DNA from: Saccharopolyspora sp. NFXS83
GTDB taxonomy: Bacteria; Actinomycetota; Actinomycetes; Mycobacteriales; Pseudonocardiaceae
Reading direction: 5' to 3'
Assembly: GCF_026241095.1 (NCBI RefSeq)
Contig: NZ_JAPFGB010000026.1
Span: forward strand, 1-64,000
Length of the DNA stretch: 64,000 bases
Part shown: positions 1 to 64,000 of the stretch, piece after piece
How the letters are laid out: every line of letters begins with the position of its first letter
How positions within the stretch are numbered: the first letter of the stretch is position 1
Made by a program: the position numbers and the translations under genes
The notes under the pieces: model-generated
Told to the model about the DNA's origin: nothing
The model's database searches: none
The model's input: the letters and a program-made list of their open reading frames with translations, nothing else

Positions 1-9
1 CTGCGGGAT

Positions 10-44
10 CTTTTTCCCGAGTGGCTCCGCCACGAGGGAAAAAG
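10..44. terminator. Hairpin with A/T-rich outer stem
   Basis: A symmetric inverted repeat has an outer stem CTTTTTCCC/GGGAAAAAG at 10-18 and 36-44 and an inner stem GTGG/CCAC at 21-24 and 30-33, separated by GA on each side and a CTCCG loop. The outer arms give a run of T or U in either direction. It therefore reads as a bidirectional terminator isolating the first gene from whatever lies left of the window. Confidence 0.6.
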
Positions 45-135
45 CTGTCCTCGCGAGGAAGCCGCTGAGGTTCCGCCACCCGACCACCAAAGCAAACCGC
101 CCCCCAGGAACCCTGCTCCAATACCCACCGCCGAC

Positions 136-141
136 TAGCCT
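136..141 (+). promoter_or_regulatory. Candidate -10 element, leaderless start
   Basis: TAGCCT lies 7 nt before the GTG at 149, with no Shine-Dalgarno between them. This is the spacing expected when transcription begins at or next to the start codon, a common arrangement in actinobacteria. No convincing -35 is visible. Confidence 0.4.
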
Positions 142-148
142 GATCAGC

Positions 149-1456
149 GTGGCAGCGACCAGGGTTTACGCGGCACGAGTCGCCGGGCTCGCCGTGTTCG
201 GACCGGACGGCGAGTCCATCGGCAAGGTCCGCGACGTCGTCGCCGGGCTGAGCACCGCGCACCAGCCGCCGCGGGTGCTCGGCATCGTGATGGAGATGGC
301 GGCGCGGCGGCGGATCTTCGTGCCGATGCTCCGGGTCGTGCGCTTCGAACCCAACGCGGTCACCCTCGCCACCGGCTCGGTCAACACCCGGCAGTTCCAC
401 CAGCGCCCCAACGAGGTCCTGGTGCTCGGTCAGCTCCTCGACGCGAAGGTCACCGTCGCCGCCTCAGGCGCGTCCGCGGTGCTGGTCGACGCCGCTTTGG
501 AGCAGACCCGCACCCGCGATTGGCGGATCAGCAGGCTCGCGGTGCGCGAGCGGACCGGGCGGCTCGCCCGCCGCGGGCCCGTGCAGGTGCTGGAGTGGGA
601 CCAGATCACGGGGCTCGCCGCGGCCGAGCTCACCGACCGGCCGCAGGGCGTGGAGCAGCTGCTGGCGCTGCTGGACACGATGCGCGCCGTCGACGTGGCC
701 AGCACCCTGCACGAATTGCCCGCCAAGCGCCGCTACGAGGTGGCCGAGGCGCTCGACGACGAACGGCTCGCCGACGTCGTCGAGGAACTCCCGGAGGACG
801 ACCAGAAGGACCTGATCGGTCACCTCGGCGAGGACCGGGCCGCCGACGTGCTGGAGGCGATGAGCCCCGACGACGCCGCCGACCTGCTCGCCGAACTCCC
901 CGAAGTGGACAAGAACCGGCTGCTGGAGCTCATGGAGCCCGCCGAGTCCGCCCCGGTCAAGCGACTGCTGGAGTACTCCTCGGACACGGCGGGCGGGTTG
1001 ATGACGCCCGAACCCGTCGTCGTCGGGCCGGACGCCACCATCGCCGAGGCGCTCGCGATGGTCCGCAATCCCGAGCTGCCGGTCGCGCTCTCCAGCATGG
1101 TCTTCGTCTGCCGCCCGCCGTCGGCCACGCCCACCGGCCGCTACCTCGGCTGCGTGCACATCCAGCGGCTGCTGCGGGAACCGCCGTCGACGCTGGTCGC
1201 GGGGGCGCTGGACACCAGCCTGGCGAGCCTGCCGCCGACGGCCGCGCTGGCCGAGGTGACCCGCTACTTCGCCGCTTACAACTTGGTGTGCGGCCCGGTC
1301 CTCGACGACGAGGAGCACCTCATCGGCGCGGTCACCGTGGACGACGTGCTCGACCACCTGCTCCCGGAGAACTGGCGGGAGAGCGGCTTGCCCGACCGGG
1401 ACGACCGGCCGGGCGCGCACTCCCCGGACGCACCGAAAGCGAGCGACGATGCCTGA
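149..1456 (+). CDS. PRC-barrel/MgtE-N/CBS domain protein
   Basis: This 435-residue soluble protein resembles the cytoplasmic half of MgtE magnesium transporters but has no MgtE membrane domain. The first 90 or so residues look like a PRC-barrel fold (AVFGPDGESIGKVRDVV). Residues about 170-270 carry the MgtE-N helical repeats (DERLADVVEEL, DRAADVLEAM, DDAADLLAEL), and the region after 280 holds CBS motifs beginning SSDTAGGLMTPEP. It corresponds to Rv1232c by position. The downstream DUF1003 gene starts 8 bp before its stop (overlap 1449-1456), so the pair is translationally coupled. The likely role is a Mg2+ or nucleotide-sensing regulatory subunit. The transporter partner is not known, and calling it a transporter on its own would be wrong. 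Confidence 0.85.
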   Translation: MAATRVYAARVAGLAVFGPDGESIGKVRDVVAGLSTAHQPPRVLGIVMEMAARRRIFVPMLRVVRFEPNAVTLATGSVNTRQFHQRPNEVLVLGQLLDAKVTVAASGASAVLVDAALEQTRTRDWRISRLAVRERTGRLARRGPVQVLEWDQITGLAAAELTDRPQGVEQLLALLDTMRAVDVASTLHELPAKRRYEVAEALDDERLADVVEELPEDDQKDLIGHLGEDRAADVLEAMSPDDAADLLAELPEVDKNRLLELMEPAESAPVKRLLEYSSDTAGGLMTPEPVVVGPDATIAEALAMVRNPELPVALSSMVFVCRPPSATPTGRYLGCVHIQRLLREPPSTLVAGALDTSLASLPPTAALAEVTRYFAAYNLVCGPVLDDEEHLIGAVTVDDVLDHLLPENWRESGLPDRDDRPGAHSPDAPKASDDA

Positions 1457-1982
1457 ACTGCTCTCCCGGCGGCGGCTGGACCAGCCCCGGATGCCCCGCC
1501 GGTTCACCGTGGACTTCGACCCCGAGCTGTTCGGCCAAGTCTCCGAACGCGTCGCCCGCTTCCTCGGCACCGGGAAGTTCCTGTTCTGGATGACGGTGTT
1601 CGTGATCAGTTGGATCGGGATGAACCTGTTCGCGGTGGGGCTGCGGTGGGACCCGTACCCGTTCATCCTGCTCAACCTCGCGTTCTCCACCCAGGCCTCC
1701 TACGCGGCGCCGCTGATCCTGCTCGCGCAGAACAGGCAGGACGACCGCGACCGGGTCTCGCTCGAGGAGGACCGGGCGCGCGCCGAGCAGACGAAGGCCG
1801 ACACCGAGTACCTGGCGCGGGAGCTCGCCGCGCTGCGGCTGGCCGTCGGCGAGGTCGCCACCCGCGACTACCTGCGGGTCGAGCTGGACCGGCTGCGCGA
1901 CGAGCTGCCCGGCACGGAGAGCGCGGTCGCGCGCCGACGGCGCCAGGGTTCCGCTGACGGCCACGAGGACGGCCGCCGCTGA
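1449..1982 (+). CDS. DUF1003 family membrane protein
   Basis: A 177-residue protein with two hydrophobic segments, roughly residues 44-65 (FLFWMTVFVISWIGMNLF) and 75-95 (PFILLNLAFSTQASYAAPLI), the second containing the DUF1003 NLAFS..A..APLI pattern. A charged, probably coiled-coil C-terminus (residues about 100-160) follows. The ATG at 1449 overlaps the preceding stop. DUF1003 proteins have no settled function. Constant pairing with the MgtE-N/CBS protein in actinobacteria makes a role in divalent-cation or membrane homeostasis plausible, but that is inference. Confidence 0.85.
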   Translation: MPELLSRRRLDQPRMPRRFTVDFDPELFGQVSERVARFLGTGKFLFWMTVFVISWIGMNLFAVGLRWDPYPFILLNLAFSTQASYAAPLILLAQNRQDDRDRVSLEEDRARAEQTKADTEYLARELAALRLAVGEVATRDYLRVELDRLRDELPGTESAVARRRRQGSADGHEDGRR

Positions 1983-2061
1983 GGAGCGCGAGGGCGCTTC
2001 GCCCGTCGCGTGCAGGCTCGGGCGGAAGTTAAATCGGATTATCGGCGTGCGGCTTCGAGGC

Positions 2062-2553
2062 TCAGGCTTGGGCGCGTTGGCCCGGCGGTGCCGGGACCCC
2101 GCCCGCGGCGAGCTTTTCGCAGGTGCGGGCGAACTCTTCGAGCTCGCGCGGCTCGGTCACCGAAAGGAAGTACTGGGTCACTCCACCGAGGTGCGTGCTG
2201 GATGCGGTGCGCAACCGGCCCTCGCCGGCCTCGGTGATCACTGCGAGTACTCCCCTGCCGTCCGAATCGACCCGGACGCGACTGACCAGACCGATCCGCT
2301 CCAACCGGTCGACCAGCCGGGTCACCCCGGACCTGGACAGCAGCACGGTGTCCGCGAGCTCGGTCATGCGCAGCCTGCGCTCCGGCGCCTCGAACAGCGC
2401 GTGCAGCACGTCGTAGGCGGCCAGCGTCAGCCGCTGCTCGGCGATCAGATCCCCTTCCAGGCAGCGCGTGACGCGGGCATGCGCACGCAGGAAGGTCCGA
2501 TAGGCCAGCAGCTCGCCACGAGTGGGTAATCGATCAAGACCCGTCTCGGTCAC
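2062..2553 (-). CDS. MarR-family transcriptional regulator
   Basis: A 163-residue winged-helix regulator. After an N-terminal helix (LAYRTFLRAHARVTRCLEGDL) it has the MarR recognition segment RMTELADTVLLSRSGVTRLVDRLE at about residues 63-86 and a wing around RVRVDSDGRGVLAVIT. The start is GTG at 2553. A -10-like TAGTAT sits 8 nt upstream of it, so the mRNA may be leaderless. A short TCAC-N5-GTGA inverted repeat at 2550-2562 overlaps the start codon and could be an autoregulatory operator. It is divergent from mrp across about 270 bp. The ligand and targets cannot be read from the sequence. Confidence 0.85.
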   Translation of the reverse strand: MTETGLDRLPTRGELLAYRTFLRAHARVTRCLEGDLIAEQRLTLAAYDVLHALFEAPERRLRMTELADTVLLSRSGVTRLVDRLERIGLVSRVRVDSDGRGVLAVITEAGEGRLRTASSTHLGGVTQYFLSVTEPRELEEFARTCEKLAAGGVPAPPGQRAQA

Positions 2554-2827
2554 GATGAGTGATACTACGGAGGGCAGTCACACGATTGCGAAGCGCCCCC
2601 GGATTTCACAATGCGAGCACGTCGGACCCGGTGCTTGGAATAATCCAGCGCACAGGCCCGTGCAACCCGCTTCCGGACACCCGCTCCGCACCCTGCACCG
2701 ACTCCCCCGCCGTCACCCGCTGCGCACCTCGCCTGCGATTCCGGGGCTACCGGCCCGTAACATCGCGGGTCGGTCCGTAGCATCGAGGGCAAGCACAGCC
2801 GCAGGAAGGGTCGGTGTCACCGCAACC

Positions 2828-3967
2828 GTGACCAGCACGCACTCCGCTCCCACGGAAGAGGCCGTTCGCCAGGCCCTCACCAAGGTCGAGGACCCGGAGA
2901 TCCACAAGCCGATCACCGAGCTCGGCATGGTCAAAGCCGTGACGATCGGCGAAGAAGGCCAGGTCACCGTCGAGGTGTACCTGACGGTGCAGGGCTGCCC
3001 CATGAAGGAGACGATCACCCAGCGGGTCGACTCCGCGGTCAGTGCCGTCGACGGCGTCCGGGCCGTCACCGTCGAGCTCGACGTGATGAGCGACGAGCAG
3101 CGCTCCGAACTCCGCAAGAAGCTGCGCGGCAACTCCGAGGAACCGCGCATCCCGTTCGCCGAACCCGGCTCGATGACGCGGGTGTACTGCGTGGCCTCCG
3201 GCAAGGGCGGCGTCGGCAAGTCCAGCGTCACGGTGAACCTCGCCGCCTCGATGGCCCAGCGCGGCCTGTCGGTCGGCGTCGTCGACGCCGACATCTACGG
3301 CCACTCGGTGCCCCGCATGCTCGGCTCCAGCGGCAAGCCCACCCAGGTCGAGAAGATGATCCTGCCGCCGCAGGCGCACGGCGTGAAGGTCATCTCCATC
3401 GGCATGTTCACCCCCGGCAACACGCCGGTCGTGTGGCGCGGGCCGATGCTGCACCGCGCGCTGCAGCAGTTCCTCTCCGACGTGTTCTGGGGCGACCTGG
3501 ACGTGCTGCTGCTGGACCTGCCGCCCGGCACCGGCGACATCGCGCTGTCCACCGCCCAGCTCATCCCGAACGCGGAGATCCTGGTCGTGACCACCCCGCA
3601 GCAGGCCGCCGCCGAGGTCGCCGAGCGCGCGGGCGCCATCGCGATGCAGACCCGGCAGCGGCTGGCGGGCGTCGTGGAGAACATGTCCTGGATGGAGCTG
3701 CCCGACGGCCAGCGCATGGAGGTCTTCGGCAGCGGCGGCGGCCAGATCGTGGCCGACTCGCTGAGCCGCGCGGTGGGCGCGGAGGTCCCGCTGCTGGGCC
3801 AGGTGCCGCTGGACACCCGGCTGCGCGAGGCCGGCGACAGCGGAACCCCGCTGGTCATCGAGGCTCCGGACTCCCCGGCGGCCCAGGTGCTCAACGACGT
3901 GGCGAAGCGCCTGTCGACCCGTGCCCGCGGGCTGTCCGGTCAGCTGCTGTCCGTCTCCCCCGCCTGA
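2828..3967 (+). CDS. mrp: Mrp/NBP35-family Fe-S cluster carrier ATPase
   Basis: This P-loop protein transfers Fe-S clusters to apo-proteins in the cytoplasm. The N-terminal 90 or so residues are a MIP18/DUF59 domain (VEDPEIHKPITELGMV and VQGCPMKETI). The ATPase domain follows, with the deviant Walker A GKGGVGKSS near residue 125, the DADIYGHS motif and LLLDLPPGTGDIALS. The GTG at 2828 gives 379 residues, the usual Mrp length; an in-frame extension back to about 2522 is rejected because it overlaps the divergent marR and lacks domain similarity. The bacterial Mrp cysteine pair (CxxC near the C-terminus) is not evident here. It is convergent with the O-methyltransferase, with a hairpin between them. 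Confidence 0.93.
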   Translation: MTSTHSAPTEEAVRQALTKVEDPEIHKPITELGMVKAVTIGEEGQVTVEVYLTVQGCPMKETITQRVDSAVSAVDGVRAVTVELDVMSDEQRSELRKKLRGNSEEPRIPFAEPGSMTRVYCVASGKGGVGKSSVTVNLAASMAQRGLSVGVVDADIYGHSVPRMLGSSGKPTQVEKMILPPQAHGVKVISIGMFTPGNTPVVWRGPMLHRALQQFLSDVFWGDLDVLLLDLPPGTGDIALSTAQLIPNAEILVVTTPQQAAAEVAERAGAIAMQTRQRLAGVVENMSWMELPDGQRMEVFGSGGGQIVADSLSRAVGAEVPLLGQVPLDTRLREAGDSGTPLVIEAPDSPAAQVLNDVAKRLSTRARGLSGQLLSVSPA

Positions 3968-3980
3968 GCCGCTTCCGCCG

Positions 3981-4019
3981 CCACGAGGCGGTCCCGGCGC
4001 CGACCGGGACCGCTCGTGG
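3981..4019. terminator. Bidirectional terminator between mrp and O-methyltransferase
   Basis: An inverted repeat with arms 3981-3997 (CCACGAGGCGGTCCCGG) and 4004-4019 pairs over 16 bp with a single bulged G and a 6-nt loop. It lies 14 bp past the mrp stop and 41 bp beyond the stop of the convergent methyltransferase. Confidence 0.75.
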
Positions 4020-4059
4020 GGGCATCAGGTGAGCACGGCACCGCGGCGAGGTGCGGTCG

Positions 4060-4677
4060 TCAGGTGCGCGCGATGGCCAGCAGTCCGTCGCCGACGGGCA
4101 GCGCCACCGGCACCAGCGACTCGTCGGCCCGCACTGCCCTGATCAGCTCCCGCACCGCCTGCGCGCGCGGCTCCTGGTGCTGGGCCGCGTCGACCGGACC
4201 GGCGAACACGATCGCTCCGCCGGGCCGCAGCAGCGGCGCGCCGAGCTCCAGGAACATCGGGTAGCGGCCGGGCATGGCGTCGACGAACACCAGGTCGTAG
4301 GCGTCCTCGGTGAGCTTCGGCAGCACCCGCTCGGCCAACCCGGCGATGAACCGAGTGCGACCCCGCGCCACGCCCTGGGCGGCCAGCGCCTCGCGCGCGA
4401 TGTGCTGGGCCGACGCGTCGACGTCGATCGAGGTCAGCACGCCGTCCGGCACCATGCCGCTGAGCAGCCAGCTCGCCGAGGCGCCCGTGCCGGAGCCCAC
4501 CTCGACGACGGATTTGGCGCGCAGCACGGTCGCCAGGAACCGCAGCGCGGCCCCGACGGACGCATCGATGGTGTCGTGCGCAGGGTCGGCCACGGGCCCG
4601 ATGGATCCGCGGGCGTCGCCGAGCATGCTGCCCGGCCGGTCCAGCGGACCGGTGCCGATCGACGTCTCGGGTATCAC
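4060..4677 (-). CDS. Class I SAM O-methyltransferase (Rv1220c-like)
   Basis: A 205-residue cytosolic methyltransferase. Motif I is SVVEVGSGTGASASWLL (about residue 58), followed by LTSIDVDASAQHIAREAL and the acidic motif YDLVFVDAMPG, then LLRPGGAIVFAG. These belong to the catechol-type O-methyltransferase family that sits divergently beside sigE across actinobacteria. The start is taken as GTG 4677, because a GATAAT -10-like hexamer lies 10 nt upstream. A TTG at 4686 would add three residues. The substrate is unknown. Its conserved position suggests a link to envelope stress, but nothing in the protein shows it. Confidence 0.85.
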   Translation of the reverse strand: MIPETSIGTGPLDRPGSMLGDARGSIGPVADPAHDTIDASVGAALRFLATVLRAKSVVEVGSGTGASASWLLSGMVPDGVLTSIDVDASAQHIAREALAAQGVARGRTRFIAGLAERVLPKLTEDAYDLVFVDAMPGRYPMFLELGAPLLRPGGAIVFAGPVDAAQHQEPRAQAVRELIRAVRADESLVPVALPVGDGLLAIART

Positions 4678-4788
4678 GAGTCGCAAGATTATCTTCGCGG
4701 ACGGGTTCGGTTGCCCCGTTTCGGCACATCGTTAGACGCCTGTTTCCGTGAACCCGCCGGTCTTGCGCCGATCAGGTGAAAGTCAGGT

Positions 4789-4805
4789 TCTCAGGCTGCT
4801 CTCAG
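4789..4805 (+). promoter_or_regulatory. Direct repeat TCTCAG-N5-TCTCAG upstream of sigE (MprA-box-like)
   Basis: Two perfect TCTCAG hexamers begin at 4789 and 4800, one helical turn (11 bp) apart, in the context TTCTCAGG and CTCTCAGC. A degenerate GTCAGG lies just upstream at 4782. OmpR-family regulators bind such tandem repeats. The same pair with the same spacing occurs at 37075-37091 between a response-regulator gene and its divergent neighbour. In M. tuberculosis MprA binds loosely conserved 8-bp direct repeats and directly controls sigE, so this is a strong candidate operator for the regulator encoded at 36256-37002. Confidence 0.6.
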
Positions 4806-4932
4806 CGCCCTTTCATCCGTCCCTCACGAGCGCGCGCGAGAGTGGGGAGCGAATCGAGGGCGGACCACGTCCTCAGCGATAGCGGCGGCACCGCGGAACA
4901 CGCTCCGCACCACCCGTTTCGGACCTCCACCG

Positions 4933-4958
4933 GGAACAAAGCGGCGGGCGGGTTCGTT
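4933..4958 (+). promoter_or_regulatory. ECF-type (SigE-like) promoter of sigE
   Basis: GGAAC at 4933-4937 is followed after exactly 17 nt by CGTT at 4955-4958, matching the -35/-10 consensus of group IV sigma factors such as mycobacterial SigE and SigH. Transcription would begin near 4965, leaving a short leader that contains the AGGAGGTGG ribosome-binding site at 4978-4986. This indicates autoregulation of sigE or cross-control by another ECF factor. Confidence 0.65.
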
Positions 4959-4997
4959 CCCCTTGTGCACCAGCCGCAGGAGGTGGCTCCACGTCCG

Positions 4998-5600
4998 ATG
5001 CCAACACAGTCGATGAGTCCGGCCGTTCGAGCCGACCAGCACACCGTCGCCGCCGCACCCGTCTCGGATGCGGAGTGGACGCCGCCGTCCTGGGACGAGG
5101 TCGTCCGCGAGCACGCCGACCGGGTTTACCGGCTCGCGTACCGGCTCAGCGGCAACCAGCACGACGCCGAGGACCTCACGCAGGAAACGTTCATCCGCGT
5201 ATTCCGCTCGCTGGCGTCCTACAAGCCGGGGACGTTCGAGGGCTGGCTGCACCGGATCACCACGAACCTCTTCCTCGACATGGCCCGGCGCCGTTCGCGA
5301 CTGCGGATGGAAGGCCTGCCCGAGGACACCGACCGGCTGCCGAGCACCGGCCCGAGCCCGGAGCAGGTGTTCTACGAGACGCACCTGGACCCGGACCTGC
5401 AGGCCGCGCTGGACGAGGTGCCGCCGGAGTTCCGAGCGGCCGTCGTGCTCTGCGACGTCGAAGGACTCTCCTACGAGGAGATCGGAACCACCCTCGGGGT
5501 GAAGCTCGGTACTGTGCGCAGCAGGATCCACCGCGGCAGGCAGATGTTGAAGGCCACGTTGGAAGCTCGGCGAGAACAGGTTCAGGAGGAGTCGGCATGA
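4998..5600 (+). CDS. sigE: ECF sigma factor SigE
   Basis: A 200-residue extracytoplasmic-function sigma factor that directs RNA polymerase to envelope-stress promoters. Region 2 is seen at residues about 30-95 ([27 protein letters not shown], then [13 protein letters not shown]). Region 4 is at 140-190 ([32 protein letters not shown]). The ATG at 4998 is preceded by AGGAGGTGG at 4978-4986. An upstream in-frame GTG at 4983 overlaps that site and is unlikely. Its stop overlaps the start of the anti-sigma gene by 4 bp, the hallmark of a coupled sigma/anti-sigma pair. Upstream signals suggest control by an ECF promoter and by a two-component regulator. Confidence 0.95.
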
Positions 5601-6322
5601 CGGCTCGGCGAGGGTGGGGGCTGTCCGAACAGCACCTCGCACTGGACGCGCTCGTGGCATTCGTGGACGGAGAGCTCACCGCCAGCGCCCACGACCGCGC
5701 GGCCTCCCACCTCGCCCGGTGTCCGGCCTGCGCGGCGGACGCCGCGGCTCAGCGGCAAGCGCGCACGGCGGTGCGGTCCGCACCCGTCCCGTCCGTCTCG
5801 GCGGGCCTGCTCCAGGCGCTCCAGGCGATACCGTCGAGCGCTGAGCTCCCCGCCCAGCCCGACGGGCTGGCGCTGACCGAGGACGGGCAGCTCGTCGCGG
5901 TCAATCCCGGAGCGCGGCCCGGCCGGTTCGGTTCCGGAGCCGCCCTCGGCTCCACCACTCCGCTCGGCGGCGGGCAGCAGCCGATGGGGACCAGCACTCC
6001 GCTCGGAGCGACGTCGCCGGACCAGCGCGCCGGTCGCGGCAGGCGGACGGGCGCGGGTGTGGTGTTCTCCGGGCTGGTGCTCGGCGCCCTGGCCCTGGTG
6101 AGCGTTCCGGACGAGCAGCTCCCGCCGACCGACGCGGGCCCGATGCCGCACCCCGGTGAGGCCTACGACTCCGCGATGATCCCGGCCTCCGCCCGGCTGA
6201 GCGAGCCGCCGCGAGAAGCGCCGGTCCCGACACCGCCGTCCGAGTCGGCGGCCTTCCCCACCTCGGGTACCCCGGCGGTGCCGTCGAGCTCACCGCTGAT
6301 CTCGGCCTCCGTCCAGCCCTGA
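5597..6322 (+). CDS. rseA: Zinc-associated anti-sigma factor RseA
   Basis: A 241-residue anti-sigma factor for SigE. The N-terminus carries the ZAS signature HLARCPAC (His-x3-Cys-x2-Cys) near residues 39-46 within a zf-HC2-like helix bundle that would clamp the sigma factor. A hydrophobic stretch ([17 protein letters not shown], about residue 155-171) may be a membrane segment, followed by a Pro/Ser-rich tail. Mycobacterial RseA is shorter and is released by phosphorylation and proteolysis; the longer tail here is unusual. The ATG at 5597 overlaps the sigE stop and has CAGGAGGA at 5583-5590. Confidence 0.9.
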
Positions 6323-6495
6323 ACCAGCCGCCCCCGGGAAAATCCGGTGCGCGAGCGGGCACCTACGCGGACTTCACCTGATGCTGGGCAGGATGTGCGG
6401 TGGACGCCCACCACCGGTACCGGTGCGCGGGACGCCACCTTCATGTGATCCACTCGCATGCCGATGTGTCGACGACTTCGCAGGTCCGGGGAGCG

Positions 6496-8322
6496 ATGAG
6501 CGAGCAACCGAGGAAACCCGCGCAGGGATCCGACCCGGTGCGGCCTGATCGAACCCGTCCGCACGGCGACCAGGACCGCGCCTTCCCCACCGGCGGCACG
6601 CCGCACGACCAGGCGGCGCTGCACCCGTGGCAGCAGGGCTCCGCAGCGCCCGCGCGCGGGGTTCCAGCCGAGGACTTCCAGCGACCTGGTGCCAGCGGCG
6701 AACGACCGGTGGCGCGGTCCGGCAACGGGCCTTCCGAGCCGCACGGGACCGGCCCCTGGGCTTCCCCGCCGCCGAACCCCGCCCCGGCAGGACCCGCCGG
6801 ACCGGGGCAGGCCCAGCCGACGCCGCCCGCCGCCGCTCAGCAGGACGACCCGCAACGGCTCGGGGCACGCCCGACGCAGCGCCCCGACGTCGACCCCGCG
6901 CAGGCCCGGACCTTCAGCAGGCCGAGCGGCGTGTCCGGCAGCTTCCACCCCGACGCCTCCCGGCAGCCGGCCTCGGGCGTCGAGCAGGCACCGCCACCGC
7001 CGGACGCGCTGACCAAGGCGTTCGGCCGCCCCCAGGGCACGCCCGATTCGCTGCAGCGCGAACCCGGCGAGACCCCGCCCGCGACCACCCCCGAGCAGCC
7101 CGCGACGTTCTGGAACGACCGCGGCGACCGGGACCCGTGGCGCAACCCCTCGGCGAGTTCCGTCATCGGGCCGCCCGCGCTGCCCGAGGAGACCGCCGAA
7201 CCCGACGTCGAACCCGGCCCCGGCCCGCTGCTGAGCGCCCGCGAGGTCCTGTTCGGCCGCCGGGTGCGCCCCCGCTCGCTCGCCGCGCTCGCCGGAGTCG
7301 CGGTGCTGCTGGCCGGTGTCGGCGGCTTCGTCGGCCGCATCACCGCCGAGGAGGGCAACCCGCTGACCAACCCGGACGTGACGCTGGCCGAGGTCGAACC
7401 CGGCATGGAACGCCCCAGTGGCGGCGTCGCGGGCGTGGCCCACCGCATCGTGCCCGCCGTGGTCTCGGTGGAGGTGCACGTCGGCGCGCAGGGCGGCAGC
7501 GGCTCCGGCGTGGTGATCGACGGCAACGGCTACATCGTCACCAACAACCACGTCGTGTCGATGGCCGCGGACACCCCGGGCGCCAGGGTGTCGACGGTGT
7601 TCAGCGACGGCAGCCGGGTGCCCGCCCGGATCGTGGGGCGGGACGTGAAGACCGACCTCGCGGTGATCAAGGTCGAGGTGGCCAACCCGACCGTCGCTCA
7701 GCTGGGACGCTCCGCGGATCTGGCCGTGGGCGACCAGGTGATCGCCGTGGGCTCCCCGCTCGGACTGGCGAGCACCGTGACCACGGGCATCGTCAGCTCG
7801 GTGCACCGGCCGGTGCGGCTGGCCGGGGAAGGCACCGACACCAACGCGGTGGTCGACGCGATCCAGACCGACGCGGCGATCAACCCCGGCAACTCCGGGG
7901 GCGCGCTGGTCGACGGCAACGGAGCGGTGGTCGGCATCAACAGCGGCATCCGCACCATCGGCTCCGGTGGTGAGGGCGGCTCGATCGGCCTCGGCTTCGC
8001 CATCCCCATCGACGACGTGCGGCGCATCTCGCAGGAGCTGATCCGCGGCGGCAAGGCCGTGCACGCCGACCTCGGGGTGAACGCCAAGTCCGTCAACGAC
8101 GGCACGACCGACGGCGCCCAGGTGCTCAACGTGCGGGACAACGGTTCCGCCGCCGCGGCGGGCATCGCCGAAGGCGACGTGATCATCCGGGTGGGCGACC
8201 GCGAGGTCAGCACCGCGGACGAGCTCGTGGTGGCCGTGGACCGGTATCCCGTGGGCCGGACGGTTCCGGTGACCGTGGTGCGCCAGGGCCGTGAGCTGGT
8301 GTTGGACGTGGCGCTGCGCTGA
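6496..8322 (+). CDS. htrA: Membrane-anchored HtrA-type serine protease
   Basis: A 608-residue DegP/HtrA protease for extracytoplasmic protein quality control. Residues 1-240 form a cytoplasmic Pro/Gln-rich region, and a membrane anchor lies near residues 260-285 ([19 protein letters not shown]). The trypsin domain has the complete triad: His352 (TNNHVVS), Asp387 (TDLAVIKV) and Ser467 (NPGNSGGAL). One PDZ domain ends the protein. The ATG at 6496, with GGGGAG just upstream, is chosen over a GTG at 6400 because the extra 32 residues show no family-like sequence; either is possible. Position after rseA matches Rv1223. Confidence 0.92.
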   Translation: MSEQPRKPAQGSDPVRPDRTRPHGDQDRAFPTGGTPHDQAALHPWQQGSAAPARGVPAEDFQRPGASGERPVARSGNGPSEPHGTGPWASPPPNPAPAGPAGPGQAQPTPPAAAQQDDPQRLGARPTQRPDVDPAQARTFSRPSGVSGSFHPDASRQPASGVEQAPPPPDALTKAFGRPQGTPDSLQREPGETPPATTPEQPATFWNDRGDRDPWRNPSASSVIGPPALPEETAEPDVEPGPGPLLSAREVLFGRRVRPRSLAALAGVAVLLAGVGGFVGRITAEEGNPLTNPDVTLAEVEPGMERPSGGVAGVAHRIVPAVVSVEVHVGAQGGSGSGVVIDGNGYIVTNNHVVSMAADTPGARVSTVFSDGSRVPARIVGRDVKTDLAVIKVEVANPTVAQLGRSADLAVGDQVIAVGSPLGLASTVTTGIVSSVHRPVRLAGEGTDTNAVVDAIQTDAAINPGNSGGALVDGNGAVVGINSGIRTIGSGGEGGSIGLGFAIPIDDVRRISQELIRGGKAVHADLGVNAKSVNDGTTDGAQVLNVRDNGSAAAAGIAEGDVIIRVGDREVSTADELVVAVDRYPVGRTVPVTVVRQGRELVLDVALR

Positions 8323-8423
8323 ATGCGCATCCAGTTGGGAAAGTGGCGTTTCCGCAAGGTCCGTCCGGGTGGGTAGGCTGGCGGAGCGCGACGCGCACGG
8401 CATGGAGTGAAAGGTGATCCGAG

Positions 8424-8816
8424 GTGTTCGACAGCATCGGCTGGGGTGAGATCCTGGTCCTCATCGTCGCCGGTCTGTTCATCCTCGGACCGGACCGGTT
8501 GCCGGAGGGCGCGGCGTGGCTGGGCCGCACGATTCGCCAGGTCAAGGAGTACGCGACGGGTGCGCGCGACCAGCTGCGCTCCGAGCTGGGCCCGGAGTTC
8601 GACGACCTCCGCAAGCCGCTCGAAGACCTGCGCGGCATCCGCGACTTCAACCCGCGGACCGCGGTGACCAAGCACCTGCTGGACGGCGAGAACCCGCTGA
8701 ACCCTCCGCTGAACGGCAACAACGGCAACGGCAACGGGTCCACGCCCGCCCCGCCCAAACCGCAGTCGCCGCTCGCTCCGGGTGAACGGCCGCCTTACGA
8801 TTCGGACGCCACCTGA
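8424..8816 (+). CDS. tatB: Twin-arginine translocase subunit TatB
   Basis: A 130-residue TatB. It has an N-terminal membrane helix ([21 protein letters not shown]) with the Gly-Pro hinge, then an amphipathic helix ([18 protein letters not shown]) and a Pro/Asn-rich tail including NGNNGNGNG. It works with TatC to recognise folded twin-arginine substrates. The start is GTG 8424. Location immediately after htrA is the conserved actinobacterial arrangement (Rv1224). Its 3' end overlaps the convergent MFS gene by 22 bp, so antisense reading-through is possible. Confidence 0.9.
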
Positions 8817-10024
8817 GCCTCGGGCTCCGGCGCGACCGCGCCTCCCACCGGCCGGGCTCGCCGGTTGCGCAGCACCGCCACCCCGGCGAGAGCCAGCCAG
8901 CAACCGAGCACGGCGGTCATGCCCGCCCAGCCCCACGCCGCGTAGGCCACCCCGCCGAGCACCCCGCCGACGCTGCTGCCGCCGTAGTAGGCGAGCTGGT
9001 ACATCGCGGAGGCCTGCCCCCGCGCCGAGGGTGACGCGAGCAGCCCGACCCAGCCGCTGGCCACCGAGTGCGCCGCGAAGAACCCACCGGTGAACACCAC
9101 CAGCCCGGCCAAGATCACCACCAGGTTCCCGGCCAGCATCAGCAGCAGCCCCAGCACCGCCGTGCCCAGTCCGATCAGCAGCACCGGACGTCGTCCCCAG
9201 CGGTCCGCGAGCCGCCCGGCCAGCGCCGAGGTGACCGTGCCCGCCGCGTAGGCCAGGAACGCCAGGGCGGCCAACGCGGGAGGCACCGACAGCGGCGGCT
9301 CGATGAGCCGGAAGCCGAGCACGTTGTAGACCGCCACGAACGACCCCATGCCCAGCGCCGCGACCAGGAACGGGGGCCGCAGGCCCGGATCGGCCGCGGC
9401 GGCGCGCACCCCGGTCAGCAGCGGTTTCCAGCGCAGTTCCTGCCGCCGCTGGTGGCGCTCCTGCGGCAGCAGGAGGACGAAGGCGACCGTGCAGATCCCG
9501 GCGAGGACGGCGACCGCCGCCAGTCCGCCGGTCCAGCCCGCGAAGTCACCGGCGACGCCGCCGAGCAACCGCCCGGACATGCCTCCGACGGTGGTGCCCG
9601 CGACGTAGAGGCCCATCGTGGTGCCGAGGTCGCGACCGCCGGTCTCGTCGGCGAGGTAGGCGGCGGCGACGGCCGCGATGCCCGCCACCGCGGCTCCCTG
9701 CACCAGCCGCAGCGCCACCAGCAGCGGGAAGTCCGCCACGAAGGGCAGCAGCAGCCCGATGGCCTCGGCCAGCAGCAACGACGACACCATGATCCGCCGC
9801 CTGCCGAACACCTCGGACAGGGTGCCAAGCGGGATCGCGGCCACCGCCAGGCCCAGCGTGCCCGCGGAGACCAGCAGCGCCACGGTGCCGGGGGCGAGCG
9901 CGAACGATTCGGCGAACTGCGGCAGCACCGGCTGCGGCGCGTACAGCAACGCGAACAAGGCCAGGGCGCCTGCCAGCAGTGCGAGCCGGATGCGCCGGAT
10001 CCGGTTCAGGTCATCGGTGAGCAC
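8795..10024 (-). CDS. MFS transporter
   Basis: A 409-residue major facilitator with about 12 hydrophobic segments. The MFS loop 2-3 signature is seen as [16 protein letters not shown] and again in the second half as [16 protein letters not shown]. The sequence resembles the YnfM/AraJ-like exporter group. GTG 10024 is preferred because it leaves room for promoters facing the divergent LysR gene; a TTG at 10042 would add six residues. The gene is divergent from the LysR regulator and probably controlled by it. The substrate is unknown. Confidence 0.85.
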
Positions 10025-10087
10025 GTCGGCGACGGTAAGCAACGCTAACTAATGCGTCCAATTCACCGAACACCGACAATTCATGCC

Positions 10088-11008
10088 GTGACGCATGAAT
10101 CAGACCGGCCGCTGGACGCCGCCCAGCTCACCGCGGATCTGGCCCCGACGCTGAACCTGCTGCGCACCGTCGCGGCGGAGGGGCATCTCACACGGGCGGC
10201 CGACCGCCTCGGCATCCCGCAACCCACCGTGAGCCGCACCCTCGCCCGGCTCGCCGACCGCCTCGGCACCGAGATCGTGACGCGCGACGGGCGCGGGGTT
10301 CGGCTCACCCGCACCGGGGCGAAGCTGGCAACCGCCGCCGACGACGCCTACCGCGAACTGGCCGATCGGTGCCGCGAAGTGGTCGAGGAACTCGATCCGA
10401 ACCGGGGCCGGGTGGCTCTCGGCTTCCAGCACACCATGGGCGGCGCCCTCGTTCCCGAGCTCATCAGGGGCTTCCGAACCGACCATCCCGGAGTGCGGTT
10501 CCGACTGGTGCAAGGTGCGCGCGACGATCTGCTGACCGGGGCGCGGGACGGCCGGATCGATCTCTGCCTGGTTTCGCCGATGCCGTCCGGCCCGGATTGG
10601 GAGGCGACCCCGGTGGCGCGCGACGAGCTGGTCGCGGTCGTGCCCACCGGCCACCGCCTCGCCGGGCGCAGCACCAGCGTCCGGCTGGCCGACCTGGCGG
10701 GTGAGGACTTCGCGCTGCTGAGCTCCGGCTACGGGCTGCGGCGCATCGTCACCGAACTGGCCGACGCCGCCGGCGTCGCGCTGCGGCCCGCCTGGGAAGG
10801 CGAGGAGGTCGACACCGTGCGCGGACTGGTCGCGGCAGGTCTCGGCGTCACCGTGCTGCCCAGGGCGCTCGGCGGCGCCGTGGCGGGCACCGCGGAGATC
10901 TCGTTGAGCCCGGCCGCGCACCGCACCGTCGGCATCGCCTGGCCGGCCCACCGCACCCCGCCGCCCGCCGTACACGCCTTCCGCGAGCACGCGATCTCCC
11001 GGCGATGA
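10088..11008 (+). CDS. LysR-family transcriptional regulator
   Basis: A 306-residue LysR-type regulator. The N-terminal winged helix is LLRTVAAEGHLTRAADRLGIPQPTVSRTLARLADRLG. The effector domain begins near residue 90 (RGRVALGFQHTMGGALVPEL) and contains the typical LVAGLGVTVLPRAL. GTG 10088 places the helix at the usual distance from the N-terminus and leaves an AT-rich 63-bp divergent promoter; an ATG at 10052 would add 12 atypical residues. LysR regulators normally control their divergent neighbour, here the MFS exporter. The inducer is unknown. Confidence 0.87.
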   Translation: MTHESDRPLDAAQLTADLAPTLNLLRTVAAEGHLTRAADRLGIPQPTVSRTLARLADRLGTEIVTRDGRGVRLTRTGAKLATAADDAYRELADRCREVVEELDPNRGRVALGFQHTMGGALVPELIRGFRTDHPGVRFRLVQGARDDLLTGARDGRIDLCLVSPMPSGPDWEATPVARDELVAVVPTGHRLAGRSTSVRLADLAGEDFALLSSGYGLRRIVTELADAAGVALRPAWEGEEVDTVRGLVAAGLGVTVLPRALGGAVAGTAEISLSPAAHRTVGIAWPAHRTPPPAVHAFREHAISRR

Positions 11009-11031
11009 CCACGACCACCGGCCGGATGCGC

Positions 11032-11068
11032 GTGATCCCGCGGCGGATCACGTCCGCCGCGGGATCAC
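11032..11068. terminator. Bidirectional terminator between lysR and pepA
   Basis: A perfect 16-bp inverted repeat (arms 11032-11047, starting GTGATCCCGCGG, and 11053-11068) has a 5-nt loop. It is centred between two convergent genes, 24 bp after the LysR stop and 17 bp beyond the pepA stop. Confidence 0.8.
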
Positions 11069-11084
11069 CAGGAGAACAGCGGTG

Positions 11085-12662
11085 TCACTCGGCCAGCGAG
11101 GCGGCGAGCTCCACGAGGGTCCTGGCAGCGAATCCCGTCGCGCCCGGGACCACGTCGTCGTAGGCCTTGTCCGCGCGTCCCGGCCCGGCGATGTCCAGGT
11201 GCGCCCACGGCACGGCGCCGACGAACTCGCGCAGGAACAACGCGGCCGTGATGCCGCCCGGTCCTTGCGGCGCCTGACGCACGTCGGCGAGCTCGCCCTG
11301 CACGTCCGCGGCGTGGTCCTCCAGCAGCGGCATCCGCCACCAGGACTCGCCGACGCGCTCCCCGGCCTCGCGCAGCGCGCGCTCCAGCTTCTCGTCGGTG
11401 GCGAACAGCCCACCGGTGCGCAGCCCCAGCGCGACCTTCATCGCACCGGTCAGCGTGGCGACGTCGACGATGAAGTCCGGCTCGTGTCGCTGTACCGCGT
11501 AGGCCAGCGCGTCCGCGAGCACCATGCGGCCTTCGGCGTCGGTGTTGGCGACCTCGGTGGTCTTGCCGCCGTAGTGCCGCACCACGTCGCCCGGCCGGTA
11601 GCTGCTGCCGGAGACGTGGTTCTCCGCGGACGGCACCAACGCCGTCACGCGCACCGGCAACCGCAGCCGGGCGATGGACAGCAGTGCGCTGAGCACCGCG
11701 CCGCCGCCGGCCATGTCGGTGCGCATCAAGTGCATTCCGTCAGCGGGCTTGATCGAGATCCCGCCGGTGTCGAACGTGATCCCCTTGCCCACCAGCACCA
11801 GGTGCGGGCCGGACTTCACGCCCTCCGGCCGCCAGGTCAGCTCCAGCAGCCGCGGCGGGCTCACCGAGCCGCCGCCGACCGCGAGCACACCGCCGAAGCC
11901 CTTGTCCGCCAACCACTTCTCATCGCGGACCGTCGCCGTGACACCCGGCAGCGGTCCCGCGAGCTCGGTGCCCGCACCGGCGAGCCACACCGGGTTCTTC
12001 ACGTTCGAGGGAGCGTTGGCCAGGTCCCTGGCCAACGAGGTCGCCGCGGCCCACTCGTGCGCGCGGGCAGCCGCCGCGCGCAGCTCCGCCGGGTCGACCC
12101 CGTCGGGCACCACCAGTAATGCCTTGCGCATCCGCGGCGCGGCCGGTTCGGCCGACACCCGGAACCGGTAGTCGCCCAGCGACAACCCGAGCGTCAACGC
12201 CGAGACCAGCTCGGCATCGGCGTCCGCGGGCAACCGCACCTGGACGTACTCCGCTTCCGCCGCGTCGCCGAGGTCCGCCGGGTCGGCGTCCTCATCCGCG
12301 ATTCCCTCGCCGAGCCGGGCGCGCGCCGCCCGCGCGATCGACGCGCCGATCGAGCGCCACCGGCCGACGCCGGAACCGGCACCGACCACCCAGCCGAAAC
12401 GGCCGTCCGGCAGCGGAACCGTGCGCACATCGCCCACGGTGGCCGTCACGCCCAGCGCCTCCAGCAGCGAGGGATCCACGCCCCACGGTTCGGCAGCCGC
12501 GGCCAGGTCAGGCCCGGAGGCCCCGTCGAACACCGGCACCGCCGCCGGAACGCCGTCCCGCCACCGCGAGACCACGTCCACTTCGACCAGTGCCGTCGGG
12601 ATCACCGGGAGCACCGCGTGCTCCGGGGTCCGCGACGAGCCGAACACCGAGGAATCGGACAC
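11085..12662 (-). CDS. pepA: Leucyl aminopeptidase (M17)
   Basis: A 525-residue cytosolic M17 metallo-aminopeptidase that releases N-terminal residues from peptides. The C-terminal catalytic domain shows VGKGITFDTGGISIKP (metal-binding Lys and Asp), LMRTDMAGG and the family signature NTDAEGRMVLADAL, all intact. The N-terminal half is the variable hexamerisation domain. The start is GTG 12662: GGGAAGGA lies 9 nt upstream, whereas an upstream GTG at 12683 would put this ribosome-binding site inside the gene. Full-length M17 proteins are about 500 residues. Confidence 0.92.
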   Translation of the reverse strand: MSDSSVFGSSRTPEHAVLPVIPTALVEVDVVSRWRDGVPAAVPVFDGASGPDLAAAAEPWGVDPSLLEALGVTATVGDVRTVPLPDGRFGWVVGAGSGVGRWRSIGASIARAARARLGEGIADEDADPADLGDAAEAEYVQVRLPADADAELVSALTLGLSLGDYRFRVSAEPAAPRMRKALLVVPDGVDPAELRAAAARAHEWAAATSLARDLANAPSNVKNPVWLAGAGTELAGPLPGVTATVRDEKWLADKGFGGVLAVGGGSVSPPRLLELTWRPEGVKSGPHLVLVGKGITFDTGGISIKPADGMHLMRTDMAGGGAVLSALLSIARLRLPVRVTALVPSAENHVSGSSYRPGDVVRHYGGKTTEVANTDAEGRMVLADALAYAVQRHEPDFIVDVATLTGAMKVALGLRTGGLFATDEKLERALREAGERVGESWWRMPLLEDHAADVQGELADVRQAPQGPGGITAALFLREFVGAVPWAHLDIAGPGRADKAYDDVVPGATGFAARTLVELAASLAE

Positions 12663-12719
12663 GGATTGAAATCCTTCCCGCACTCAAAAGAAAAGGCCGT
12701 CTCGGCCACTCCACGGATA

Positions 12720-12754
12720 CCGGCCCCGGCATCTACCTCGGATGCCAGGGCCGG
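12720..12754 (-). terminator. Terminator of the DUF3117 gene
   Basis: A 14-bp stem with a single mismatch (arms 12720-12733 and 12741-12754, CCGGCCC and GGCATC blocks) and a TACCTCG loop lies 38 bp downstream of the DUF3117 stop on the minus strand and upstream of pepA. Confidence 0.6.
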
Positions 12755-12792
12755 CGACGATCGGGTGCACGCCGATCGCTTGCGCAGCGGCC

Positions 12793-12960
12793 TCAGCCGG
12801 TGACAGATTCCAGGGCCTCGCCCAGGTTCGTTGCCTCCTCCACCGACATCTCGACGACGAGCCGCCCACCGCCCTCAAGGGGGACGCGCATTACGATTCC
12901 GCGACCCTCCTTCGTCACCTCGAGGGGACCGTCACCGGTCCGGGGCTTCATGGCCGCCAT
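12793..12960 (-). CDS. DUF3117 small protein (Rv1211-like)
   Basis: A 55-residue protein matching the highly conserved actinobacterial DUF3117 family: MAAMKPRTGDGPLEVTKEGR, then RVPLEGGGRLVVEMSVEEA. The start at 12960 is fixed by GGAGGGAG six nucleotides upstream; an in-frame extension to 13026 lacks one. Function is unknown. It is probably a small beta-rich cytosolic protein. By synteny it equals Rv1211. Confidence 0.9.
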   Translation of the reverse strand: MAAMKPRTGDGPLEVTKEGRGIVMRVPLEGGGRLVVEMSVEEATNLGEALESVTG

Positions 12961-13335
12961 AGCGTGCTCCCTCCGTGAACTCTTCCCACCCGCTGATCGC
13001 CCACAATCAGTCGGGTCCGATCCCATTCTCCCCCATCCGGACGCAGCCGCGAAACCGAACCGATCAACTCGTGTCGCTCTTGCGCTGGTCGAATACCGGC
13101 GCCGGGTGGCAGACTCAGCCGTCGTGCGGGCATGTTCGGGACTTTTCGGCTCTCAGCACGGCCATTCGTGCGAGTGTCGTGCTGCCATTGCGGCATTTCC
13201 GGTCGACCGTCCCATCAGGACCGTTCCCGAGATGCGCACCGTCATCGCGCCGGCACTCCCCGTGCGCAGTCCACTGTGGATGCGCTGGTCAGGGTGCCCG
13301 CGGCCCGCACACCTCAAGCGACGAAAGGGCGAGAA
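12961..13335. other. Divergent promoter region, no gene seen
   Basis: These 375 bp separate the DUF3117 gene (minus) from the enoyl-CoA hydratase gene (plus). Only the DUF3117 ribosome-binding site is clear. I find no open frame with convincing codon use, no RNA fold and no repeat. Confidence 0.5.
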
Positions 13336-14124
13336 GTGTCGGATGTACTGCTGACCCAGGCCACCGGTGGCGTGCGGCTGATCACGCTGAACCGGCCGGA
13401 GTCGTTCAACGCGCTCAACGTGGAGCTCAAGCTCGCGCTGACCGCGGCGCTGCGCGAAGCCGCGGCCGACGACGCGGTGCGGGCGGTGGTGGTCACTGGT
13501 GCGGGACGTTCCTTCTGCGCGGGCCAGGACCTCAAAGAGCACATCGCGATGCTGGAGTCGGACGATCCCACGCCACTGCGGACGGTCGAGGAGCACTACA
13601 ACCCGTTGATCCGCGCGGTGGCGACCATGCCGAAGCCGATCATCGCCGCGGTCAACGGCAGCGCCGCGGGCGCGGGCGCTTCGCTGGCGTTCGCCTGCGA
13701 CCTGCGCATCGCCGCCGAGGACGCGAAGTTCCTGATGGCCTTCGCCAACGTGGGCCTGTCCTCGGATTCCGGCGCGTCCTGGACGCTGCCGCGCCTGATC
13801 GGCTACGGACGGGCGATGGAGCTGATGCTGCTGGCGGAGCCGGTCGCGGCCGAAGAGGGCCTGCGCATCGGCATGGTCAACAGGGTGGTGGACGCGGGCC
13901 ACGCCACCGAGGCGGCGATGGAACTCGCGGGACGCATGGCCACCGGCCCCACCAGCGCCTACGCGCGGATCAAGGAGACGATGCGCGCCGCCGCGGCGGA
14001 GGGGCTCGACGAGGCCCTCGACGTGGAGGCGGGCGCGCAGATCGAGGCGGGCCAGACCGCCGATCACCGCGAAGCGGTGGCGGCCTTCGTCGCGAAGCGC
14101 ACGCCGAACTTCACCGGTCACTGA
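13336..14124 (+). CDS. Enoyl-CoA hydratase/isomerase family protein
   Basis: A 262-residue crotonase. It has ITLNRPESFNALN, the oxyanion-hole loop GAGRSFCAGQDLKE (about residues 55-68), VNGSAAGAGASLAFACDLRIA and the C-terminal NFTGH. The catalytic glutamate pair of true enoyl-CoA hydratase is not clear: in place of the second Glu the segment reads NVGLSSDSGASWTLPRLIG, with Asp at the isomerase-like position. This resembles PaaG-type 2-(1,2-epoxy-1,2-dihydrophenyl)acetyl-CoA isomerases. GTG 13336 gives the usual family length. The pathway is uncertain because no other degradation genes are nearby. Confidence 0.85.
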   Translation: MSDVLLTQATGGVRLITLNRPESFNALNVELKLALTAALREAAADDAVRAVVVTGAGRSFCAGQDLKEHIAMLESDDPTPLRTVEEHYNPLIRAVATMPKPIIAAVNGSAAGAGASLAFACDLRIAAEDAKFLMAFANVGLSSDSGASWTLPRLIGYGRAMELMLLAEPVAAEEGLRIGMVNRVVDAGHATEAAMELAGRMATGPTSAYARIKETMRAAAAEGLDEALDVEAGAQIEAGQTADHREAVAAFVAKRTPNFTGH

Positions 14125-14131
14125 GCCTTCC

Positions 14132-14169
14132 AGGGCCGTTCGCTCCGCTCGACGGCGGCGAACGGCCCT
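14132..14169. terminator. Bidirectional terminator after the hydratase gene
   Basis: Arms 14132-14143 (AGGGCCGTTCGC) and 14158-14169 pair perfectly over 12 bp with a 14-nt loop, between the convergent hydratase and SRPBCC genes. Confidence 0.7.
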
Positions 14170-14172
14170 CGC

Positions 14173-14637
14173 TCACCGCGCGAGAGCCGGATACCTCGAG
14201 CAGAACTCGGCGAACCGGTCCAGCGACCGCCGCAGCCCCCAGGTGAAGGCGGGCCGCAGCACCGGCCACATCACGCCGGCCCCGGCGGGCGTCGCCAGGT
14301 CCTCCCACCACACGAACGTCGACTCGTCCGACTCGCCGCGCGCGATCACCCGGAAGCCGCCCTCACCGGAGACCAGCGCCCCCGTGTGGCGCACCCGGCA
14401 GCACAGCGGCGCCCGCATCTCGATGATCTCCATCGTGTCCAGGAAGCCGACCCCGCGCAGTCCGGTGAACGCGGCCAGCGTCGTACCGCGGCCACCGTCG
14501 CCGCTGACCACGTGCACCGTGGTGCCCAGCATCCACTCGCCTTGCCGCGACCAGTCCGTCGCCGCCGCCCACACCTGCTCCGGCGCGGCGCGCACCGGTA
14601 CCTCCAGCCGAAGCTGCGCGTTGCCCACCCGACTCAC
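14173..14637 (-). CDS. SRPBCC (START/Bet v 1-like) protein
   Basis: A 154-residue polyketide-cyclase-like protein: LRLEVPVRAAPEQVWAAATD opens the helix-grip fold, and VWWEDLATPAG with the long C-terminal helix FTWGLRRSLDRFAEFC closes it. It probably binds a hydrophobic ligand in the cytosol. Its ATG overlaps the stop of the upstream DivIVA-like gene by 4 bp, so the two are co-translated. The ligand is unknown. Confidence 0.75.
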   Translation of the reverse strand: MSRVGNAQLRLEVPVRAAPEQVWAAATDWSRQGEWMLGTTVHVVSGDGGRGTTLAAFTGLRGVGFLDTMEIIEMRAPLCCRVRHTGALVSGEGGFRVIARGESDESTFVWWEDLATPAGAGVMWPVLRPAFTWGLRRSLDRFAEFCSRYPALAR

Positions 14638-14975
14638 TCCTCCCGGTCCACCGCCCGGGCCCGCTGCAGCTGCTCGCCGGCGATGTCCAGCTGCCGCTGC
14701 AGGACGGCGACCTGGCCGCGCAGGTCGTCGACCTCGTTGGCCAGCCGCTCCAGCGCCCAGTCCACCTCGGCAGCCTTATACCCGCGCACGACCTGTTGAA
14801 ACCGCAGCGAGCGCACATCGGCGCCTTCGACGTCGACGGCGGGCAATCTGGTCGGCGTCGCGCCCGGCGGTAGCGCCTCCAGCTGCTCCCCCCGCCCGAA
14901 GACCAGGGCAGCGAGCAGGTAGATCACCGCGGCGACCACGAGCACGACGAACAGGTAGATCAGCGCACTAGCCAC
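14634..14975 (-). CDS. Membrane-anchored DivIVA-domain protein (Rv1209-like)
   Basis: A 113-residue protein. It has an N-terminal membrane helix (LIYLFVVLVVAAVIYLLAAL), a short linker, then the DivIVA segment LRFQQVVRGYKAAEVDWALERL and a coiled coil (VDDLRGQVAVLQRQLDIAGEQLQ). DivIVA segments sense curved membranes and recruit growth or division proteins. This small anchored version corresponds to Rv1209, which lies beside gpgS and folP2 in mycobacteria. Here gpgS is missing and an SRPBCC gene follows instead. The start is GTG 14975. Confidence 0.75.
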   Translation of the reverse strand: MASALIYLFVVLVVAAVIYLLAALVFGRGEQLEALPPGATPTRLPAVDVEGADVRSLRFQQVVRGYKAAEVDWALERLANEVDDLRGQVAVLQRQLDIAGEQLQRARAVDREE

Positions 14976-15077
14976 GCTCCGATCGTGGCACGGCGCCCGC
15001 GCTCCGCGGCAGCAGACCTCGATGTGCGCGGGCTCGGTCCGGTCGCGCGCGACGCGTCACCCGTCCGTGCGCGAGCG

Positions 15078-15428
15078 TCAGGTCTTGGCGGAGGCCTGGG
15101 ACGGAATGATCTTGCCTTCGAGCACGCCTTCGATGGCCGAGGTGAACTCCCGCCACGCCCGGCGCTCCGAGTGCAGCGTCTCCACTCCGGACTGGGTGAG
15201 GCGGTAGGTCCGGCGTTGCCTGCCACCGACCGTGCTCCACGCGCTGCTCACGTAGCCCGCGCGCTCCAACCGGCGCAACGCGGGGTAGACGGTGCCCGTC
15301 GGCAGGTCCAGTGCACCACCGCTGCGCTGCTGCAACGCCTCGATGATCGCGTAGCCGTGCAGCTGTCTGCCATCGAGCGTGGCGAGCAGCAGGGCATCAA
15401 GGTGGCCGCGGAGCGCATCAGCCTTCAC
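15078..15428 (-). CDS. PadR-family regulator
   Basis: A 116-residue PadR winged-helix repressor: ALRGHLDALLLATLDGRQLHGYAII, then the recognition helix region PTGTVYPALRRLERAGYVSS and wing GGRQRRTYRLTQSG. GTG 15428 is preferred over ATG 15449 because a -10-like TAGAGT ends 8 nt before it, which would make the ATG part of the promoter. PadR proteins usually repress themselves and a transporter or membrane protein, but no obvious transporter is adjacent. Confidence 0.8.
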   Translation of the reverse strand: MKADALRGHLDALLLATLDGRQLHGYAIIEALQQRSGGALDLPTGTVYPALRRLERAGYVSSAWSTVGGRQRRTYRLTQSGVETLHSERRAWREFTSAIEGVLEGKIIPSQASAKT

Positions 15429-15436
15429 AGGTAGCG

Positions 15437-15464
15437 ACTCTACGGTCATTTGCCACCACTGTCA
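15437..15464 (-). promoter_or_regulatory. Candidate promoter of padR gene
   Basis: On the minus strand, TGACAG (15464-15459) and TAGAGT (15442-15437) are separated by 16 nt. Transcription would start at or next to GTG 15428. Confidence 0.45.
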
Positions 15465-15766
15465 CCGTCCGGACACAAGGGGCCGTTGGTCCTTTCCCGA
15501 TTCTCCCAGGCGTGAATTGGATCACTCACCCACGTGGCGGGCGACTCCCTCGGACGAATGCCGCGCCGATGAGCCGAAGAGGTGGCGCGGGAGATCGCGG
15601 TTCGTGATCGACGGCGGCGAGCCACGGCCCCGTTCGTGGGGCATTGCTCGGCCGAACGAGTGGATCGATTCACAAGCGACTCATCGTGGCGACTCCGCGG
15701 CCCACACTGCGGATCACCAGGCGCGCCCCAGCGGGCGCGTGCCGACGCGGAGGCACGGAGGTCGGC
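15465..15766. other. Intergenic region, nothing recognised
   Basis: About 300 bp between the padR promoter and the small hypothetical gene. Only the GGAGG at 15757-15761 serving the next start is clear. Confidence 0.4.
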
Positions 15767-16135
15767 GTGCGCGACGACAGCGAACGACACGCTCCCGGTT
15801 CGATCGACGACCGGGAGGTCGTCCTGCCGTCTCCCAGAAGCCAGCCCGACGCCGACTCGGCGCCGCAGAGCACCCCGTTCGTCCGGTCCAGCCTCGACGA
15901 CCTGCGCGTGCGCATCGCCGCGCTGGTCGAGGCGGTGCACCACCTGCCCGCCACCGGGCTGGAGCTCGACGAGGCGCAGTGGCGCATCGACGAACTCGCC
16001 CAGGAGATCAACCGCCCGTATCCGAGCGGGCCGCGGGTGCGGTCCCGCTGGCTGCGGCTCGCACCGCTGCTGCGCGAGCTCGATGCGGCGCTGCCGGTGG
16101 CCGCGACCGGCCGCATGATCGACGACGCCTTCTGA
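15767..16135 (+). CDS. Hypothetical protein
   Basis: A 122-residue protein I do not recognise. GTG 15767 follows GGAGG by 5 nt. The first 40 residues are polar and probably disordered. The remainder is helical: SSLDDLRVRIAALVEAVHHL, then ELDEAQWRIDELAQEINRPY and RWLRLAPLLRELDAALPVA. There is no signal peptide or membrane segment. It ends 12 bp before the stop of the convergent folP2. It looks like a helical-hairpin protein of a lineage-specific family. Confidence 0.6.
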   Translation: MRDDSERHAPGSIDDREVVLPSPRSQPDADSAPQSTPFVRSSLDDLRVRIAALVEAVHHLPATGLELDEAQWRIDELAQEINRPYPSGPRVRSRWLRLAPLLRELDAALPVAATGRMIDDAF

Positions 16136-16147
16136 CCTCCGGGCCGG

Positions 16148-17026
16148 TCAGGCCAGGGCGCGCAGCACGTGGCTCGGCGGACGGGTCCCGGCGACGGCGG
16201 CGACCATGTCCACCACCCGCCGGGTCGCCGCGACTTGGTGCGCGCGGAACACGCGCGCACCGGACCAGGCCGCGATGGCGGTCGCCGCCAGCGTGCCCTC
16301 CAGCCGCTCGGACACTTCGACGTCGAGGGTCTCGCCGATGAAGTCCTTGTTCGACAACGCCATCAGGACCGGCCACCCGGTGTCGACGAGCTCACCGATG
16401 CGGCGGACCAGCTCCAGCCCGTGCCAGGTGTTCTTGCCGAAGTCGTGCGTCGGGTCGATCAGCACCCCGGCGCGCGGCACCCCGAGCGAGACGGCGAGCT
16501 CGGCGCGTTCCACCAGTTCCGCGGCGACCTGCGCGACCACGTCCGGGTAGCGCACCCGGTAGGGGTCGGTGCGCGGCGGCAGCCCTCCGGTGTGCGAGCA
16601 CACGACGCCCACGCCGAACTCGGCGGCGACCCGCGCCACCTCCGGGTCCGCCCCGGCCCAGGTGTCGTTGAGCAGGTCGGCGCCCGCCTCGCACACCCGC
16701 CTGGCGACCTCGCCGCGCCAGGTGTCGACGCTGATGACCAGCTCGGGGTGCCGTTCCCGGACCGCGGCGACGAACGGCACCACCCGGCGGGACTCCTCGT
16801 CGGTGTCCACCCGTTCGCCCTGCGCTCCGGCGCGGACGCCGCCGATGTCGACGATGTCGGCGCCGTCCTCGACCGCGGCGTCCACGGCGGCCAGCGCGGC
16901 CTCGGCGGCGAACGTGGCGCCGCGGTCGAAGAACGAGTCGCGGGTGCGGTTGACGATGGCCATGACCAGCGCGCGATCCGCGGCCACGTCCTTGTCACCG
17001 AACCGCATCGCGGGCTGAGACGTCAT
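16148..17026 (-). CDS. folP2: FolP2-type dihydropteroate synthase homologue
   Basis: A 292-residue TIM-barrel protein of the dihydropteroate synthase family. Canonical DHPS begins NVTPDSF; here it is NRTRDSFFDRG. The pterin-loop GESTRPG after DIGG is replaced by VRAGAQGE. DPTHDFGKN is present, and the Lys of the (S)KRFIG motif is retained as SNKDFIGE. These are the features of mycobacterial FolP2, which is reported not to supply DHPS activity. I therefore expect a different or lost activity. ATG 17026 is chosen; ATG 17008 is an alternative. In M. tuberculosis it lies near gpgS and Rv1209, as here without gpgS. Confidence 0.85.
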   Translation of the reverse strand: MTSQPAMRFGDKDVAADRALVMAIVNRTRDSFFDRGATFAAEAALAAVDAAVEDGADIVDIGGVRAGAQGERVDTDEESRRVVPFVAAVRERHPELVISVDTWRGEVARRVCEAGADLLNDTWAGADPEVARVAAEFGVGVVCSHTGGLPPRTDPYRVRYPDVVAQVAAELVERAELAVSLGVPRAGVLIDPTHDFGKNTWHGLELVRRIGELVDTGWPVLMALSNKDFIGETLDVEVSERLEGTLAATAIAAWSGARVFRAHQVAATRRVVDMVAAVAGTRPPSHVLRALA

Positions 17027-17134
17027 GCCCCCGATCCTGGCACGCCGCACATCGGCCCTGAACGCCTTCCCGCCTGCCGGCGGCGAAGCCGATGAGCAGC
17101 GGCCACGCGCGTCAGCCGACCGCCGCGAGGCCGA

Positions 17135-17686
17135 TCAGGTGCACGCGTCGAGTGCCGCGTCCACCTCGGTGACGATCGTCAGCGCGTCGAGCGAGCGCTG
17201 CGAGGCGAACCCGTCGGCGACGAGACCGCGCACCCAGTCCAGCATCCCGCGGTAGTGCCCGTCGGGGTCCAGGATCACCACCGGCTTGCTGTGCATGCCG
17301 ATGTAGCGGGACGTCCACACCTCGAACAGCTCCTCGCAGGTGCCGATGCCGCCGGGCAGCGCGAGGAACGCCGAGGCGTGCGCGTCCATCAGGCCCTTGC
17401 GCTCCCGCATGGTGTCCACGACGAGCAGTTCGTCCGCGTCGTCGTCGGCGACCTCCAGGTCCACCAGAGCGCGCGGGATGACCCCGACGGAACGGCCGCC
17501 GCCCGCGCGGGTCGCTCTGGCCACCTCGCCCATCATGGACACCCGGCCACCACCGGAGACGAGCGTCCAGCCGCGCTTGGCGATGCCGCTGCCGACCTCC
17601 GCCGCGAGGTCGAGGTGGCGCTGGTCCACCGGTCCGGATGCGCAGTACACGCACACCGCCACCTCGGTGGTCTCCTGCTCGCTCAA
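17135..17686 (-). CDS. LOG-family (TIGR00730) protein, copy 1
   Basis: A 183-residue Rossmann-fold protein of the cytokinin riboside 5'-monophosphate phosphoribohydrolase-like family. VSGGGRVSMMGEVA and LPGGIGTCEELFEVWT (the PGGxGTxxE signature) are intact, with the Arg/Lys of the active site in MRERKGLM. The start is taken as TTG 17686: GGGAGGA lies six nucleotides upstream and TTGA overlaps the preceding stop. An ATG at 17701 would place that site inside the gene. It corresponds to Rv1205, a LOG that makes cytokinins in M. tuberculosis. Confidence 0.85.
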   Translation of the reverse strand: MSEQETTEVAVCVYCASGPVDQRHLDLAAEVGSGIAKRGWTLVSGGGRVSMMGEVARATRAGGGRSVGVIPRALVDLEVADDDADELLVVDTMRERKGLMDAHASAFLALPGGIGTCEELFEVWTSRYIGMHSKPVVILDPDGHYRGMLDWVRGLVADGFASQRSLDALTIVTEVDAALDACT

Positions 17687-18459
17687 TGCGCGTCCTCCCA
17701 TGCCTGATATGCCTCTTCCACGATGCGCACGGCATCCTCCACGTCGTCGGTCAGGTGCAGCAGGGCCAAGTCCTTCTCGCCGACCTTGCCGGACGCCAGC
17801 ATGGTGTCCCGGACCCAGTCGTAGAGCCCCTGCCAGTAGGAACGTCCGAACAGCACGACGGGGAACTTGGTGACCTTCTTGGTCTGCACCAGGGTGAGCG
17901 CCTCGAACAGCTCGTCCATCGTGCCGAAGCCGCCCGGCAGGCAGATGAAGCCCTGGGCGTACTTGATGAACATCGTCTTCCTGGCGAAGAAGTATCGGAA
18001 GTTCACGCCGAGATCAACCCACGGGTTGAGCCCCTGCTCGAAGGGCAGCTCGATGCCGAGTCCGACCGAGAGCCCGCCCGCTTCGGAGGCGCCGCGGTTG
18101 ACGGCCTCCATGGTGCCGGGGCCGCCGCCGGTGATGACGGCGCACCCGATGCCGGCCATCGCCGCGCCGAGCCGCCTGCCGATCTCGTATTCGGGGTGTT
18201 CGCGCGGGGTTCGGGCGGAACCGAAGATCGTCACGGCGCGCGGCACCTCGGCCAGCGCGCCGAACCCCTCCACGAACTCGGACTGGATGCGCATCACTCG
18301 CCACGGGTCGGTGTGCACCCAGTCGGTCGGGCCGCGCGAGTCCAGCAGGCGCTGGTCGGTGGTCGTCGATTCGTGCAGCCGGGAGCGGCGCAGCACGACC
18401 GGTCCGCGTCGTTTCTCCTGCGGGCGCTCCGCGCCGTTGGGTGAGCCCTCGATGGTCAT
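17683..18459 (-). CDS. LOG-family (TIGR00730) protein, copy 2
   Basis: A 258-residue LOG-like protein of the longer subgroup, with about 70 extra N-terminal residues, then TIFGSARTPREHPEYE, ITGGGPGTMEAVNRGA and LPGGFGTMDELFEALT. It precedes the shorter LOG copy with a 4-bp overlap, so both are made from one mRNA. The longer type is often annotated as a nucleotide 5'-monophosphate nucleosidase, and could remove bases from nucleotides rather than activate cytokinins. Start ATG 18459, with TACCCT six nt upstream. Confidence 0.85.
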   Translation of the reverse strand: MTIEGSPNGAERPQEKRRGPVVLRRSRLHESTTTDQRLLDSRGPTDWVHTDPWRVMRIQSEFVEGFGALAEVPRAVTIFGSARTPREHPEYEIGRRLGAAMAGIGCAVITGGGPGTMEAVNRGASEAGGLSVGLGIELPFEQGLNPWVDLGVNFRYFFARKTMFIKYAQGFICLPGGFGTMDELFEALTLVQTKKVTKFPVVLFGRSYWQGLYDWVRDTMLASGKVGEKDLALLHLTDDVEDAVRIVEEAYQAWEDAH

Positions 18460-18465
18460 GGAACG

Positions 18466-18471
18466 AGGGTA
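18466..18471 (-). promoter_or_regulatory. Candidate -10 of the LOG operon
   Basis: TACCCT on the minus strand ends 6 nt before ATG 18459 and no ribosome-binding site intervenes, consistent with a leaderless mRNA. Confidence 0.4.
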
Positions 18472-18692
18472 AGCACCCCCGGAAGAACACCGGGTTCCGC
18501 GCCGGTGACCACGTGGTGCCGTGTTGCCGCCCGATCCACGCGGTCCTCGGTCGTGCCCCCTAACCGACCTGCGGTGGAACGCTCGGAACGGGGTGGACCC
18601 GAGGCGTACCGTGAGCAGTACGACGACCCGACTGGTGCCCGTCCGGCGCAGGCCGGCGGCACCGAGGCCGCGGATCCAGGTTGGGGGCCGCC

Positions 18693-19628
18693 ATGCTCAT
18701 CGAGCTGCTCGTCATCGTTCTGGCCATCGCCGTGCTCTGCGCCGGTTTCGCCGCGAAGATCATCACGCAGTACGAGCGCGGGGTGGTGTTCCGCTTCGGC
18801 CGGCTGCAGCAGTCGGTGCGCGGGCCGGGCCTCACCTTCATCGTTCCCGTGGTGGACCGGCTGCGGAAGGTGAACCTGCAGATCATCACCATGCCGGTGC
18901 CCGCGCAGGAGGGCATCACCCGCGACAACATCACGGTGCGGGTCGACGCGGTGGTGTACTTCAACGTCACCGACCCGGCTCGGGCCGTGGTGAACGTCGA
19001 GGACTACCTGTTCGCGATGGGCCAGGTCGCCCAGTCCTCGCTGCGTTCGATCATCGGCAAGAGCGACCTCGACGACCTGCTCTCCAACCGGGAGCGGCTC
19101 AACGAGGGCCTCGAAGTCATGATCGACAGCCCGGCGCTGCACTGGGGCGTGCACATCGACCGGGTGGAGATCAAGGACGTGTCGTTGCCGGAGTCGATGA
19201 AGCGCTCCATCGCCCGGCAGGCCGAGGCGGAGCGGGAACGTCGCTCCCGGATCATCGCCGCCGACGGCGAGTACCAGGCCTCGCGCAAGCTCTCCGACGC
19301 CGCCGGGGTCATGGCCGACGCGCCCGCCGCGCTGCAGCTGCGCCTGCTGGAGACGGTCGTGGAGGTCGCGGCGGAGAAGAACTCGACACTGGTCCTGCCG
19401 TTCCCGGTGGAGCTGCTCCGCTTCGTCGAGCACGTCCAGGGCCCGCAGCAGGCCCAGGCCCAGGCCACCACGTCGCAGGACGAGCCCGCCGCCGCGGCCC
19501 CGGACACGATCGCCCAGGTCCCCGAACCAGCGGGCGTGCCCGACGTCGAGGGGATGCCCGCGGTGCACGACGCCAGGATCCTGCCCGGCACTCCCGCGCA
19601 GGACCTCGGGTCGCCGAGCGGTCGCTGA
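18693..19628 (+). CDS. Slipin/stomatin SPFH-domain membrane protein
   Basis: A 311-residue SPFH protein. The first 25 residues form a membrane hairpin or helix (MLIELLVIVLAIAVLCAGFA). The band-7 domain follows (QYERGVVFRFGRLQ, GPGLTFIVPVVDRLRKVNLQ), then a charged helical region (QAEAERERRSRIIAADGEYQAS) and a Pro/Ala-rich tail. Such proteins form membrane microdomain scaffolds. Stomatin-specific proteases (NfeD) often accompany slipins, but none is next to it here. ATG 18693 has GGGGG upstream; a TTG at 18681 is less likely. Confidence 0.9.
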   Translation: MLIELLVIVLAIAVLCAGFAAKIITQYERGVVFRFGRLQQSVRGPGLTFIVPVVDRLRKVNLQIITMPVPAQEGITRDNITVRVDAVVYFNVTDPARAVVNVEDYLFAMGQVAQSSLRSIIGKSDLDDLLSNRERLNEGLEVMIDSPALHWGVHIDRVEIKDVSLPESMKRSIARQAEAERERRSRIIAADGEYQASRKLSDAAGVMADAPAALQLRLLETVVEVAAEKNSTLVLPFPVELLRFVEHVQGPQQAQAQATTSQDEPAAAAPDTIAQVPEPAGVPDVEGMPAVHDARILPGTPAQDLGSPSGR

Positions 19629-19643
19629 TCTCGCGGCGAAGCC

Positions 19644-20720
19644 TCAGCGCAGGAAGCGGGTGAGGACGTCGGCGCAGCGGCGGATGTCGGCGGTGGGCAC
19701 GTTCTCCTGCTGGGTGTGCGCCAGCGTCGGCGAACCGGGGCCGAAGTTCACCGCGGGAAGTCCCCGCGCGGCGAACCTCGCGACGTCGGTCCAGCCCAGC
19801 TTGGCCACCGGTTCCCCGCCGGCCGCGGCGACGAGCTCCGCCGCCGCGGGCGAGCCCAAGCCCGGCAGCGCGCCCCCGGAGGCGTCGACGACGGTCACGT
19901 CGAAGCCGTCGAACACCTCGCGGACGTGGGCTTCGGCTTCGGCCAGCGACTTGTCCGGGGCGAAGCGGTGGTTGACCGCGACCACGCACGAGTCCGGCAC
20001 GACGTTGCCCGCGACACCGCCTTCGATCCGCACCGCCTGCAGTCCCTCGTGGTACTGCAGGCCGTCGATCACCGGTTCGCGCGGGGTGTAGTCGAGCAGC
20101 CGCCGCAGGATCGGCTCGGCCGCGTGGATGGCGTTGTCCCCCATCCACGCGCGCGCCGTGTGGGCGCGGGTGCCGCTGGTGCGGATCTCCACCCGCAGCG
20201 TCCCCTGGCACCCGGCTTCGATGGTGGCGTTGGAGGGTTCGCCGACGATGGCCAGATCGCCCTGCAGCCAGTCCGGCAGGTCCCGTTCGATCCGGTTGAG
20301 CCCGTTGCGCTCGGCCGCGATCTCCTCGCAGTCGTAGAACAGGAACGTGAGGTCGTGGCGAGGCTCCGGCAGTGCCGCCGCCACGTGCAGCAGGACGGCG
20401 TCGCCGCCCTTCATGTCCACGGTTCCGCACCCGTGCAGCACTTCGTCGTCGCCGGAGCCGGTGCGGCGCGACGGCAGGTTGTCGTTGATCGGCACCGTGT
20501 CGAGGTGCCCGGCGAGTAGCACCCGAGAGGCCCGCCCCAGGTCGGTGCGGGCGAGCACGGCTTCACCGCTGCGCACGACCTCCAGGTGCGGGGCCTGGGT
20601 GCGCAGCGCGTGCTCGACGGCGTCGGCGATGCGCCGCTCGTCACCGGAGACGCTGGGGATGTCCACCAGCGCGGCGGTCAGCTCGACGGGCTCGGCACGG
20701 AGATCCAGGGGCGCGGTCAC
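19644..20720 (-). CDS. dapE: Succinyl-diaminopimelate desuccinylase
   Basis: A 358-residue M20 metallohydrolase that removes succinate from N-succinyl-LL-diaminopimelate in lysine and peptidoglycan synthesis. Zinc-ligand and catalytic motifs are visible: [31 protein letters not shown] and VNFGPG with the C-terminal AHTQQE. The start is GTG 20720 with TAGCCT seven nt upstream. It is divergent from dapD across about 200 bp, so the two DAP enzymes can share a control region. Confidence 0.93.
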
Positions 20721-20727
20721 CCCAGGC

Positions 20728-20733
20728 AGGCTA
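20728..20733 (-). promoter_or_regulatory. Candidate -10 of dapE, leaderless
   Basis: TAGCCT on the minus strand ends 7 nt before GTG 20720. No Shine-Dalgarno sequence intervenes. Confidence 0.4.
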
Positions 20734-20926
20734 CCCGGCCGCGGCTCCTGCCCGCCGCCGAGACGCGGGAGTGATCAACACCACTCTCGCAGTCCACGGT
20801 GGACACTGCGAGCGACCTAATTCCCCATCGCGGTGGGCAATCGCGCGATTACGAAGCGTGCGCGGGTCACCGGACCAGCCGACCCCTGGAGGGCGGTGCC
20901 GGAATGCGCCGATTACCGTTTTTCGC

Positions 20927-21913
20927 ATGAGCGCGCAGACACCCGACCCGCAGAACACCGGTGCCCACGGCGTCGGCCTGGCCACCGTCACCGACGACGG
21001 CACCGTGCTGGACACGTGGTTCCCCACCGTCAAGCTCGGCGAGCCCGGCGAATCCCGCAGCACCCGGCTCAGCGCCGAGGAAGCGACGAACTCCCTGGGG
21101 GCGGCCGGGGCCGCGCTGCTCGGTCGCGACGACGCCCGCGGCGTGGACGTCGTCGCCGTGCGCACCGAGATCGGCAGGCTCTCCGACCAGCCCGCCGACA
21201 CCCACGACCTCTACCTGCGCCTGCACCTGCTCTCGCACCGCCTGGTCCGCCCGCACGGGCAGAGCCTGGACGGCATGTTCGGGCTGCTGTCCAACGTCGT
21301 GTGGACCAATCACGGCCCCTGCCCCGTCGAAGGGTTCGAGGCGACCCGGATGAGCCTGCGGGCGCGCGGCCCGGTCACCGTCTACAGCGTGGACAAGTTC
21401 CCCCGCATGGTCGACTACGTGATGCCGTCCGGCGTGCGCATCGGTGACGCCGACCGGGTGCGGCTCGGCGCGCACCTGGCCAGCGGCAGCACCGTGATGC
21501 ACGAGGGCTTCGTGAACTTCAACGCGGGCACGCTCGGCGCCTCCATGATCGAGGGTCGCGTCTCGGCCGGCGTGGTCGTCGGGGACGGCTCCGACGTCGG
21601 CGGCGGCGCCTCGGTGATGGGCACCCTCTCCGGCGGCGGCAAGGAGATCATCTCCATCGGCGAGCGCTGCTTGATCGGCGCCAACGGCGGCGTCGGCATC
21701 ACCCTCGGCGACGACTGCGTCGTGGAGGCCGGGCTGTACGTCACCGCGGGCACCAAGGTCTCGCTGCCGGACGGCACGCTGACCAAGGCGCGGGAGCTGT
21801 CCGGTTCGAACGGCCTGCTGTTCCTGCGCAACTCCGGCACCGGCGCCGTGGAGGTCCGGCCGCGCTCCGGCGGCAAGGTCGAGCTGAACGCGGCACTGCA
21901 CGCGAACGACTGA
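20927..21913 (+). CDS. dapD: Tetrahydrodipicolinate N-succinyltransferase
   Basis: A 328-residue enzyme that transfers succinyl from succinyl-CoA to tetrahydrodipicolinate. It is the actinobacterial DapD type, with an N-terminal alpha/beta domain followed by a left-handed beta-helix of hexapeptide repeats ([56 protein letters not shown]). ATG 20927 gives the family length; an in-frame extension to 20771 would run through the promoter region. Together with dapE and dapC it shows that the succinylase branch is used. Confidence 0.93.
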
Positions 21914-22005
21914 CCGGCCGCGCGGCTCATCCCGCAAGACCGCTAAGCCGATTCGACCGCCGAACGACGGGGGTTCACCGGTCTCGAATCGGTGACACTG
22001 GTGGG

Positions 22006-22929
22006 ATGAACCGCCCCCTCGGCACGTCCGGCCTGCCACCAGAACCCGTGGTGGCGGGCCGGACCGACCCGATCGCCGAGCACGTCCGGGCCGCGTTGGA
22101 CGCCCGGTTGCGCACGCTGCTGGAACACGAGCCCGGCGCGAGAGGCGGCGAGGAACCCGAGCAGCTGCACCAGGTGCGCGTCTCGGTGCGCCGGATGCGG
22201 TCGGTGCTCAAGTCCGCCGCGCCGTTCCTCGACCAGCACTGGTCGGAACCGCTGCGCGCCGAACTGGGATGGTTCGGCCGCGAACTCGGCGAGGTCCGCG
22301 ACCTGGACGTGCTGGTGGGCCGGCTGCGCGGGGAGGCCGCGGACTTCGAGGCCGCGCAACGGGAATCCGCGGCGCGGCTGATCGGCCCGCTGGAACTCGA
22401 GCACCGGGCCGCGCGGGAGTCGCTGGTGGTCGCGCTGGACGGCGAACGCCATCGAGCGCTGATCAACGCGCTGGTCGAGGCGGTGCACCGCCCGCTGCCC
22501 GCCTCGGGCGTCGAGCACTGCGGCCCGCGCGAGCTCCGCGCGCTGGTCGCCAAGCAGTACCGGAGGCTGCGGCGCACCGTCGACGAGATCGGCACCGACC
22601 CGACCAACGCGGAGCTGCACGCGCTGCGCATCCTCGGCAAGCGGTTGCGCTACACCGCGGAACTCGCCGAACCGGTGCTCGGCAAACCGATGCGGCAGCT
22701 GCTCAGCGCGGCGAAGCGCTTCCAGGACGTGCTCGGCGAACACCAGGACGCCTGCGTCGCCGAGCGGCGGGTGCTGGAGCTGCTGGCCGCCCGCGGTCCC
22801 GGCCCCGACCCGGCGATCGCGTTCGTGGCCGGTCGCCTGGTCGAACGGGAGCGCTCCCGCCGGCTCGCCCACCGGGAGCAGTGGCACGAGAGCTGGCGGG
22901 AGCTGCGAGGTACTGCCGCGAAGGTGTGA
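22006..22929 (+). CDS. CHAD-domain protein
   Basis: A 307-residue all-helical CHAD protein. Conserved histidines and basic residues that bind polyphosphate are visible: EQLHQVRVSVRRMRSVLK (about residues 46-63), ELHALRILGKRLRYTAEL and LGEHQDACVAER. CHAD proteins bind inorganic polyphosphate and are often located at polyphosphate granules. There is no CYTH domain fused to it. It sits between dapD and dapC, 4 bp from the dapC stop on the opposite strand. GACACT six nt before ATG 22006 suggests a leaderless start. Confidence 0.85.
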   Translation: MNRPLGTSGLPPEPVVAGRTDPIAEHVRAALDARLRTLLEHEPGARGGEEPEQLHQVRVSVRRMRSVLKSAAPFLDQHWSEPLRAELGWFGRELGEVRDLDVLVGRLRGEAADFEAAQRESAARLIGPLELEHRAARESLVVALDGERHRALINALVEAVHRPLPASGVEHCGPRELRALVAKQYRRLRRTVDEIGTDPTNAELHALRILGKRLRYTAELAEPVLGKPMRQLLSAAKRFQDVLGEHQDACVAERRVLELLAARGPGPDPAIAFVAGRLVERERSRRLAHREQWHESWRELRGTAAKV

Positions 22930-22933
22930 GCGC

Positions 22934-24052
22934 TCAGCTCAAGCGGTCCGCCGCGGCCTGGATCCGCTCGTCGGTGGCGGTCAGCGCGATCCGGACGTGC
23001 CGCTGCCCGGCCGGGCCGTAGAACGTGCCGGGCGCGACGAGGATCCCGCGCTGCGCCAGCCAGCCCACCGTGTCCCAGGCGTCCGCTCCGCGCGTCGCCC
23101 ACAGGTACAGGCCGCCGTGCGAATGCTCGATGGTGAACCCGGCCGCCTCCAGCACGGGCCGCAGCACCGCGCGGCGGGACGCGTACAGGTCGCGCTGCAC
23201 GCCCACGTGCTCGTCGTCGGCCAGTGCGGCCGTCATGGCCTGCTGCACCGGTCGCGGCATGATCATGCCCGCGTGCTTGCGCAGTTCCAGCAGGCGCGCG
23301 ACCAGGTCCGGGTCGCCGGTGACGAACCCTGCGCGGTACCCCGCGAGGTTCGACGACTTCGACAGCGAGTGCACCGCCAGGACCCCGGTGGGGTCCGCGG
23401 TCACCGACGGATGCAGCACCGACACCGGTTCGGCTTCCCAGCCGAGCTCCAGGTAGCACTCGTCCGAGGCCACCACGGCCCCGGCTTCGCGCGCCGCCCG
23501 CACCGACGCCGCCAGGTCGGCGGCGTCGAGCACTCGGCCGGTCGGGTTGGACGGCGAGTTCAGCCAGACCAGCGCGGTCCCGGCGGGCGGGGTCTCCCCC
23601 GGAGCGAGCCGCACGACCTCGGCACCGACGAGCTTCGCGCCGACCTCGTAGGTCGGGTAGGCCAGCTCCGGGATGGCGACGACGTCGCCCGGTCGCACCC
23701 CCAGCAGCGTCGGCAGCCAGGCGACCAGCTCCTTGGAACCGATCGTGGGCAGCACCGCGCTCGGATCGACGGTCACGCCGTGCCTGCGCAGCAGCGCGTC
23801 CACCGCGGCAGCCCGCAGCTCGGGAGTGCCGTGCGTGGCCGGGTAGCCGGGGATCTCGGAGACCGAAGCCAGCGCCGCGCGCAACGGCTCCGGCACCGGA
23901 TCGACCGGAGTGCCGACCGAGAGGTTCACCAGCCCGTCAGGATGCGCACGTGCCGTCGCGGTCTGCTCCGCCAAGGAATCCCAGGGGAAATCCGGCAGCC
24001 GCGGACCGCGCAGCGCGTGCGTCCCGTCCACGGGATGCGCCTCGGAGGTCAT
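22934..24052 (-). CDS. dapC: N-succinyldiaminopimelate aminotransferase
   Basis: A 372-residue fold-type I PLP aminotransferase of the DapC group. It shows [36 protein letters not shown], the PLP lysine in [16 protein letters not shown] and the carboxylate Arg in RHVRIALT. It makes or consumes N-succinyl-LL-2,6-diaminopimelate. ATG 24052 overlaps the stop of the ferredoxin gene by 4 bp. The fdxC-dapC pair equals Rv1177-Rv1178. Confidence 0.92.
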
Positions 24053-24369
24053 TCTCCCTGCGGCGGCAGGCTGGTCACGGGCTCGACGTCCTTCTCGACC
24101 TTGCCGACCTTGGCCGCGCCGCCGGGCGAGCCGAGCTCGTCGAAGAAGTCCACGTTCGCCTTGGTGTAGGCGCCCCACTCGTCGGGGACGTCGTCCTCGT
24201 AGTAGATGGCCTCCACCGGGCAGACCGGCTCGCAAGCACCGCAGTCGACGCACTCATCGGGGTGGATGTAGAGCATCCGCCCGCCCTCGTAGATGCAGTC
24301 GACAGGGCATTCCTCGATGCACGCCTTGTCGAGCACGTCGACGCAGGGCTCGGCGATCACGTAGGTCAC
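24049..24369 (-). CDS. fdxC: 7Fe ferredoxin (FdxC type)
   Basis: A 106-residue ferredoxin carrying both [3Fe-4S] and [4Fe-4S] ligand sets: C at [19 protein letters not shown] and the classical [16 protein letters not shown]. It donates electrons in the cytosol. GTG 24369 has AGGAGAG seven nt upstream. A longer frame to 24507 has no ribosome-binding site. It is co-transcribed with dapC although no redox step is known for the aminotransferase, a pairing conserved in actinobacteria. Confidence 0.93.
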
Positions 24370-24533
24370 GGTTGCTCTCCTGCTTGTTTTCGATCCGGAC
24401 CAGGCTTCCGCTACCCGGCCGATGACAGTATCCCCCGCCCCCGGCGCGGAGGGCCAAGGTGGTCCCACCGCACGGGATCCGATTCGACCATACGACGGCC
24501 CGACCACAGCGGTAAACGCCGTAAACCCCTAGA

Positions 24534-25526
24534 TCACCGACGCGTCACCGCGTAGCCCTCCGCTCGCAACCACTTCGCGCCGAGCTTGCCGATGCGCCGC
24601 AGCGCGGACCGTTCACCCAGGTAACCACCTACGACACCGACGATCGGCACGTTGCCGAGCCACTCGTGGTAGAAGCGGCCCTGCGGGCGTTTGTCCAACT
24701 CCGAGTCGATCTCCCAGAGCGCACGTGCCATTCGCCACACCGTGCGCACGACCGCCTTCAGCCGGGAGCCCCCGGAGCGCTCCGCGGCGTCGAGCTCCTC
24801 GGTCAGCTCCGCGGTCTTCGCGTCCTCCTCGGCCTGCGCTCCGCCGCGCGCGCCGGAGGCGACGCCCTCAGCGAGGTCGCGGTCCAGCAGCACCTTCGCG
24901 ATCAACCGCACCCTCGTGGGGTGGTCGGTGACGCCGTGCTCGGCCGCGATGGCCGACAGCACCAGGCCTTGCCCCGCCAAGCCCAGCGCGTTGCGGATCG
25001 GCAGCCGCGAGGTGAGCACGCCACCGAACCGGGGCAGGCCCGCGACCACCGCGACCAGCCGTCCCACCCGCTGCGCCCACCAGTCGCAGCGCTCGTCCAC
25101 GCCCATCGCGTCCCAGGTCGAACTGCCCGGCAGCCGCATGCCGTCGAGCTGCCGCAGCATCTTGTGCAGCAGGCCCGGCCCCTCGTCCGGCTCGTCCTCT
25201 ACCGATGACGCCGACCGTGCTGATGACGCCGACGGTGCCGGAGCAGCCGGTATCGCCGGTGAAGCCGATGCGGACGGCCGCCGCGCGACCACCCGGTCGG
25301 CGTCATCAGCGTCGTGCGGCGAGTTCCGCTGAGGCTGCTGCTCGCCCGCCACCACCTCGTCAGCGGGGGCGGCGCCTTCGGCCTCCGCATCGGCCGCGGT
25401 GTCCTCGAACCGGCCGCGCAGCCGGAACGGGTCGGACTGCCGCAGCACGTCCAGCAGCGGCGTGCTCGCGCGCACGAACGGGCGCAGCACCACCGCGACG
25501 CGTTCGTCGGTCACCACCTCGGTCAC
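24534..25526 (-). CDS. Hypothetical protein with Ala/Ser/Asp-rich linker
   Basis: A 330-residue protein I do not recognise. Residues 1-40 are folded-looking (VLRPFVRASTPLLDVLRQS). A low-complexity acidic and Ala/Ser-rich linker spans about 45-110. A C-terminal domain of some 215 residues has hydrophobic segments (LVAVVAGLPRFGGVLTSRLP, LGLAGQGLVLSAIAAEHGV, VPIVGVVGGYLGERSALRRIG) that resemble membrane-inserting helices seen in EcsC-like proteins. The start is GTG 25526, 12 bp after the stop of the membrane protein gene, so it belongs to the mshB operon. No function can be assigned. Confidence 0.7.
   Translation of the reverse strand: MTEVVTDERVAVVLRPFVRASTPLLDVLRQSDPFRLRGRFEDTAADAEAEGAAPADEVVAGEQQPQRNSPHDADDADRVVARRPSASASPAIPAAPAPSASSARSASSVEDEPDEGPGLLHKMLRQLDGMRLPGSSTWDAMGVDERCDWWAQRVGRLVAVVAGLPRFGGVLTSRLPIRNALGLAGQGLVLSAIAAEHGVTDHPTRVRLIAKVLLDRDLAEGVASGARGGAQAEEDAKTAELTEELDAAERSGGSRLKAVVRTVWRMARALWEIDSELDKRPQGRFYHEWLGNVPIVGVVGGYLGERSALRRIGKLGAKWLRAEGYAVTRR
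25204..25239. repeat. 18-bp tandem duplication inside the linker
   Basis: Two adjacent copies of an 18-bp unit, GATGACGCCGACCGTGCT at 25204-25221 and a copy with two changes at 25222-25239, code for six residues each in the low-complexity linker of the hypothetical protein. This is a simple slippage-type repeat and preserves the frame. Confidence 0.7.
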
Positions 25527-25538
25527 GACCGCACCTCG

Positions 25539-25904
25539 CTACTTCCCCGCCGGCCTGCCCAGGACGATCCCGAGCATCATCGCCGACGGCAGCGTTCCCG
25601 CACCGATCAGCAACAGCGCCCGCCAATCGTTGCCCAGCAACATGACGTCGCCGCCGGGCCCGAAGAGACCGAACACGAAGATCGTCGCGAACCACGCCAC
25701 CAGCGGCGCGCCCGCGACCCGCCTGCTCGCTGAGAGCCGCCCCGCGGCCGAGACCAGCAGCGGCGTCGTCACGGCGGCGACCGCCGTGGTGATCGGGAAC
25801 GGCACGCTGCCGATCCACAGCGGCAGGAACAGCAGCTCCACCAGCGCCAGCACCACGGCGTCGAGCAGCAGGAACCCGAACACCAGCCGGTCGTAGCCCG
25901 TCAC
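25539..25904 (-). CDS. Four-helix membrane protein (Rv1171-like)
   Basis: A 121-residue integral membrane protein with about four hydrophobic segments (FGFLLLDAVVLALVELLFL, TTAVAAVTTPLLVSA, PLVAWFATIFVFGLF, LLLIGAGTLPSAMMLGIVL). GTG 25904 overlaps the mshB stop by 4 bp. The mshB-Rv1171 linkage is conserved in mycobacteria. A role in mycothiol export or regulation is speculation. Confidence 0.75.
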   Translation of the reverse strand: MTGYDRLVFGFLLLDAVVLALVELLFLPLWIGSVPFPITTAVAAVTTPLLVSAAGRLSASRRVAGAPLVAWFATIFVFGLFGPGGDVMLLGNDWRALLLIGAGTLPSAMMLGIVLGRPAGK

Positions 25905-26812
25905 CGCGGCGCCACCGGTTCGGTCCCGCTCACGCCGAGCCCGCCGAACAGGTCGTGCTCACCGCCCGCCGGATCGCCCGCAGCCAGCACGTAGTGCTCG
26001 GTGTCCGAGAGGGGCTGGGCCACGTCGTTCGACAACGCGTAGGCGCCGACGCCCTCGCCGTTGTTCCACTCGTCGACCCACACCCGCACCTGCGTGCCGT
26101 GCGCCCGCAGCGCGCGGATCTTGCCGGACAGGTGGTCCGCGATGTCGATCACCGTGGTGATCGACTCGTCGGCCACGCTCGGCAGGTCGTCGACGCCGGG
26201 AAGTTCGAAGGGCAGCGACTCGGCCGCGGCCAGCGCGGCCAGGCCTTCGCGGAGCCGGTCGCGGGACGGCACGGCGTGGAACACCCGGAGCACGTCCGGG
26301 ACCTGGGCCGCGGCGGCCATCGTGACGTCGTGGGCCCGCACGTGATCGGGGTGGCCGTACCCGCCGTCGGCGGCGTAGGTGACCACGACCTGGGGCCGCA
26401 CCTCGCGCAGGACGGAGGCGAGCGCCTCGGTCTGCTCCGCGAGGTCGCCGACGGCGAACGCCCGCGGATGGGCGGCGGGCAGCGCCCCCGCCCGGCCCGG
26501 TTCCTCCCACAGCATCCCGGAGTCCCGCCAGCGCCCGATGCCGCCGAGGAAGCGGTGGTCGGCCACCCGCAGCGCGGCGCAGGCCGACCGCAGCTCGCCG
26601 ACGCGGTAGCCGCCGAGCTGATCGGCCTGGTCCGCGGCCAGTCCGCGCAGGCTCTCCGGGATGACCTCGCCCTCTTCGCCGAGCGTGCAGGTCACCACGG
26701 TGACCTGCACTCCACGCGCCGCGTAGCGCGCGATCGTCCCGCCGGTCCAGAGGGTCTCGTCGTCCGGATGCGCGTGTACCAGCAGCAGCCGGGGTGGAGC
26801 CGTCAGCGTCAC
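25901..26812 (-). CDS. mshB: GlcNAc-inositol deacetylase MshB (mycothiol synthesis)
   Basis: A 303-residue zinc deacetylase of the LmbE family that converts GlcNAc-Ins to GlcN-Ins in mycothiol biosynthesis. The zinc and catalytic motif HAHPDDE is at residues 13-19, and GHPDH supplies the third zinc ligand near residue 150. GTG 26812 has TACGCT six nt upstream, suggesting a leaderless start. It heads a three-gene unit with the membrane protein and the hypothetical gene. Presence of mshB identifies the organism as a mycothiol-producing actinobacterium. Confidence 0.93.
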   Translation of the reverse strand: MTLTAPPRLLLVHAHPDDETLWTGGTIARYAARGVQVTVVTCTLGEEGEVIPESLRGLAADQADQLGGYRVGELRSACAALRVADHRFLGGIGRWRDSGMLWEEPGRAGALPAAHPRAFAVGDLAEQTEALASVLREVRPQVVVTYAADGGYGHPDHVRAHDVTMAAAAQVPDVLRVFHAVPSRDRLREGLAALAAAESLPFELPGVDDLPSVADESITTVIDIADHLSGKIRALRAHGTQVRVWVDEWNNGEGVGAYALSNDVAQPLSDTEHYVLAAGDPAGGEHDLFGGLGVSGTEPVAPR

Positions 26813-26933
26813 CAGGCAAGCGTAATCGGAACGGTCTCCACCTCCACGCGGTGGTCGAGCGGCTGCCGAGCCGGCCTGTCAACCAGCGCGGATGAACTTC
26901 ACCCGTGCCGGTGGACCGAATCGCCCGGACGGA

Positions 26934-27536
26934 TCACCGTCCCTGCAACGCGTCCAGCGCGATCGCTTGGGCGAACACCAGCCGGCGGTCCAGCCGCTCG
27001 TCCTCGACCTTGATCACGTAGCGGTCCCGCAGGGAGACCTTCCGCTCCACCGACACCACGTTCCTGCCGTCCACGGCGAAGTCGAAGTGGTACGGGAAGA
27101 AGAACGGGATGTTCTCCAGCAGCGGGATGAACTCCCACAGCCTGCGCAGCACCGCGATCGGCTTGCTCCGCTCGTGACCGGTGCAGACCGGGTGTCCCGG
27201 CTGCTCCAGGTGCCACGTCGAGCGGGCCAGCGACTTGCGGAAGTCCTTGCGGAACAGCCCGATCGGCGTACCCGCCGCGTCGGTCACGTCGTAACCGGAG
27301 GCGAGGTCCAGCGCCTTGCGAGCCCGGAACCCGGCCAGCACCTCGGTCTTGTCGGAGTCGGTGTAGAGCGTGACCTGCTCCTTGAACGCGACCCGCTTCT
27401 GCTGGGCGAACGCGACCAGCTCACCTTCGCCGCCCTGCCCGTCGTCGGCCCGGATCTCGTACCGGTTCACCATCAACGTCATGCGCTGCCGCATGTGAAA
27501 AACACCGGCCTGCTGCAAACGCCCCGTCTCCACCAT
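26934..27536 (-). CDS. LURP-one/tubby C-terminal-like protein
   Basis: A 200-residue protein resembling the LURP-one-related/scramblase-like barrel: LMVNRYEIRADD, VAFAQQKRVAFKEQVTLYTD, FRARKALDLASGYDVTDAAG, TWHLEQPG, FDFAVDGRNVVSVERKVSLR. These proteins form a beta-barrel around a central helix and may bind membranes. ATG 27536 has GGAGG just upstream; an in-frame codon at 27557 is possible. It lies between mshB and lpqW with gaps of 120 and 150 bp and probably has its own promoter. Confidence 0.7.
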   Translation of the reverse strand: MVETGRLQQAGVFHMRQRMTLMVNRYEIRADDGQGGEGELVAFAQQKRVAFKEQVTLYTDSDKTEVLAGFRARKALDLASGYDVTDAAGTPIGLFRKDFRKSLARSTWHLEQPGHPVCTGHERSKPIAVLRRLWEFIPLLENIPFFFPYHFDFAVDGRNVVSVERKVSLRDRYVIKVEDERLDRRLVFAQAIALDALQGR

Positions 27537-27659
27537 CTCTCCTCCGATCTCCGGCAAGCCGAGGCCCGAACCCTCAGCCCACCCGCTTCACCAGGAACGA
27601 GCCGGCACAAGCCGGGCAAGCCCCACCGCCTCGCGGCCGGAGGCCGTTGCCTGGATGCG

Positions 27660-27678
27660 CGTCGGCGCCTAGCCGACG
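27660..27678 (-). terminator. Short hairpin after lpqW
   Basis: Arms CGTCGGC (27660-27666) and GCCGACG (27672-27678) with a 5-nt loop lie 8 bp beyond the lpqW stop on the minus strand. There is no U-tract, so the assignment is tentative. Confidence 0.4.
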
Positions 27679-27686
27679 TCGAGAAC

Positions 27687-29420
27687 TCAGTACCCGTCGT
27701 TGTCGCTGGGGGTCCCTTGCCATTGCGCGGCCGTGGAGAACGGCCCGGCGAGTCCGTTGCCGCGCTGCACGCCGCGCACCTCGCGGCCGAACGCCAGCAC
27801 CTGCGCCTGCTGGTACAGCGGCAGCGCCACCGCCTGCGACCACAGCACCGATTCGACCTTCGCCGAGGCTTTTTCGAACGGCAGCGCGCCGCTGAGCGCC
27901 GCGTCGATCGTCGGTTGCAGGAGGTGGTCGCAGAATCCGGTGGCGGTGAACGGGAACGGCTGGTCGTCGGAGTCGACGCCGGGGCAGCCGTAGGAGGCCG
28001 CCATCATCGCCGCGGGATCCCCGTCGGCGGGCCGCGGCGCGATCGCCATGTCGACGGAGCTCGCCGCTCCGGGCTCCTCCGACAGCGGGTTCGTCGGCAG
28101 CATCTCGCCGAACATCTGATCGCTGGTCGGCGTGACCACGGTGGCTTGGACGTCCTGCGCCCGCAGCTGCTTCGCGGCGGCTTCGGCGATCCGGATGTAC
28201 TGCTCGTGCTCGAACGGGGCCGCGATCACCAGGTTCAGCGTGCGCCCGTCCTTCGTCCAGGCGCCCGCTTCATGCCGGTATCCGGCTTCGGCGAGCAGTT
28301 GCCGAACCCGTTCCGGGGACGGCCCGTCCCCGCCGGGGGGTTCGGTGGGCGTGTAGCCGCGTTCCGACGGCGCCAGCACCTGGCTGTGCGCGTGCAGCTG
28401 GTCGCCGGGTCCACCGCCGCTGCCCTCGTCGATCAGCGCCTGCCGGTCGAGCCCGGCCACGACCGCGTTGCGCACTCGCGCGTCGGCGAGCTGGGCGCTG
28501 GTCGGCCGCAGCAGCACCTGCATCGTGGCGGGCCGGGGCACTGTGCTGACCTGCACCGAGGATCCGAGCTCGCGCAGCGCGGCCATCGTCGAGCGGTCGG
28601 CGCCGAACACCGCCAGGTGGCTGTCCCCGCTGCGCAGGGCATCGACCTGCCCGGCCTGGTCACTGGCGCGCAGCACGATCCGGTCGGAGACCGCGGGCGG
28701 ACCCCAGAAACGGTCGTTGCGCTCCAGGATGATCTCGCCGCGCTGCAGGTCGACCTGCCGGATCGCGAACGGCCCGCCCGAGGCCGGGTAGCCGCTGTCC
28801 AGCGCGGTCGCCCAGCCTCGCGGCGCGTCCCGCAGCAGGTGCGCGGGCAGCAGGTTCGTGAACAGGCTCTGCCAGCCCGGGTAGGGCCGTTCGAAGGTGA
28901 CCTCGACGGCCTTGCCGCCGTCCCGCGACTGCACGTCGTCGATCAGCTGGTACCCGGCCGGATCCGACACGCCCGGTTGCGAGCGCAGCTGCTCCCACAG
29001 GTAGACGAAGTCCTCGGCGGCGATCGGCGCACCGTCCGACCAGGCCGCCTCCTTGCGGATCCGGTAGCGCACCGTGAACCGCTCGGCCTCCGGCAGCACG
29101 TCCGCCGACTCCATCAGCGTCGTGTCCAGCGTCCGCGCGCCGTCCGGCGCGGGCCGGAAGACCGAGGGCAGCATCAGGCTCGACAGCGCCGAACTCGTCG
29201 GCGACAGGTCGGCCAGCGTGTGCGGGTTGAACCCGCCCTCCAGCGAGTCGACGCCGACGACCACCTCGGTCGGCATCGGTTGCGTCGAGGGAGCCGTCTG
29301 CGGGCTGGGCTCAGGTGGCTCGACCAGCGGGGGCGGCGGCGCGTCGGTGCAGGCCACCACCAAGCTCCCGATGGTGACCAGCAAGCTGACCACGGTGAAC
29401 GGACGTCGACCCTGGTGCAC
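27687..29420 (-). CDS. lpqW: LpqW-like lipoprotein (SBP family 5 fold)
   Basis: A 577-residue secreted lipoprotein. The N-terminus is a lipoprotein signal peptide (VVSLLVTIGSLVVAC, lipobox LVVAC). The mature part is a peptide/oligosaccharide-binding-protein fold (SBP_bac_5): AEAFTVRYRIRKEAAWSDGA-like motif near residue 130 and FERPYPGWQSLFTNLLPAHL. In mycobacteria LpqW is not a transporter subunit but steers lipoarabinomannan and PIM biosynthesis. No ABC permease is nearby, which fits that role. GTG 29420 has GGGGAGG eight nt upstream. It follows typA as Rv1166 follows Rv1165. Confidence 0.85.
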   Translation of the reverse strand: MHQGRRPFTVVSLLVTIGSLVVACTDAPPPPLVEPPEPSPQTAPSTQPMPTEVVVGVDSLEGGFNPHTLADLSPTSSALSSLMLPSVFRPAPDGARTLDTTLMESADVLPEAERFTVRYRIRKEAAWSDGAPIAAEDFVYLWEQLRSQPGVSDPAGYQLIDDVQSRDGGKAVEVTFERPYPGWQSLFTNLLPAHLLRDAPRGWATALDSGYPASGGPFAIRQVDLQRGEIILERNDRFWGPPAVSDRIVLRASDQAGQVDALRSGDSHLAVFGADRSTMAALRELGSSVQVSTVPRPATMQVLLRPTSAQLADARVRNAVVAGLDRQALIDEGSGGGPGDQLHAHSQVLAPSERGYTPTEPPGGDGPSPERVRQLLAEAGYRHEAGAWTKDGRTLNLVIAAPFEHEQYIRIAEAAAKQLRAQDVQATVVTPTSDQMFGEMLPTNPLSEEPGAASSVDMAIAPRPADGDPAAMMAASYGCPGVDSDDQPFPFTATGFCDHLLQPTIDAALSGALPFEKASAKVESVLWSQAVALPLYQQAQVLAFGREVRGVQRGNGLAGPFSTAAQWQGTPSDNDGY

Positions 29421-29482
29421 GCTGCCGAACCTCCCCTTTGTCCCCGGTTGCTGAATCCAGGCGGGCGCGATGTCCCCCTGAA

Positions 29483-29523
29483 GAAGGACGCGCGGAAGCC
29501 CTCATGGTTCCGCGCGTCCCTTC
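29483..29523 (-). terminator. Terminator of typA
   Basis: Arms 29483-29497 (GAAGGACGCGCGGAA) and 29508-29523 pair over 15 bp with one bulge and a 10-nt loop, 56 bp past the typA stop and upstream of lpqW. Confidence 0.7.
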
Positions 29524-29578
29524 AACACTGCACACCGGGGTGGAAACGCTCAGCTTCCGCTCAGGTGGAACGTGGAGC

Positions 29579-31504
29579 TCAGCCGTTGTCGCGAGCCTTC
29601 GCCCGCGACCGCTCGCGGCCGCGCGTCGTGCTGTCGAGCACCATCTTGCGCACCCGGATCGCCTCCGGGCCGACCTCGACGCACTCGTCGGCGGAGCAGA
29701 ACTCCAGCGCTTCCTCCAGGCCCAGCGTGCGGGGGCGGGCCAGCCGCTCCAGCTCGTCGCCGGTGGCGGAGCGCATGTTGGTGAGCTTCTTCTCCTTGGT
29801 GACGTTGATGTCGAGGTCTTCGGCGCGCGGGTTCTCGCCCACGACCATGCCCTCGTACACCTCGGCGCCGGGCTCCACGAAGAACGTGCCGCGGTCCGCG
29901 AGCTGCATCATCGCGTAGCTGGTCACGGGGCCGGTGCGGTCCGCCACCAGCGAGCCGGTGTGGCGCGTGCGCAGCTCGCCGACCCACGGGAAGTAGCCCT
30001 CGAACACGTGGTTGGCGATGCCGGTGCCCCGGGTCTCGGTGAGGAACTCGGTGCGGAAGCCGATCAGGCCGCGGGACGGGATCACGTAGTCCAGCTTGAT
30101 CCGGCCGGTGCCGTGACCGTCCATCGTCTCCATCTTGCCCTTGCGGCCGGCCAGCAGCTGCGTGATCGCCCCCAGGTGCTCCTCGGGGGAGTCGATCGTC
30201 AGCCGCTCGAACGGCTCGGAGAGCTTGCCGTCGATGGTCTTGGTGACCACCTGCGGCTTGCCGACGGTGAGCTCGAAGCCCTCCCGGCGCATGGTCTCGA
30301 CCAGCACGGCCAGCGCCAGCTCGCCACGGCCCTGGACCTCCCAGGTGTCGGGGCGCTCGGTCGGCACGACCTTGATGCTGACGTTGCCGATCAGCTCGGC
30401 GTCGAGGCGGTTCTTCACGAACCGCGCGGTGACCTTGGTGCCGCCGTTGCGGCCGGTCATCGGCGAGGTGTTCACGCCGAGGGTCATCGAGATCGCCGGG
30501 TCGTCCACGGTGATCCGCGGCAGCGGCTGCGGGTTGTCCGGGTCGGCCAGGGTGTCGCCGATGGTGATGTCCGGGATACCGGCGATCGCCACCAGGTCAC
30601 CGGCGTACGCCTCGGTGGCGGACACCCGGTCGAGGTTCTCCGTGATGAGCAGCTCGGTGAGCCGCACCTTCTCGACGGTGCCGTCCTCGCGGCACCAGCC
30701 GACGGTCTGGCCCTTGCTCAAGGTGCCCGCGTGGATGCGGCACAGCGCGATCCGGCCCAGGAACGAGGACGCGTCGAGGTTCGTCACCAGCGCCCGCAGC
30801 GGCGCCTCGTGGTCGCCGAGCGGCGCGGGCACGTGCTCCATCAGGGTGTCGAACAGCGCGGTGAGGTCTTCGTCCTCGGGGAGGTCGCCATCGGCGGGCT
30901 GCGTGCGGCTGGCACGGCCCGCGCGAGCGGAGGCGTAGATCACCGGGAGGTTCAGCACGGCGTCCATGTCCACCGAGCCCTCACCGTCGTCGAGCTCGGA
31001 GGCGAGGTCCAGCAGCAGGTCGTGGGCCTCTTCGACGACCTCGGAGCACCGCGCGTCGGGGCGGTCGACCTTGTTCACGACCAGGATCACCGGGAGCTTG
31101 GCGGCCAACGCCTTGCGCAGCACGAACCGCGTCTGGGGCAGCGGCCCCTCGCTGGCGTCGACCAGCAGCACCACGCCGTCGGCCATGGACAGGCCGCGCT
31201 CGACCTCACCGCCGAAGTCGGCGTGGCCGGGGGTGTCGATCACGTTGATGGTGACGGGGCCGCCTTCGGTCACCCGCCGGATGGCCGTGTTCTTGGCCAG
31301 GATCGTGATGCCTTTTTCCCGTTCCAGGTCATTGGAGTCCATGACCCGGTCGACGAGCTCGGCACGTTCGGAGAAGGCGCCGGATTGCCGCAGCATGGCG
31401 TCCACCAGGGTGGTCTTACCGTGGTCGACGTGCGCGACGATCGCGACGTTGCGCAGATCGGTACGGATCCGCTGGTTCGGTTCGGCGACGCTGGTGGCGG
31501 GCAC
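29579..31504 (-). CDS. typA: Ribosome-associated GTPase TypA/BipA
   Basis: A 641-residue translational GTPase that binds 70S ribosomes under stress and in the cold. It has G1 AHVDHGKTT, the switch region [11 protein letters not shown]3 [12 protein letters not shown]4 NKVDRPDAR, then domain II, the EF-G-like domain III/V and the BipA-specific C-terminal domain (GRLIGFR.., [14 protein letters not shown]). GTG 31504 is preceded by GGAG seven nt upstream; the reading frame continues to 31618 but without a good start. The usual length is 610-640. Confidence 0.94.
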
Positions 31505-31909
31505 GCGAGCACTCCATGAGTTGGAAGACAAAGATCGGGTCTGGCATGGCGGCGGCGCTTGTCGACCTGGGCTGCCGCGGCTCCGCTGCCGCCGCTGCGG
31601 AACTCGCGAACCCGGCACGGACCCGCGCTCCGGGGACCCCGTTGTTCCGGCACGGTCCGCCCATCGAAGAAAGGCGACCGATCACGGACGGCGGGGCCCG
31701 ACACGTCACAGGCCCGACACTGCTAAGGCTTCGGTGCGTTGTCGACACGCGGCCTACTCCAGCGTAGAGCACTTGACGGCCGAGCCCGACGACAGGTGTT
31801 GAGCGCAACACCCGCGCAGGCCACATCAAGTTCGCCGCGGGCGTCCCGCGGGCCCTACGCTGGCGGCGTCCGGTCCCCAGCGGACCTCTCCGGCAGCGGG
31901 AAGCCAGGC
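31505..31909. other. Divergent region between typA and the small basic gene
   Basis: These 405 bp hold the upstream region of typA (minus) and of the 56-residue gene (plus). Frames here are open but lack family similarity and ribosome-binding sites, so I call no gene. A TTGACG at about 31775 could be a -35 for the plus strand. Confidence 0.4.
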
Positions 31910-32080
31910 GTGGGCAAGAAGACGATCAAGGTCAAGCGAAAGTGCTGCCATTCGCGTCCGCCGTGCAAGAAGTGCCCGATCGTGGTGTTGCGCGAGGCGT
32001 TGAAGGACGCGAAAGAGCAGGAAGTCAAGAAAGCGCAAAAAAAGTCAAAGAAAGAGCCAAAGGGAAAGAAGTCGCACTGA
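31910..32080 (+). CDS. Small basic cysteine-containing protein
   Basis: A 56-residue protein starting at GTG 31910: VGKKTIKVKRKCCHSRPPC then KKCPIVVLREALKDAKEQ. It has four cysteines arranged CC-x5-C-x2-C that could bind zinc, and a Lys-rich tail (KKAQKKSKKEPKGKK). It resembles short conserved actinobacterial proteins with CC...PxCxxCP, which I recall only as hypothetical. The high charge suggests nucleic-acid or ribosome binding. The ribosome-binding site is weak. A hairpin begins at the stop codon, so the transcript is probably monocistronic. Confidence 0.65.
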   Translation: MGKKTIKVKRKCCHSRPPCKKCPIVVLREALKDAKEQEVKKAQKKSKKEPKGKKSH

Positions 32081-32112
32081 TCCGCACCTCGGCGCGAGCC
32101 CAGGTGCGGATC
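32079..32112. terminator. Bidirectional terminator after the small basic gene
   Basis: Arms GATCCGCACCT (32079-32089) and AGGTGCGGATC (32102-32112) are perfect over 11 bp. It lies exactly between the plus-strand small gene and the minus-strand YciI gene. Confidence 0.7.
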
Positions 32113-32123
32113 GATGTCGTGCA

Positions 32124-32447
32124 CTATTCGGTCGCCGGGACAAGCTGGTCCGCGTACTTCGCCATCTCCGGCACGGTGCGCAGCGCCTGGAATTCGATCA
32201 CTTCGTGCCGGGCGAGTTTGCGCAGCTCGAAGGGATCGGTGGCGAGGATGGCCTCCAGCCTTCCGCGGGTCATGGAACGGGCGATGAGCACACCACCGGT
32301 CAATGGCTTGCCCGGTTCCGGAGTTCGATGACCGGTCGTGATGAAGTCACCGGCCTCGTAATGTCGAGTCACCCACTCATAGTGATCCACCAATGCGCCG
32401 TCGATGTCAGATTGCGGAGCGGTGTAGTTCAGCAATACGACGAACAT
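32124..32447 (-). CDS. YciI-like family protein
   Basis: A 107-residue YciI/YCII-related protein: MFVVLLNYTAP at the start, HYEAGDFITTGHRTPEPG, GGVLIARSM and ATDPFELRKLARHEVIEF. The conserved His and Asp of the fold's putative active site (HYEW...TGHRTP) are present. The family is a ferredoxin-like dimer with unclear catalytic activity. The start ATG 32447 is in a fairly AT-rich stretch. It is divergent from the trpS leader promoter. Confidence 0.82.
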   Translation of the reverse strand: MFVVLLNYTAPQSDIDGALVDHYEWVTRHYEAGDFITTGHRTPEPGKPLTGGVLIARSMTRGRLEAILATDPFELRKLARHEVIEFQALRTVPEMAKYADQLVPATE

Positions 32448-32494
32448 GATTCCACGATAGCCCTACCTCGCCACCAATGCCTATATCTCTCTGC

Positions 32495-32500
32495 TAAAGT
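32495..32500 (+). promoter_or_regulatory. Candidate -10 for trpS leader transcript
   Basis: TAAAGT at 32495-32500 is 7 nt from the GTG of the leader peptide, so the transcript would start at or next to that codon. The same hexamer precedes the DUF6157 gene at 46527. The surrounding 60 bp are unusually AT-rich for this genome. Confidence 0.5.
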
Positions 32501-32507
32501 GCGCGCC

Positions 32508-32582
32508 GTGCACGAAATGTCGCATCAGCGTCTGAGCATGTGGTGGGCCGCCCCAGGGCGGCCCCGGCTCGTCGTGCGCTGA
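32508..32582 (+). CDS. Tryptophan leader peptide (attenuator)
   Basis: A 24-codon open frame starting GTG 32508 (or ATG 32517) and ending TGA 32580-32582. It reads VHEMSHQRLSMWWAAP and onward. Tandem Trp codons at 32541-32546 sit at the base of the first of several alternative hairpins. Trp is the rarest residue, so the Trp-Trp pair directly upstream of a Trp-tRNA synthetase gene marks this as a regulatory leader peptide, analogous to the attenuator described for an auxiliary trpS in Streptomyces. Confidence 0.8.
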   Translation: MHEMSHQRLSMWWAAPGRPRLVVR

Positions 32583-32615
32583 ACCCGCACGCACATCGGT
32601 CGCCACCAGGCGGCC
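32545..32615 (+). promoter_or_regulatory. trpS attenuator: alternative RNA hairpins
   Basis: Four complementary segments are visible. Segment 1 (GGGCCGCC, 32545-32552) and segment 2 (GGCGGCCC, 32557-32564) form an 8-bp hairpin with a CCAG loop. Segment 3 (GGTCGCC, 32598-32604) pairs with segment 4 (GGCGGCC, 32609-32615) around ACCA. Segment 2 can instead pair with segment 3. A ribosome stalled on the Trp codons at 32541-32546 would cover segment 1, free segment 2 to pair with 3 and prevent the 3:4 hairpin. There is no U-run after 3:4, so termination or blocking of ribosome access are both possible outcomes. Confidence 0.7.
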
Positions 32616-32667
32616 GAGCGGTGCGAGGACCGGACTGGTGAGCGACCTCCGACCAGCAGGAGAGATC

Positions 32668-33633
32668 GTGACCCGTTTGTCCGGCATCACCCCGTCCGGC
32701 CACGTCCACTTGGGCAACCACCTCGGCGCGCTGCGCCGCTGGGCGAGCGAAGGCGGGCCCGACGACCTGTACTTCATCTCGGACCTGCACGCGATGACCC
32801 TGCCCTACCGACCGGAACGCCTGCGCGCCCTCACCAGGGAGAACCTGGCCGTGCTGCTGGCGAGCGGGATCGCACCGGAGACGGTGTTCGTGCAGTCCGA
32901 CCTGGCCGGCGAGCTGGGAGCGCTGAACTGGGTGCTGGAGTGCACCTGCGGCTACGGCGAGGCCGCCCGGATGATCCAGTTCAAGGAGAAGGGCGCCGGT
33001 CAGGACACCGCCCGGCTCGGCCTGCTCACCTATCCGGTGCTGATGGCCGCGGACATCCTGCTGCAGGGCACGACGGAGGTGCCGGTGGGCGTCGACCAGA
33101 ACCAGCACGTGGAGCTGGCGCGCACGCTGGCGCGGCGGTTCAACGGCACCTACGGCGAGGTGTTCGCGGTGCCCCGAGCGGTGGTGCCGAGGACCGCCGC
33201 GGCGGTGCGGAACCTGTCGGACCCGGCGCGCAAGATGGCCAAGTCCGCGCAGCAGCACGCGGGCGTCGTGTTCGCTCTGGACGAGCCGGACGTGGTGCGG
33301 CGGAAGTTCCGCCGCGCGGTGACCGATGACCTCGGCACCGTCCGCTACGCCCCCGACGAGCAGCCCGCGGTGGCGAACCTGCTGGAGGTCCTCGGGGCTT
33401 GCACGGACGTGAGCCCGTACGCGGCCGCGGCGACGGCGAGCACCTACTCCGAGCTCAAGGACGCCGTCGCGGAGGCCGTGATCGAGCAGCTGCGGCCGGT
33501 CCGCGACGGCGCCCGGGAGCTGCTCGACGATCCGGCCGAGCTGGACCGGGTCCGACAGAAGGGGGCCGGGCGCGCGGCGGAGCGGGCCCGGCCGAGGCTG
33601 GACGCCGCGTTGCGACTGGCCGGGCTGCGCTAG
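32668..33633 (+). CDS. trpS: Tryptophanyl-tRNA synthetase
   Basis: A 321-residue class Ic synthetase that charges tRNA-Trp. It shows the HIGH-equivalent HVHLGN within TPSGHVHLGNHLGA near the N-terminus, VPVGVDQNQHVELAR and the KMSKS-equivalent KMAKS. GTG 32668, with AGGAGAG at 32658-32664, gives the family N-terminus (TRLSGITPSG). GTG 32638, with GAGGA upstream, would add ten residues. The gene lies behind a Trp attenuator. Such regulated TrpRS copies can be auxiliary or resistant to indolmycin-like inhibitors, and whether another trpS exists elsewhere cannot be judged here. Confidence 0.92.
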   Translation: MTRLSGITPSGHVHLGNHLGALRRWASEGGPDDLYFISDLHAMTLPYRPERLRALTRENLAVLLASGIAPETVFVQSDLAGELGALNWVLECTCGYGEAARMIQFKEKGAGQDTARLGLLTYPVLMAADILLQGTTEVPVGVDQNQHVELARTLARRFNGTYGEVFAVPRAVVPRTAAAVRNLSDPARKMAKSAQQHAGVVFALDEPDVVRRKFRRAVTDDLGTVRYAPDEQPAVANLLEVLGACTDVSPYAAAATASTYSELKDAVAEAVIEQLRPVRDGARELLDDPAELDRVRQKGAGRAAERARPRLDAALRLAGLR

Positions 33634-33641
33634 GCGCGGGT

Positions 33642-33677
33642 ACGGGTCGGTCGCGCGCACCAGCGCGACCGACCCGT
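33642..33677. terminator. Bidirectional terminator after trpS
   Basis: Arms 33642-33656 and 33663-33677 (ACGGGTCGGTCGCGC and its complement) form a perfect 15-bp stem with a 6-nt loop, 8 bp beyond the trpS stop. Confidence 0.8.
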
Positions 33678-33816
33678 TCGTTCACCAGTTCGAGTGCACT
33701 CCGGTCGAAAAGATGGCGAACACCTGATCGACGTCGGCAACCTGGGCTCATGACCACCGAGAACGCCACCTGGATCAGCCCCCGGCCCGAAGTCCGGACG
33801 AACGCCGAGCGAATCG

Positions 33817-34656
33817 TCAGGCCAGCAGGTCGCGCAGCGAATGCACCAGCACGCGATCGGCCTCCAGCCAGTCGAACGCGCTCAGCTCGGCCGCGGGCGC
33901 CCAGTGCACCGCACGATGTTCGACCGCCGTCGGCTCTGCGCCGGGGTCGGTCAGCTCCGCGGTGTGCACCCGCAGCAGCATTCCGTTGTGCAGCGGCACG
34001 TCGGTACCGACGCGACCGGTCGGCACCACGTCGACGCCGAGTTCCTCCTTGCACTCCCGGATGACGGCGTCCTGCTCGCTCTCGCCGGCCTCGACCCGGC
34101 CGCCGGGCAGCTCCCACTTCCCGGCGTCCCGCGCCGGGAAGTGCCGTTGCTGCACCAGCAGGCGTCCGCCGCGCGTGATGGCGGTCCCGACCACCACAGG
34201 CCTGCCCGCCCACTCCTCGGCGAGCTCGCCGACCGCGCGCATCCTTCCCGCCAGCACCGCCAGCACCACCCGTCGACCCAGCACGACGTCGGCCAGCCGA
34301 CCGAGCGGCCCGAACGGGGTCGTCCACCGCAGCGAGTCGGTCAGCAGCGCGTGACCACCGGCTTCGGCCAGCACTGATTCATGCCGCAACTCGTGGAGAG
34401 GACCAGCGATGAGCACCGATTCCAGCCGCTCGGCATCGGCCCGCACGATGCGGGTGCGCAGCCTCGCCAGCCCGGCTTTCCGCACCCGGAAGGCGAGGTC
34501 GTCGCCGGGGACGAGGAGTTCCGCGGTGGGCGTGAGCGCCCGTCCCTGGATGCCCAGCGCCCGCAAGCCGTCCTCCGCGGTGCGGGTGTGGCGCAGCGCC
34601 GCTCCGACCGTGGTCAACGGGGCCGCTATCAAACCTGTGCTTCGCAACACCGACAC
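33817..34656 (-). CDS. SRPBCC-like/Nudix hydrolase fusion
   Basis: A 279-residue protein. Residues about 5-145 look like an SRPBCC helix-grip domain (STGLIAAPLTTVGAALRHT, then FRVRKAGLARLRTRIV, LIAGPLHELRHESVLAEAGG, LADVVLGRRVVLAVLAGRM). The C-terminal 130 residues are a Nudix hydrolase with the complete box GGRVEAGESEQDAVIRECKE continuing ELGV. It resembles MutT-type (d)CTP/8-oxo-dGTP pyrophosphatases (GTAITRGGRLLVQQRHFP). GTG 34656 is used. An in-frame extension to 35187 overlaps the histidine-kinase gene and is ignored. The fusion suggests ligand-controlled hydrolysis, but this is inference. Confidence 0.75.
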   Translation of the reverse strand: MSVLRSTGLIAAPLTTVGAALRHTRTAEDGLRALGIQGRALTPTAELLVPGDDLAFRVRKAGLARLRTRIVRADAERLESVLIAGPLHELRHESVLAEAGGHALLTDSLRWTTPFGPLGRLADVVLGRRVVLAVLAGRMRAVGELAEEWAGRPVVVGTAITRGGRLLVQQRHFPARDAGKWELPGGRVEAGESEQDAVIRECKEELGVDVVPTGRVGTDVPLHNGMLLRVHTAELTDPGAEPTAVEHRAVHWAPAAELSAFDWLEADRVLVHSLRDLLA

Positions 34657-34870
34657 GTGCGAACATCCTGCCCCACACCGCGTGGGGCTGTTTCCGGGGT
34701 GGTTCCGGTTCGCGAAGTCGCTCGTCGAGCGGTTCGGGACGCATGCCGAGCAGCGAGCGCGACCGCCCGGCAGGACGGCAGCTGCCGAGGTGGCGCGCTC
34801 CCTGCCGAACACTCCGGCAGCGGGATCGCGTGCAAGCCGGACACCGCGCACCGCGCTCGCGGCGGCGACC

Positions 34871-36259
34871 TCACTGCTGACGTGGCGCGGGGCGGAGCGG
34901 GCCGGGCAGCGGCCAGCGGATCTCGATCCGGGCGCCGCCCTCCGGCGATTCCGTCGCCTGCACCGAACCGCCGCGCCCGCGCACGGCCTCCGCGACCAGC
35001 GCGAGCCCGAGCCCGGATCCTCCGGTGCCGCGAGCCCGATCGGGCTGCACCCGGTGGAACCGGTCGAACACCAGGCTGCGGTGCGCGGCGGGGATGCCGG
35101 GGCCGTCGTCGTCGACGACCAGCCGGACGGACTCGGCCGCGGGCAGCAACGACACCCGCACCAGCGCCCGCGCGTACCGCAGCGCATTGGTGATCAAGTT
35201 GTCGAGCACCCTGCCCACCTCCGCCTCGCCGGCGAGGATCACCACGGTTCCCGTCGGTGCGGTGACCCGCACCCTGGGCCCGGCCCCGCGCAGGTTGGCC
35301 CGGTCCGCCGCGGCCCGCACGGCGCTGACGAGCTCGATCGGCTGGTGCTGCGGCTGCGAACCCGACTCGGCCCGCGCGAGTGCGAGCAGGCCGTCGACCA
35401 GGTCGGACAGCCGCCGCGCCTCGGCGGCGATGTCCTGCAAGGTCTCGTGCGCGAGTTCCGGGTCGGGGTGCACGACCGCGACCTCGGCCTGAGCTCGGAT
35501 GGAGGCGACCGGGTTGCGCAGCTCGTGCGCGGCGTCTCCGGTGAACCGCCGCAACCACTCGGTGTCCCCGTCCCGGCGGGCCAGCATCTCGTTGAGCGCC
35601 ACGGCGAGCGCGCGCAGTTCGTCGTCGGCGTCGGAGACCGGCAGTCGGTGGCCCTCCGGCAGGCTCATCGCGGCGAGCCGCATCCGCTCGACGGGGCGCA
35701 GCGATCGGCGCACGACGAGCCAGGTCGCGATCCCGACGGCCCCGGCGGCGAGGATCGGGCCGAGGGTCAGGGCACGTCCCGCGGTGCGCAGCGCGTCGCC
35801 GTGCCCGACCAGGTGCGCGGCGCCGAGCACCAGCCGCGGACTGCCCACCGGATCGGGCACCACGATGCCGACCCAGCGGTACAAGCCCTGGTCCACGCCG
35901 TACGAGGACGTATCGAGGAGGCCTTCGCCGCTCTTGAGCGCACTGACCTCCCACGAGGTGAGTTCGGGAGGCGACAGCCCGTCGACGGGAGCTCCCGCGG
36001 TGTCGAGGATCCGGATCTCGCCGCCCGCGAGCCGGTTCGGCGCGGCGCCGGAGGCCACCTGCCGCGCAGTGGTGTCCACCTTCGAGCGCAACTCGGTGTC
36101 GACCGATTCGATCAGCAGCCAGCCGATCAGCCCGACGCTGATGTGCGCCAGCACCCCGAGCCCGACGAGCGCGACCAGAGTCGCCACCGCGCTGGTCCGG
36201 AACTGGAGGGTGCGGCGTGCCCACCACGCTCGCAGCTGCCGCAACGGCCACCACCTCAC
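34871..36259 (-). CDS. Sensor histidine kinase (MprB-like)
   Basis: A 462-residue membrane kinase. Two membrane segments (residues about 24-48, VATLVALVGLGVLAHISVG, and 172-192, LGPILAAGAVGIATWLVV) flank an extracellular domain of about 120 residues. A HAMP linker, the H-box AAHELRNPVASIRAQAEVA, N-box DNLITNALRY, D-box VDDDGPGIP and G-box GSGLGLALV follow. GTG 36259 overlaps the response regulator stop by 4 bp, so the pair is coupled. The arrangement resembles MprB of mycobacteria, which senses envelope stress. The specific signal is not evident. Confidence 0.88.
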   Translation of the reverse strand: MRWWPLRQLRAWWARRTLQFRTSAVATLVALVGLGVLAHISVGLIGWLLIESVDTELRSKVDTTARQVASGAAPNRLAGGEIRILDTAGAPVDGLSPPELTSWEVSALKSGEGLLDTSSYGVDQGLYRWVGIVVPDPVGSPRLVLGAAHLVGHGDALRTAGRALTLGPILAAGAVGIATWLVVRRSLRPVERMRLAAMSLPEGHRLPVSDADDELRALAVALNEMLARRDGDTEWLRRFTGDAAHELRNPVASIRAQAEVAVVHPDPELAHETLQDIAAEARRLSDLVDGLLALARAESGSQPQHQPIELVSAVRAAADRANLRGAGPRVRVTAPTGTVVILAGEAEVGRVLDNLITNALRYARALVRVSLLPAAESVRLVVDDDGPGIPAAHRSLVFDRFHRVQPDRARGTGGSGLGLALVAEAVRGRGGSVQATESPEGGARIEIRWPLPGPLRPAPRQQ

Positions 36260-37002
36260 GCGGACGAGCTCCCGTCACGGGTGATCTTCGCGGGATCGGC
36301 GCCCGGTCCGTCGTCGGGCACCTGCTCGGCGCTGATCTGGTAGCCGTGTCCGCGAACCGTCCGCACCAGGTGCTCCGCACCGACCGCGGCGAGCTTGCGG
36401 CGCAGATAGCCGATGTAGACCTCGACTACGTTGCGGGTCACGAACTGATCCGCTCCCCAGACGAGCCGCAGCAGATCTTCCTTCGGCACCACCGTGCCCG
36501 GCCGGCCGGCCAACGCGACGAGCAGCCCGTACTCCCGAGGGGAGAGCGTCACGGTCGATCCTGACCAGGTGACCTCGCGGCCGTCGCGGTCGATCTCCAG
36601 CTCGCCCACCCGCAGCACGTCGTGCCGCACGGAGCTCTCCCCGCGTCGCGCCAAGGCGCGCACCTGCGCGGTCAGCACCAGGAAGGAGAATGGTTTGACG
36701 AGGTAGCCGTCGGCGCCGAGATCAAGGCCGTCGGCCTGGTCGACTTCACCGTCCTTCGCCGAGAGCAGCAGCACCGGAGTGCTCACCCCTTGGCCGCGCA
36801 GGCGTTCCAGCACTCGATACCCCGACAGACCGGGCAGCATCACGTCCAGCACCACCACGTCGAAGGAGCCGGTCGCGGCGAGCCGCAGCGCCTCGATCCC
36901 TTCGACCGCCACCGTGACCTCCATGCCTTCGGCGGTCAGGCCACGGCGCAACGCCGTCCGGACACCCGGTTCGTCATCGACCACCAACACCCGCGGCTGC
37001 AT
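36256..37002 (-). CDS. OmpR-family response regulator (MprA-like)
   Basis: A 248-residue regulator. The receiver domain has the acidic pocket VLVVDDEPG, the phospho-acceptor Asp in FDVVVLDVMLPG, Thr/Ser region VLLLSAKD and Lys in GYLVKPFSF. The C-terminal winged helix is OmpR/PhoB-type (LSPREYGLLVALAGRPG, WGADQFVTRNVVEVYIGYLRRKL, VRTVRGHGY). ATG 37002 places the receiver at the start; a GTG at 37038 would add twelve residues. It transcribes divergently from the LolA-like gene, and the intervening region carries several TCTCAG motifs that are probably its own binding sites. Confidence 0.88.
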   Translation of the reverse strand: MQPRVLVVDDEPGVRTALRRGLTAEGMEVTVAVEGIEALRLAATGSFDVVVLDVMLPGLSGYRVLERLRGQGVSTPVLLLSAKDGEVDQADGLDLGADGYLVKPFSFLVLTAQVRALARRGESSVRHDVLRVGELEIDRDGREVTWSGSTVTLSPREYGLLVALAGRPGTVVPKEDLLRLVWGADQFVTRNVVEVYIGYLRRKLAAVGAEHLVRTVRGHGYQISAEQVPDDGPGADPAKITRDGSSSA

Positions 37003-37044
37003 CTGCTCAGCATGCCGTTGCCGAACCCGCTCACGCACCGAGCC

Positions 37045-37091
37045 CTGAGATCCCTCTCAGCTTCCCCGGACTGTTCTCAGGTCCATCTCAG
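37045..37091. promoter_or_regulatory. Cluster of TCTCAG repeats (response-regulator binding sites)
   Basis: TCTCAG occurs on the plus strand at 37055-37060, 37075-37080 and 37086-37091, and inverted at 37045-37050. The last two are 11 bp apart in the context GTTCTCAGG-N4-TCTCAG, identical in layout to the pair upstream of sigE. The first and the inverted copy form CTGAGATCCCTCTCAG. The cluster lies between the response regulator gene and the divergent LolA-like gene, so one site can control both operons. Confidence 0.65.
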
Positions 37092-37139
37092 TTCGGCAGG
37101 GCCACGCTCACGGCAGCGGATCAAAACCAGGAGGACCGC

Positions 37140-38261
37140 ATGAAACGCAGGAATGTCGTGTTCGCCGCGTCGGCCGGTGGGCTGGCCGGATTGCTCGGCT
37201 TGACCGTGCTCACCCTGCCCGCCGGTGCGGACGAGGACCCGCAGCTGCCCCCGGTCGCCCCCGAGCAGCTGGTCGAATCGGTGCTGACGGCGACTCCCCC
37301 GGCGTTGTCCGGAACGGTTCGAGTGGACAACGCCTTGGGACTGCCGTCGCTGCCCGGCGCCGAAGGCGGCGCCACTTCGATGCTCGCCGACGGGACCAGC
37401 ACGCTTCGAGTGTGGAACGACGGGCAGGGCCACAAGCGGGCTTCGATCCCGTCGGCCTCCGGCGAGGTGACCGTCGTCGACGACGGCGCGGCGATCTGGA
37501 AGTGGGACTCGCAGTCCCGCACCGCCACCAAGGGCGACAAGCAGCAGCGCGGTCCGGGAGCGCACGCCGGCGGGCCTGGCGGCCCGGACGCCGCGGCGCA
37601 GGACCCGGCGACGTTGTCCCGCGAGATCGTGGGGAAGCTGCAGCAGACCAGCGACGTGGCGGTGGACGGCACCGCGCGGGTCGCGGGCCGGGACGCCTAC
37701 GAGCTGGTGCTGACGCCGAAGCCCTCCGAGCGCACCGTGCTGCGCGAGGTCCGGCTGGCGGTGGACGCGCAGACGCGGTCGCCGCTGGAGGTCACCGTCT
37801 TGACCAACGGTTCGGACGACCCTGCGTTGCGCGCCGGTTTCTCCGACCTCGACCTGTCCCAGCCGGACCCGGCGATGTTCCGCTTCACCCCGCCGGAAGG
37901 CGCGAAGGTCGAGGAACGCCCCGACGGCGACCGGTCCCCGGCGGACCGGCCGGAGCACCAGGCCGGGCAGCATCCGACCGTGGTCGGCGACGGTTGGGAC
38001 ACGGTGGTGGTCACGCGCTTGCCGCAGGGCGAACAGCCGGGACGCCCCCGGCCTTCGCACGGCTTCGCCCCGGAGCGGGGTGGCGAGGGGACGAATCCGC
38101 AGGCGCTGGCGCAGCAGCTCGGCAAGCCCGTCAACGGCCCGTGGGGTGAGGGCTGGCTGATCAGCACGAAGGTCGGTTCCGCACTGGTGACCTCCGATGG
38201 CCGGGTCGCCGCGGGCGCGGTTCCCGAGCAGGTGCTCACCGCCTCGGTCGGGACCCCGTGA
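37140..38261 (+). CDS. Secreted LolA-like (outer-membrane-lipoprotein-sorting fold) protein
   Basis: A 373-residue exported protein. The N-terminal signal peptide is RRNVVFAASAGGLAGLLGLT... ending near ALPAGADED (Ala cleavage). The mature part has a LolA/LppX-like beta fold (ALSGTVRVDNALGL, LRVWNDGQGHKRASIPSASG, EVTVVDDGAAIWKWDSQS). The C-terminal tail is Pro/Gly-rich. ATG 37140 has AGGAGGACC eight nt upstream. Its stop overlaps the start of the ABC ATPase, so it is part of the transporter operon. Gram-positive members probably bind a lipid or hydrophobic molecule. The substrate is unknown. Confidence 0.75.
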   Translation: MKRRNVVFAASAGGLAGLLGLTVLTLPAGADEDPQLPPVAPEQLVESVLTATPPALSGTVRVDNALGLPSLPGAEGGATSMLADGTSTLRVWNDGQGHKRASIPSASGEVTVVDDGAAIWKWDSQSRTATKGDKQQRGPGAHAGGPGGPDAAAQDPATLSREIVGKLQQTSDVAVDGTARVAGRDAYELVLTPKPSERTVLREVRLAVDAQTRSPLEVTVLTNGSDDPALRAGFSDLDLSQPDPAMFRFTPPEGAKVEERPDGDRSPADRPEHQAGQHPTVVGDGWDTVVVTRLPQGEQPGRPRPSHGFAPERGGEGTNPQALAQQLGKPVNGPWGEGWLISTKVGSALVTSDGRVAAGAVPEQVLTASVGTP

Positions 38262-39238
38262 TGACCGAAGTGGCCGACCAGGCCGCACAGGTGGGGGCGG
38301 CCGTTGCCGCCCCCACCCCGGTCGAGGCGTACGCCGCGCGCACCTCCGGGTTGCGCAAGACCTACGGCGACACGGCCGCGGTGGCCGGGATCGATCTCGC
38401 GGTCCCGCGCGGTGCGGTGGTCGGGGTGCTGGGGCCGAACGGGTCCGGCAAGACCACCACGATCCGGATGCTGCTCGGCTTGATCAGGCCGACGGCGGGT
38501 TCCGTGGAACTGCTCGGCCACGCGTTGCCCGACGAGGCGGACCGAGTGCTGCCGAAGGTGGGCGCGCTGGTCGAAGGGCCGGGGTTCCACCCGTTCCTGT
38601 CCGGTCGGGAGAACCTGCTGCGCTGCGCGGCGATGGAGCCGAACCTGGCGAGCCCGGACATCCGTTCGGCGGTGGACGAAGCGTTGCGCCGGGTGGGGCT
38701 CACCGCTGCGGCCGACCGCCGGTTCCGCGGCTACTCGCTGGGCATGAAGCAGCGACTGGGGTTGGCCGCGGCGCTGCTGGTGCCGCGCGAGCTCGTGGTG
38801 CTCGACGAGCCCACGAACGGTTTGGACCCGGCAGGCACCAGGGAGATCCGGCAGATCATCGCCGAGCTGCACGCGGTGGGCACGACGGTGCTGGTCTCGT
38901 CGCACCTGCTCGCCGAAGTCGAGGCGACCTGCACCCACGTGGCCGTGATGCACCGCGGCGCGCTGGTCGCGCAGGGAGAGCTGGCGGAGCTGCTCGAGTC
39001 GGGCGGCCCGCACCTGATGATCTCCACGCCGGACCTCACCGCCGGCTTGGACGCGTTGCGGGACAACGGGATCTCCGCTCGCGTGGAGCAGCACGCCCTG
39101 CGCGTGGAGTTGTCCGAAGTGGACGCTCCGGAGGTGCTGGCGACGCTGGTGCGCGCGGAAGTCGGAGTGCACGAAGCGCGGCGCGGGCGCGCGGGCCTCG
39201 AGGACCTGTTCGCCCGGCTCACCGAGGAGGAGTCATGA
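38261..39238 (+). CDS. ABC transporter ATP-binding protein
   Basis: A 325-residue ATPase. It has Walker A GPNGSGKTTT, the Q-loop region LVEGPGFHPFLSGRENL, the signature YSLGMKQRLGLA and Walker B LVVLDEPTNGLDP followed by His SSHLL. This is the DrrA/BcrA export group, which often exports antimicrobials or lipids. The N-terminal 30 residues are an Ala-rich extension. The start ATG 38261 overlaps the upstream stop (TGATG), and its own stop overlaps the permease. Confidence 0.9.
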   Translation: MTEVADQAAQVGAAVAAPTPVEAYAARTSGLRKTYGDTAAVAGIDLAVPRGAVVGVLGPNGSGKTTTIRMLLGLIRPTAGSVELLGHALPDEADRVLPKVGALVEGPGFHPFLSGRENLLRCAAMEPNLASPDIRSAVDEALRRVGLTAAADRRFRGYSLGMKQRLGLAAALLVPRELVVLDEPTNGLDPAGTREIRQIIAELHAVGTTVLVSSHLLAEVEATCTHVAVMHRGALVAQGELAELLESGGPHLMISTPDLTAGLDALRDNGISARVEQHALRVELSEVDAPEVLATLVRAEVGVHEARRGRAGLEDLFARLTEEES

Positions 39239-40092
39239 CCGCGACCGCCGAGGTTTCCCCGGCACCTGCCGGGCGCCGGTCGGCGCCGCTGGGGCGGGTG
39301 CTGCTGGCCGAGTTCCGCTGGGTGCTGCGCCGCCCGCGCAACCTGCTCGCGCTGCTGATGCTGGCGGGGCTGCCGGTCCTGATCGGGGTGGGGATCGCGC
39401 TGACCGGCGAGCCGGGCAGCGGCGGCGGCCCGGGGCTGCTGAGCTCGGTCGCGGGCAACGGCCTGGTGCTCCCGGTGGCGAGCATCCTGCTGGCGCAATC
39501 GATGCTGCTGCCGCTGGTGGTGGCGATGGTCGCGGCGGACGCGATCGCGGGCGAGGCGTCCCACGGCACGCTGCGCGGTCTGCTGATCGCCCCGCTCGGC
39601 CGGGTTCGCCTGGTGGGCGTCAAGTCCGCGGGCGTCCTGCTGATGGTCCTGCTGTCAGTGCTGGTGCTCGCCGTCAGCGGACTGCTCACCGGTTTGATCA
39701 TCGTCGGCGGGGACGGCTTGGTGACGTTGTCCGGGACGACGCTGTCGCTGGGCGCCGCGCTGGGCAGGATCGCGCTGGCCGTGCTCTGGTGCGCGGCGCA
39801 GATGGCGGCGATCGGCGCGGTGGCGCTGGCGCTGTCCTCGCTGACCGAGCATCCGCTGGTGGTGATGGCCGGGACGATGGCGGCGCTCATCGTGTTCGGC
39901 GTGCTGGGAACGGTGCCGTCGCTGGAGTGGATGCGTCCGCTGCTGATCACCACGGACTGGTCCGCCGTGATCGACGTGCTGCGGGATCCGATCTTCACGG
40001 ACACCTTGTCCACGGGCCTGCTGCGCGCCGGTTGCTACCTGGTCATCGGCCTGTCCGCGACCGTGCTGCGCATGGTCACCAGGGACGCGTGA
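39235..40092 (+). CDS. ABC transporter permease (ABC-2 type)
   Basis: A 285-residue integral membrane protein with six hydrophobic segments, of ABC-2 type: LLALLMLAGLPVLIGVGIAL, VLPVASILLAQSMLLPLVVAM, LLMVLLSVLVLAVSGLLTGL, LAVLWCAAQMAAIGAVALAL, LVVMAGTMAALIVFGVLGTV and a last one near the C-terminus (GCYLVIGLSATVLRM). ATG 39235 overlaps the ATPase stop by 4 bp with GAGGAG before it. It is the membrane partner of the preceding ATPase. Together with the LolA-like protein it makes a three-part envelope export or repair system. Confidence 0.9.
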   Translation: MTATAEVSPAPAGRRSAPLGRVLLAEFRWVLRRPRNLLALLMLAGLPVLIGVGIALTGEPGSGGGPGLLSSVAGNGLVLPVASILLAQSMLLPLVVAMVAADAIAGEASHGTLRGLLIAPLGRVRLVGVKSAGVLLMVLLSVLVLAVSGLLTGLIIVGGDGLVTLSGTTLSLGAALGRIALAVLWCAAQMAAIGAVALALSSLTEHPLVVMAGTMAALIVFGVLGTVPSLEWMRPLLITTDWSAVIDVLRDPIFTDTLSTGLLRAGCYLVIGLSATVLRMVTRDA

Positions 40093-40097
40093 CCCGT

Positions 40098-40137
40098 GCC
40101 CGCCTGAGCATCCGCAGTCGCGGATGCTCAGGCGGGC
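40098..40137 (+). terminator. Strong intrinsic terminator of the ABC operon
   Basis: Arms 40098-40115 and 40120-40137 are perfectly complementary over 18 bp with a 4-nt AGTC loop. The hairpin starts 6 bp after the permease stop. It is the longest perfect hairpin downstream of any gene in the window. Confidence 0.85.
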
Positions 40138-40250
40138 CGCGCGGCCGAGCCTCGATCACCCGATGCGACGACGGGACGACACCGCAATCCGGGCATCGCG
40201 CCGATGGCGGTTCGCCCGGAAAGTCGCCGACCGCCACGTCGACGAACCTC

Positions 40251-40256
40251 TAAGCT
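40251..40256 (+). promoter_or_regulatory. Candidate -10 of the GNAT gene, leaderless
   Basis: TAAGCT lies 6 nt before ATG 40263 with no ribosome-binding site. Confidence 0.45.
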
Positions 40257-40262
40257 TCGGCG

Positions 40263-40670
40263 ATGGACTTCGAGATCGATGACGACCCACGACGCGTCGA
40301 TCGCGACACCGTGTGGGAGTTCCTGTCCACCGAGGCGTACTGGGGTCGCAACCGGACCAGAGAAGCGTTCGACCGCCAAGTCGACGGCGCGTGGCGCATC
40401 GTCGCCGCCTACCGGAAGCCGGACGGCCGGTTGCTCGGATTCGCCCGAGCCTTCTCGGACGGAGTGCTCAGCGCCTACCTCGCGGACGTGTTCGTCCTGC
40501 CCGTCGCGCGGGGGAACGGGGTGGGAGTCGAACTGGTGCGGGCCATGATCGAAGACGGGCCCGGCCGGGACTTCCGGTGGATGCTGCACACGGCGGACGC
40601 GCACGGCCTGTACGAGCGGTTCGGGTTCGCGGCACCCGACTCGGATTTCCTGGAGCGACCGTCCGGTTGA
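40263..40670 (+). CDS. GNAT-family N-acetyltransferase
   Basis: A 135-residue GNAT protein. Motif A is seen as VLPVARGNGVGVELVRAMIE (acetyl-CoA pyrophosphate loop, RGNGVG), followed by GLYERFGF near the C-terminus. Similar to short single-domain acetyltransferases annotated as YitH/AttT. Leaderless by its promoter. It is convergent with thiQ, and the gap is only 8 bp. The substrate is unknown. Confidence 0.85.
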   Translation: MDFEIDDDPRRVDRDTVWEFLSTEAYWGRNRTREAFDRQVDGAWRIVAAYRKPDGRLLGFARAFSDGVLSAYLADVFVLPVARGNGVGVELVRAMIEDGPGRDFRWMLHTADAHGLYERFGFAAPDSDFLERPSG

Positions 40671-40678
40671 GGGACCGC

Positions 40679-41716
40679 TCAGTCTCCGCCGACGAGCGCG
40701 ACTCCGTCGGGATCCAGCCTCAGCCGCACCTCGTCCTCTACGGCAGGAGCGTCGGCGATGTGTGCGACCGCCTCCACCTGGCCGAGCTCGGGCACGTTCA
40801 CCGCGAGCCGCACGTGATCGTGCCGGTGGACGCGTTCCCGCACCGTGCCGACCGGTTCGGCTCCGCGGTGGGCGTCCGGCCGGACCCGCTTGGCGCGCAC
40901 TCCGGCGGCTCGCAGTCCGAGCCGCGCGTCGCCATCCTTCGCGGTCACCTCGACGGTGCCCAGCGCGCAGGTCGCCACTCCGTCGCGGACGGTCGCAGGC
41001 AGGAAGGTGGTGCAGCCGAGGAACTCGGCCACTTCGTCGTCGGCCGGGTGCCGCCACAGCAGTTCGGGTGTGTCGGCTTGCAGGACCGTTCCCCGCGCCA
41101 TGACCGCGACCCGATCGGCGAGGGTGAACGCCTCGTCGTGGTCGTGCGTCACGACCAACGCGGTCGACGGGCCGCGTCCGAGCAGGGCGGCGAGGTCGAC
41201 GGCGAGCCGTTCCCGGAGCATCCGGTCGAGCGCGGACAGCGGTTCGTCCAGCAGCAGCAGTTCCGGGTCGGCGGCGAGCGCGCGGGCGAGCGCGACCCGC
41301 TGGGCTTCCCCGCCGGAGAGGTCGGTGACCCGGCGTTCGCCATATCCGGCGAGGCCGACCAGCTCCAGCAGTTCCGCGACGCGCGCGGCTCGGGCGGCTT
41401 TGCCGACACCGCGCATCCGAGGCCCGAAGCCGACGTTGCCCGCCACGTCGCGGTGCGGGAACAGCTGCCCGTCCTGGAAGACCAGCCCGAACCTGCGCTG
41501 GTGCACCTGGACCGCGTCGAGGTCCCGCCCGTTCCAGCGCACCGCGCCCGCGGTGGGCCGTTCCAGCCCGGCGACGGTCCGCAGCAGGGTGGATTTGCCG
41601 CAGCCGGACGGCCCGAGCAGCGCCAGCACCTCACCGTCCAGCACGGAGAGATCCACCTCGCGCACCGCCGTCGTCCCGCCGAAGCGGACGGTGAGCCCGC
41701 GCACTTCCAGCCCCAT
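40679..41716 (-). CDS. thiQ: Thiamine ABC transporter ATP-binding protein
   Basis: A 345-residue importer ATPase: Walker A GPSGCGKST, Q-loop VFQDGQLFPH, signature LSGGEAQRVALARALA and Walker B LLLLDEPLSALD with H-loop THDHDEA. The C-terminal 100 residues form a regulatory TOBE-type domain. ATG 41716 overlaps the permease stop (TGATG). A longer frame into the permease is a shadow. The thiamine assignment rests on the TPP riboswitch in front of the operon. Confidence 0.88.
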   Translation of the reverse strand: MGLEVRGLTVRFGGTTAVREVDLSVLDGEVLALLGPSGCGKSTLLRTVAGLERPTAGAVRWNGRDLDAVQVHQRRFGLVFQDGQLFPHRDVAGNVGFGPRMRGVGKAARAARVAELLELVGLAGYGERRVTDLSGGEAQRVALARALAADPELLLLDEPLSALDRMLRERLAVDLAALLGRGPSTALVVTHDHDEAFTLADRVAVMARGTVLQADTPELLWRHPADDEVAEFLGCTTFLPATVRDGVATCALGTVEVTAKDGDARLGLRAAGVRAKRVRPDAHRGAEPVGTVRERVHRHDHVRLAVNVPELGQVEAVAHIADAPAVEDEVRLRLDPDGVALVGGD

Positions 41717-43314
41717 CAGAATTCCTCCACGGCGTCGGTACGTCCCCGGAGCCGCTCGATGAGCACGACACCGAGCACGGTGACGATCATCAGCAAGGTG
41801 CAGGCGGCGTAGGCGAGTTGCGAGTTGAGCTCGCCGGGCCTGCCGAGCAACCGGGCGATGGCCACGGGCAGGGTCGGCGCGTCGGGCCGGGCGAGGAACC
41901 CGGTGGCGCCGAACTCGCCGAGCGCGATGACGAATCCGAAGCCCGCCGCGGCCAGCACGGCCCGCGCGGCGAGCGGTACGTCGATCTCGCGCCGGACCCG
42001 CCACGGACCAGCGCCCAACGTCGCGGCGGCCTGGCGCAGTCGTTCGTCGATGGCCCTCAGCACCGGCAGCACCATGCGGATCACCAGCGGCGTCACCACC
42101 AGTGCTTGCGCGAACGGCACCAGCAGCGGCGAGGTCCGCAGATCACCCGGCAGCGAGCCGAGCGTGATCAGGTACCCGAAGCCGACGGTCACCGCGGACA
42201 CGCCCAGCGGCAGCATCAGGGCCAGGTCGAGGCTTTCGGCGACGGCCCGGCGCCGGACCGCGACGAGCACGAAGGACGCCAGCAGCCCGAACAGCAGCGC
42301 CATCCAGGTCGCGTCGACGGCGGTGCGCACCGAGTTGAGCGCCGCCTCTAGCCCGGTGACCTCCAACGTCCCGTTCTGCCCGGTCCCCAGCAGCGCCCGA
42401 TACCCCGCGAGCCCCCACCCGTCCCTCGTGGACACCGATCGCAGTAGCAAGGTCGCGATGGGCGTGCACAGCCCGCACAGCACCAGCCCGGCGAGCCCGA
42501 CGACCCACCACTCCGCTCCTTGCGGGCGCCGCGCCGTGTCGGACGGCGCGCGCAGCCGCAGTGCCGTCTCCCGGCGCCGCCGCGCGACGGTCGCGACCAG
42601 CAGCGCGGCGACGACGGCGGCGAGTTGCAGCAGCGACAGCGCCGCCGCGCCGGGGAGGTCCAGCAGCTGCACCGTGCGCAGGTAGATCTCCGTCTCCAGC
42701 GTCCGCAGCTCACCACCGCCGAGCACCAGGACCACCCCGAAGCTGGTGGCGCTGAACAGGAACACGACCGACGCGGCCGATCCCAGCGCGGGCAGCAGCG
42801 CGGGCAGCGTCACCGAGGTGAACGCGCGCAACCGGCTCGCGCCGAGCGATCGGGCCGCGTCCTCCATCCGCCGGTCGAGGTGGCTCCACAGCCCGCTCAC
42901 GGTGCGCGCGACGACGGCGACGTTGAAGAACGCGTTGGCCAGCACGATCGCGAGCACCCCGGCATCGGCGCCGAACAACGCCCGGAACGCCATGCCCACC
43001 ACGATCGTCGGCAGCACGAACGGCACGGTCACCGCGACCCGCAGCAGCCCGCGACCGGGGACCGCGAGCCGGGCCAGCACGTAGGCCAGCGGCAGTCCCG
43101 CCAGCAGCGCGACGGCGGTGGACGCGGCGGCTTGGCCGAGCGTGAACCCGACGAGCCGCCACGTCGACGGCTCGGCCAGCACCGACCCGACCTCACCGCG
43201 CAGCCCCAGCCCGATGATCGCCGCGACGGGCCAGGCGAAGAACAGCCCGAGGAACCCGAGCACGGTCACCGCCGCCAGCGCCACGGGCAACCGCCTGCGG
43301 AGGCCGTGGTTCAT
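41716..43314 (-). CDS. thiP: Thiamine ABC transporter permease (fused two-domain)
   Basis: A 532-residue permease with about 12 membrane segments in two halves, each having the EAA loop (EDAARSLGASRLRAFTSVTLP in the first and LRQAAATLGAGPWRVRREIDVP in the second). This tandem fused type is usual for ThiP and iron permeases. ATG 43314 overlaps the thiB stop by 4 bp. Confidence 0.88.
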   Translation of the reverse strand: MNHGLRRRLPVALAAVTVLGFLGLFFAWPVAAIIGLGLRGEVGSVLAEPSTWRLVGFTLGQAAASTAVALLAGLPLAYVLARLAVPGRGLLRVAVTVPFVLPTIVVGMAFRALFGADAGVLAIVLANAFFNVAVVARTVSGLWSHLDRRMEDAARSLGASRLRAFTSVTLPALLPALGSAASVVFLFSATSFGVVLVLGGGELRTLETEIYLRTVQLLDLPGAAALSLLQLAAVVAALLVATVARRRRETALRLRAPSDTARRPQGAEWWVVGLAGLVLCGLCTPIATLLLRSVSTRDGWGLAGYRALLGTGQNGTLEVTGLEAALNSVRTAVDATWMALLFGLLASFVLVAVRRRAVAESLDLALMLPLGVSAVTVGFGYLITLGSLPGDLRTSPLLVPFAQALVVTPLVIRMVLPVLRAIDERLRQAAATLGAGPWRVRREIDVPLAARAVLAAAGFGFVIALGEFGATGFLARPDAPTLPVAIARLLGRPGELNSQLAYAACTLLMIVTVLGVVLIERLRGRTDAVEEF

Positions 43315-44357
43315 CCCCGCACCAGCGTCCGCCACTGCTCCACCCAGCGGTCCCGGTTGCGTTCCACTTCGGCGGCAGGCAACTCCGCCGGGGCCTGCGG
43401 CAGCGGCGCGCTCTCCGCCCAGCCCGGAGGCAGCGCGACCCCGTCGACCGCGGGGTACACGTACATCTGATCCGGCACCTGGGCTTGGAATTCGGGCGAG
43501 AGCAGGAAGTCCACGACTTCTCCGGCGGCCTGCGGGTCCTTCGCCCCGGCCAGCACACCGGCGTACTCGACCTGCCGGTAGCAGGTGTCGAGCAGCGCCC
43601 GGGTGCGCGGCCGGCCGTTCTCGTCGACCTCCGCGGCGGGCGAGGAGGCGTAGGACAGCACGATCGGCCGCGGCCCCCGACCGGTGGATCCGGAGAAGTC
43701 CTGGTTGTACGCCTCTTCCCACCCGGCGGAGAGCTTGACGCCGTTCGCGGTCAAGTCCCGCCAGTAGTCCTGCCAGCCGGGGTCGCCGAAGGCGGCGACG
43801 GTGCCGAGCAGGAACGCGAGTCCGGGCGAGGACGTCGTCGGGTCCGGTAATGCGATCAGGCCGCGGTAGCGGGGGTCGGTGAGGTCGTGCAAGGTCGCGG
43901 GCTCCGGCACCCGGTGCTGCGCGAACCAGCCGGTGTCGATGTTCAGGCACACGTCGGCGACGTCGATCGCGGTGAGCCGGTGCTGCTGGTCCTGCGCGTA
44001 CCGCTGCGGTCCGCGTTCGGCCGCGGCGGGCCGGTGCGGCGCGAACACGCCTTCGCCCAGCGCGCGGGACGCGAACGTCGAGTCGACGCCGTAGGCGACG
44101 TCGCCGAGGGGCGCGGCTTTGGACAGCACCAGCTTGTTCGTCAGCTCGCCCGCGTCACCGCTGTTGCGGACGTCCAGGTGGATGCCGCTGCGCCGTTCGA
44201 AGTCGGCGAGCACGGCGGGATCGGCGACGAACGAGTCGTGCGCGACGAGGGTGACGGTGCGCCCGGCGGACTCCTGGCCCGAACTCCCGGTGAGCGAACA
44301 CCCGGTGGCGAGCGAGGCGACCGCAAGGGCGGCGACCCAGCGCAGGTAACGGTTCAA
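43311..44357 (-). CDS. thiB: Thiamine ABC transporter substrate-binding lipoprotein
   Basis: A 348-residue lipoprotein with signal RYLRWVAALAVASLATGC (lipobox LATGC) and a type-2 periplasmic-binding fold: VTLVAHDSFVADPAVLADFERRSGI, GEGVFAPHRPAA, ADVCLNIDTGWF, GLIALPDPTTSSPGLAFL and QVPDQMYVYPAVDG. The start is TTG 44357, with GGGAGGA just upstream. It is the first gene after the TPP riboswitch, which directs binding of thiamine or a phosphate ester; the binding pocket itself is not decisive from sequence. Confidence 0.85.
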   Translation of the reverse strand: MNRYLRWVAALAVASLATGCSLTGSSGQESAGRTVTLVAHDSFVADPAVLADFERRSGIHLDVRNSGDAGELTNKLVLSKAAPLGDVAYGVDSTFASRALGEGVFAPHRPAAAERGPQRYAQDQQHRLTAIDVADVCLNIDTGWFAQHRVPEPATLHDLTDPRYRGLIALPDPTTSSPGLAFLLGTVAAFGDPGWQDYWRDLTANGVKLSAGWEEAYNQDFSGSTGRGPRPIVLSYASSPAAEVDENGRPRTRALLDTCYRQVEYAGVLAGAKDPQAAGEVVDFLLSPEFQAQVPDQMYVYPAVDGVALPPGWAESAPLPQAPAELPAAEVERNRDRWVEQWRTLVRG

Positions 44358-44414
44358 CGGTCCTCCCGAGCAGCACACCGGCAACGGCCACGTGTGCAAC
44401 GTCGAGCTGATCGC

Positions 44415-44508
44415 GACACCTCCCTGCGCCGGCATGATCCGGTTCAGGTGCGGACGGTCGAGGGGATTCGCCCCTCCTCTCAGCCCAGCGCGCTGGACTC
44501 CCGTGGCG
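44415..44508 (-). promoter_or_regulatory. TPP riboswitch (THI element)
   Basis: On the minus strand the leader contains the conserved THI-box elements in order: GGGAGTCC, CTGAGAGG, the GGGG..CCCC P3-like stem, ACCTGAACCGGATCATGCCG and CGCAGGGA. It ends about 58 nt before the thiB start. A GCACAC...GTGTGC hairpin (44397-44373) lies between and could be part of the expression platform. Excess TPP should turn the operon off. Confidence 0.92.
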
Positions 44509-44583
44509 ACGGCAGTCTACGTGCCGCCACTCCGACGAGGGCCGACGGTCGCATTCCGGCCGATCGGCGACCACCATGTGGGC

Positions 44584-44877
44584 ATGACCGAACTGCTGAA
44601 CGACACCCAGGTCGCCGAAGCTCTCTCCGGGTTGCCGGAGTGGGCCCAAGACGGAGCCAAGATCACGCGGACGGTGGAGTTCGCGAGCTTCCCGCAGGCC
44701 ATCCAGTGCGTGAACCGGATCGCGGAGATCGCCGAGAGCGAGAACCACCACCCGGACTTCGACATCCGCTGGCGCAAGGTCACGTTCTCGCTGTCGACGC
44801 ATTCGCAAGGCGGCATCACGTCGAAGGACGTCACGCTGGCGGAGGAGATCGACGGCGTCGTCGACGCCCTGTCCTGA
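44584..44877 (+). CDS. Pterin-4a-carbinolamine dehydratase-like protein
   Basis: A 97-residue PCD/DCoH protein. The active-site motif is present: ESENHHPDFDIRWRKVTF, then LSTHSQGGITSKD. It dehydrates 4a-hydroxytetrahydrobiopterin in phenylalanine hydroxylation, and in bacteria lacking that enzyme its role may be in molybdopterin or folate metabolism. ATG 44584 is the only plausible start. It is divergent from thiB, and the two could share the control region that also holds the riboswitch. Confidence 0.9.
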   Translation: MTELLNDTQVAEALSGLPEWAQDGAKITRTVEFASFPQAIQCVNRIAEIAESENHHPDFDIRWRKVTFSLSTHSQGGITSKDVTLAEEIDGVVDALS

Positions 44878-44882
44878 ACGCC

Positions 44883-45842
44883 TCAGCCGGACAGCACCAG
44901 CTCGGCGGCCTCGGCGGCGCAGCCCCAGGACAGCGCGACGCCGCAACCGGAGTGCCCGTAGTTGTGCACGACGGTGCCGCCGCCGAACCGCTCGACTTCC
45001 AGCCTGACCGCGTCCCGTCCGGGCCGGAGCCCGACGGTCTCGCCGAGCACGTCGGCTCCGGCGAGCAGGGGTTCGACGTGCGCGCAGCGCCGCAGGATGG
45101 CGGCGCCCGCCTCGCGCTCGGGGATGCGGGACCAGTCCTGGTCGACGGCCGTACCGCCGAGCACCACGTGTGCGCCGTGCGGCATGTACGCGGTGAAGTC
45201 GGGTCCGGCTCCGATCTCCACGAAGTAGTCGGTGATGCCGGGGTTGCGCACGATGACGTGCTGGCCCCGCACGGGACGCACGCCGGGATCACCGACGAGT
45301 TCGTGCGCGCCGACTCCGGTGCAGTTGACGACCCGGCTCGCTTCCTCGACCGCTTCGACCAGCGAGGACACCGGGCTGAGCAGCAGTTCCCCACCGGCGG
45401 CCCGGAACCTCGCGGTGAGGTGGCCGAGGTAGCGCGGCATGTCGATCAGCGGCACGGTCGCCCGGTAGCCGCTGACGAACCCGCCCGGAAGGTCCTCGGG
45501 CGGGCAACGGCGCAGGTCGGGGAGCAGCAGCGCTTCGGGCGGCAACTGGTCGCCGAGGTCGACGCGGGCGGCCATCCGCCCGGCGGCGAGGTGCACGCCG
45601 CTGGTGTCGTCGGCCGCGAGTTCGACGAGGCGGTGGTAGGTGTGGGCGACCCAGCCTCGAACGCGGTCGGCGGGTTGCAGCAGCGCCGGTCCCCACATCG
45701 CTCCGGCGACGGCCGAAGTGGTCTCGGCGGGCCGTTCGTCGGTGCGGATGCGCACCGGGACACCGGTCTCGGCGAGGGTGACGGCAGTGCTGAGACCGGT
45801 CACTCCGGCACCGATGACCAGGACGGGCTCGGTGGTAGCCAT
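44883..45842 (-). CDS. D-amino-acid oxidase-type FAD enzyme
   Basis: A 319-residue flavoenzyme. The N-terminus has the dinucleotide motif VIGAGVTGLSTAVTLAE, then GAMWGPALL. The DAAO signature VVHNYGHSGCGVALSWG is near the C-terminus. VNCTGVGAHEL and RPVRGQHVIV are typical of D-amino-acid oxidase. It oxidatively deaminates neutral D-amino acids to alpha-keto acids and H2O2. ThiO-like glycine oxidase is less likely because the DAAO signature is intact, although thiamine genes are nearby. ATG 45842 has TAGCGT seven nt upstream. Confidence 0.87.
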   Translation of the reverse strand: MATTEPVLVIGAGVTGLSTAVTLAETGVPVRIRTDERPAETTSAVAGAMWGPALLQPADRVRGWVAHTYHRLVELAADDTSGVHLAAGRMAARVDLGDQLPPEALLLPDLRRCPPEDLPGGFVSGYRATVPLIDMPRYLGHLTARFRAAGGELLLSPVSSLVEAVEEASRVVNCTGVGAHELVGDPGVRPVRGQHVIVRNPGITDYFVEIGAGPDFTAYMPHGAHVVLGGTAVDQDWSRIPEREAGAAILRRCAHVEPLLAGADVLGETVGLRPGRDAVRLEVERFGGGTVVHNYGHSGCGVALSWGCAAEAAELVLSG

Positions 45843-45849
45843 CTTCGGC

Positions 45850-45855
45850 ACGCTA
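45850..45855 (-). promoter_or_regulatory. Candidate -10 of the oxidase gene
   Basis: TAGCGT on the minus strand ends 7 nt before ATG 45842 with no ribosome-binding site in between. Confidence 0.45.
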
Positions 45856-45980
45856 GCAGCGATGTCCGCTGCGCACGGACCGCTGCGACGGGCGCGGGCG
45901 GACGGTGCCACCGCGCCGTCGCGGCCGTTGTCGGCGGCGCAACAGGAGCAGCGTTCGAACGTTGCGGGGTGGGCGGCGGC

Positions 45981-46028
45981 GCCCGCCGCATCGCGCGGCG
46001 GGCCATCCCGCGAAATCGCGGATTTCGC
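45981..46028 (-). terminator. Tandem hairpins ending the small cysteine-rich gene
   Basis: On the minus strand, four nt after the stop at 46032, GCGAAATC (46028-46021) pairs with GATTTCGC (46017-46010) over 8 bp around a 3-nt loop. A second 9-bp hairpin (GCCCGCCGC/GCGGCGGGC, 46003-45981) follows. Two stacked hairpins make a credible terminator separating this small unit from the D-amino-acid oxidase gene. Confidence 0.65.
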
Positions 46029-46031
46029 CTG

Positions 46032-46124
46032 CTAGTCCTCAAGAATGGTGATCGTTCCGGTGTCACCACAGTTACCGCAACCCTTGCCGTTGCAGTCCCC
46101 GCAGATCGAGGTGATGAGCTGCAT
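46032..46124 (-). CDS. 30-residue cysteine-rich zinc-finger-like protein
   Basis: A short open frame starting ATG 46124 and ending TAG, reading MQLITSICGDCNGKGCGNC then GDTGTITILED. Its CGDC and CGNC pairs flank GK-G and are followed by DTG, closely resembling one arm of the DnaJ zinc-binding repeats (CxxCxGxG). It should bind one zinc ion. A TAGGTT -10-like hexamer 6 nt upstream and hairpins directly after the stop give it a complete, independent transcription unit of about 130 nt. It was too short for ordinary gene calling. I do not recognise a named family. Confidence 0.6.
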   Translation of the reverse strand: MQLITSICGDCNGKGCGNCGDTGTITILED

Positions 46125-46130
46125 GGGCAC

Positions 46131-46136
46131 AACCTA
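46131..46136 (-). promoter_or_regulatory. Candidate -10 of the small cysteine-rich gene
   Basis: TAGGTT on the minus strand ends 6 nt before ATG 46124, the same geometry seen for several certain genes here. Confidence 0.45.
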
Positions 46137-46526
46137 AAGCGGCCGGTAACGCCATGCGAATCATGACGACTGGCGCTTCTACCAGCAGCTGAGCAGCACC
46201 AGCGCTCAGCTACCGACACCTCGCGACGTTTCACCCGAAAGTGCCGAATCAGCAATCTGGCGCTCAAGAGAATCCCGCGTGCACCACGCCCCAACCCTCG
46301 ATCAGGGGTCAACCGATCGACAACGACAGAATCGTTCCCCACCCATGGCACCCCGCCGCCGGTTGAACGCGTCGCGGCCTGCTCCCCGACTCGTTCGACG
46401 CCGGATGTCGGCCGGATCCCGAACCGAATCCGGACCTCCCGCGGTCCAAGCGGAACGTCCTCCCGCCGCCGTCGGCCTGAACCCGACCGACCTGCGGATT
46501 CCCTCGCCTCGGCGGGTGCCCAGGAC
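46137..46526. other. Intergenic region, no gene recognised
   Basis: About 390 bp between the promoters of the small cysteine-rich gene (minus) and the DUF6157 gene (plus). Open frames exist on both strands but none has a credible start, family similarity or terminator. Confidence 0.4.
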
Positions 46527-46532
46527 TAAAGT
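46527..46532 (+). promoter_or_regulatory. Candidate -10 of the DUF6157 gene, leaderless
   Basis: TAAAGT lies 6 nt before ATG 46539, with no ribosome-binding site; same hexamer and spacing as in front of the trpS leader. Confidence 0.5.
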
Positions 46533-46538
46533 TGCCGC

Positions 46539-46976
46539 ATGGAGCGGGTGGACTACGTGGACACGTTCATCGCCGTGGCCGAGGACTGCCCGGCGGCGAC
46601 AGGAACGGTGCCCCCGGTCAAGGGCGACGATCCCTCGGTCGCCGCACGCACCTACAAGCTGATCTCCCAGCATCCGTACGAGTTCACGTCCGGCGACGTC
46701 ATCTTCACCGTCTTCGCGGATCGGCAGGGCATCCCCGACGAAGATCGGGTCAACGCTCGCCTCGAGTTCTACGCGCGGAGCCAGCCGTGCCTGCGTTCGT
46801 CGCAGCTCGGCAAGCGCTACGGCTGGGGCATCCACGCCGACGCTCGTGGCCGACTGGCCTTGTACGCCGTGGACGGTCCGGAGTACGCGGAGTTCACCTC
46901 CGGCCGGCGTAGTGGCGACTCGGGCGAACCGATCACCCTCACGAAGGCCATGCGCAGCTCGCGCGTACTTCCGTGA
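46539..46976 (+). CDS. DUF6157 family protein
   Basis: A 145-residue protein resembling the DUF6157 family: YVDTFIAVAEDCPAATGTVP near the start, RTYKLISQHPYEFTSGDVIF, then SSQLGKRYGWGIHADARG and GRLALYAVDGPEY. No signal peptide, no catalytic motif that I recognise. The family is widespread in actinobacteria and some firmicutes with unknown function. Leaderless by its promoter. Confidence 0.8.
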   Translation: MERVDYVDTFIAVAEDCPAATGTVPPVKGDDPSVAARTYKLISQHPYEFTSGDVIFTVFADRQGIPDEDRVNARLEFYARSQPCLRSSQLGKRYGWGIHADARGRLALYAVDGPEYAEFTSGRRSGDSGEPITLTKAMRSSRVLP

Positions 46977-47136
46977 TCACCGCTCTCGCCGAACGCGCCG
47001 GCCGGCTCGGGCTCTCCGCCAGGTCGAGGATCTGGAACTCGACCGGCCGGTCGAGAACCGGCTCAATGCGGGCGGCCGAGCCGGACTTCGGACATCGCGA
47101 AGACCACGACGGCGGCGACCGCCGCATACTCGAGGG

Positions 47137-47481
47137 ATGGACCTCAACCGAGCTGTGCCGATCTTGACCGTTCCGGAGCTGCCCGCCGCCGTCTCGGCGT
47201 ACCGGCGAGCGCTCGGGTTGGACGTGCTGATGGACCACGGCTGGATCGCCACCTTGGGCAGCGGCGGCACGGCCCAGTTCAGCCTCATGACCACCGACCG
47301 CACCGCGCCCTGCAACCCCGTCGCGTCGCTGGAGGTCGCCGATGTCGACTCGGTGCACGACGAGATCGTGCGCCAGGGCTTCGAGATCGTCCACCCGCTG
47401 ACCGACGAGGAGTGGGGCGTTCGGCGCTTCTTCTTCCGCGACCCCGGCGGCAACGTCATCAACGTGCTCGCCCACCGCTGA
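47137..47481 (+). CDS. VOC (glyoxalase/bleomycin resistance) family protein
   Basis: A 114-residue vicinal-oxygen-chelate fold protein: VPILTVPELPAAVSAYRRAL, ATLGSGGTAQFSLMT, VADVDSVHDEIVRQGFEIVH and WGVRRFFFRDPGGNVINVL. These resemble drug-binding or dioxygenase-like VOC proteins. Metal-binding residues cannot be fixed from sequence alone. ATG 47137 is preceded by CATACT six nt upstream, so a leaderless start is likely. It is 160 bp downstream of the DUF6157 gene. Confidence 0.8.
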   Translation: MDLNRAVPILTVPELPAAVSAYRRALGLDVLMDHGWIATLGSGGTAQFSLMTTDRTAPCNPVASLEVADVDSVHDEIVRQGFEIVHPLTDEEWGVRRFFFRDPGGNVINVLAHR

Positions 47482-47572
47482 GCCAGACGCCGACGTGCCC
47501 GGCCGCCGCGCACCATCGCCATCAGGAGCGCCGACGGGCGGCGGCGCGCAGCGCGCCACCGATCGCCGACTC

Positions 47573-47603
47573 ACACGTTGAACCGAACTCCACCACGTCG
47601 CCG
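47573..47603 (-). pseudogene. Decayed copy of the ychF 3' end
   Basis: On the minus strand, 47603-47573 matches the last codons of the intact ychF gene (48120-48089) at 30 of 32 aligned positions, with one substitution and one deleted C that puts the old stop out of frame. The frame would encode GDVVEF then change register. Nothing upstream is alignable, so this is a remnant left after deletion or a duplication of just the 3' end. Confidence 0.6.
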
Positions 47604-48088
47604 CGCAGACCAACCTCACGTTGGAGCAGGACGGTCGTCCAGCCTCATTTCGGTGTTCACGGCACGTCACTTGGCGGAGGACGTAGGGGCGAGCTCACCG
47701 AGTCGCGCTCCGAATCCAGCACACAGCACGTGCGCGTTCCGCAGCGGAGTCCACCAACACGTCCAGCGCTGAGGCTCACCACCATCGGAGGGGTGCCGCT
47801 CAGCAGCGCTCAGCGGAAGCAGATCCGCCCTTGGTCGTTGACGTTGATCCGGATGCCGTGCCGCCCTGCCCTGCCGCTTTTGAGCGCTTTCCAGATGATC
47901 GCCGGGCGGTACACGCACCGCATCCAGCGTCATCTCATCCAGCAGCCAGGTCCAGCTTCCTGTTCGCCGCCTCGTGCAGTCGCGGTTTGACCCGCTTCGC
48001 CGGCTCGCGACGTCAGACCTGCTCGGTGCCGCGGTCGGCGACCGAGCTGATCACACCACCACTCCCATGACGAGGAGCGTCAACAGCG
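47604..48088. other. Apparently degenerate sequence next to the ychF remnant
   Basis: These 485 bp contain short open frames on both strands but no coherent gene. Base composition is similar to neighbours except for lower codon bias. It could be decayed coding sequence associated with the ychF remnant. No terminal repeats or transposase fragments are recognised. Confidence 0.45.
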
Positions 48089-49165
<1,077 letters not shown>

Positions 49166-49173
49166 GGCCGGTG

Positions 49174-49179
49174 ATTCTA
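49174..49179 (-). promoter_or_regulatory. Candidate -10 of ychF
   Basis: TAGAAT on the minus strand, a near-consensus -10, ends 8 nt before GTG 49165. Confidence 0.5.
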
Positions 49180-49261
49180 GGTGGTCCGGGGGTCGATCGA
49201 CTCAGGCGGCCCGGGCACGAGCCGGTACGACCGACCCGCGCCCGTCGCCGATCGTCACGAC

Positions 49262-49486
49262 TCAGTCGTCGTCCTGGTCGTCCCCGCCGTCCTGGTCGTC
49301 GCCGTCCTGCTGGTCGTTCTGCTGGTCGCCGTCCTGCTGGTTGCCGCCGTCCTCTTGCTCCTGCTGCTGTTGCGGCGGTGCGGCGGGGTCGTTGCAGCCT
49401 GCGGTGACGGTGAGCGCCAGCAACGCACCCGCCACACCGCCGACGACCTTGAAGCCACGGGAACGCCGAATCATGGATTGAGCCAT
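49262..49486 (-). CDS. Small lipoprotein with acidic Gln/Asp tail
   Basis: A 74-residue exported lipoprotein. The signal peptide is IRRSRGFKVVGGVAGALLAL followed by the lipobox LTVTAGC. After CNDPAAPP the entire mature chain is Gln, Glu, Asp, Gly and Asn (QQQQEQEDGGNQQDGDQQND...). The mature region is disordered and strongly acidic. ATG 49486 is used; an in-frame GTG/ATG upstream at 49522 would precede the Arg-rich n-region. It may bind cations at the outer face of the membrane. Function unknown. Confidence 0.7.
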   Translation of the reverse strand: MAQSMIRRSRGFKVVGGVAGALLALTVTAGCNDPAAPPQQQQEQEDGGNQQDGDQQNDQQDGDDQDGGDDQDDD

Positions 49487-49542
49487 GACTCCGACATTAG
49501 GGATGAACCACGTCGCTGTCATCAGTCGGGCGCGGACCGTTC

Positions 49543-52497
49543 TCAGGTGTCGAGTTCGATCGTGGAACCCTCGCGGGACTTCCGGATGCGCAGCCGGACT
49601 CCGATGCGCTGGCGCATCTCGTCCACGTGCGAGACCAGGCCGATGACCCGCCCTCCTGCGCGGAGTTCGTCGAGGGTGTCCATCACCAGGTCCAAGGTGT
49701 TCGCGTCGAGCGTGCCGAAGCCTTCGTCGATGAACAGCGTGTCCAGCAGCGCGCCACCGGTCTCCCCGGCGACGACGTCGGCGAGGCCCAGCGCCAGCGA
49801 CAGCGAGGCCATGAACGATTCCCCGCCGGAGAGCGTCTTCGCGGAGCGGGTGTGGCCGGAGTAGTCGTCGAGCACGTCGAGCCCGAGCCCGCCGCGGGTA
49901 CCGCGAGCGCCCGCCGCGTCGGAGTGCACGAAGGAGTAGCGCCCGTCGCTCATCCGCTGCAACCGGCGGGTCGCGGTGACCGCCACCTCTTCCAGCCGGG
50001 CGGCCAGCACGTAGGAGCGCAGCGACATCTTGCGCGCGTTCTGTCCGCGCCCGTTGACGACGTCGGCGAGCGCCTCCAGCTCGGCGTGGTCGGCCAGCGC
50101 CGGGCCCAGTTCGTCCCAGGCCGCGCGCAACCGGGTCGCGAGCAGCCGCACGTCCTGTTCGCGCTGTTCGGCGCGTTGCGCGGTGGCGGTGGCCCGCTCG
50201 GCGGCTTCGCGGGCGGTGGTGGCGGCTTCGGCGGCGGCTTCCAGGCCGATCTCGGTGCCGGCGTCGATGCCGAAGAGCTCTTCGCTGCCGAGCGCGGAGT
50301 TCGCGGTGGCCCGGCGCTGCTCGGCTCGGGTGAGGTCGTCGGTGAGTTCGGCGCGGCGGGTTTCGTCGCGTTCGGCGGCGAGTGCCGCGTCGATGCCGTC
50401 GAAGCCCGCTTCGACCGCCGCCTCGTGCAGCGCCGCGCGCTGCTTGGCGAGGCGTTTCTCCGCCTCGTCCCGGGCGCCGCGAGCGGTGATCAGGCGGTCG
50501 AGGCGCGCGACGCGGTCGAGCAGGTGCGCGCGATGTTCGGCGATGCCGGGGTGGTCGCCGCGCGCCGCGTCCAACCGCTCCGCGCGAGCATCCGCGGTGG
50601 AGCGAAGTCCGGCGCGCTCGGTTCGGGCCGCGGCGATCCGCTGATCCAGTTCGCCGCGCCGCTCGGTGAGCCGCTGCGCGGAGGACTCCAGGTCTGCGAG
50701 TTCATCGGCGCGGGCGCGGCCTTGATCGGCGAGGGCGCGGACGGCGTCGCGCTGCTCGGTGGCGGCGGCGGTGTCGGCCACGAGGTCGTCGGTGGTCCGC
50801 TCGCCTACTCGCTCCAGCAGCAGGTCGAGGTGCCTGCGCGCCTCGGTCTCCTTCGTCGCCGCGGCCTCGCGACGGGTCTGCGCCTGCTGCTCGGCCTGCT
50901 GAGCGCGTTCCTCGTCGTCGGCGGTGACCGAGTCGTCCACGGCCGCACGCGGCTCGGGGTGCTCCGCCGAACCGCACACGGGGCAGGCGGCACCGGTGGC
51001 GAGGCCGGCGGCGAGTTCGGCGGCCATGCCCGCGAGCCTGCGATCCCGCAGGTCCAGCAGGGTTTCGCGGGCCTGCTGGTGGGCGTCCACCGCTCGCTGC
51101 GCGGCCTCGGCGGCCTGCTCGTGGGCCTGCCGCGCCGCGGGCACGGCGCGCGCGGTGCGCAGCAGTTCGGTGAGGTCCGCGACTTTCGCGTCGGCCTGCT
51201 CGCGGCGGGTCTCGGCCTGCTTCGACTCGTCGAGCCGCGCCCGAGCGGTGCTGATGCGCTCGGGCAGCGCGACCTGCTGCTCGGCCAGCTCGGCGCCCGC
51301 CCGCTCGTCGGCCTCGATGCCGCGGGCGAGTTCGGCGAGCCGGGCGTGGTCGGTTTCCTGTTGCCGCGCTTCGGGGAGCAGTTCGGTGAGCGCCCCCGCG
51401 CGCTCCCGGTGGGTGCCCGCCAGCGAGCGCAGCTCGTCGAGCGAGGCGTCGAGGTCCGCTCCGGGGCAGTCCGCCTCCGCGCGTCCGGCTTCGCGGGCCG
51501 CGCGATCCAGGTCGGTCTCGGCTTCGGTCGTCGCGCGGCGGACGGTGAGCACCGGCAGCACCCGCTGCGCGGCGTCCAGTTCGGCGCGCCACTGCTCGTG
51601 GGTGCGTCGCTGCGCGTCGAGGTCGGCCAGTTCCGCGTGGGCGCCCCGGACTCGGCGGACCTTGTCGGCGAGTTCGCGGCGCGCGGTCAGCTCCTCGTCC
51701 GCCGCCTCGCGCCGGTCGGCCAGTTCGGCGCGGGCGCGCCGGGTCTCGTCGAGCTCTGCGGCGAGGTGCTTTTCCCAGCCCTCCAGCCAGAACCGCTCGT
51801 CGGCCCCGTCCTCCGGGTCCTGCCCGACGACCTGGGCGACGCGGGCCACGAGCTCGCGGACCTGCTGGGTGTGGGCCTCCACCGCCCGGCCGCGTTGCCT
51901 GCGGTGCTCGACGAACCACTGCTCGACGTCGGCGAACCGCTGGGTGCCGAACAGCTTCTCCAGCAGCTTCTCGCGTTCGGTGGTCTCCGCGCGCAGGAAG
52001 TTCGCGAACTCGCCCTGCGGCAGCAGCACGACCTTCGTGAACTGGTCAACGCTCATCCCGAGCAGCCGCTGCACGGTGCGGTTGACCTCGTCGATGCGGG
52101 CGGAACCTTCGGACGCGGCGCCGTCGGGGGCGTCGCTGATCCAGGTCAGCGAGGCTTTCGCGTTGCGGGTGGTGGTGCCTTCGCCGCGCTTCTTGCGCTG
52201 GTCGTACTTGGGGCTGCGGACGATGCGCAGCCGGTGGCCCTGCACAGTGAGCTCCAGCTCGACCGAGGTGGCCACGTCGTCGGCGGCGGTGTCGCAGCGC
52301 AGCTGCTTGACCTGTTCGCGAGCACCTGGCACGGCGCCGTAGAGCGCGAAGCAGATCGCGTCGAGCAGGCTGGTCTTGCCCGCGCCGGTGTCGCCGTGCA
52401 GCAGGAACAGGCCGTCGGTGCCGAGCTCGTCGAAGTCCACTTCGGCGCGGTCCCGGTACGGGCCGAACGCGGTGATCGTCAGCTGGTGCAGCCTCAT
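49543..52497 (-). CDS. sbcC: Exonuclease SbcC
   Basis: A 984-residue SMC-like ATPase of the SbcCD nuclease. Walker A GDTGAGKTSLLDAI is near residue 35. Long coiled coils run to either side of the zinc hook CPVC (ACPVCGSAEHPEP), which dimerises the complex. The C-terminal lobe has LSGGESFMASLSLALGLAD and Walker B LFIDEGFGTLD. ATG 52497 overlaps the sbcD stop by 4 bp. It cleaves hairpins and DNA-protein crosslinks. An unusually high Ala/Arg/Glu content makes the antisense frame open for 3 kb, which is not a gene. Confidence 0.94.
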   Translation of the reverse strand: MRLHQLTITAFGPYRDRAEVDFDELGTDGLFLLHGDTGAGKTSLLDAICFALYGAVPGAREQVKQLRCDTAADDVATSVELELTVQGHRLRIVRSPKYDQRKKRGEGTTTRNAKASLTWISDAPDGAASEGSARIDEVNRTVQRLLGMSVDQFTKVVLLPQGEFANFLRAETTEREKLLEKLFGTQRFADVEQWFVEHRRQRGRAVEAHTQQVRELVARVAQVVGQDPEDGADERFWLEGWEKHLAAELDETRRARAELADRREAADEELTARRELADKVRRVRGAHAELADLDAQRRTHEQWRAELDAAQRVLPVLTVRRATTEAETDLDRAAREAGRAEADCPGADLDASLDELRSLAGTHRERAGALTELLPEARQQETDHARLAELARGIEADERAGAELAEQQVALPERISTARARLDESKQAETRREQADAKVADLTELLRTARAVPAARQAHEQAAEAAQRAVDAHQQARETLLDLRDRRLAGMAAELAAGLATGAACPVCGSAEHPEPRAAVDDSVTADDEERAQQAEQQAQTRREAAATKETEARRHLDLLLERVGERTTDDLVADTAAATEQRDAVRALADQGRARADELADLESSAQRLTERRGELDQRIAAARTERAGLRSTADARAERLDAARGDHPGIAEHRAHLLDRVARLDRLITARGARDEAEKRLAKQRAALHEAAVEAGFDGIDAALAAERDETRRAELTDDLTRAEQRRATANSALGSEELFGIDAGTEIGLEAAAEAATTAREAAERATATAQRAEQREQDVRLLATRLRAAWDELGPALADHAELEALADVVNGRGQNARKMSLRSYVLAARLEEVAVTATRRLQRMSDGRYSFVHSDAAGARGTRGGLGLDVLDDYSGHTRSAKTLSGGESFMASLSLALGLADVVAGETGGALLDTLFIDEGFGTLDANTLDLVMDTLDELRAGGRVIGLVSHVDEMRQRIGVRLRIRKSREGSTIELDT

Positions 52498-53672
52498 TCG
52501 CGCACCTCGGCGAGCTGCACGGCGTGCAGGGCTTCGGCCAGCAGCGCGCGTTCGCCCTCGGTGGGTTCGGAGCCCCGGCAGTCGGCGACGAAGCCGTCGG
52601 CCACCGCCGTGTCGTCCCGGCCGCGCACGGCTTCCGAATAGCGCAGCTCCGCGGTGGCCCTGCCGCCCGCGGGCTGCCACTCCAGGTGCACCGCGTGCGG
52701 GAAGCGTTCCTGCAGGGCGCGCATCCCGTCCAGCGGCCGGACCTCGTCGGTGAGCGTCGCGGACAGGAAGCAGTCCTCGTAGGCCGCGTACTCCGGTTCG
52801 GCGAGCAGCGCTTCGAGTTCGCCGCGCACGGTCGCGAGTTGGCGCGGCACGGGCAGTTCGTGGCGGCGCACGTCGTGCAGCCCGGTGGCGTCGAGGTCCA
52901 CCAGCCAGACGGATTTCCGCTGCGCCGCCTCGGAGAACGAGTACGCCACCGGACTGCCCGAGTAGCGCAGGTGCTCGGCCAGCCGCTGCGGCCCGTGCAG
53001 GTGCCCGAGCGCGACGTAGTCCACGCCGTCGAACACCGCGCCGGGGACGTCGTCCACGCCGCCGACGGCGATCGTGCGCTCGGAGTCGCTGACGTCGCCA
53101 CCGGTGACGAAGGCGTGCGCGAGCACCACGGATCGCGGCTCGTCGCGGGACTTGAGGTCGGCGCGGATGCGGTTCATCGCCTCGGTGAGCACCGCCTGGT
53201 GCCCGCGCTGCTCGATCGGGCTCGCACCCGGCACGTCGGCGTGGGAGTCGAGCACCTGGCGCGCCGGATCCGGCTCCAGGTAAGGGATTCCGTAGAAGGC
53301 GACCGGCCCGTGCTCGTCGTCGAGCAGCACCGGTTCGTGCAACGCGGAGATGCGGGTGCGCAGGTGCAGGCCGCCCGCGGCGGCGAACTCGCCGAACGCC
53401 CCGACGCGCGCAGCGGAGTCGTGGTTGCCCGGTGTCACCACCAGTTGCGCGCCCGCCGCGCGCAACCGGCCGAGCACGCGCACGCAGGTCTCGACGGCCT
53501 CGCCCGAGGGCACGGCGCGGTCGTAGAGGTCGCCGGACACGACGACGACGTCGACGTGCTCGTCGGCGATCAGGTCGGCCAGCCCGGAGAGCACCGATTC
53601 CTGCTCGGCGAGCAGATCGCGGCCGTGGAACGTGCGTCCCACGTGCCAGTCGGAGGTGTGCAGCACCCGCAT
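52494..53672 (-). CDS. sbcD: Exonuclease SbcD
   Basis: A 392-residue Mre11-like phosphodiesterase. Motifs I-IV are visible: TSDWHVGR, VVVVSGDLYDR, VTPGNHDSA and LGHLHGPQR. It forms the nuclease core with SbcC. ATG 53672 is the first good start; GCGGGT precedes but no clear ribosome-binding site is visible. The 4-bp overlap with sbcC makes the two translationally coupled. It is divergent from rmuC across 360 bp. Confidence 0.93.
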   Translation of the reverse strand: MRVLHTSDWHVGRTFHGRDLLAEQESVLSGLADLIADEHVDVVVVSGDLYDRAVPSGEAVETCVRVLGRLRAAGAQLVVTPGNHDSAARVGAFGEFAAAGGLHLRTRISALHEPVLLDDEHGPVAFYGIPYLEPDPARQVLDSHADVPGASPIEQRGHQAVLTEAMNRIRADLKSRDEPRSVVLAHAFVTGGDVSDSERTIAVGGVDDVPGAVFDGVDYVALGHLHGPQRLAEHLRYSGSPVAYSFSEAAQRKSVWLVDLDATGLHDVRRHELPVPRQLATVRGELEALLAEPEYAAYEDCFLSATLTDEVRPLDGMRALQERFPHAVHLEWQPAGGRATAELRYSEAVRGRDDTAVADGFVADCRGSEPTEGERALLAEALHAVQLAEVRE

Positions 53673-54032
53673 GGCGGTCAAGTTACCGAACTCCTCCCGC
53701 CCTGATCGCGCTGCGTCGGCGGGCATCGCTCGAAAGATCGGATGTCACCACGCACCGCGTCCGCTCCGTCGCGGACCGATCGCCGATCCGAGCATCCGGC
53801 CGCATCGACACCGCAGCTCAAGCGGGGTGAGCACGCCCTGCGCCGCTGCTGCTCGGCTGCCGCCGCGGAGGTGTCCGGGCAGTTCGCACGACATGCCTCG
53901 GCGTGTCGGATCACCCTTGTCCAGCAGGCGAAACACCGCGCGTTCGGCCGATCACGCGGAGCTCGCGGCGATGGCGACCGGATCGTCGGGCCGATGCGGG
54001 ATGATCGGGTTCCCCGCCGAGAGGAGATCGTC
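53673..54032. other. Divergent region sbcD/rmuC, no gene seen
   Basis: These 360 bp separate two divergent DNA-metabolism genes. GAGAGGAG at 54019-54026 is the rmuC ribosome-binding site. No LexA-type palindrome or other recognised operator is obvious. Confidence 0.4.
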
Positions 54033-54968
54033 ATGGGTACCGGCGTGCTGACCGCCGTCGTGATCGTGCTGATGCTGCTGTTCGCGGGGGCGCTGCTGTT
54101 GATCTGGCGGCTCTACACCGACTCCGCGCGCCGTGCCGACGACGCGCTGCGCATGGTCGAGACCGAACGCGCCCGCACCGTCGAGCAGCAGGCCGCGCTG
54201 CGCCGGTACGAGGTGGCGTTCGCGTCGATCACCGGCCGCGGCGAGCTCGGCGAACAGGTCCTCGTCGAGACGGCGAAGTCGCTGGGGCTGCGGGAAGGGG
54301 TGCACTTCAGCGTGCAGACCGACTTGGCGGGCGGCGGTGCCGCCCGGCCGGACCTGGTGCTCACCGTCGGCGGCGGCAGGCAGGTCCCGGTGGACGCGAA
54401 GGCCAGCCTCGCGGTGTGGGCGGAAGCGATGGAGACCAACGATCCGCAGGAACGCGGCGAGGCGTTGCGGGTGCACGTGCGCAACATCCGCTCCCGCGCC
54501 TCGGAGCTCGCGGGCAAGGGCTACCAGCGCTGGGCGGACGCGATCTACGGCACGATCATGTTCGTGCCCTCCGACGCGGCCGTGGTGACCGCGCTGGACA
54601 CCGACCCCAGCCTGCTGTCCTGGCTGCTGGACAAGCGCGTTTTCCTGTGCGGGCCCACGAGTTTCGCGGTGCTCGCCTCCGCTGCCCTGTTCGCGGCGAC
54701 CGAGCGCACCATCGCCGAGGACATCGAGCAGGTGCGGTCGCAGGCGGTGCGGGCGCAGCGGGCGGCCTCGGGCGCGGTGGAGGCGGTGAACCTCTCCAGC
54801 ACGCACCTGCAGCGGTTCGTCTCGGCCCGCCGCCGGGAGCTCGACGCACTGGAGTCGTTCCGCGGCGCCGTGCAGCCGCTGGCCGAGAGCGCGGGCGGCT
54901 CGGCCTCCATCGGGACCGTCCGGCGCGAGGAGGAGGGCCTGGTCGGCACCGAAGCGTCCGAGAACTGA
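54033..54968 (+). CDS. rmuC: RmuC-domain DNA recombination protein
   Basis: A 311-residue protein with an N-terminal membrane helix (VLTAVVIVLMLLFAGALLLIW), a short coiled coil and the RmuC nuclease-like domain: GELGEQVLVETAKSLGLREGVHF, RPDLVLTVGGGRQVPVDAKA, NIRSRASELAGKGY and FVPSDAAVVTAL. The PD-(D/E)XK-like core (PDLVL...VDAK) is present. E. coli RmuC limits recombination at inverted repeats. Close to sbcCD, it forms a small genome-stability group. It is shorter than E. coli RmuC (475), as usual for actinobacteria. Confidence 0.88.
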   Translation: MGTGVLTAVVIVLMLLFAGALLLIWRLYTDSARRADDALRMVETERARTVEQQAALRRYEVAFASITGRGELGEQVLVETAKSLGLREGVHFSVQTDLAGGGAARPDLVLTVGGGRQVPVDAKASLAVWAEAMETNDPQERGEALRVHVRNIRSRASELAGKGYQRWADAIYGTIMFVPSDAAVVTALDTDPSLLSWLLDKRVFLCGPTSFAVLASAALFAATERTIAEDIEQVRSQAVRAQRAASGAVEAVNLSSTHLQRFVSARRRELDALESFRGAVQPLAESAGGSASIGTVRREEEGLVGTEASEN

Positions 54969-55131
54969 GTCGGGTTGTCTCAGCTTGCTTTGGTGGTCGC
55001 TGCTCGTCGGCTTCGCCGCTGACAAGACAAAGATCAAAGACCGGGCTCACCACGGCAAGATCGAAGGCAGTGGTTGAGGGTCTGTCCTCGCCGTTTTCGC
55101 GGGGCGGTGGGTGGTGTGCGGCTCGCCCGGT

Positions 55132-56091
55132 TCAGCCGTGTTCGGCGAGGAAGGCGTCCATCGCGTCGACGATCATCGGGACGCTCGGGCCCGGCGTGAA
55201 GCCGTGGTCGAAGTCGTCGTAGGGGTGCAGCGCGACGTCCACGCCGAGTTCGCGCAGCGCGTCCGCGAAGTCCAGGCTCTGCTTGACCGGCACCAGCGAG
55301 TCCTTCGTGCCGTGCTGGATCAGGAACGGCGGCTCGGCACCGGAGAGGTTGCGGATCGGGCTGGCCGCGTCGGCGTGGCGCGGGCACTCGTTGGGCATGC
55401 AGCCCAGGTACTTCCGCACCGTGCGTCGTGAGTAGTCGGACAGCTGCGGGTTCGCCAGTTCCGCTTCGACGCTCAGGTCTGTCGGGCCGAACCAGTTGAC
55501 GACGCCGCGGATCCCGGTGAGCCCGCCGCCGGGTTCGTCCGGATCGTCGGTGACCGCCCCGAGCTGCGAGACCAGCAATCCGCCCGCTGAGGCGCCCCAC
55601 AGCACGACGCGCTCCGAGTCGAGCCGCCAGTCCCCGGCGTGGCGCTGCAACCAGCGGACCGCTTCGGCGACGTCCTCCACCTGTGCAGGCGCGGGCCCCA
55701 GGTCGCTGAGCCGGTAGTCCACGGTGGCCACCGCGAACCCCTTGCTCAGCATCCGCTCCGCCGCCAGCGACTCGGCTGCCCCGCCGGCAGCGAGGCGCCC
55801 GTCGATCGCCCGATCACCCGCGTCCCAGCCACCGCCGTGCGCGTAGACGACGAGGGGGTGCGGGCCGTCTCCCGCCGGCAGGAACAGGTCGAGCGCGAGC
55901 GGCCCGCTCGGGCGCTGCGCGTACACCTGATCGGCCACGATCCGGGTCGCTCCCAGGTCGGCGGCTGCCGCGCCGATCAACGTCCCGCTTCCCGCTTCGG
56001 ACGACGCGAGGCATCCCGAGGTGAGCGTGGCCGCGGTCAGCACCGCCGTTCCGGCCAGCACCGCTCGCCAGACCCGCCGCGCCGAGGCCAT
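55132..56091 (-). CDS. Alpha/beta-hydrolase lipoprotein (esterase-like)
   Basis: A 319-residue exported lipoprotein: signal RRVWRAVLAGTAVLTAATLT then lipobox LTSGC. The alpha/beta-hydrolase core has the oxyanion HGGGW, nucleophile GASAGG (Ser), acid GTKDSLVP (Asp) and His FDHGFTPG. The fold belongs to the BD-FAE/peptidase S9-like group. The catalytic triad is intact. ATG 56091 has GGGAGGGC just upstream. It probably hydrolyses an ester at the cell surface. The natural substrate is unknown. Confidence 0.85.
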   Translation of the reverse strand: MASARRVWRAVLAGTAVLTAATLTSGCLASSEAGSGTLIGAAAADLGATRIVADQVYAQRPSGPLALDLFLPAGDGPHPLVVYAHGGGWDAGDRAIDGRLAAGGAAESLAAERMLSKGFAVATVDYRLSDLGPAPAQVEDVAEAVRWLQRHAGDWRLDSERVVLWGASAGGLLVSQLGAVTDDPDEPGGGLTGIRGVVNWFGPTDLSVEAELANPQLSDYSRRTVRKYLGCMPNECPRHADAASPIRNLSGAEPPFLIQHGTKDSLVPVKQSLDFADALRELGVDVALHPYDDFDHGFTPGPSVPMIVDAMDAFLAEHG

Positions 56092-56190
56092 GCAGCCCTC
56101 CCGGAACCGTTGGCTCCGATCACCGGTGCCGACCGCCAAGGACCATAACAACCCCCTCACCCGTTCGAGTGGCGCCAGCACCTGCCCAGA

Positions 56191-56243
56191 AGTGAGCGAA
56201 CGGACCGTTCATCCAACGAGATCAGGCAAACGGTCCGCTCACT
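56191..56243. repeat. Imperfect palindrome containing ACGGACCGTT
   Basis: AGTGAGCG at 56191-56198 and its complement CGCTCACT at 56236-56243 flank AACGGACCGTT and AAACGGTCCG. The left arm has an insertion relative to the right. This is a diverged relative of the perfect repeat 35 bp downstream. Confidence 0.65.
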
Positions 56244-56277
56244 CGGACGAAGGCACCGCCACGCACGGCCGGAAACC

Positions 56278-56326
56278 AGTGAACGGACCGTTCGTCCAAC
56301 GGGATTGGACGAACGGTCCGTTCACT
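56278..56326. repeat. Perfect 22-bp inverted repeat with ACGGACCGTT core
   Basis: Arms 56278-56299 and 56305-56326 are perfectly complementary over 22 bp with a 5-nt loop CGGGA. Each arm itself contains the near-palindrome GAACGGACCGTTC, so cruciform or multi-hairpin structures are possible. It lies 22 bp beyond the FGGY kinase stop and may act as its terminator. Confidence 0.85.
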
Positions 56327-56347
56327 CGGAGCCATGGGTGTGCGAGG

Positions 56348-57841
56348 TCAGGCGTCGGCGGCGTGCTGCTGGGCCGCGAGGAAGTGCTGGATGTCGGCGG
56401 TGGCGGTGTAGAGCTCCAGGTAGCGCTGGTAGAAGGCGTCGTAGCGCTCGGTGCGGGCCGCGTCCGGCACGACAGTCCGCGCCACCGGGTTCCACTCGCG
56501 CTCATTCACGGCGGTTCCCGTGGCCACACCCGCCATCAGCGCGTCGCCGAAGGCGGCTCCGACGGTCTCGCTCGGAACCTGCTGCTCCTGCCCGGAGATG
56601 TCGGAGACGATCTGCGTCCACAGCCCGCCCTGGGTACCGCCGCCGACGGCGACGAGCCGTCCCGCGCGGCCACCGGCGGAGCTCATCGCCTCCAGGTTGT
56701 GCCGCACCCCGTAGCCGATTCCTTCCAGCGCGGCCCGGTACACCTCGGCCCGGCCGTGGCTGGTGGTGAGCCCGAGCAGCGCACCGCGCGCGTCGGGATC
56801 GAAGATCGGCGTCCGCTCCCCCGCGAAGTACGGCAGCAGCAGCAACCCGCGGCTCCCGGCCGGTGCACCGGCGGCCTGCTCGACGAGTTCGGCGAAGTCG
56901 CCGTCGACGAGCCGCCGGATCCAGTCGGTCACCGCACCGGAGGTCGCCATGCCCGCGGCGAGCGTGTACGTGTCCGGGAAGACACCGCAGGTCCCCCACA
57001 GCGCCGAGTGCGGCCGGGGGTCGGTGAGCACCTGCACGAAGAACATGGTGGTGCCGTACATCAGCATCACGTCGCCGGGTTCGCGCACGCCCGCGCTGGT
57101 GGCCTCCGCCCAGGCGTCGATGGTGCCGGTGGTGACGGGCAGTCCTTCGGGCAGCCCGGTCTCGGCGGCGGCCTGCGGGCCGACCTTCCCGACGATCTCG
57201 GTGGGCCAGGCGAGTTCGGGCAGCGGCAGGTCCGGGGCGACGCGCTGCGCCCAGTCCTTCGACCAGTCCCGGGCCTGCAGGTCGTAGAGCGGGTCGCACT
57301 GGCTGGCCGAGTGGTGGTCGAGCACGTAGCGCCCGGTGAGCCGGTGCACCAGGTAGGAGCTGCACATGAGCAGCTTCTCGGTGCGGGCGTACACCTCGGG
57401 TTCGTTCTTGGCGAGCCACCGGATCTTCGGCCCGACGGCTTGGCTGGTCAGCGCGGATCCGCCGCGGCGCAGGATCTCGTCGGCACCGAATTCCTCGGTG
57501 AGTTCGGCGATCTCGGCGGTGGCGCGGGTGTCCACGCCGTAGAGGATCGCGGGCCGCAGCGGGTTGCCGTCGCCGTCGGCGGGCAGCAGCACGGGCCCGA
57601 TGCCGCTGACGCCGAGCCCTTCGATGCTGCGGCCTTCGGCGGCAGGCACGAGTTCGCGCACGATGCCCACGAAGTCGTTCCACCACACCGATTCCGCGTC
57701 GTGCTCGACCCAGCCCGGATGCGGGTAGGAGGTCTCGTGCGGCCGGGTCGCCCGGGCCACGATGCGCCCGTCGGTGGTGACCAGCACACCCTTGGAGCTC
57801 GCCGTTCCGACGTCGACTCCGATCAGCACGCCCTCAGACAT
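56348..57841 (-). CDS. FGGY-family carbohydrate kinase
   Basis: A 497-residue sugar kinase. The N-terminal domain has VDVGTASSKGVLV and PHPGWVEHDAESVW. The C-terminal domain has GTIDAWAEA, LLLLPYFAGERTPIFDPDARG and the ATP-binding GGGTQGGLWTQIVSDISG. It resembles the xylulokinase/ribulokinase group. ATG 57841 has GGGAGGA nine nt upstream. It follows the isomerase gene with a hairpin in the 274-bp gap, and a LacI regulator is divergent from the isomerase. The substrate is a ketose made by the isomerase, identity not determined. Confidence 0.88.
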   Translation of the reverse strand: MSEGVLIGVDVGTASSKGVLVTTDGRIVARATRPHETSYPHPGWVEHDAESVWWNDFVGIVRELVPAAEGRSIEGLGVSGIGPVLLPADGDGNPLRPAILYGVDTRATAEIAELTEEFGADEILRRGGSALTSQAVGPKIRWLAKNEPEVYARTEKLLMCSSYLVHRLTGRYVLDHHSASQCDPLYDLQARDWSKDWAQRVAPDLPLPELAWPTEIVGKVGPQAAAETGLPEGLPVTTGTIDAWAEATSAGVREPGDVMLMYGTTMFFVQVLTDPRPHSALWGTCGVFPDTYTLAAGMATSGAVTDWIRRLVDGDFAELVEQAAGAPAGSRGLLLLPYFAGERTPIFDPDARGALLGLTTSHGRAEVYRAALEGIGYGVRHNLEAMSSAGGRAGRLVAVGGGTQGGLWTQIVSDISGQEQQVPSETVGAAFGDALMAGVATGTAVNEREWNPVARTVVPDAARTERYDAFYQRYLELYTATADIQHFLAAQQHAADA

Positions 57842-57946
57842 CGCCTGTTCCTCCCGCTCGTCCGGTGTTCCCCGCGGCATCGTAAAGACCCCTGCACCGG
57901 GTGATCCGCACTCCTGTCCGTTTCGGACTTCGCGGGCCGCCCGGTC

Positions 57947-57981
57947 GGCCATCGGTCGGAGCGTGGTTCCGACCGATGGCC
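57947..57981 (-). terminator. Hairpin between isomerase and kinase genes
   Basis: Arms 57947-57960 (GGCCATCGGTCGGA) and 57968-57981 form a perfect 14-bp stem with a 7-nt loop. It lies 134 bp downstream of the isomerase stop on the minus strand and could terminate or stabilise the isomerase mRNA, separating it from the kinase. Confidence 0.6.
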
Positions 57982-58115
57982 GCTGGACATGGCCCGTGAC
58001 CTGGCGCTGGGCGAAATCGAACCGTTCCAGGTCTGATTTTGGCTCTGCCCGCTTCAGCTTGTTCGGCTTTGCCTCACCGGTTGTACGCCGTGCGCGGCGG
58101 CCGGAGCCGGACGCC

Positions 58116-59531
58116 TCAGCCCCGGGGCCACTCGTCCAGGCGCACTCCGAGCTGCTCGGCGACGGCGCGCATTTCCGCGCGGTGGTCACCGGGGACGGCG
58201 TGCAGGTGGTTGGCGCCGAACTTGGACAGGAACACGTCGCCGGGCGCGTCGAGCCTGGCGAACGCGTGCGGCCATTCCGGGGTGGACTGCTCGACGAGGG
58301 TGCGGTTGGTGTCGTCGTCGTAGCTCTCGAACTCGCCGAGCATCATCTGCAGCCGGTACTCACCGGCTTCCCTGGTGAGCCTGCCGAGCGTCATCTGCCC
58401 CGGTGCGGCGATGTGCTGCACGGAAGCGCCACCCGCCGGGAAGAAGAACACCTCCGGATAGAAGTTGACCTTCGCGAGGTTCTCCGCCGGGTCGTCGCTG
58501 CGCGCCGCGTACCAGGTGGCGTGCTGCCCGGAGTTGCACAGGTCCCAGATGTCCCGGTCCGCGTGGTAGTGCCGCACGTCGGCGAACAGCACCGGGGTGC
58601 GGGCGACCTGCTTGAACAGCTGCATGGTCAGCGCGCCGTCCATGTCGGCTTCGGTGGCGCAGACGTGGGTCTCCTTCGGCCCGTTCCAGTCGTAGGGGTC
58701 GTTGAGGAAGGCCTCGGTGACGTCCATCGTCGCGAAGTTCTCGGTGAGTTCCGGCTGGCCCTTGATGCCGGAGAAGTCGAGGTTGCGCTCGGCGATGATG
58801 TCGCGGACCGCCATGTAGGAGCGGATCTGCCGTTCCAGCAGGTCCGGGGTGAGCTTCTTGCCGTCGTAGTGCACTCCGGCGGCGTACTGCTCGATCCACT
58901 CGCGGCCCTTGCGGGCTTCGGCGGCGTCGGCCTTCTCGGCGCGCAGCACGAGTTCGTACTGGTCGATCTCCTCGACGTCGATGCCGAACTGGCGCTGCCA
59001 CTGGTCGGTGTTGGCCACGGCGGTGTTCATCCCCATGGGTCGCCCGCCGAACCGGCCGAAGGTCGATCCGCGCAGGGATTTCACCGCGGCGGCGGCGGTC
59101 GCTCGCACGCCGATGGCGGCGGCGAGTTCCGCGGAGTCGGGGGCGCCCCAGGCCCGGGTGTGCTTGCGCCCGATCTGGTCGAGCGCTCCGCCCGCGGCGA
59201 GCATCCCGACGAGTCCGGGTTCGGTGGGGTCGGTGCTGGCGACGAGCACCAGCGGGCTGCGGGTGGCGTCGGCGGCGAGCATCGTGAAGTGCGGGAACGA
59301 CCAGACGGTGTAGTAGAAGACCGTGACGTCGACGTCGGCGGCGGCCACCTTGCGGGCCACGGAGGTGGCGAGCACGTTGGTGGCCACGAGGTCGTCACCT
59401 GCGACGACGTCGTGCCCTGCAGCCCGCAGCGAGGCCACGAGGGCGTCCTGCTTGGCTTCGATGAATTCCGCGTTGCGAGCGTGCACATGATCACGACCGT
59501 CGGAAATGCCGACCACACCGATGCGGGCCAC
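58116..59531 (-). CDS. L-fucose/L-arabinose isomerase-family protein
   Basis: A 471-residue FucI/AraA-type isomerase. The N-terminus is RIGVVGISDGRDHVH. Metal-ligand region features are seen in GPKETHVCATEADMDGALTM (Glu and Asp) and LFADVRHYHADRDIWDLCNS (His). The C-terminus has ARLDAPGDVFLSKFGANHLH. It should interconvert an aldose and ketose. GTG 59531 has GGGAGGACCC upstream. The gene is divergent from a LacI-family regulator, whose product probably controls it. The exact sugar is unknown. Confidence 0.82.
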   Translation of the reverse strand: MARIGVVGISDGRDHVHARNAEFIEAKQDALVASLRAAGHDVVAGDDLVATNVLATSVARKVAAADVDVTVFYYTVWSFPHFTMLAADATRSPLVLVASTDPTEPGLVGMLAAGGALDQIGRKHTRAWGAPDSAELAAAIGVRATAAAAVKSLRGSTFGRFGGRPMGMNTAVANTDQWQRQFGIDVEEIDQYELVLRAEKADAAEARKGREWIEQYAAGVHYDGKKLTPDLLERQIRSYMAVRDIIAERNLDFSGIKGQPELTENFATMDVTEAFLNDPYDWNGPKETHVCATEADMDGALTMQLFKQVARTPVLFADVRHYHADRDIWDLCNSGQHATWYAARSDDPAENLAKVNFYPEVFFFPAGGASVQHIAAPGQMTLGRLTREAGEYRLQMMLGEFESYDDDTNRTLVEQSTPEWPHAFARLDAPGDVFLSKFGANHLHAVPGDHRAEMRAVAEQLGVRLDEWPRG

Positions 59532-59877
59532 GGGTCCTCCCAGGTTCTGCGGAACGTGCCAGGGTTGCGTCGGGACGTGCCATTGCTGTTCCGGATCACG
59601 GGGAACGAGATCGTCGAACGGACCGGTCCGGGACGAGCCGCCCCGATTCGAGAACGATTTTGTTCCGGGTCAACTCTCGCCGCGCCTGGCCGGGTTCGGA
59701 GAACGCCACGGGCGTGCCTGCGCTGGGGGTTCCGCGCCTGCCGCTACCACCCGAATTCGTTCATCGTTGACCGACCGGGTTATGAGCAATCGTTTTCCCG
59801 GAAGCTATTCTGGGCTTGGCGAGGCTGTCAAGGAATCCACGCCGCAACCACGCGGCCAGCCGACATCAGGAGGTCCG
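59532..59877. promoter_or_regulatory. Divergent control region isomerase/LacI
   Basis: These 346 bp contain no gene. GAACGATTTTGTTC at 59652-59665 is a short imperfect palindrome, and AACGATT recurs inverted within 59784-59799 (GAGCAATCGTTTTCCC). LacI-family proteins bind such A/T-centred operators, so these are candidate sites. The LacI ribosome-binding site AGGAGG is at 59868-59873. Confidence 0.35.
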
Positions 59878-60870
59878 GTGGCGACGATCAGTGACGTGGC
59901 GGCCAGGGCCGGCGTGTCCACCGCGACGGTCTCCCGTGCGCTCAACGGCAAGAGCACCGTGGATCCGGAGCTGGCCGCGCGGGTGGCCGCGGCGGCCGAC
60001 GAGCTCGGCTACCGGCCGAACGGACCGGCCCGCAACCTGCGCAAGCAGGAGACCGCGGTCCTCGCCCTGATCATCTCGGACGTGGAGAACCCGTTCTTCA
60101 CCGCGATCTCCCGCGGCGTGGAGGACGTCGCGCACACCGCCGGTTACTCGGTCGTGCTGTGCAACTCCGACGACGACCCGGCGAAGGAACGCGAATACCT
60201 GGACGTGGCGTTGCAGGAACGCGTCGCGGGCGTCCTGCTGTCCCCGACCGGCCGGGAGGCGGGCGCGGAGCTGCTGCGCGCGCACGCCACCCCGGTCGTC
60301 GCGCTGGACCGGCCGCTACCGGGAGGCGGGGACACGGTCCTGGTGGACAGCGGCAACGCCGCGAAGAACGCCACGCTGCACCTGGCGGAGCAGGGCTACC
60401 TCCGGATCGGCTGCCTGACCGGCCCGAGCGGCATGCCCACCGCGGACGCGCGCTTGAACGGGTACCGGGAGGGTCTGCGGACGGCGGGGCTCGCGGACCT
60501 GGGCCTGGTCCGGCACACGGAGTTCCGCGCGGCCGGCGCCCGGCGCGCGGCGCGGCAGCTGCTGGATCAGGAAGAGCCGCCGGACGCGCTGCTCATCGCG
60601 AACAACGCGATGGCGGTGGGAGTGCTGGAAACGCTCGGCGAGCTGGGCCTTCGGGCGGGCCGCGACGTGGGTGTGATCGCGTTCGACGACGCGCCGTGGG
60701 CGACGTTGCTGGACCCGCCGTTGAGCGTGGTCTCCCAGCCCGCCTACGACATGGGCTCGTTGGGGGCGCAGTTGTTGTTGCGCCGCATCGGCGGTGACCG
60801 GGGTGAGCCGACCACGCGAACGTTGTCGGCTCACCTCGTCGCGCGCGGCAGCACCGAGCGCTCCACCTGA
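59878..60870 (+). CDS. LacI-family transcriptional regulator
   Basis: A 330-residue LacI regulator. The N-terminal helix-turn-helix and hinge are TISDVAARAGVSTATVSRAL then LGYRPNGPARNLRKQ. The periplasmic-binding-like effector domain (ALIISDVENPFFTAISRGVE, GVLLSPTGREAG, GVIAFDDAPWATLLDPPLSV) follows. GTG 59878 has AGGAGG upstream. It probably represses the divergent sugar isomerase and the kinase, with the sugar or its phosphate as inducer. The stop is 1 bp from that of the convergent EspG gene. Confidence 0.9.
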   Translation: MATISDVAARAGVSTATVSRALNGKSTVDPELAARVAAAADELGYRPNGPARNLRKQETAVLALIISDVENPFFTAISRGVEDVAHTAGYSVVLCNSDDDPAKEREYLDVALQERVAGVLLSPTGREAGAELLRAHATPVVALDRPLPGGGDTVLVDSGNAAKNATLHLAEQGYLRIGCLTGPSGMPTADARLNGYREGLRTAGLADLGLVRHTEFRAAGARRAARQLLDQEEPPDALLIANNAMAVGVLETLGELGLRAGRDVGVIAFDDAPWATLLDPPLSVVSQPAYDMGSLGAQLLLRRIGGDRGEPTTRTLSAHLVARGSTERST

Positions 60871-60871
60871 G

Positions 60872-61696
60872 TCACCGGGCGGCGGGCAGCGCCACCGTCC
60901 GGAGCATTTCGTCGATCTTCGCGGTGAGCTTGCGCCGGTCGGCGGGGGCCACGGTGAACCACTGCCTCCCGTCGCCGCCTTCGCGCTTCTGCGTCATGTA
61001 GCAGCCGTCCGCACCGGTGAAGAACGACACCGAGTACGGCGGCCGGTGCGTGCGTCCGACTCGCCGGTCGTGGCTGCGCGCGGTGAACACCCCGTCGAGC
61101 TCTCGTTCGGCGGTGAGCACCGTCGCCAGCACTCGCGCGTCGGCGCTCTTCACCCCCGCACCGGTGAGCGCGCTGAGCAACGTCCCGTTCGGGTTGTTGC
61201 GCCTGCGTTTGGTGGCGTTGTCGAGCACTTCGGTCGGCACGCTCGCCGTTCCGCCGCGCCCCGGGGTCAGATTGCCGATCAGCTCCACCGCGTTGCCCGC
61301 CGGGCCGCCGTACTCCTGCCTGCTGAGCACGATGTCCTGCAGGTCATCGTTGTTCTCACCGTCGGCTTGGTACGCCTGCACCGTGGCGCGGCCCTGTTCG
61401 ACGCAGACCGCGTTGAACGAGGCGCCGCGCTTGGCGTGCACCGCCACCCCCACCGCCAGCGGCGGTTTGCTCAGCAGCTGCCACGCGTCGTCCAGGAACG
61501 GATGCAGATCATCGCGTTCCAGGTATCCGAGGCGCGCCAGGTCCTGGCTGCCCGCGCGGGAGGCGCGGGTGCGCTCGTCCTCGGTGGGTTCGCCCGCCAG
61601 TCGCCCCACCCGCAGCAGCGGGTGGATGTGGCTGTCGAACCGCTCGCACAGGTATGCGGCGGCCAGCGGGCTGATCGACATTCTGCCTCGGCTCAT
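60872..61696 (-). CDS. EspG-family ESX secretion-associated protein
   Basis: A 274-residue cytosolic chaperone-like protein of the EspG family: SISPLAAAYLCERF, LHPFLDDAWQLLSKPPLAVGV and RPPYSVSFFTGADGCYMTQ with WFTVAPADRRKLTAKIDEML. EspG proteins bind PE-PPE heterodimers and deliver them to type VII secretion. ATG 61696 overlaps the stop of the preceding PPE-like gene by 1 bp. No ESX core components (EccC, EccD) are visible in this window, so the locus is an orphan cargo/chaperone set or lies at the edge of a larger cluster. Confidence 0.82.
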   Translation of the reverse strand: MSRGRMSISPLAAAYLCERFDSHIHPLLRVGRLAGEPTEDERTRASRAGSQDLARLGYLERDDLHPFLDDAWQLLSKPPLAVGVAVHAKRGASFNAVCVEQGRATVQAYQADGENNDDLQDIVLSRQEYGGPAGNAVELIGNLTPGRGGTASVPTEVLDNATKRRRNNPNGTLLSALTGAGVKSADARVLATVLTAERELDGVFTARSHDRRVGRTHRPPYSVSFFTGADGCYMTQKREGGDGRQWFTVAPADRRKLTAKIDEMLRTVALPAAR

Positions 61697-62994
61697 CAGC
61701 GGTCCTGGTTCTCCCAGTCGCCGAAGACCGGCGGGGCCACCGCGCGCATGTCGTTGGTGAACACGTCTTCCTCCTCGATGAGCCAGCTGGGCCGCTCGCG
61801 CTCGGCGTCGTCGCCCTGCTGACCGCCGCGCTGACCGGCGCCGCCCATGCCCGCACCGGGCGCACCCGCGCCACCACGGCCACCGCCCGCTGCGGCACCA
61901 CCGGCGGCGGACGCACCGCCACCAGGACCACCGAGACCGCCGACCCCGGCGCGACCACCGGCACCAGAACCGGCACCGGCGCCACCGCCGAGACCACCCG
62001 CGCGGCCACCGGCACCACCAGCGGAACCACCGGGACCACGACCACCAGGACCACCGTTGGGTGACTGCGCCCAGCGACCGTTGTGCGGGTTCTGCCGCTC
62101 CCAGGCCCCCGTGCGCGGGTTCTGCCGGTACAGCGTCCCGTCCGGACCGCGCACGACACCCGGAGGCAGACCACCGCTCGGCGGAGCAGGCGCCCAAGCC
62201 GAACCGGACCCGGCCGGAGGAGCACCCGCACCAGAACCACCACCCAGCGACGGAGCACCGCCACCCGAGGTCGGCGACGAAGCCCACGACGAGGAACTGC
62301 CCGCAGGCGCCCCACCACCGGAGGAAAGGCTGCTGAACTGCGAACTCCCCATCGCGTCACTTGCGGAGGGAGTGGTGGCCCCGACCGGAGTGGCGTTGGC
62401 GGGCTCACCAGGCATCGGCTGGAACTCGGGAACCGCCGCGAGATTCGCTTCGGTCTCGCGCTTGTAGCGCTCCTGGACCTCGGTCGCGCGATCGTTCGTC
62501 AGCTGGAAGTCTTCTTGCCGCTCTTCGTAATCGCTCGCCCATCCCAGGTACCAGGTGTCGTCGTAGTCGTCGACCCACCCCTTCTCCGGCGGATCGAGCT
62601 GAACCGGGCGACCGTTGGACAGCGTCTCGCCCTCGCCTGGGATACCTGCGAAAGCCTCACGCTGAGCCGTCGCCTGATCCAGAAGAGCTTTGCCCACTCC
62701 GTCGCAGGTCTGCTGAGCGGCCGTGAGATGCGGCGTGATCTCGTTGATCGAGGACTGAGCGGAATCGGCGGCACGTCCTTCGTGTGCGGTTTCCGCCTTT
62801 GTCAACGCCTCTTTGATCTGCGCTTCAAGTTCCGCGAACTTTTCGGCTGCCTTGGACCAGGACTGGGCACCATCGCCCAACGAGGCGGGAAGATTGGTGG
62901 CATCCCCCGAACCCGCCATATTCGCGCGAAGTTGCCTTGCCGCCCCAGCAAAGCACGCCATCGCGCTAGGATCGCTAGAAATCCCGCCGGACAT
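61696..62994 (-). CDS. PPE-like WXG100-superfamily ESX substrate
   Basis: A 432-residue protein. Residues 1-185 are predicted helical like a PPE/WXG100 domain (GGISSDPSAMACFAGAARQL, SWSKAAEKFAELEAQIKEAL, HLTAAQQTCDGVGKALLDQ), although a literal Pro-Pro-Glu is absent. Residues about 220-400 are a Gly/Ala/Ser-rich low-complexity region containing RQNPRTGAWERQNPHNGRW. A conserved-looking C-terminus (RPSWLIEEEDVFTND, APPVFGDWE) ends it. It follows a DUF3558 lipoprotein gene 9 bp upstream and is followed by EspG. It probably is exported with the small partner upstream. Confidence 0.75.
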   Translation of the reverse strand: MSGGISSDPSAMACFAGAARQLRANMAGSGDATNLPASLGDGAQSWSKAAEKFAELEAQIKEALTKAETAHEGRAADSAQSSINEITPHLTAAQQTCDGVGKALLDQATAQREAFAGIPGEGETLSNGRPVQLDPPEKGWVDDYDDTWYLGWASDYEERQEDFQLTNDRATEVQERYKRETEANLAAVPEFQPMPGEPANATPVGATTPSASDAMGSSQFSSLSSGGGAPAGSSSSWASSPTSGGGAPSLGGGSGAGAPPAGSGSAWAPAPPSGGLPPGVVRGPDGTLYRQNPRTGAWERQNPHNGRWAQSPNGGPGGRGPGGSAGGAGGRAGGLGGGAGAGSGAGGRAGVGGLGGPGGGASAAGGAAAGGGRGGAGAPGAGMGGAGQRGGQQGDDAERERPSWLIEEEDVFTNDMRAVAPPVFGDWENQDR

Positions 62995-63003
62995 ATATTC
63001 CCC

Positions 63004-63603
63004 TCAGTTAGCAGCAGGCCAGGAAGCGACGCTTGCCTCCAAGGCCCGCTTCGACAAGTCGCACGGATCAACGGAGTTGATATCAGCAGTTGGAACGATA
63101 CTCATGGACTGAACGACTTGATCAGACTTCGACGCAAGGAAGATTGCGCAGCCACCATCGGATTTGGGGTCGCTCGTATTGGCACGAACAGCCGGGTAAC
63201 CCGCGATGTCCAGCTTCTCGAAGTCGACGAAATCAGCAGAGTTGTCGTAGTAGCTCTGCAGCGTCCTATCGCCATGGGAAGCAAGACCAACCGCGATAGC
63301 ACCATCAGGCGTGTGCCACATGCAGTTGCCAGCAAGATCCTCGTTCAGGGAGTTTTCGCTCTTCTTCCCCTCCGGGCTCAGCCCCAACCCTTGAGCCGCC
63401 TGAGCGGGGAGCAGTTCGCAGACGTCCACCGCTGACGCGTCCTTCGGGTTGGGCACTTCCACCCCCGAAGGAGGCGGGCTCGGCGCAGGAGTCGTCTCTG
63501 GGGCGCCCGACCCCAGGGAACAAGACGTCACGAGCACGGCCGAAACACTGGCAACGAGCAACGCCCCACTACGCAAGAGGAACCCCCGGAAGGAAATACT
63601 CAC
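63004..63603 (-). CDS. DUF3558-family lipoprotein
   Basis: A 199-residue exported lipoprotein: SGALLVASVSAVLVTSC signal with lipobox, Pro/Ser/Thr-rich linker (PETTPAPSPPPSG), then the DUF3558 domain (DVCELLPAQAAQGLGLSPEG, NCMWHTPDGAIAVGLAS, GCAIFLASKSDQVVQSM). GTG 63603 lies 7 bp after the stop of the small WXG-like gene. DUF3558 proteins are abundant in Pseudonocardiales, often next to ESX genes. They may bind secreted partners. The ribosome-binding site is weak. Confidence 0.8.
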   Translation of the reverse strand: MSISFRGFLLRSGALLVASVSAVLVTSCSLGSGAPETTPAPSPPPSGVEVPNPKDASAVDVCELLPAQAAQGLGLSPEGKKSENSLNEDLAGNCMWHTPDGAIAVGLASHGDRTLQSYYDNSADFVDFEKLDIAGYPAVRANTSDPKSDGGCAIFLASKSDQVVQSMSIVPTADINSVDPCDLSKRALEASVASWPAAN

Positions 63604-63610
63604 AGCAAAA

Positions 63611-63937
63611 TCACGCCCGCCTGTTGATTCGATCAGCATCGACCGTCGCATTGTCCTCAGCGCGTCGATACTCGTCTAAGGTGTCTCGATAAGATTGAAT
63701 TTTCTCGTTCAGCTTGTCACGAACTGCCAGTGCGGCGCCGCGCAGCGAGTCGGCATTTCCGTTCGCCATGTCAGCGAATTTCTGCCGAGCTTCACTAGTC
63801 ACCGAATCTTTGGCCGTCAGCTCACCCGGCTTCACACCAGCAGCGTCGAACGATGTCTGCTCAGCAATGTCCCGAGCATCTTCGAGCTGCCGGATCGCGC
63901 CCTCAAGTGCTTCTGGGTCAATTCTGAACCCGGTCAT
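63611..63937 (-). CDS. Small helical ESX-type (PE/WXG-like) protein
   Basis: A 108-residue all-helical protein beginning TGFRIDPEALEGAIRQLEDA, with KFADMANGNADSLRGAALAV in the second helix. It has no WXG turn that I can see; the type VII secretion motif YxxxD/E is present near the C-terminus as Tyr90-Arg-Arg-Ala-Glu94. GGGGAGGAAGC immediately precedes ATG 63937. It is the first gene of the four-gene ESX-like unit that continues with DUF3558, PPE-like and EspG genes. It is the likely dimer partner of the PPE-like protein. Confidence 0.7.
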   Translation of the reverse strand: MTGFRIDPEALEGAIRQLEDARDIAEQTSFDAAGVKPGELTAKDSVTSEARQKFADMANGNADSLRGAALAVRDKLNEKIQSYRDTLDEYRRAEDNATVDADRINRRA

Positions 63938-64000
63938 GCTTCCTCCCCATGGGCATGTCCACGCGTCAGCTGAGCATGGTGCACGCTCGGGCATCCACGC

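Follow-up and report, generated by a model that had tools for sequence, protein, structure and literature searches.

Auxiliary, indolmycin-resistant tryptophanyl-tRNA synthetases (TrpRS) have been described in Streptomyces, according to excerpts of two papers (PMC6804068; PMC9437257). A candidate attenuator was predicted by Seliverstov in 2005 in front of trpS2 of S. avermitilis, in a study whose excerpt describes terminator and antiterminator hairpins that compete with each other and are made from GGCC-type triples (PMC1262725). By its title, the work of Vecchione and Sello (2010, J Bacteriol 192:3565, cited in PMC4787780) concerns the ribosome-mediated transcriptional attenuation of an auxiliary, antibiotic-resistant trpRS. 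In S. lividans TK24, the trpL2-trpS locus (SLIV_21112/21110) has a leaderless leader and two hairpins, with RNA-seq evidence, in the excerpt of the paper that reports it (PMC8079986).

The tryptophan attenuation of an auxiliary trpS is thus already described in Streptomyces, and since the 2005 prediction, the 2010 report and the RNA-seq data on trpL2 precede our work, the locus that we analyze here, in a window of 64,000 nucleotides of Saccharopolyspora sp. NFXS83 (contig NZ_JAPFGB010000026.1, positions 1 to 64,000), is a well-conserved further case of a known type. The organism of the 2010 report is said to be S. coelicolor. We consider it very likely that the leader of this locus is a ribosome-mediated tryptophan attenuator of the S. 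lividans trpL2-trpS type, serving an auxiliary TrpRS. The response to tryptophan, the stalling of the ribosome, the direction of control and the level at which trpS is shut off are what we infer from the sequence.

The leader region and its gene

A preliminary description of this DNA had placed a 24-codon leader with tandem Trp codons, a TAAAGT hexamer and four segments upstream of trpS, and all of them are there (Table 1). The region itself, which it drew from 32495 to 32637, is right as to its elements and not as to its end: the leader region extends to 32667, because the start of trpS has been moved to GTG 32668. This codon, 30 nt further on than 32638, is most likely the true start; it is preferred because it is preceded by a Shine-Dalgarno (SD) sequence and gives an N-terminus, MTRLSGITPSG, like that of the relatives.

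Table 1. Positions of the leader elements and neighbouring genes in the window
Feature	Position	Strand	Remarks
YCII-domain gene, divergent from trpS leader	32124-32447	-	upstream neighbour
-10 element TAAAGT	32495-32500	+	7 nt 5' of leader start
Leader ORF MHEMSHQRLSMWWAAPGRPRLVVR	32508-32582, stop 32580-32582	+	24 codons and a stop codon; starts with GTG; probably leaderless
Tandem Trp codons TGGTGG	32541-32546	+	within leader ORF
Segment 1 GGGCCGCC	32545-32552	+	folding, shuffles
Segment 2 GGCGGCCC	32557-32564	+	folding, shuffles
Segment 3 GGTCGCC	32598-32604	+	shuffles, covariation, 2:3 complementarity
Segment 4 GGCGGCC	32609-32615	+	folding, covariation
GGTGAG, putative degenerate counterpart of GGYGGY in relatives	32637-32642	+	matched to L007 and L009 by eye
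Shine-Dalgarno AGGAGA of trpS	32658-32663	+	5' of GTG 32668
Auxiliary trpS (tryptophan--tRNA ligase), 321 aa	32668-33633	+	TIGR00233, 228 bits (cut-off 177); GTG start

The four segments lie 5' of trpS and can pair either as 1:2 and 3:4 or as 2:3. Predicted folds give -19.0 kcal/mol for hairpin 1:2 (32545-32564) and -24.2 kcal/mol for hairpin 3:4 with its outer stem (32590-32625). A T-tract was not found after hairpin 3:4 of the window, where a single T occurs in 8 nt, so that this hairpin does not look like a classical intrinsic terminator; a simple scan of 32300-32800 for terminators and for sigma-70 promoters (-35 plus -10) returned nothing.

Two trpS genes are present in the 6.9 Mb genome, with TIGR00233 scores of 228 bits for the copy at this locus and 353 bits for the other, and on sequence grounds the former is the auxiliary copy of the two. 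Matching loci are found in a genome of the same genus (L008, genome G004) and in Saccharopolyspora sp. HNM0986 (L035). In many Lentzea loci, a divergent gene similar to the upstream neighbour seems, when read by eye, to start just 5' of the leader. Upstream of the TrpE-family loci of the same genome, a WW leader with the -10 spacing was found in 0 of 5 cases. A plasmid search returned relatives that are all below 60% identity. Elsewhere in the window, ARAGORN reports a tRNA-like sequence without assigned type (12354-12443) and a tRNA-Arg(tcg) (41879-41971), both on the minus strand.

Conservation among relatives

Loci were gathered from three sources: 150 related genomes, which gave at least 30 loci (L003-L032) and then 20 more places (L072-L091); named genomes, which gave 39 loci, including L071; and 296 genomes of the class, from which L117-L146 come among the matches listed, L117 and L118 repeating earlier loci. 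Matches of about 50% identity were covered in part (G117 and G090, for example, were left out). A similarity of 0.88-0.90 served as the cut for removing near-identical loci; in the T-tract count, identical loci only were removed. The loci that misfit the 3:4 pattern (L024, L033, L048, L050, L053, L063 and L090) are outside the GGYGGY, switch-to-SD, segment-3, covariation and T-tract counts; L068, which has no readable trpS start, is excluded from the fold, SD, motif, segment-3, covariation, T-tract and spacing counts. In the fold predictions, the automatic 3:4 finder took another hairpin in some loci, e.g. L006, L010, L021, L034 and L138.

All 109 readable auxiliary-type loci among the matches listed have a leader that contains one or more Trp codons, a count that includes duplicates and is the sum of 30 loci from L003-L032, 38 from L033-L070, 19 from L072-L090 and 22 from L119-L146, L141 being masked. 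No Trp-codon leader was found before any of the 26 housekeeping-type trpS (L091-L111, L135, L139, L142, L144 and L145), of which L091 and the last five were put in this type by their N-terminal sequence, after the leader scan; the tree agrees on this assignment for L135, L139, L142 and L145, and L091 and L144 are outside it. An Armatimonadetes sequence (L071), which is 44% identical, has no WW leader. In an unrooted tree of 67 TrpRS, the 47 auxiliary ones, a subset picked from loci with leaders, are separated from all the others by a branch with a support of 100/99. The comparison of leaders in related genera was the check that the preliminary description called for; it gives a Trp codon in every readable auxiliary-type locus fetched, and compensatory changes in hairpin 3:4. 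The breadth of this conservation of Trp leaders, over several actinomycete families, is new here.

In the 65 non-redundant loci, the conserved codons read TGGTGG (58 loci), TGGCGG (6) or TGGCAG (1). Leaders with one Trp (W-R or W-Q) are those of L019, L028, L043, L047, L053, L059, L064, L067, L070, L075, L076, L083, L084 and L140. L007, L008 and L035 have a leader of 48 codons, its start and WW end being unchanged, and in L006, from the same genus, the conserved GTG has become GTA while the remainder of the leader is kept. Among the matches listed, G008, G019, G025, G028 and others have nothing better than a weak TrpRS match (about 1e-40 to 1e-49), from which it may be that the family contains a third, more divergent type of TrpRS.

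The leader is probably translated from a leaderless transcript, since 62 of the 65 non-redundant loci have a TAnnnT hexamer 6-7 nt 5' of the leader start (6 nt in 18, 7 nt in 44, and 8 nt in the last 3), loci which were chosen for a TAnnnT spacing of 5-8 nt (L006 is the sole failure, and spacings of 0-24 nt give just two other matches), and since an SD core precedes the leader in 5 of the 65 loci, versus 56 of 65 for trpS. The idea of a leaderless leader had been put forward for the window on account of its -10 spacing; that spacing in the relatives and the S. lividans trpL2, reported as leaderless in the excerpt of PMC8079986, both speak in its favour.

Evidence for the pairings

Among 49 non-redundant sequences, hairpin 3:4 is paired in 91.8% of cells and has 4 pairs changed on both sides; the figures for hairpin 1:2 are 88.0% and 1 pair. 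Taken together, the two hairpins have 42 double-change cells, whereas shuffles give 16.8 and slid versions no more than 15; their 5 double-change pairs are a number that 20 of 500 shuffles reach. Helix 2:3 is complementary in 98.8% of cells, and shuffles do equally well; no double change was found in it among the non-redundant relatives, its segments being too conserved to covary. The mutually exclusive pairings claimed from the window alone have their complementary segments in place, and they are retained in the relatives, where 3:4 covaries and 2:3 stays complementary. In predicted folds, 3:4 forms when segment 1 is removed and segment 4 is out, and segments 2 and 3 on their own give a broken helix instead of a clean one; therefore antitermination would need kinetic help, or help from the ribosome.

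The reading of the hairpins as GC-rich palindromes that arose by chance in an ordinary 5' region has a negligible probability, even though TGGTGGNCCGCC is no commoner in the genome than its reversed control (30 occurrences versus 39). Among 5000 dinucleotide shuffles of 32448-32667, any short WW ORF appears in 41, one whose Trp codons lie at a hairpin and are followed by a second hairpin in 4, and one that is preceded by TAnnnT at a distance of 6-7 nt in none, which speaks against chance. The fold energy of the leader (32502-32676) lies 2.4 sd below that of shuffles, 2 of 200 of which equal it. Moreover the arrangement is conserved over several families, with compensatory changes, and it is missing before the housekeeping trpS, so that the comparison of relatives refutes the chance reading for practical purposes.

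How trpS would be switched off

The spacing of the -10 element suggests that transcription starts at the GTG of the leader or adjoining it, and that the ribosome would enter at the leaderless 5' end. When charged tRNA-Trp is scarce, in tryptophan starvation or in the presence of a TrpRS inhibitor, the ribosome would stall on the two Trp codons and mask segment 1; segment 2 would then pair with segment 3, hairpin 3:4 would be prevented and trpS would be expressed. When Trp-tRNA is abundant, the ribosome would reach the stop codon, 3:4 would form and trpS would be off. The ribosome-mediated attenuation proposed in the preliminary description gains support from the kept Trp-codon leaders, the complementarity of segments 2 and 3 and the covariation of 3:4, the response to tryptophan itself being presumed.

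The last step may differ between clades. In the Saccharopolyspora clade, where 10 loci were counted (L003-L011 and L034, but not L033, which misfits the pattern), the 8 nt after 3:4 contain 0.7 T on average and never four or more. Four or more T stand there in 54 of the 66 other loci and in 11 of 17 loci that we call Streptomyces-like, a label that we infer from leaders close to trpL2 (e.g. MTTRTCTQLWWAA), those in the tree falling on the auxiliary side. Most of the remaining relatives counted have a hairpin 3:4 that, followed by a T-rich tail, resembles an intrinsic terminator. The doubt expressed earlier about intrinsic termination in the window was therefore justified, and the absence of a U-tract throughout the Saccharopolyspora clade, in all 10 loci counted, is new here. 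Because of this absence, we propose that in the window and its clade the shut-off might proceed by U-independent or factor-assisted termination, or by blocked access to the trpS start. The missing U-tract does not exclude termination, since the published trpL2 has no uridine-rich stretch either.

It may also be that the Saccharopolyspora clade has the same sensor with a translational output, the SD of trpS lying in a hairpin downstream of 3:4 that is controlled by the switch; we consider this rather unlikely. The U-less tails of the clade, compared with the 54 of 66 others, agree with it, as does the SD, whose accessibility falls below that of shuffles in 47 of 66 loci (Wilcoxon p 5e-6, the loci being related). 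In the window, the predicted mean unpaired probability of AGGAGA, 0.33-0.34, points the same way, as a value for the hexamer without shuffle control; in the shuffle comparison the window was scored at AGCAGG, which ties with AGGAGA, and this site is more open (0.66) than in shuffles (0.38), which counts against a hidden SD. The housekeeping trpS show the same trend more weakly (12 of 15, p 0.024). Folding of 59 loci did not reveal a link from the switch to the SD, since freeing or occupying segment 4 leaves SD accessibility nearly equal (0.301 versus 0.290; up in 12 loci, down in 9). A chain model in which free segment 4 would open the SD hairpin was rejected, for it had no effect in folding.

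A GGYGGY pattern between 3:4 and the SD is new here as a candidate element of auxiliary-trpS leaders. It occurs in 48 of 59 non-redundant loci, versus 9.5 in shuffles (sd 2.7, maximum 17), the pattern having been picked by eye on the same loci before counting; two narrower patterns occur in 45 and 37 of the 59 loci, versus 6.8 and 5.8 in shuffles. L009, L025, L045 and L122 are examples. The window has no GGYGGY, and GGTGAG stands in its place. The complementarity of segment 3 to its own downstream region exceeds cross-clade values in 50 of 59 loci and shuffles in 57 of 59, part of which can be explained by clade composition and relatedness; a regulatory logic for 3:6 pairing was not found in the 59 loci. 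We tentatively suggest, while regarding it as doubtful, that GGYGGY is a further segment like segment 4, which would pair with segment 3 and overlap or lie inside the hairpin that covers the SD. This would make a two-level switch, acting on termination and on translation start, of which the U-less Saccharopolyspora clade would rely on the second level.

The T-box motif is GGGUGGNACC, which GGYGGC upstream of the SD resembles. That the leader would contain a T-box-type element binding uncharged tRNA-Trp is extremely unlikely: the frequency of GGYGGY relative to shuffles would fit, but the U of UGGN is often C, the motif is degenerate in the window, and no Rfam T-box match was found in the window at 32400-32800 (E up to 10) or in 11 loci (E up to 1). 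Rfam returned weak, unrelated matches only for this part of the window and 11 relatives. On these three observations the T-box reading of GGYGGC was rejected.

We also hold it to be very unlikely that the leader ORF does not sense tryptophan and simply hands ribosomes on to trpS through re-initiation. Short leader genes that raise downstream translation over short distances have been proposed in bacteria, actinobacteria included (excerpt of PMC4833913), but here 85 nt and a stable hairpin separate the leader stop from the GTG of trpS, and a Trp codon is retained in all readable auxiliary-type loci though much of the peptide varies. The attenuator reading, which we prefer, has its own difficulties: the lack of a U-tract in the window and the empty result there of the simple scan for terminators and sigma-70 promoters; the broken helix of 2:3 and its lack of double changes; the shuffles that match the number of double-change pairs; the leader GTG lost in L006; and a single Trp codon at the conserved place in 7 of 65 leaders.

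Comparison with known systems

The switch probably lets the auxiliary TrpRS be made only when tryptophan-loaded tRNA is scarce. From our comparison, the control of auxiliary TrpRS by Trp leaders would be ancient among actinomycetes and not peculiar to Streptomyces, an ancestry that is put forward as a suggestion since the tree is unrooted. The comparison also suggests that a probably leaderless leader is retained throughout. The U-less clade and the GGYGGY pattern make the shut-off mode of U-less attenuators directly testable. In the parts consulted of the open-licence papers searched, neither a GGYGGY element nor an attenuator before a Saccharopolyspora trpS is described.

Judging from its title alone, the system of Vecchione and Sello (2010) is that of the same kind of gene with the same mechanism. 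Like the window, the Streptomyces and Corynebacterium trp attenuators and that of S. avermitilis trpS2 have, in the excerpt of PMC1262725, a leader with a double or triple UGG repeat and competing hairpins; the terminators given there all have poly-U tracts, whereas hairpin 3:4 of the window has none. The S. lividans trpL2, as the excerpt of PMC8079986 presents it, shares with the window a W-x-A-A leader (MMTRTCTQLWRAA in trpL2) before trpS, two hairpins and the lack of a uridine-rich stretch. It differs in having 13 codons and one Trp, versus 24 codons and two Trp in the window, and in being known from RNA-seq, whereas the leader of the window is known here from its sequence.
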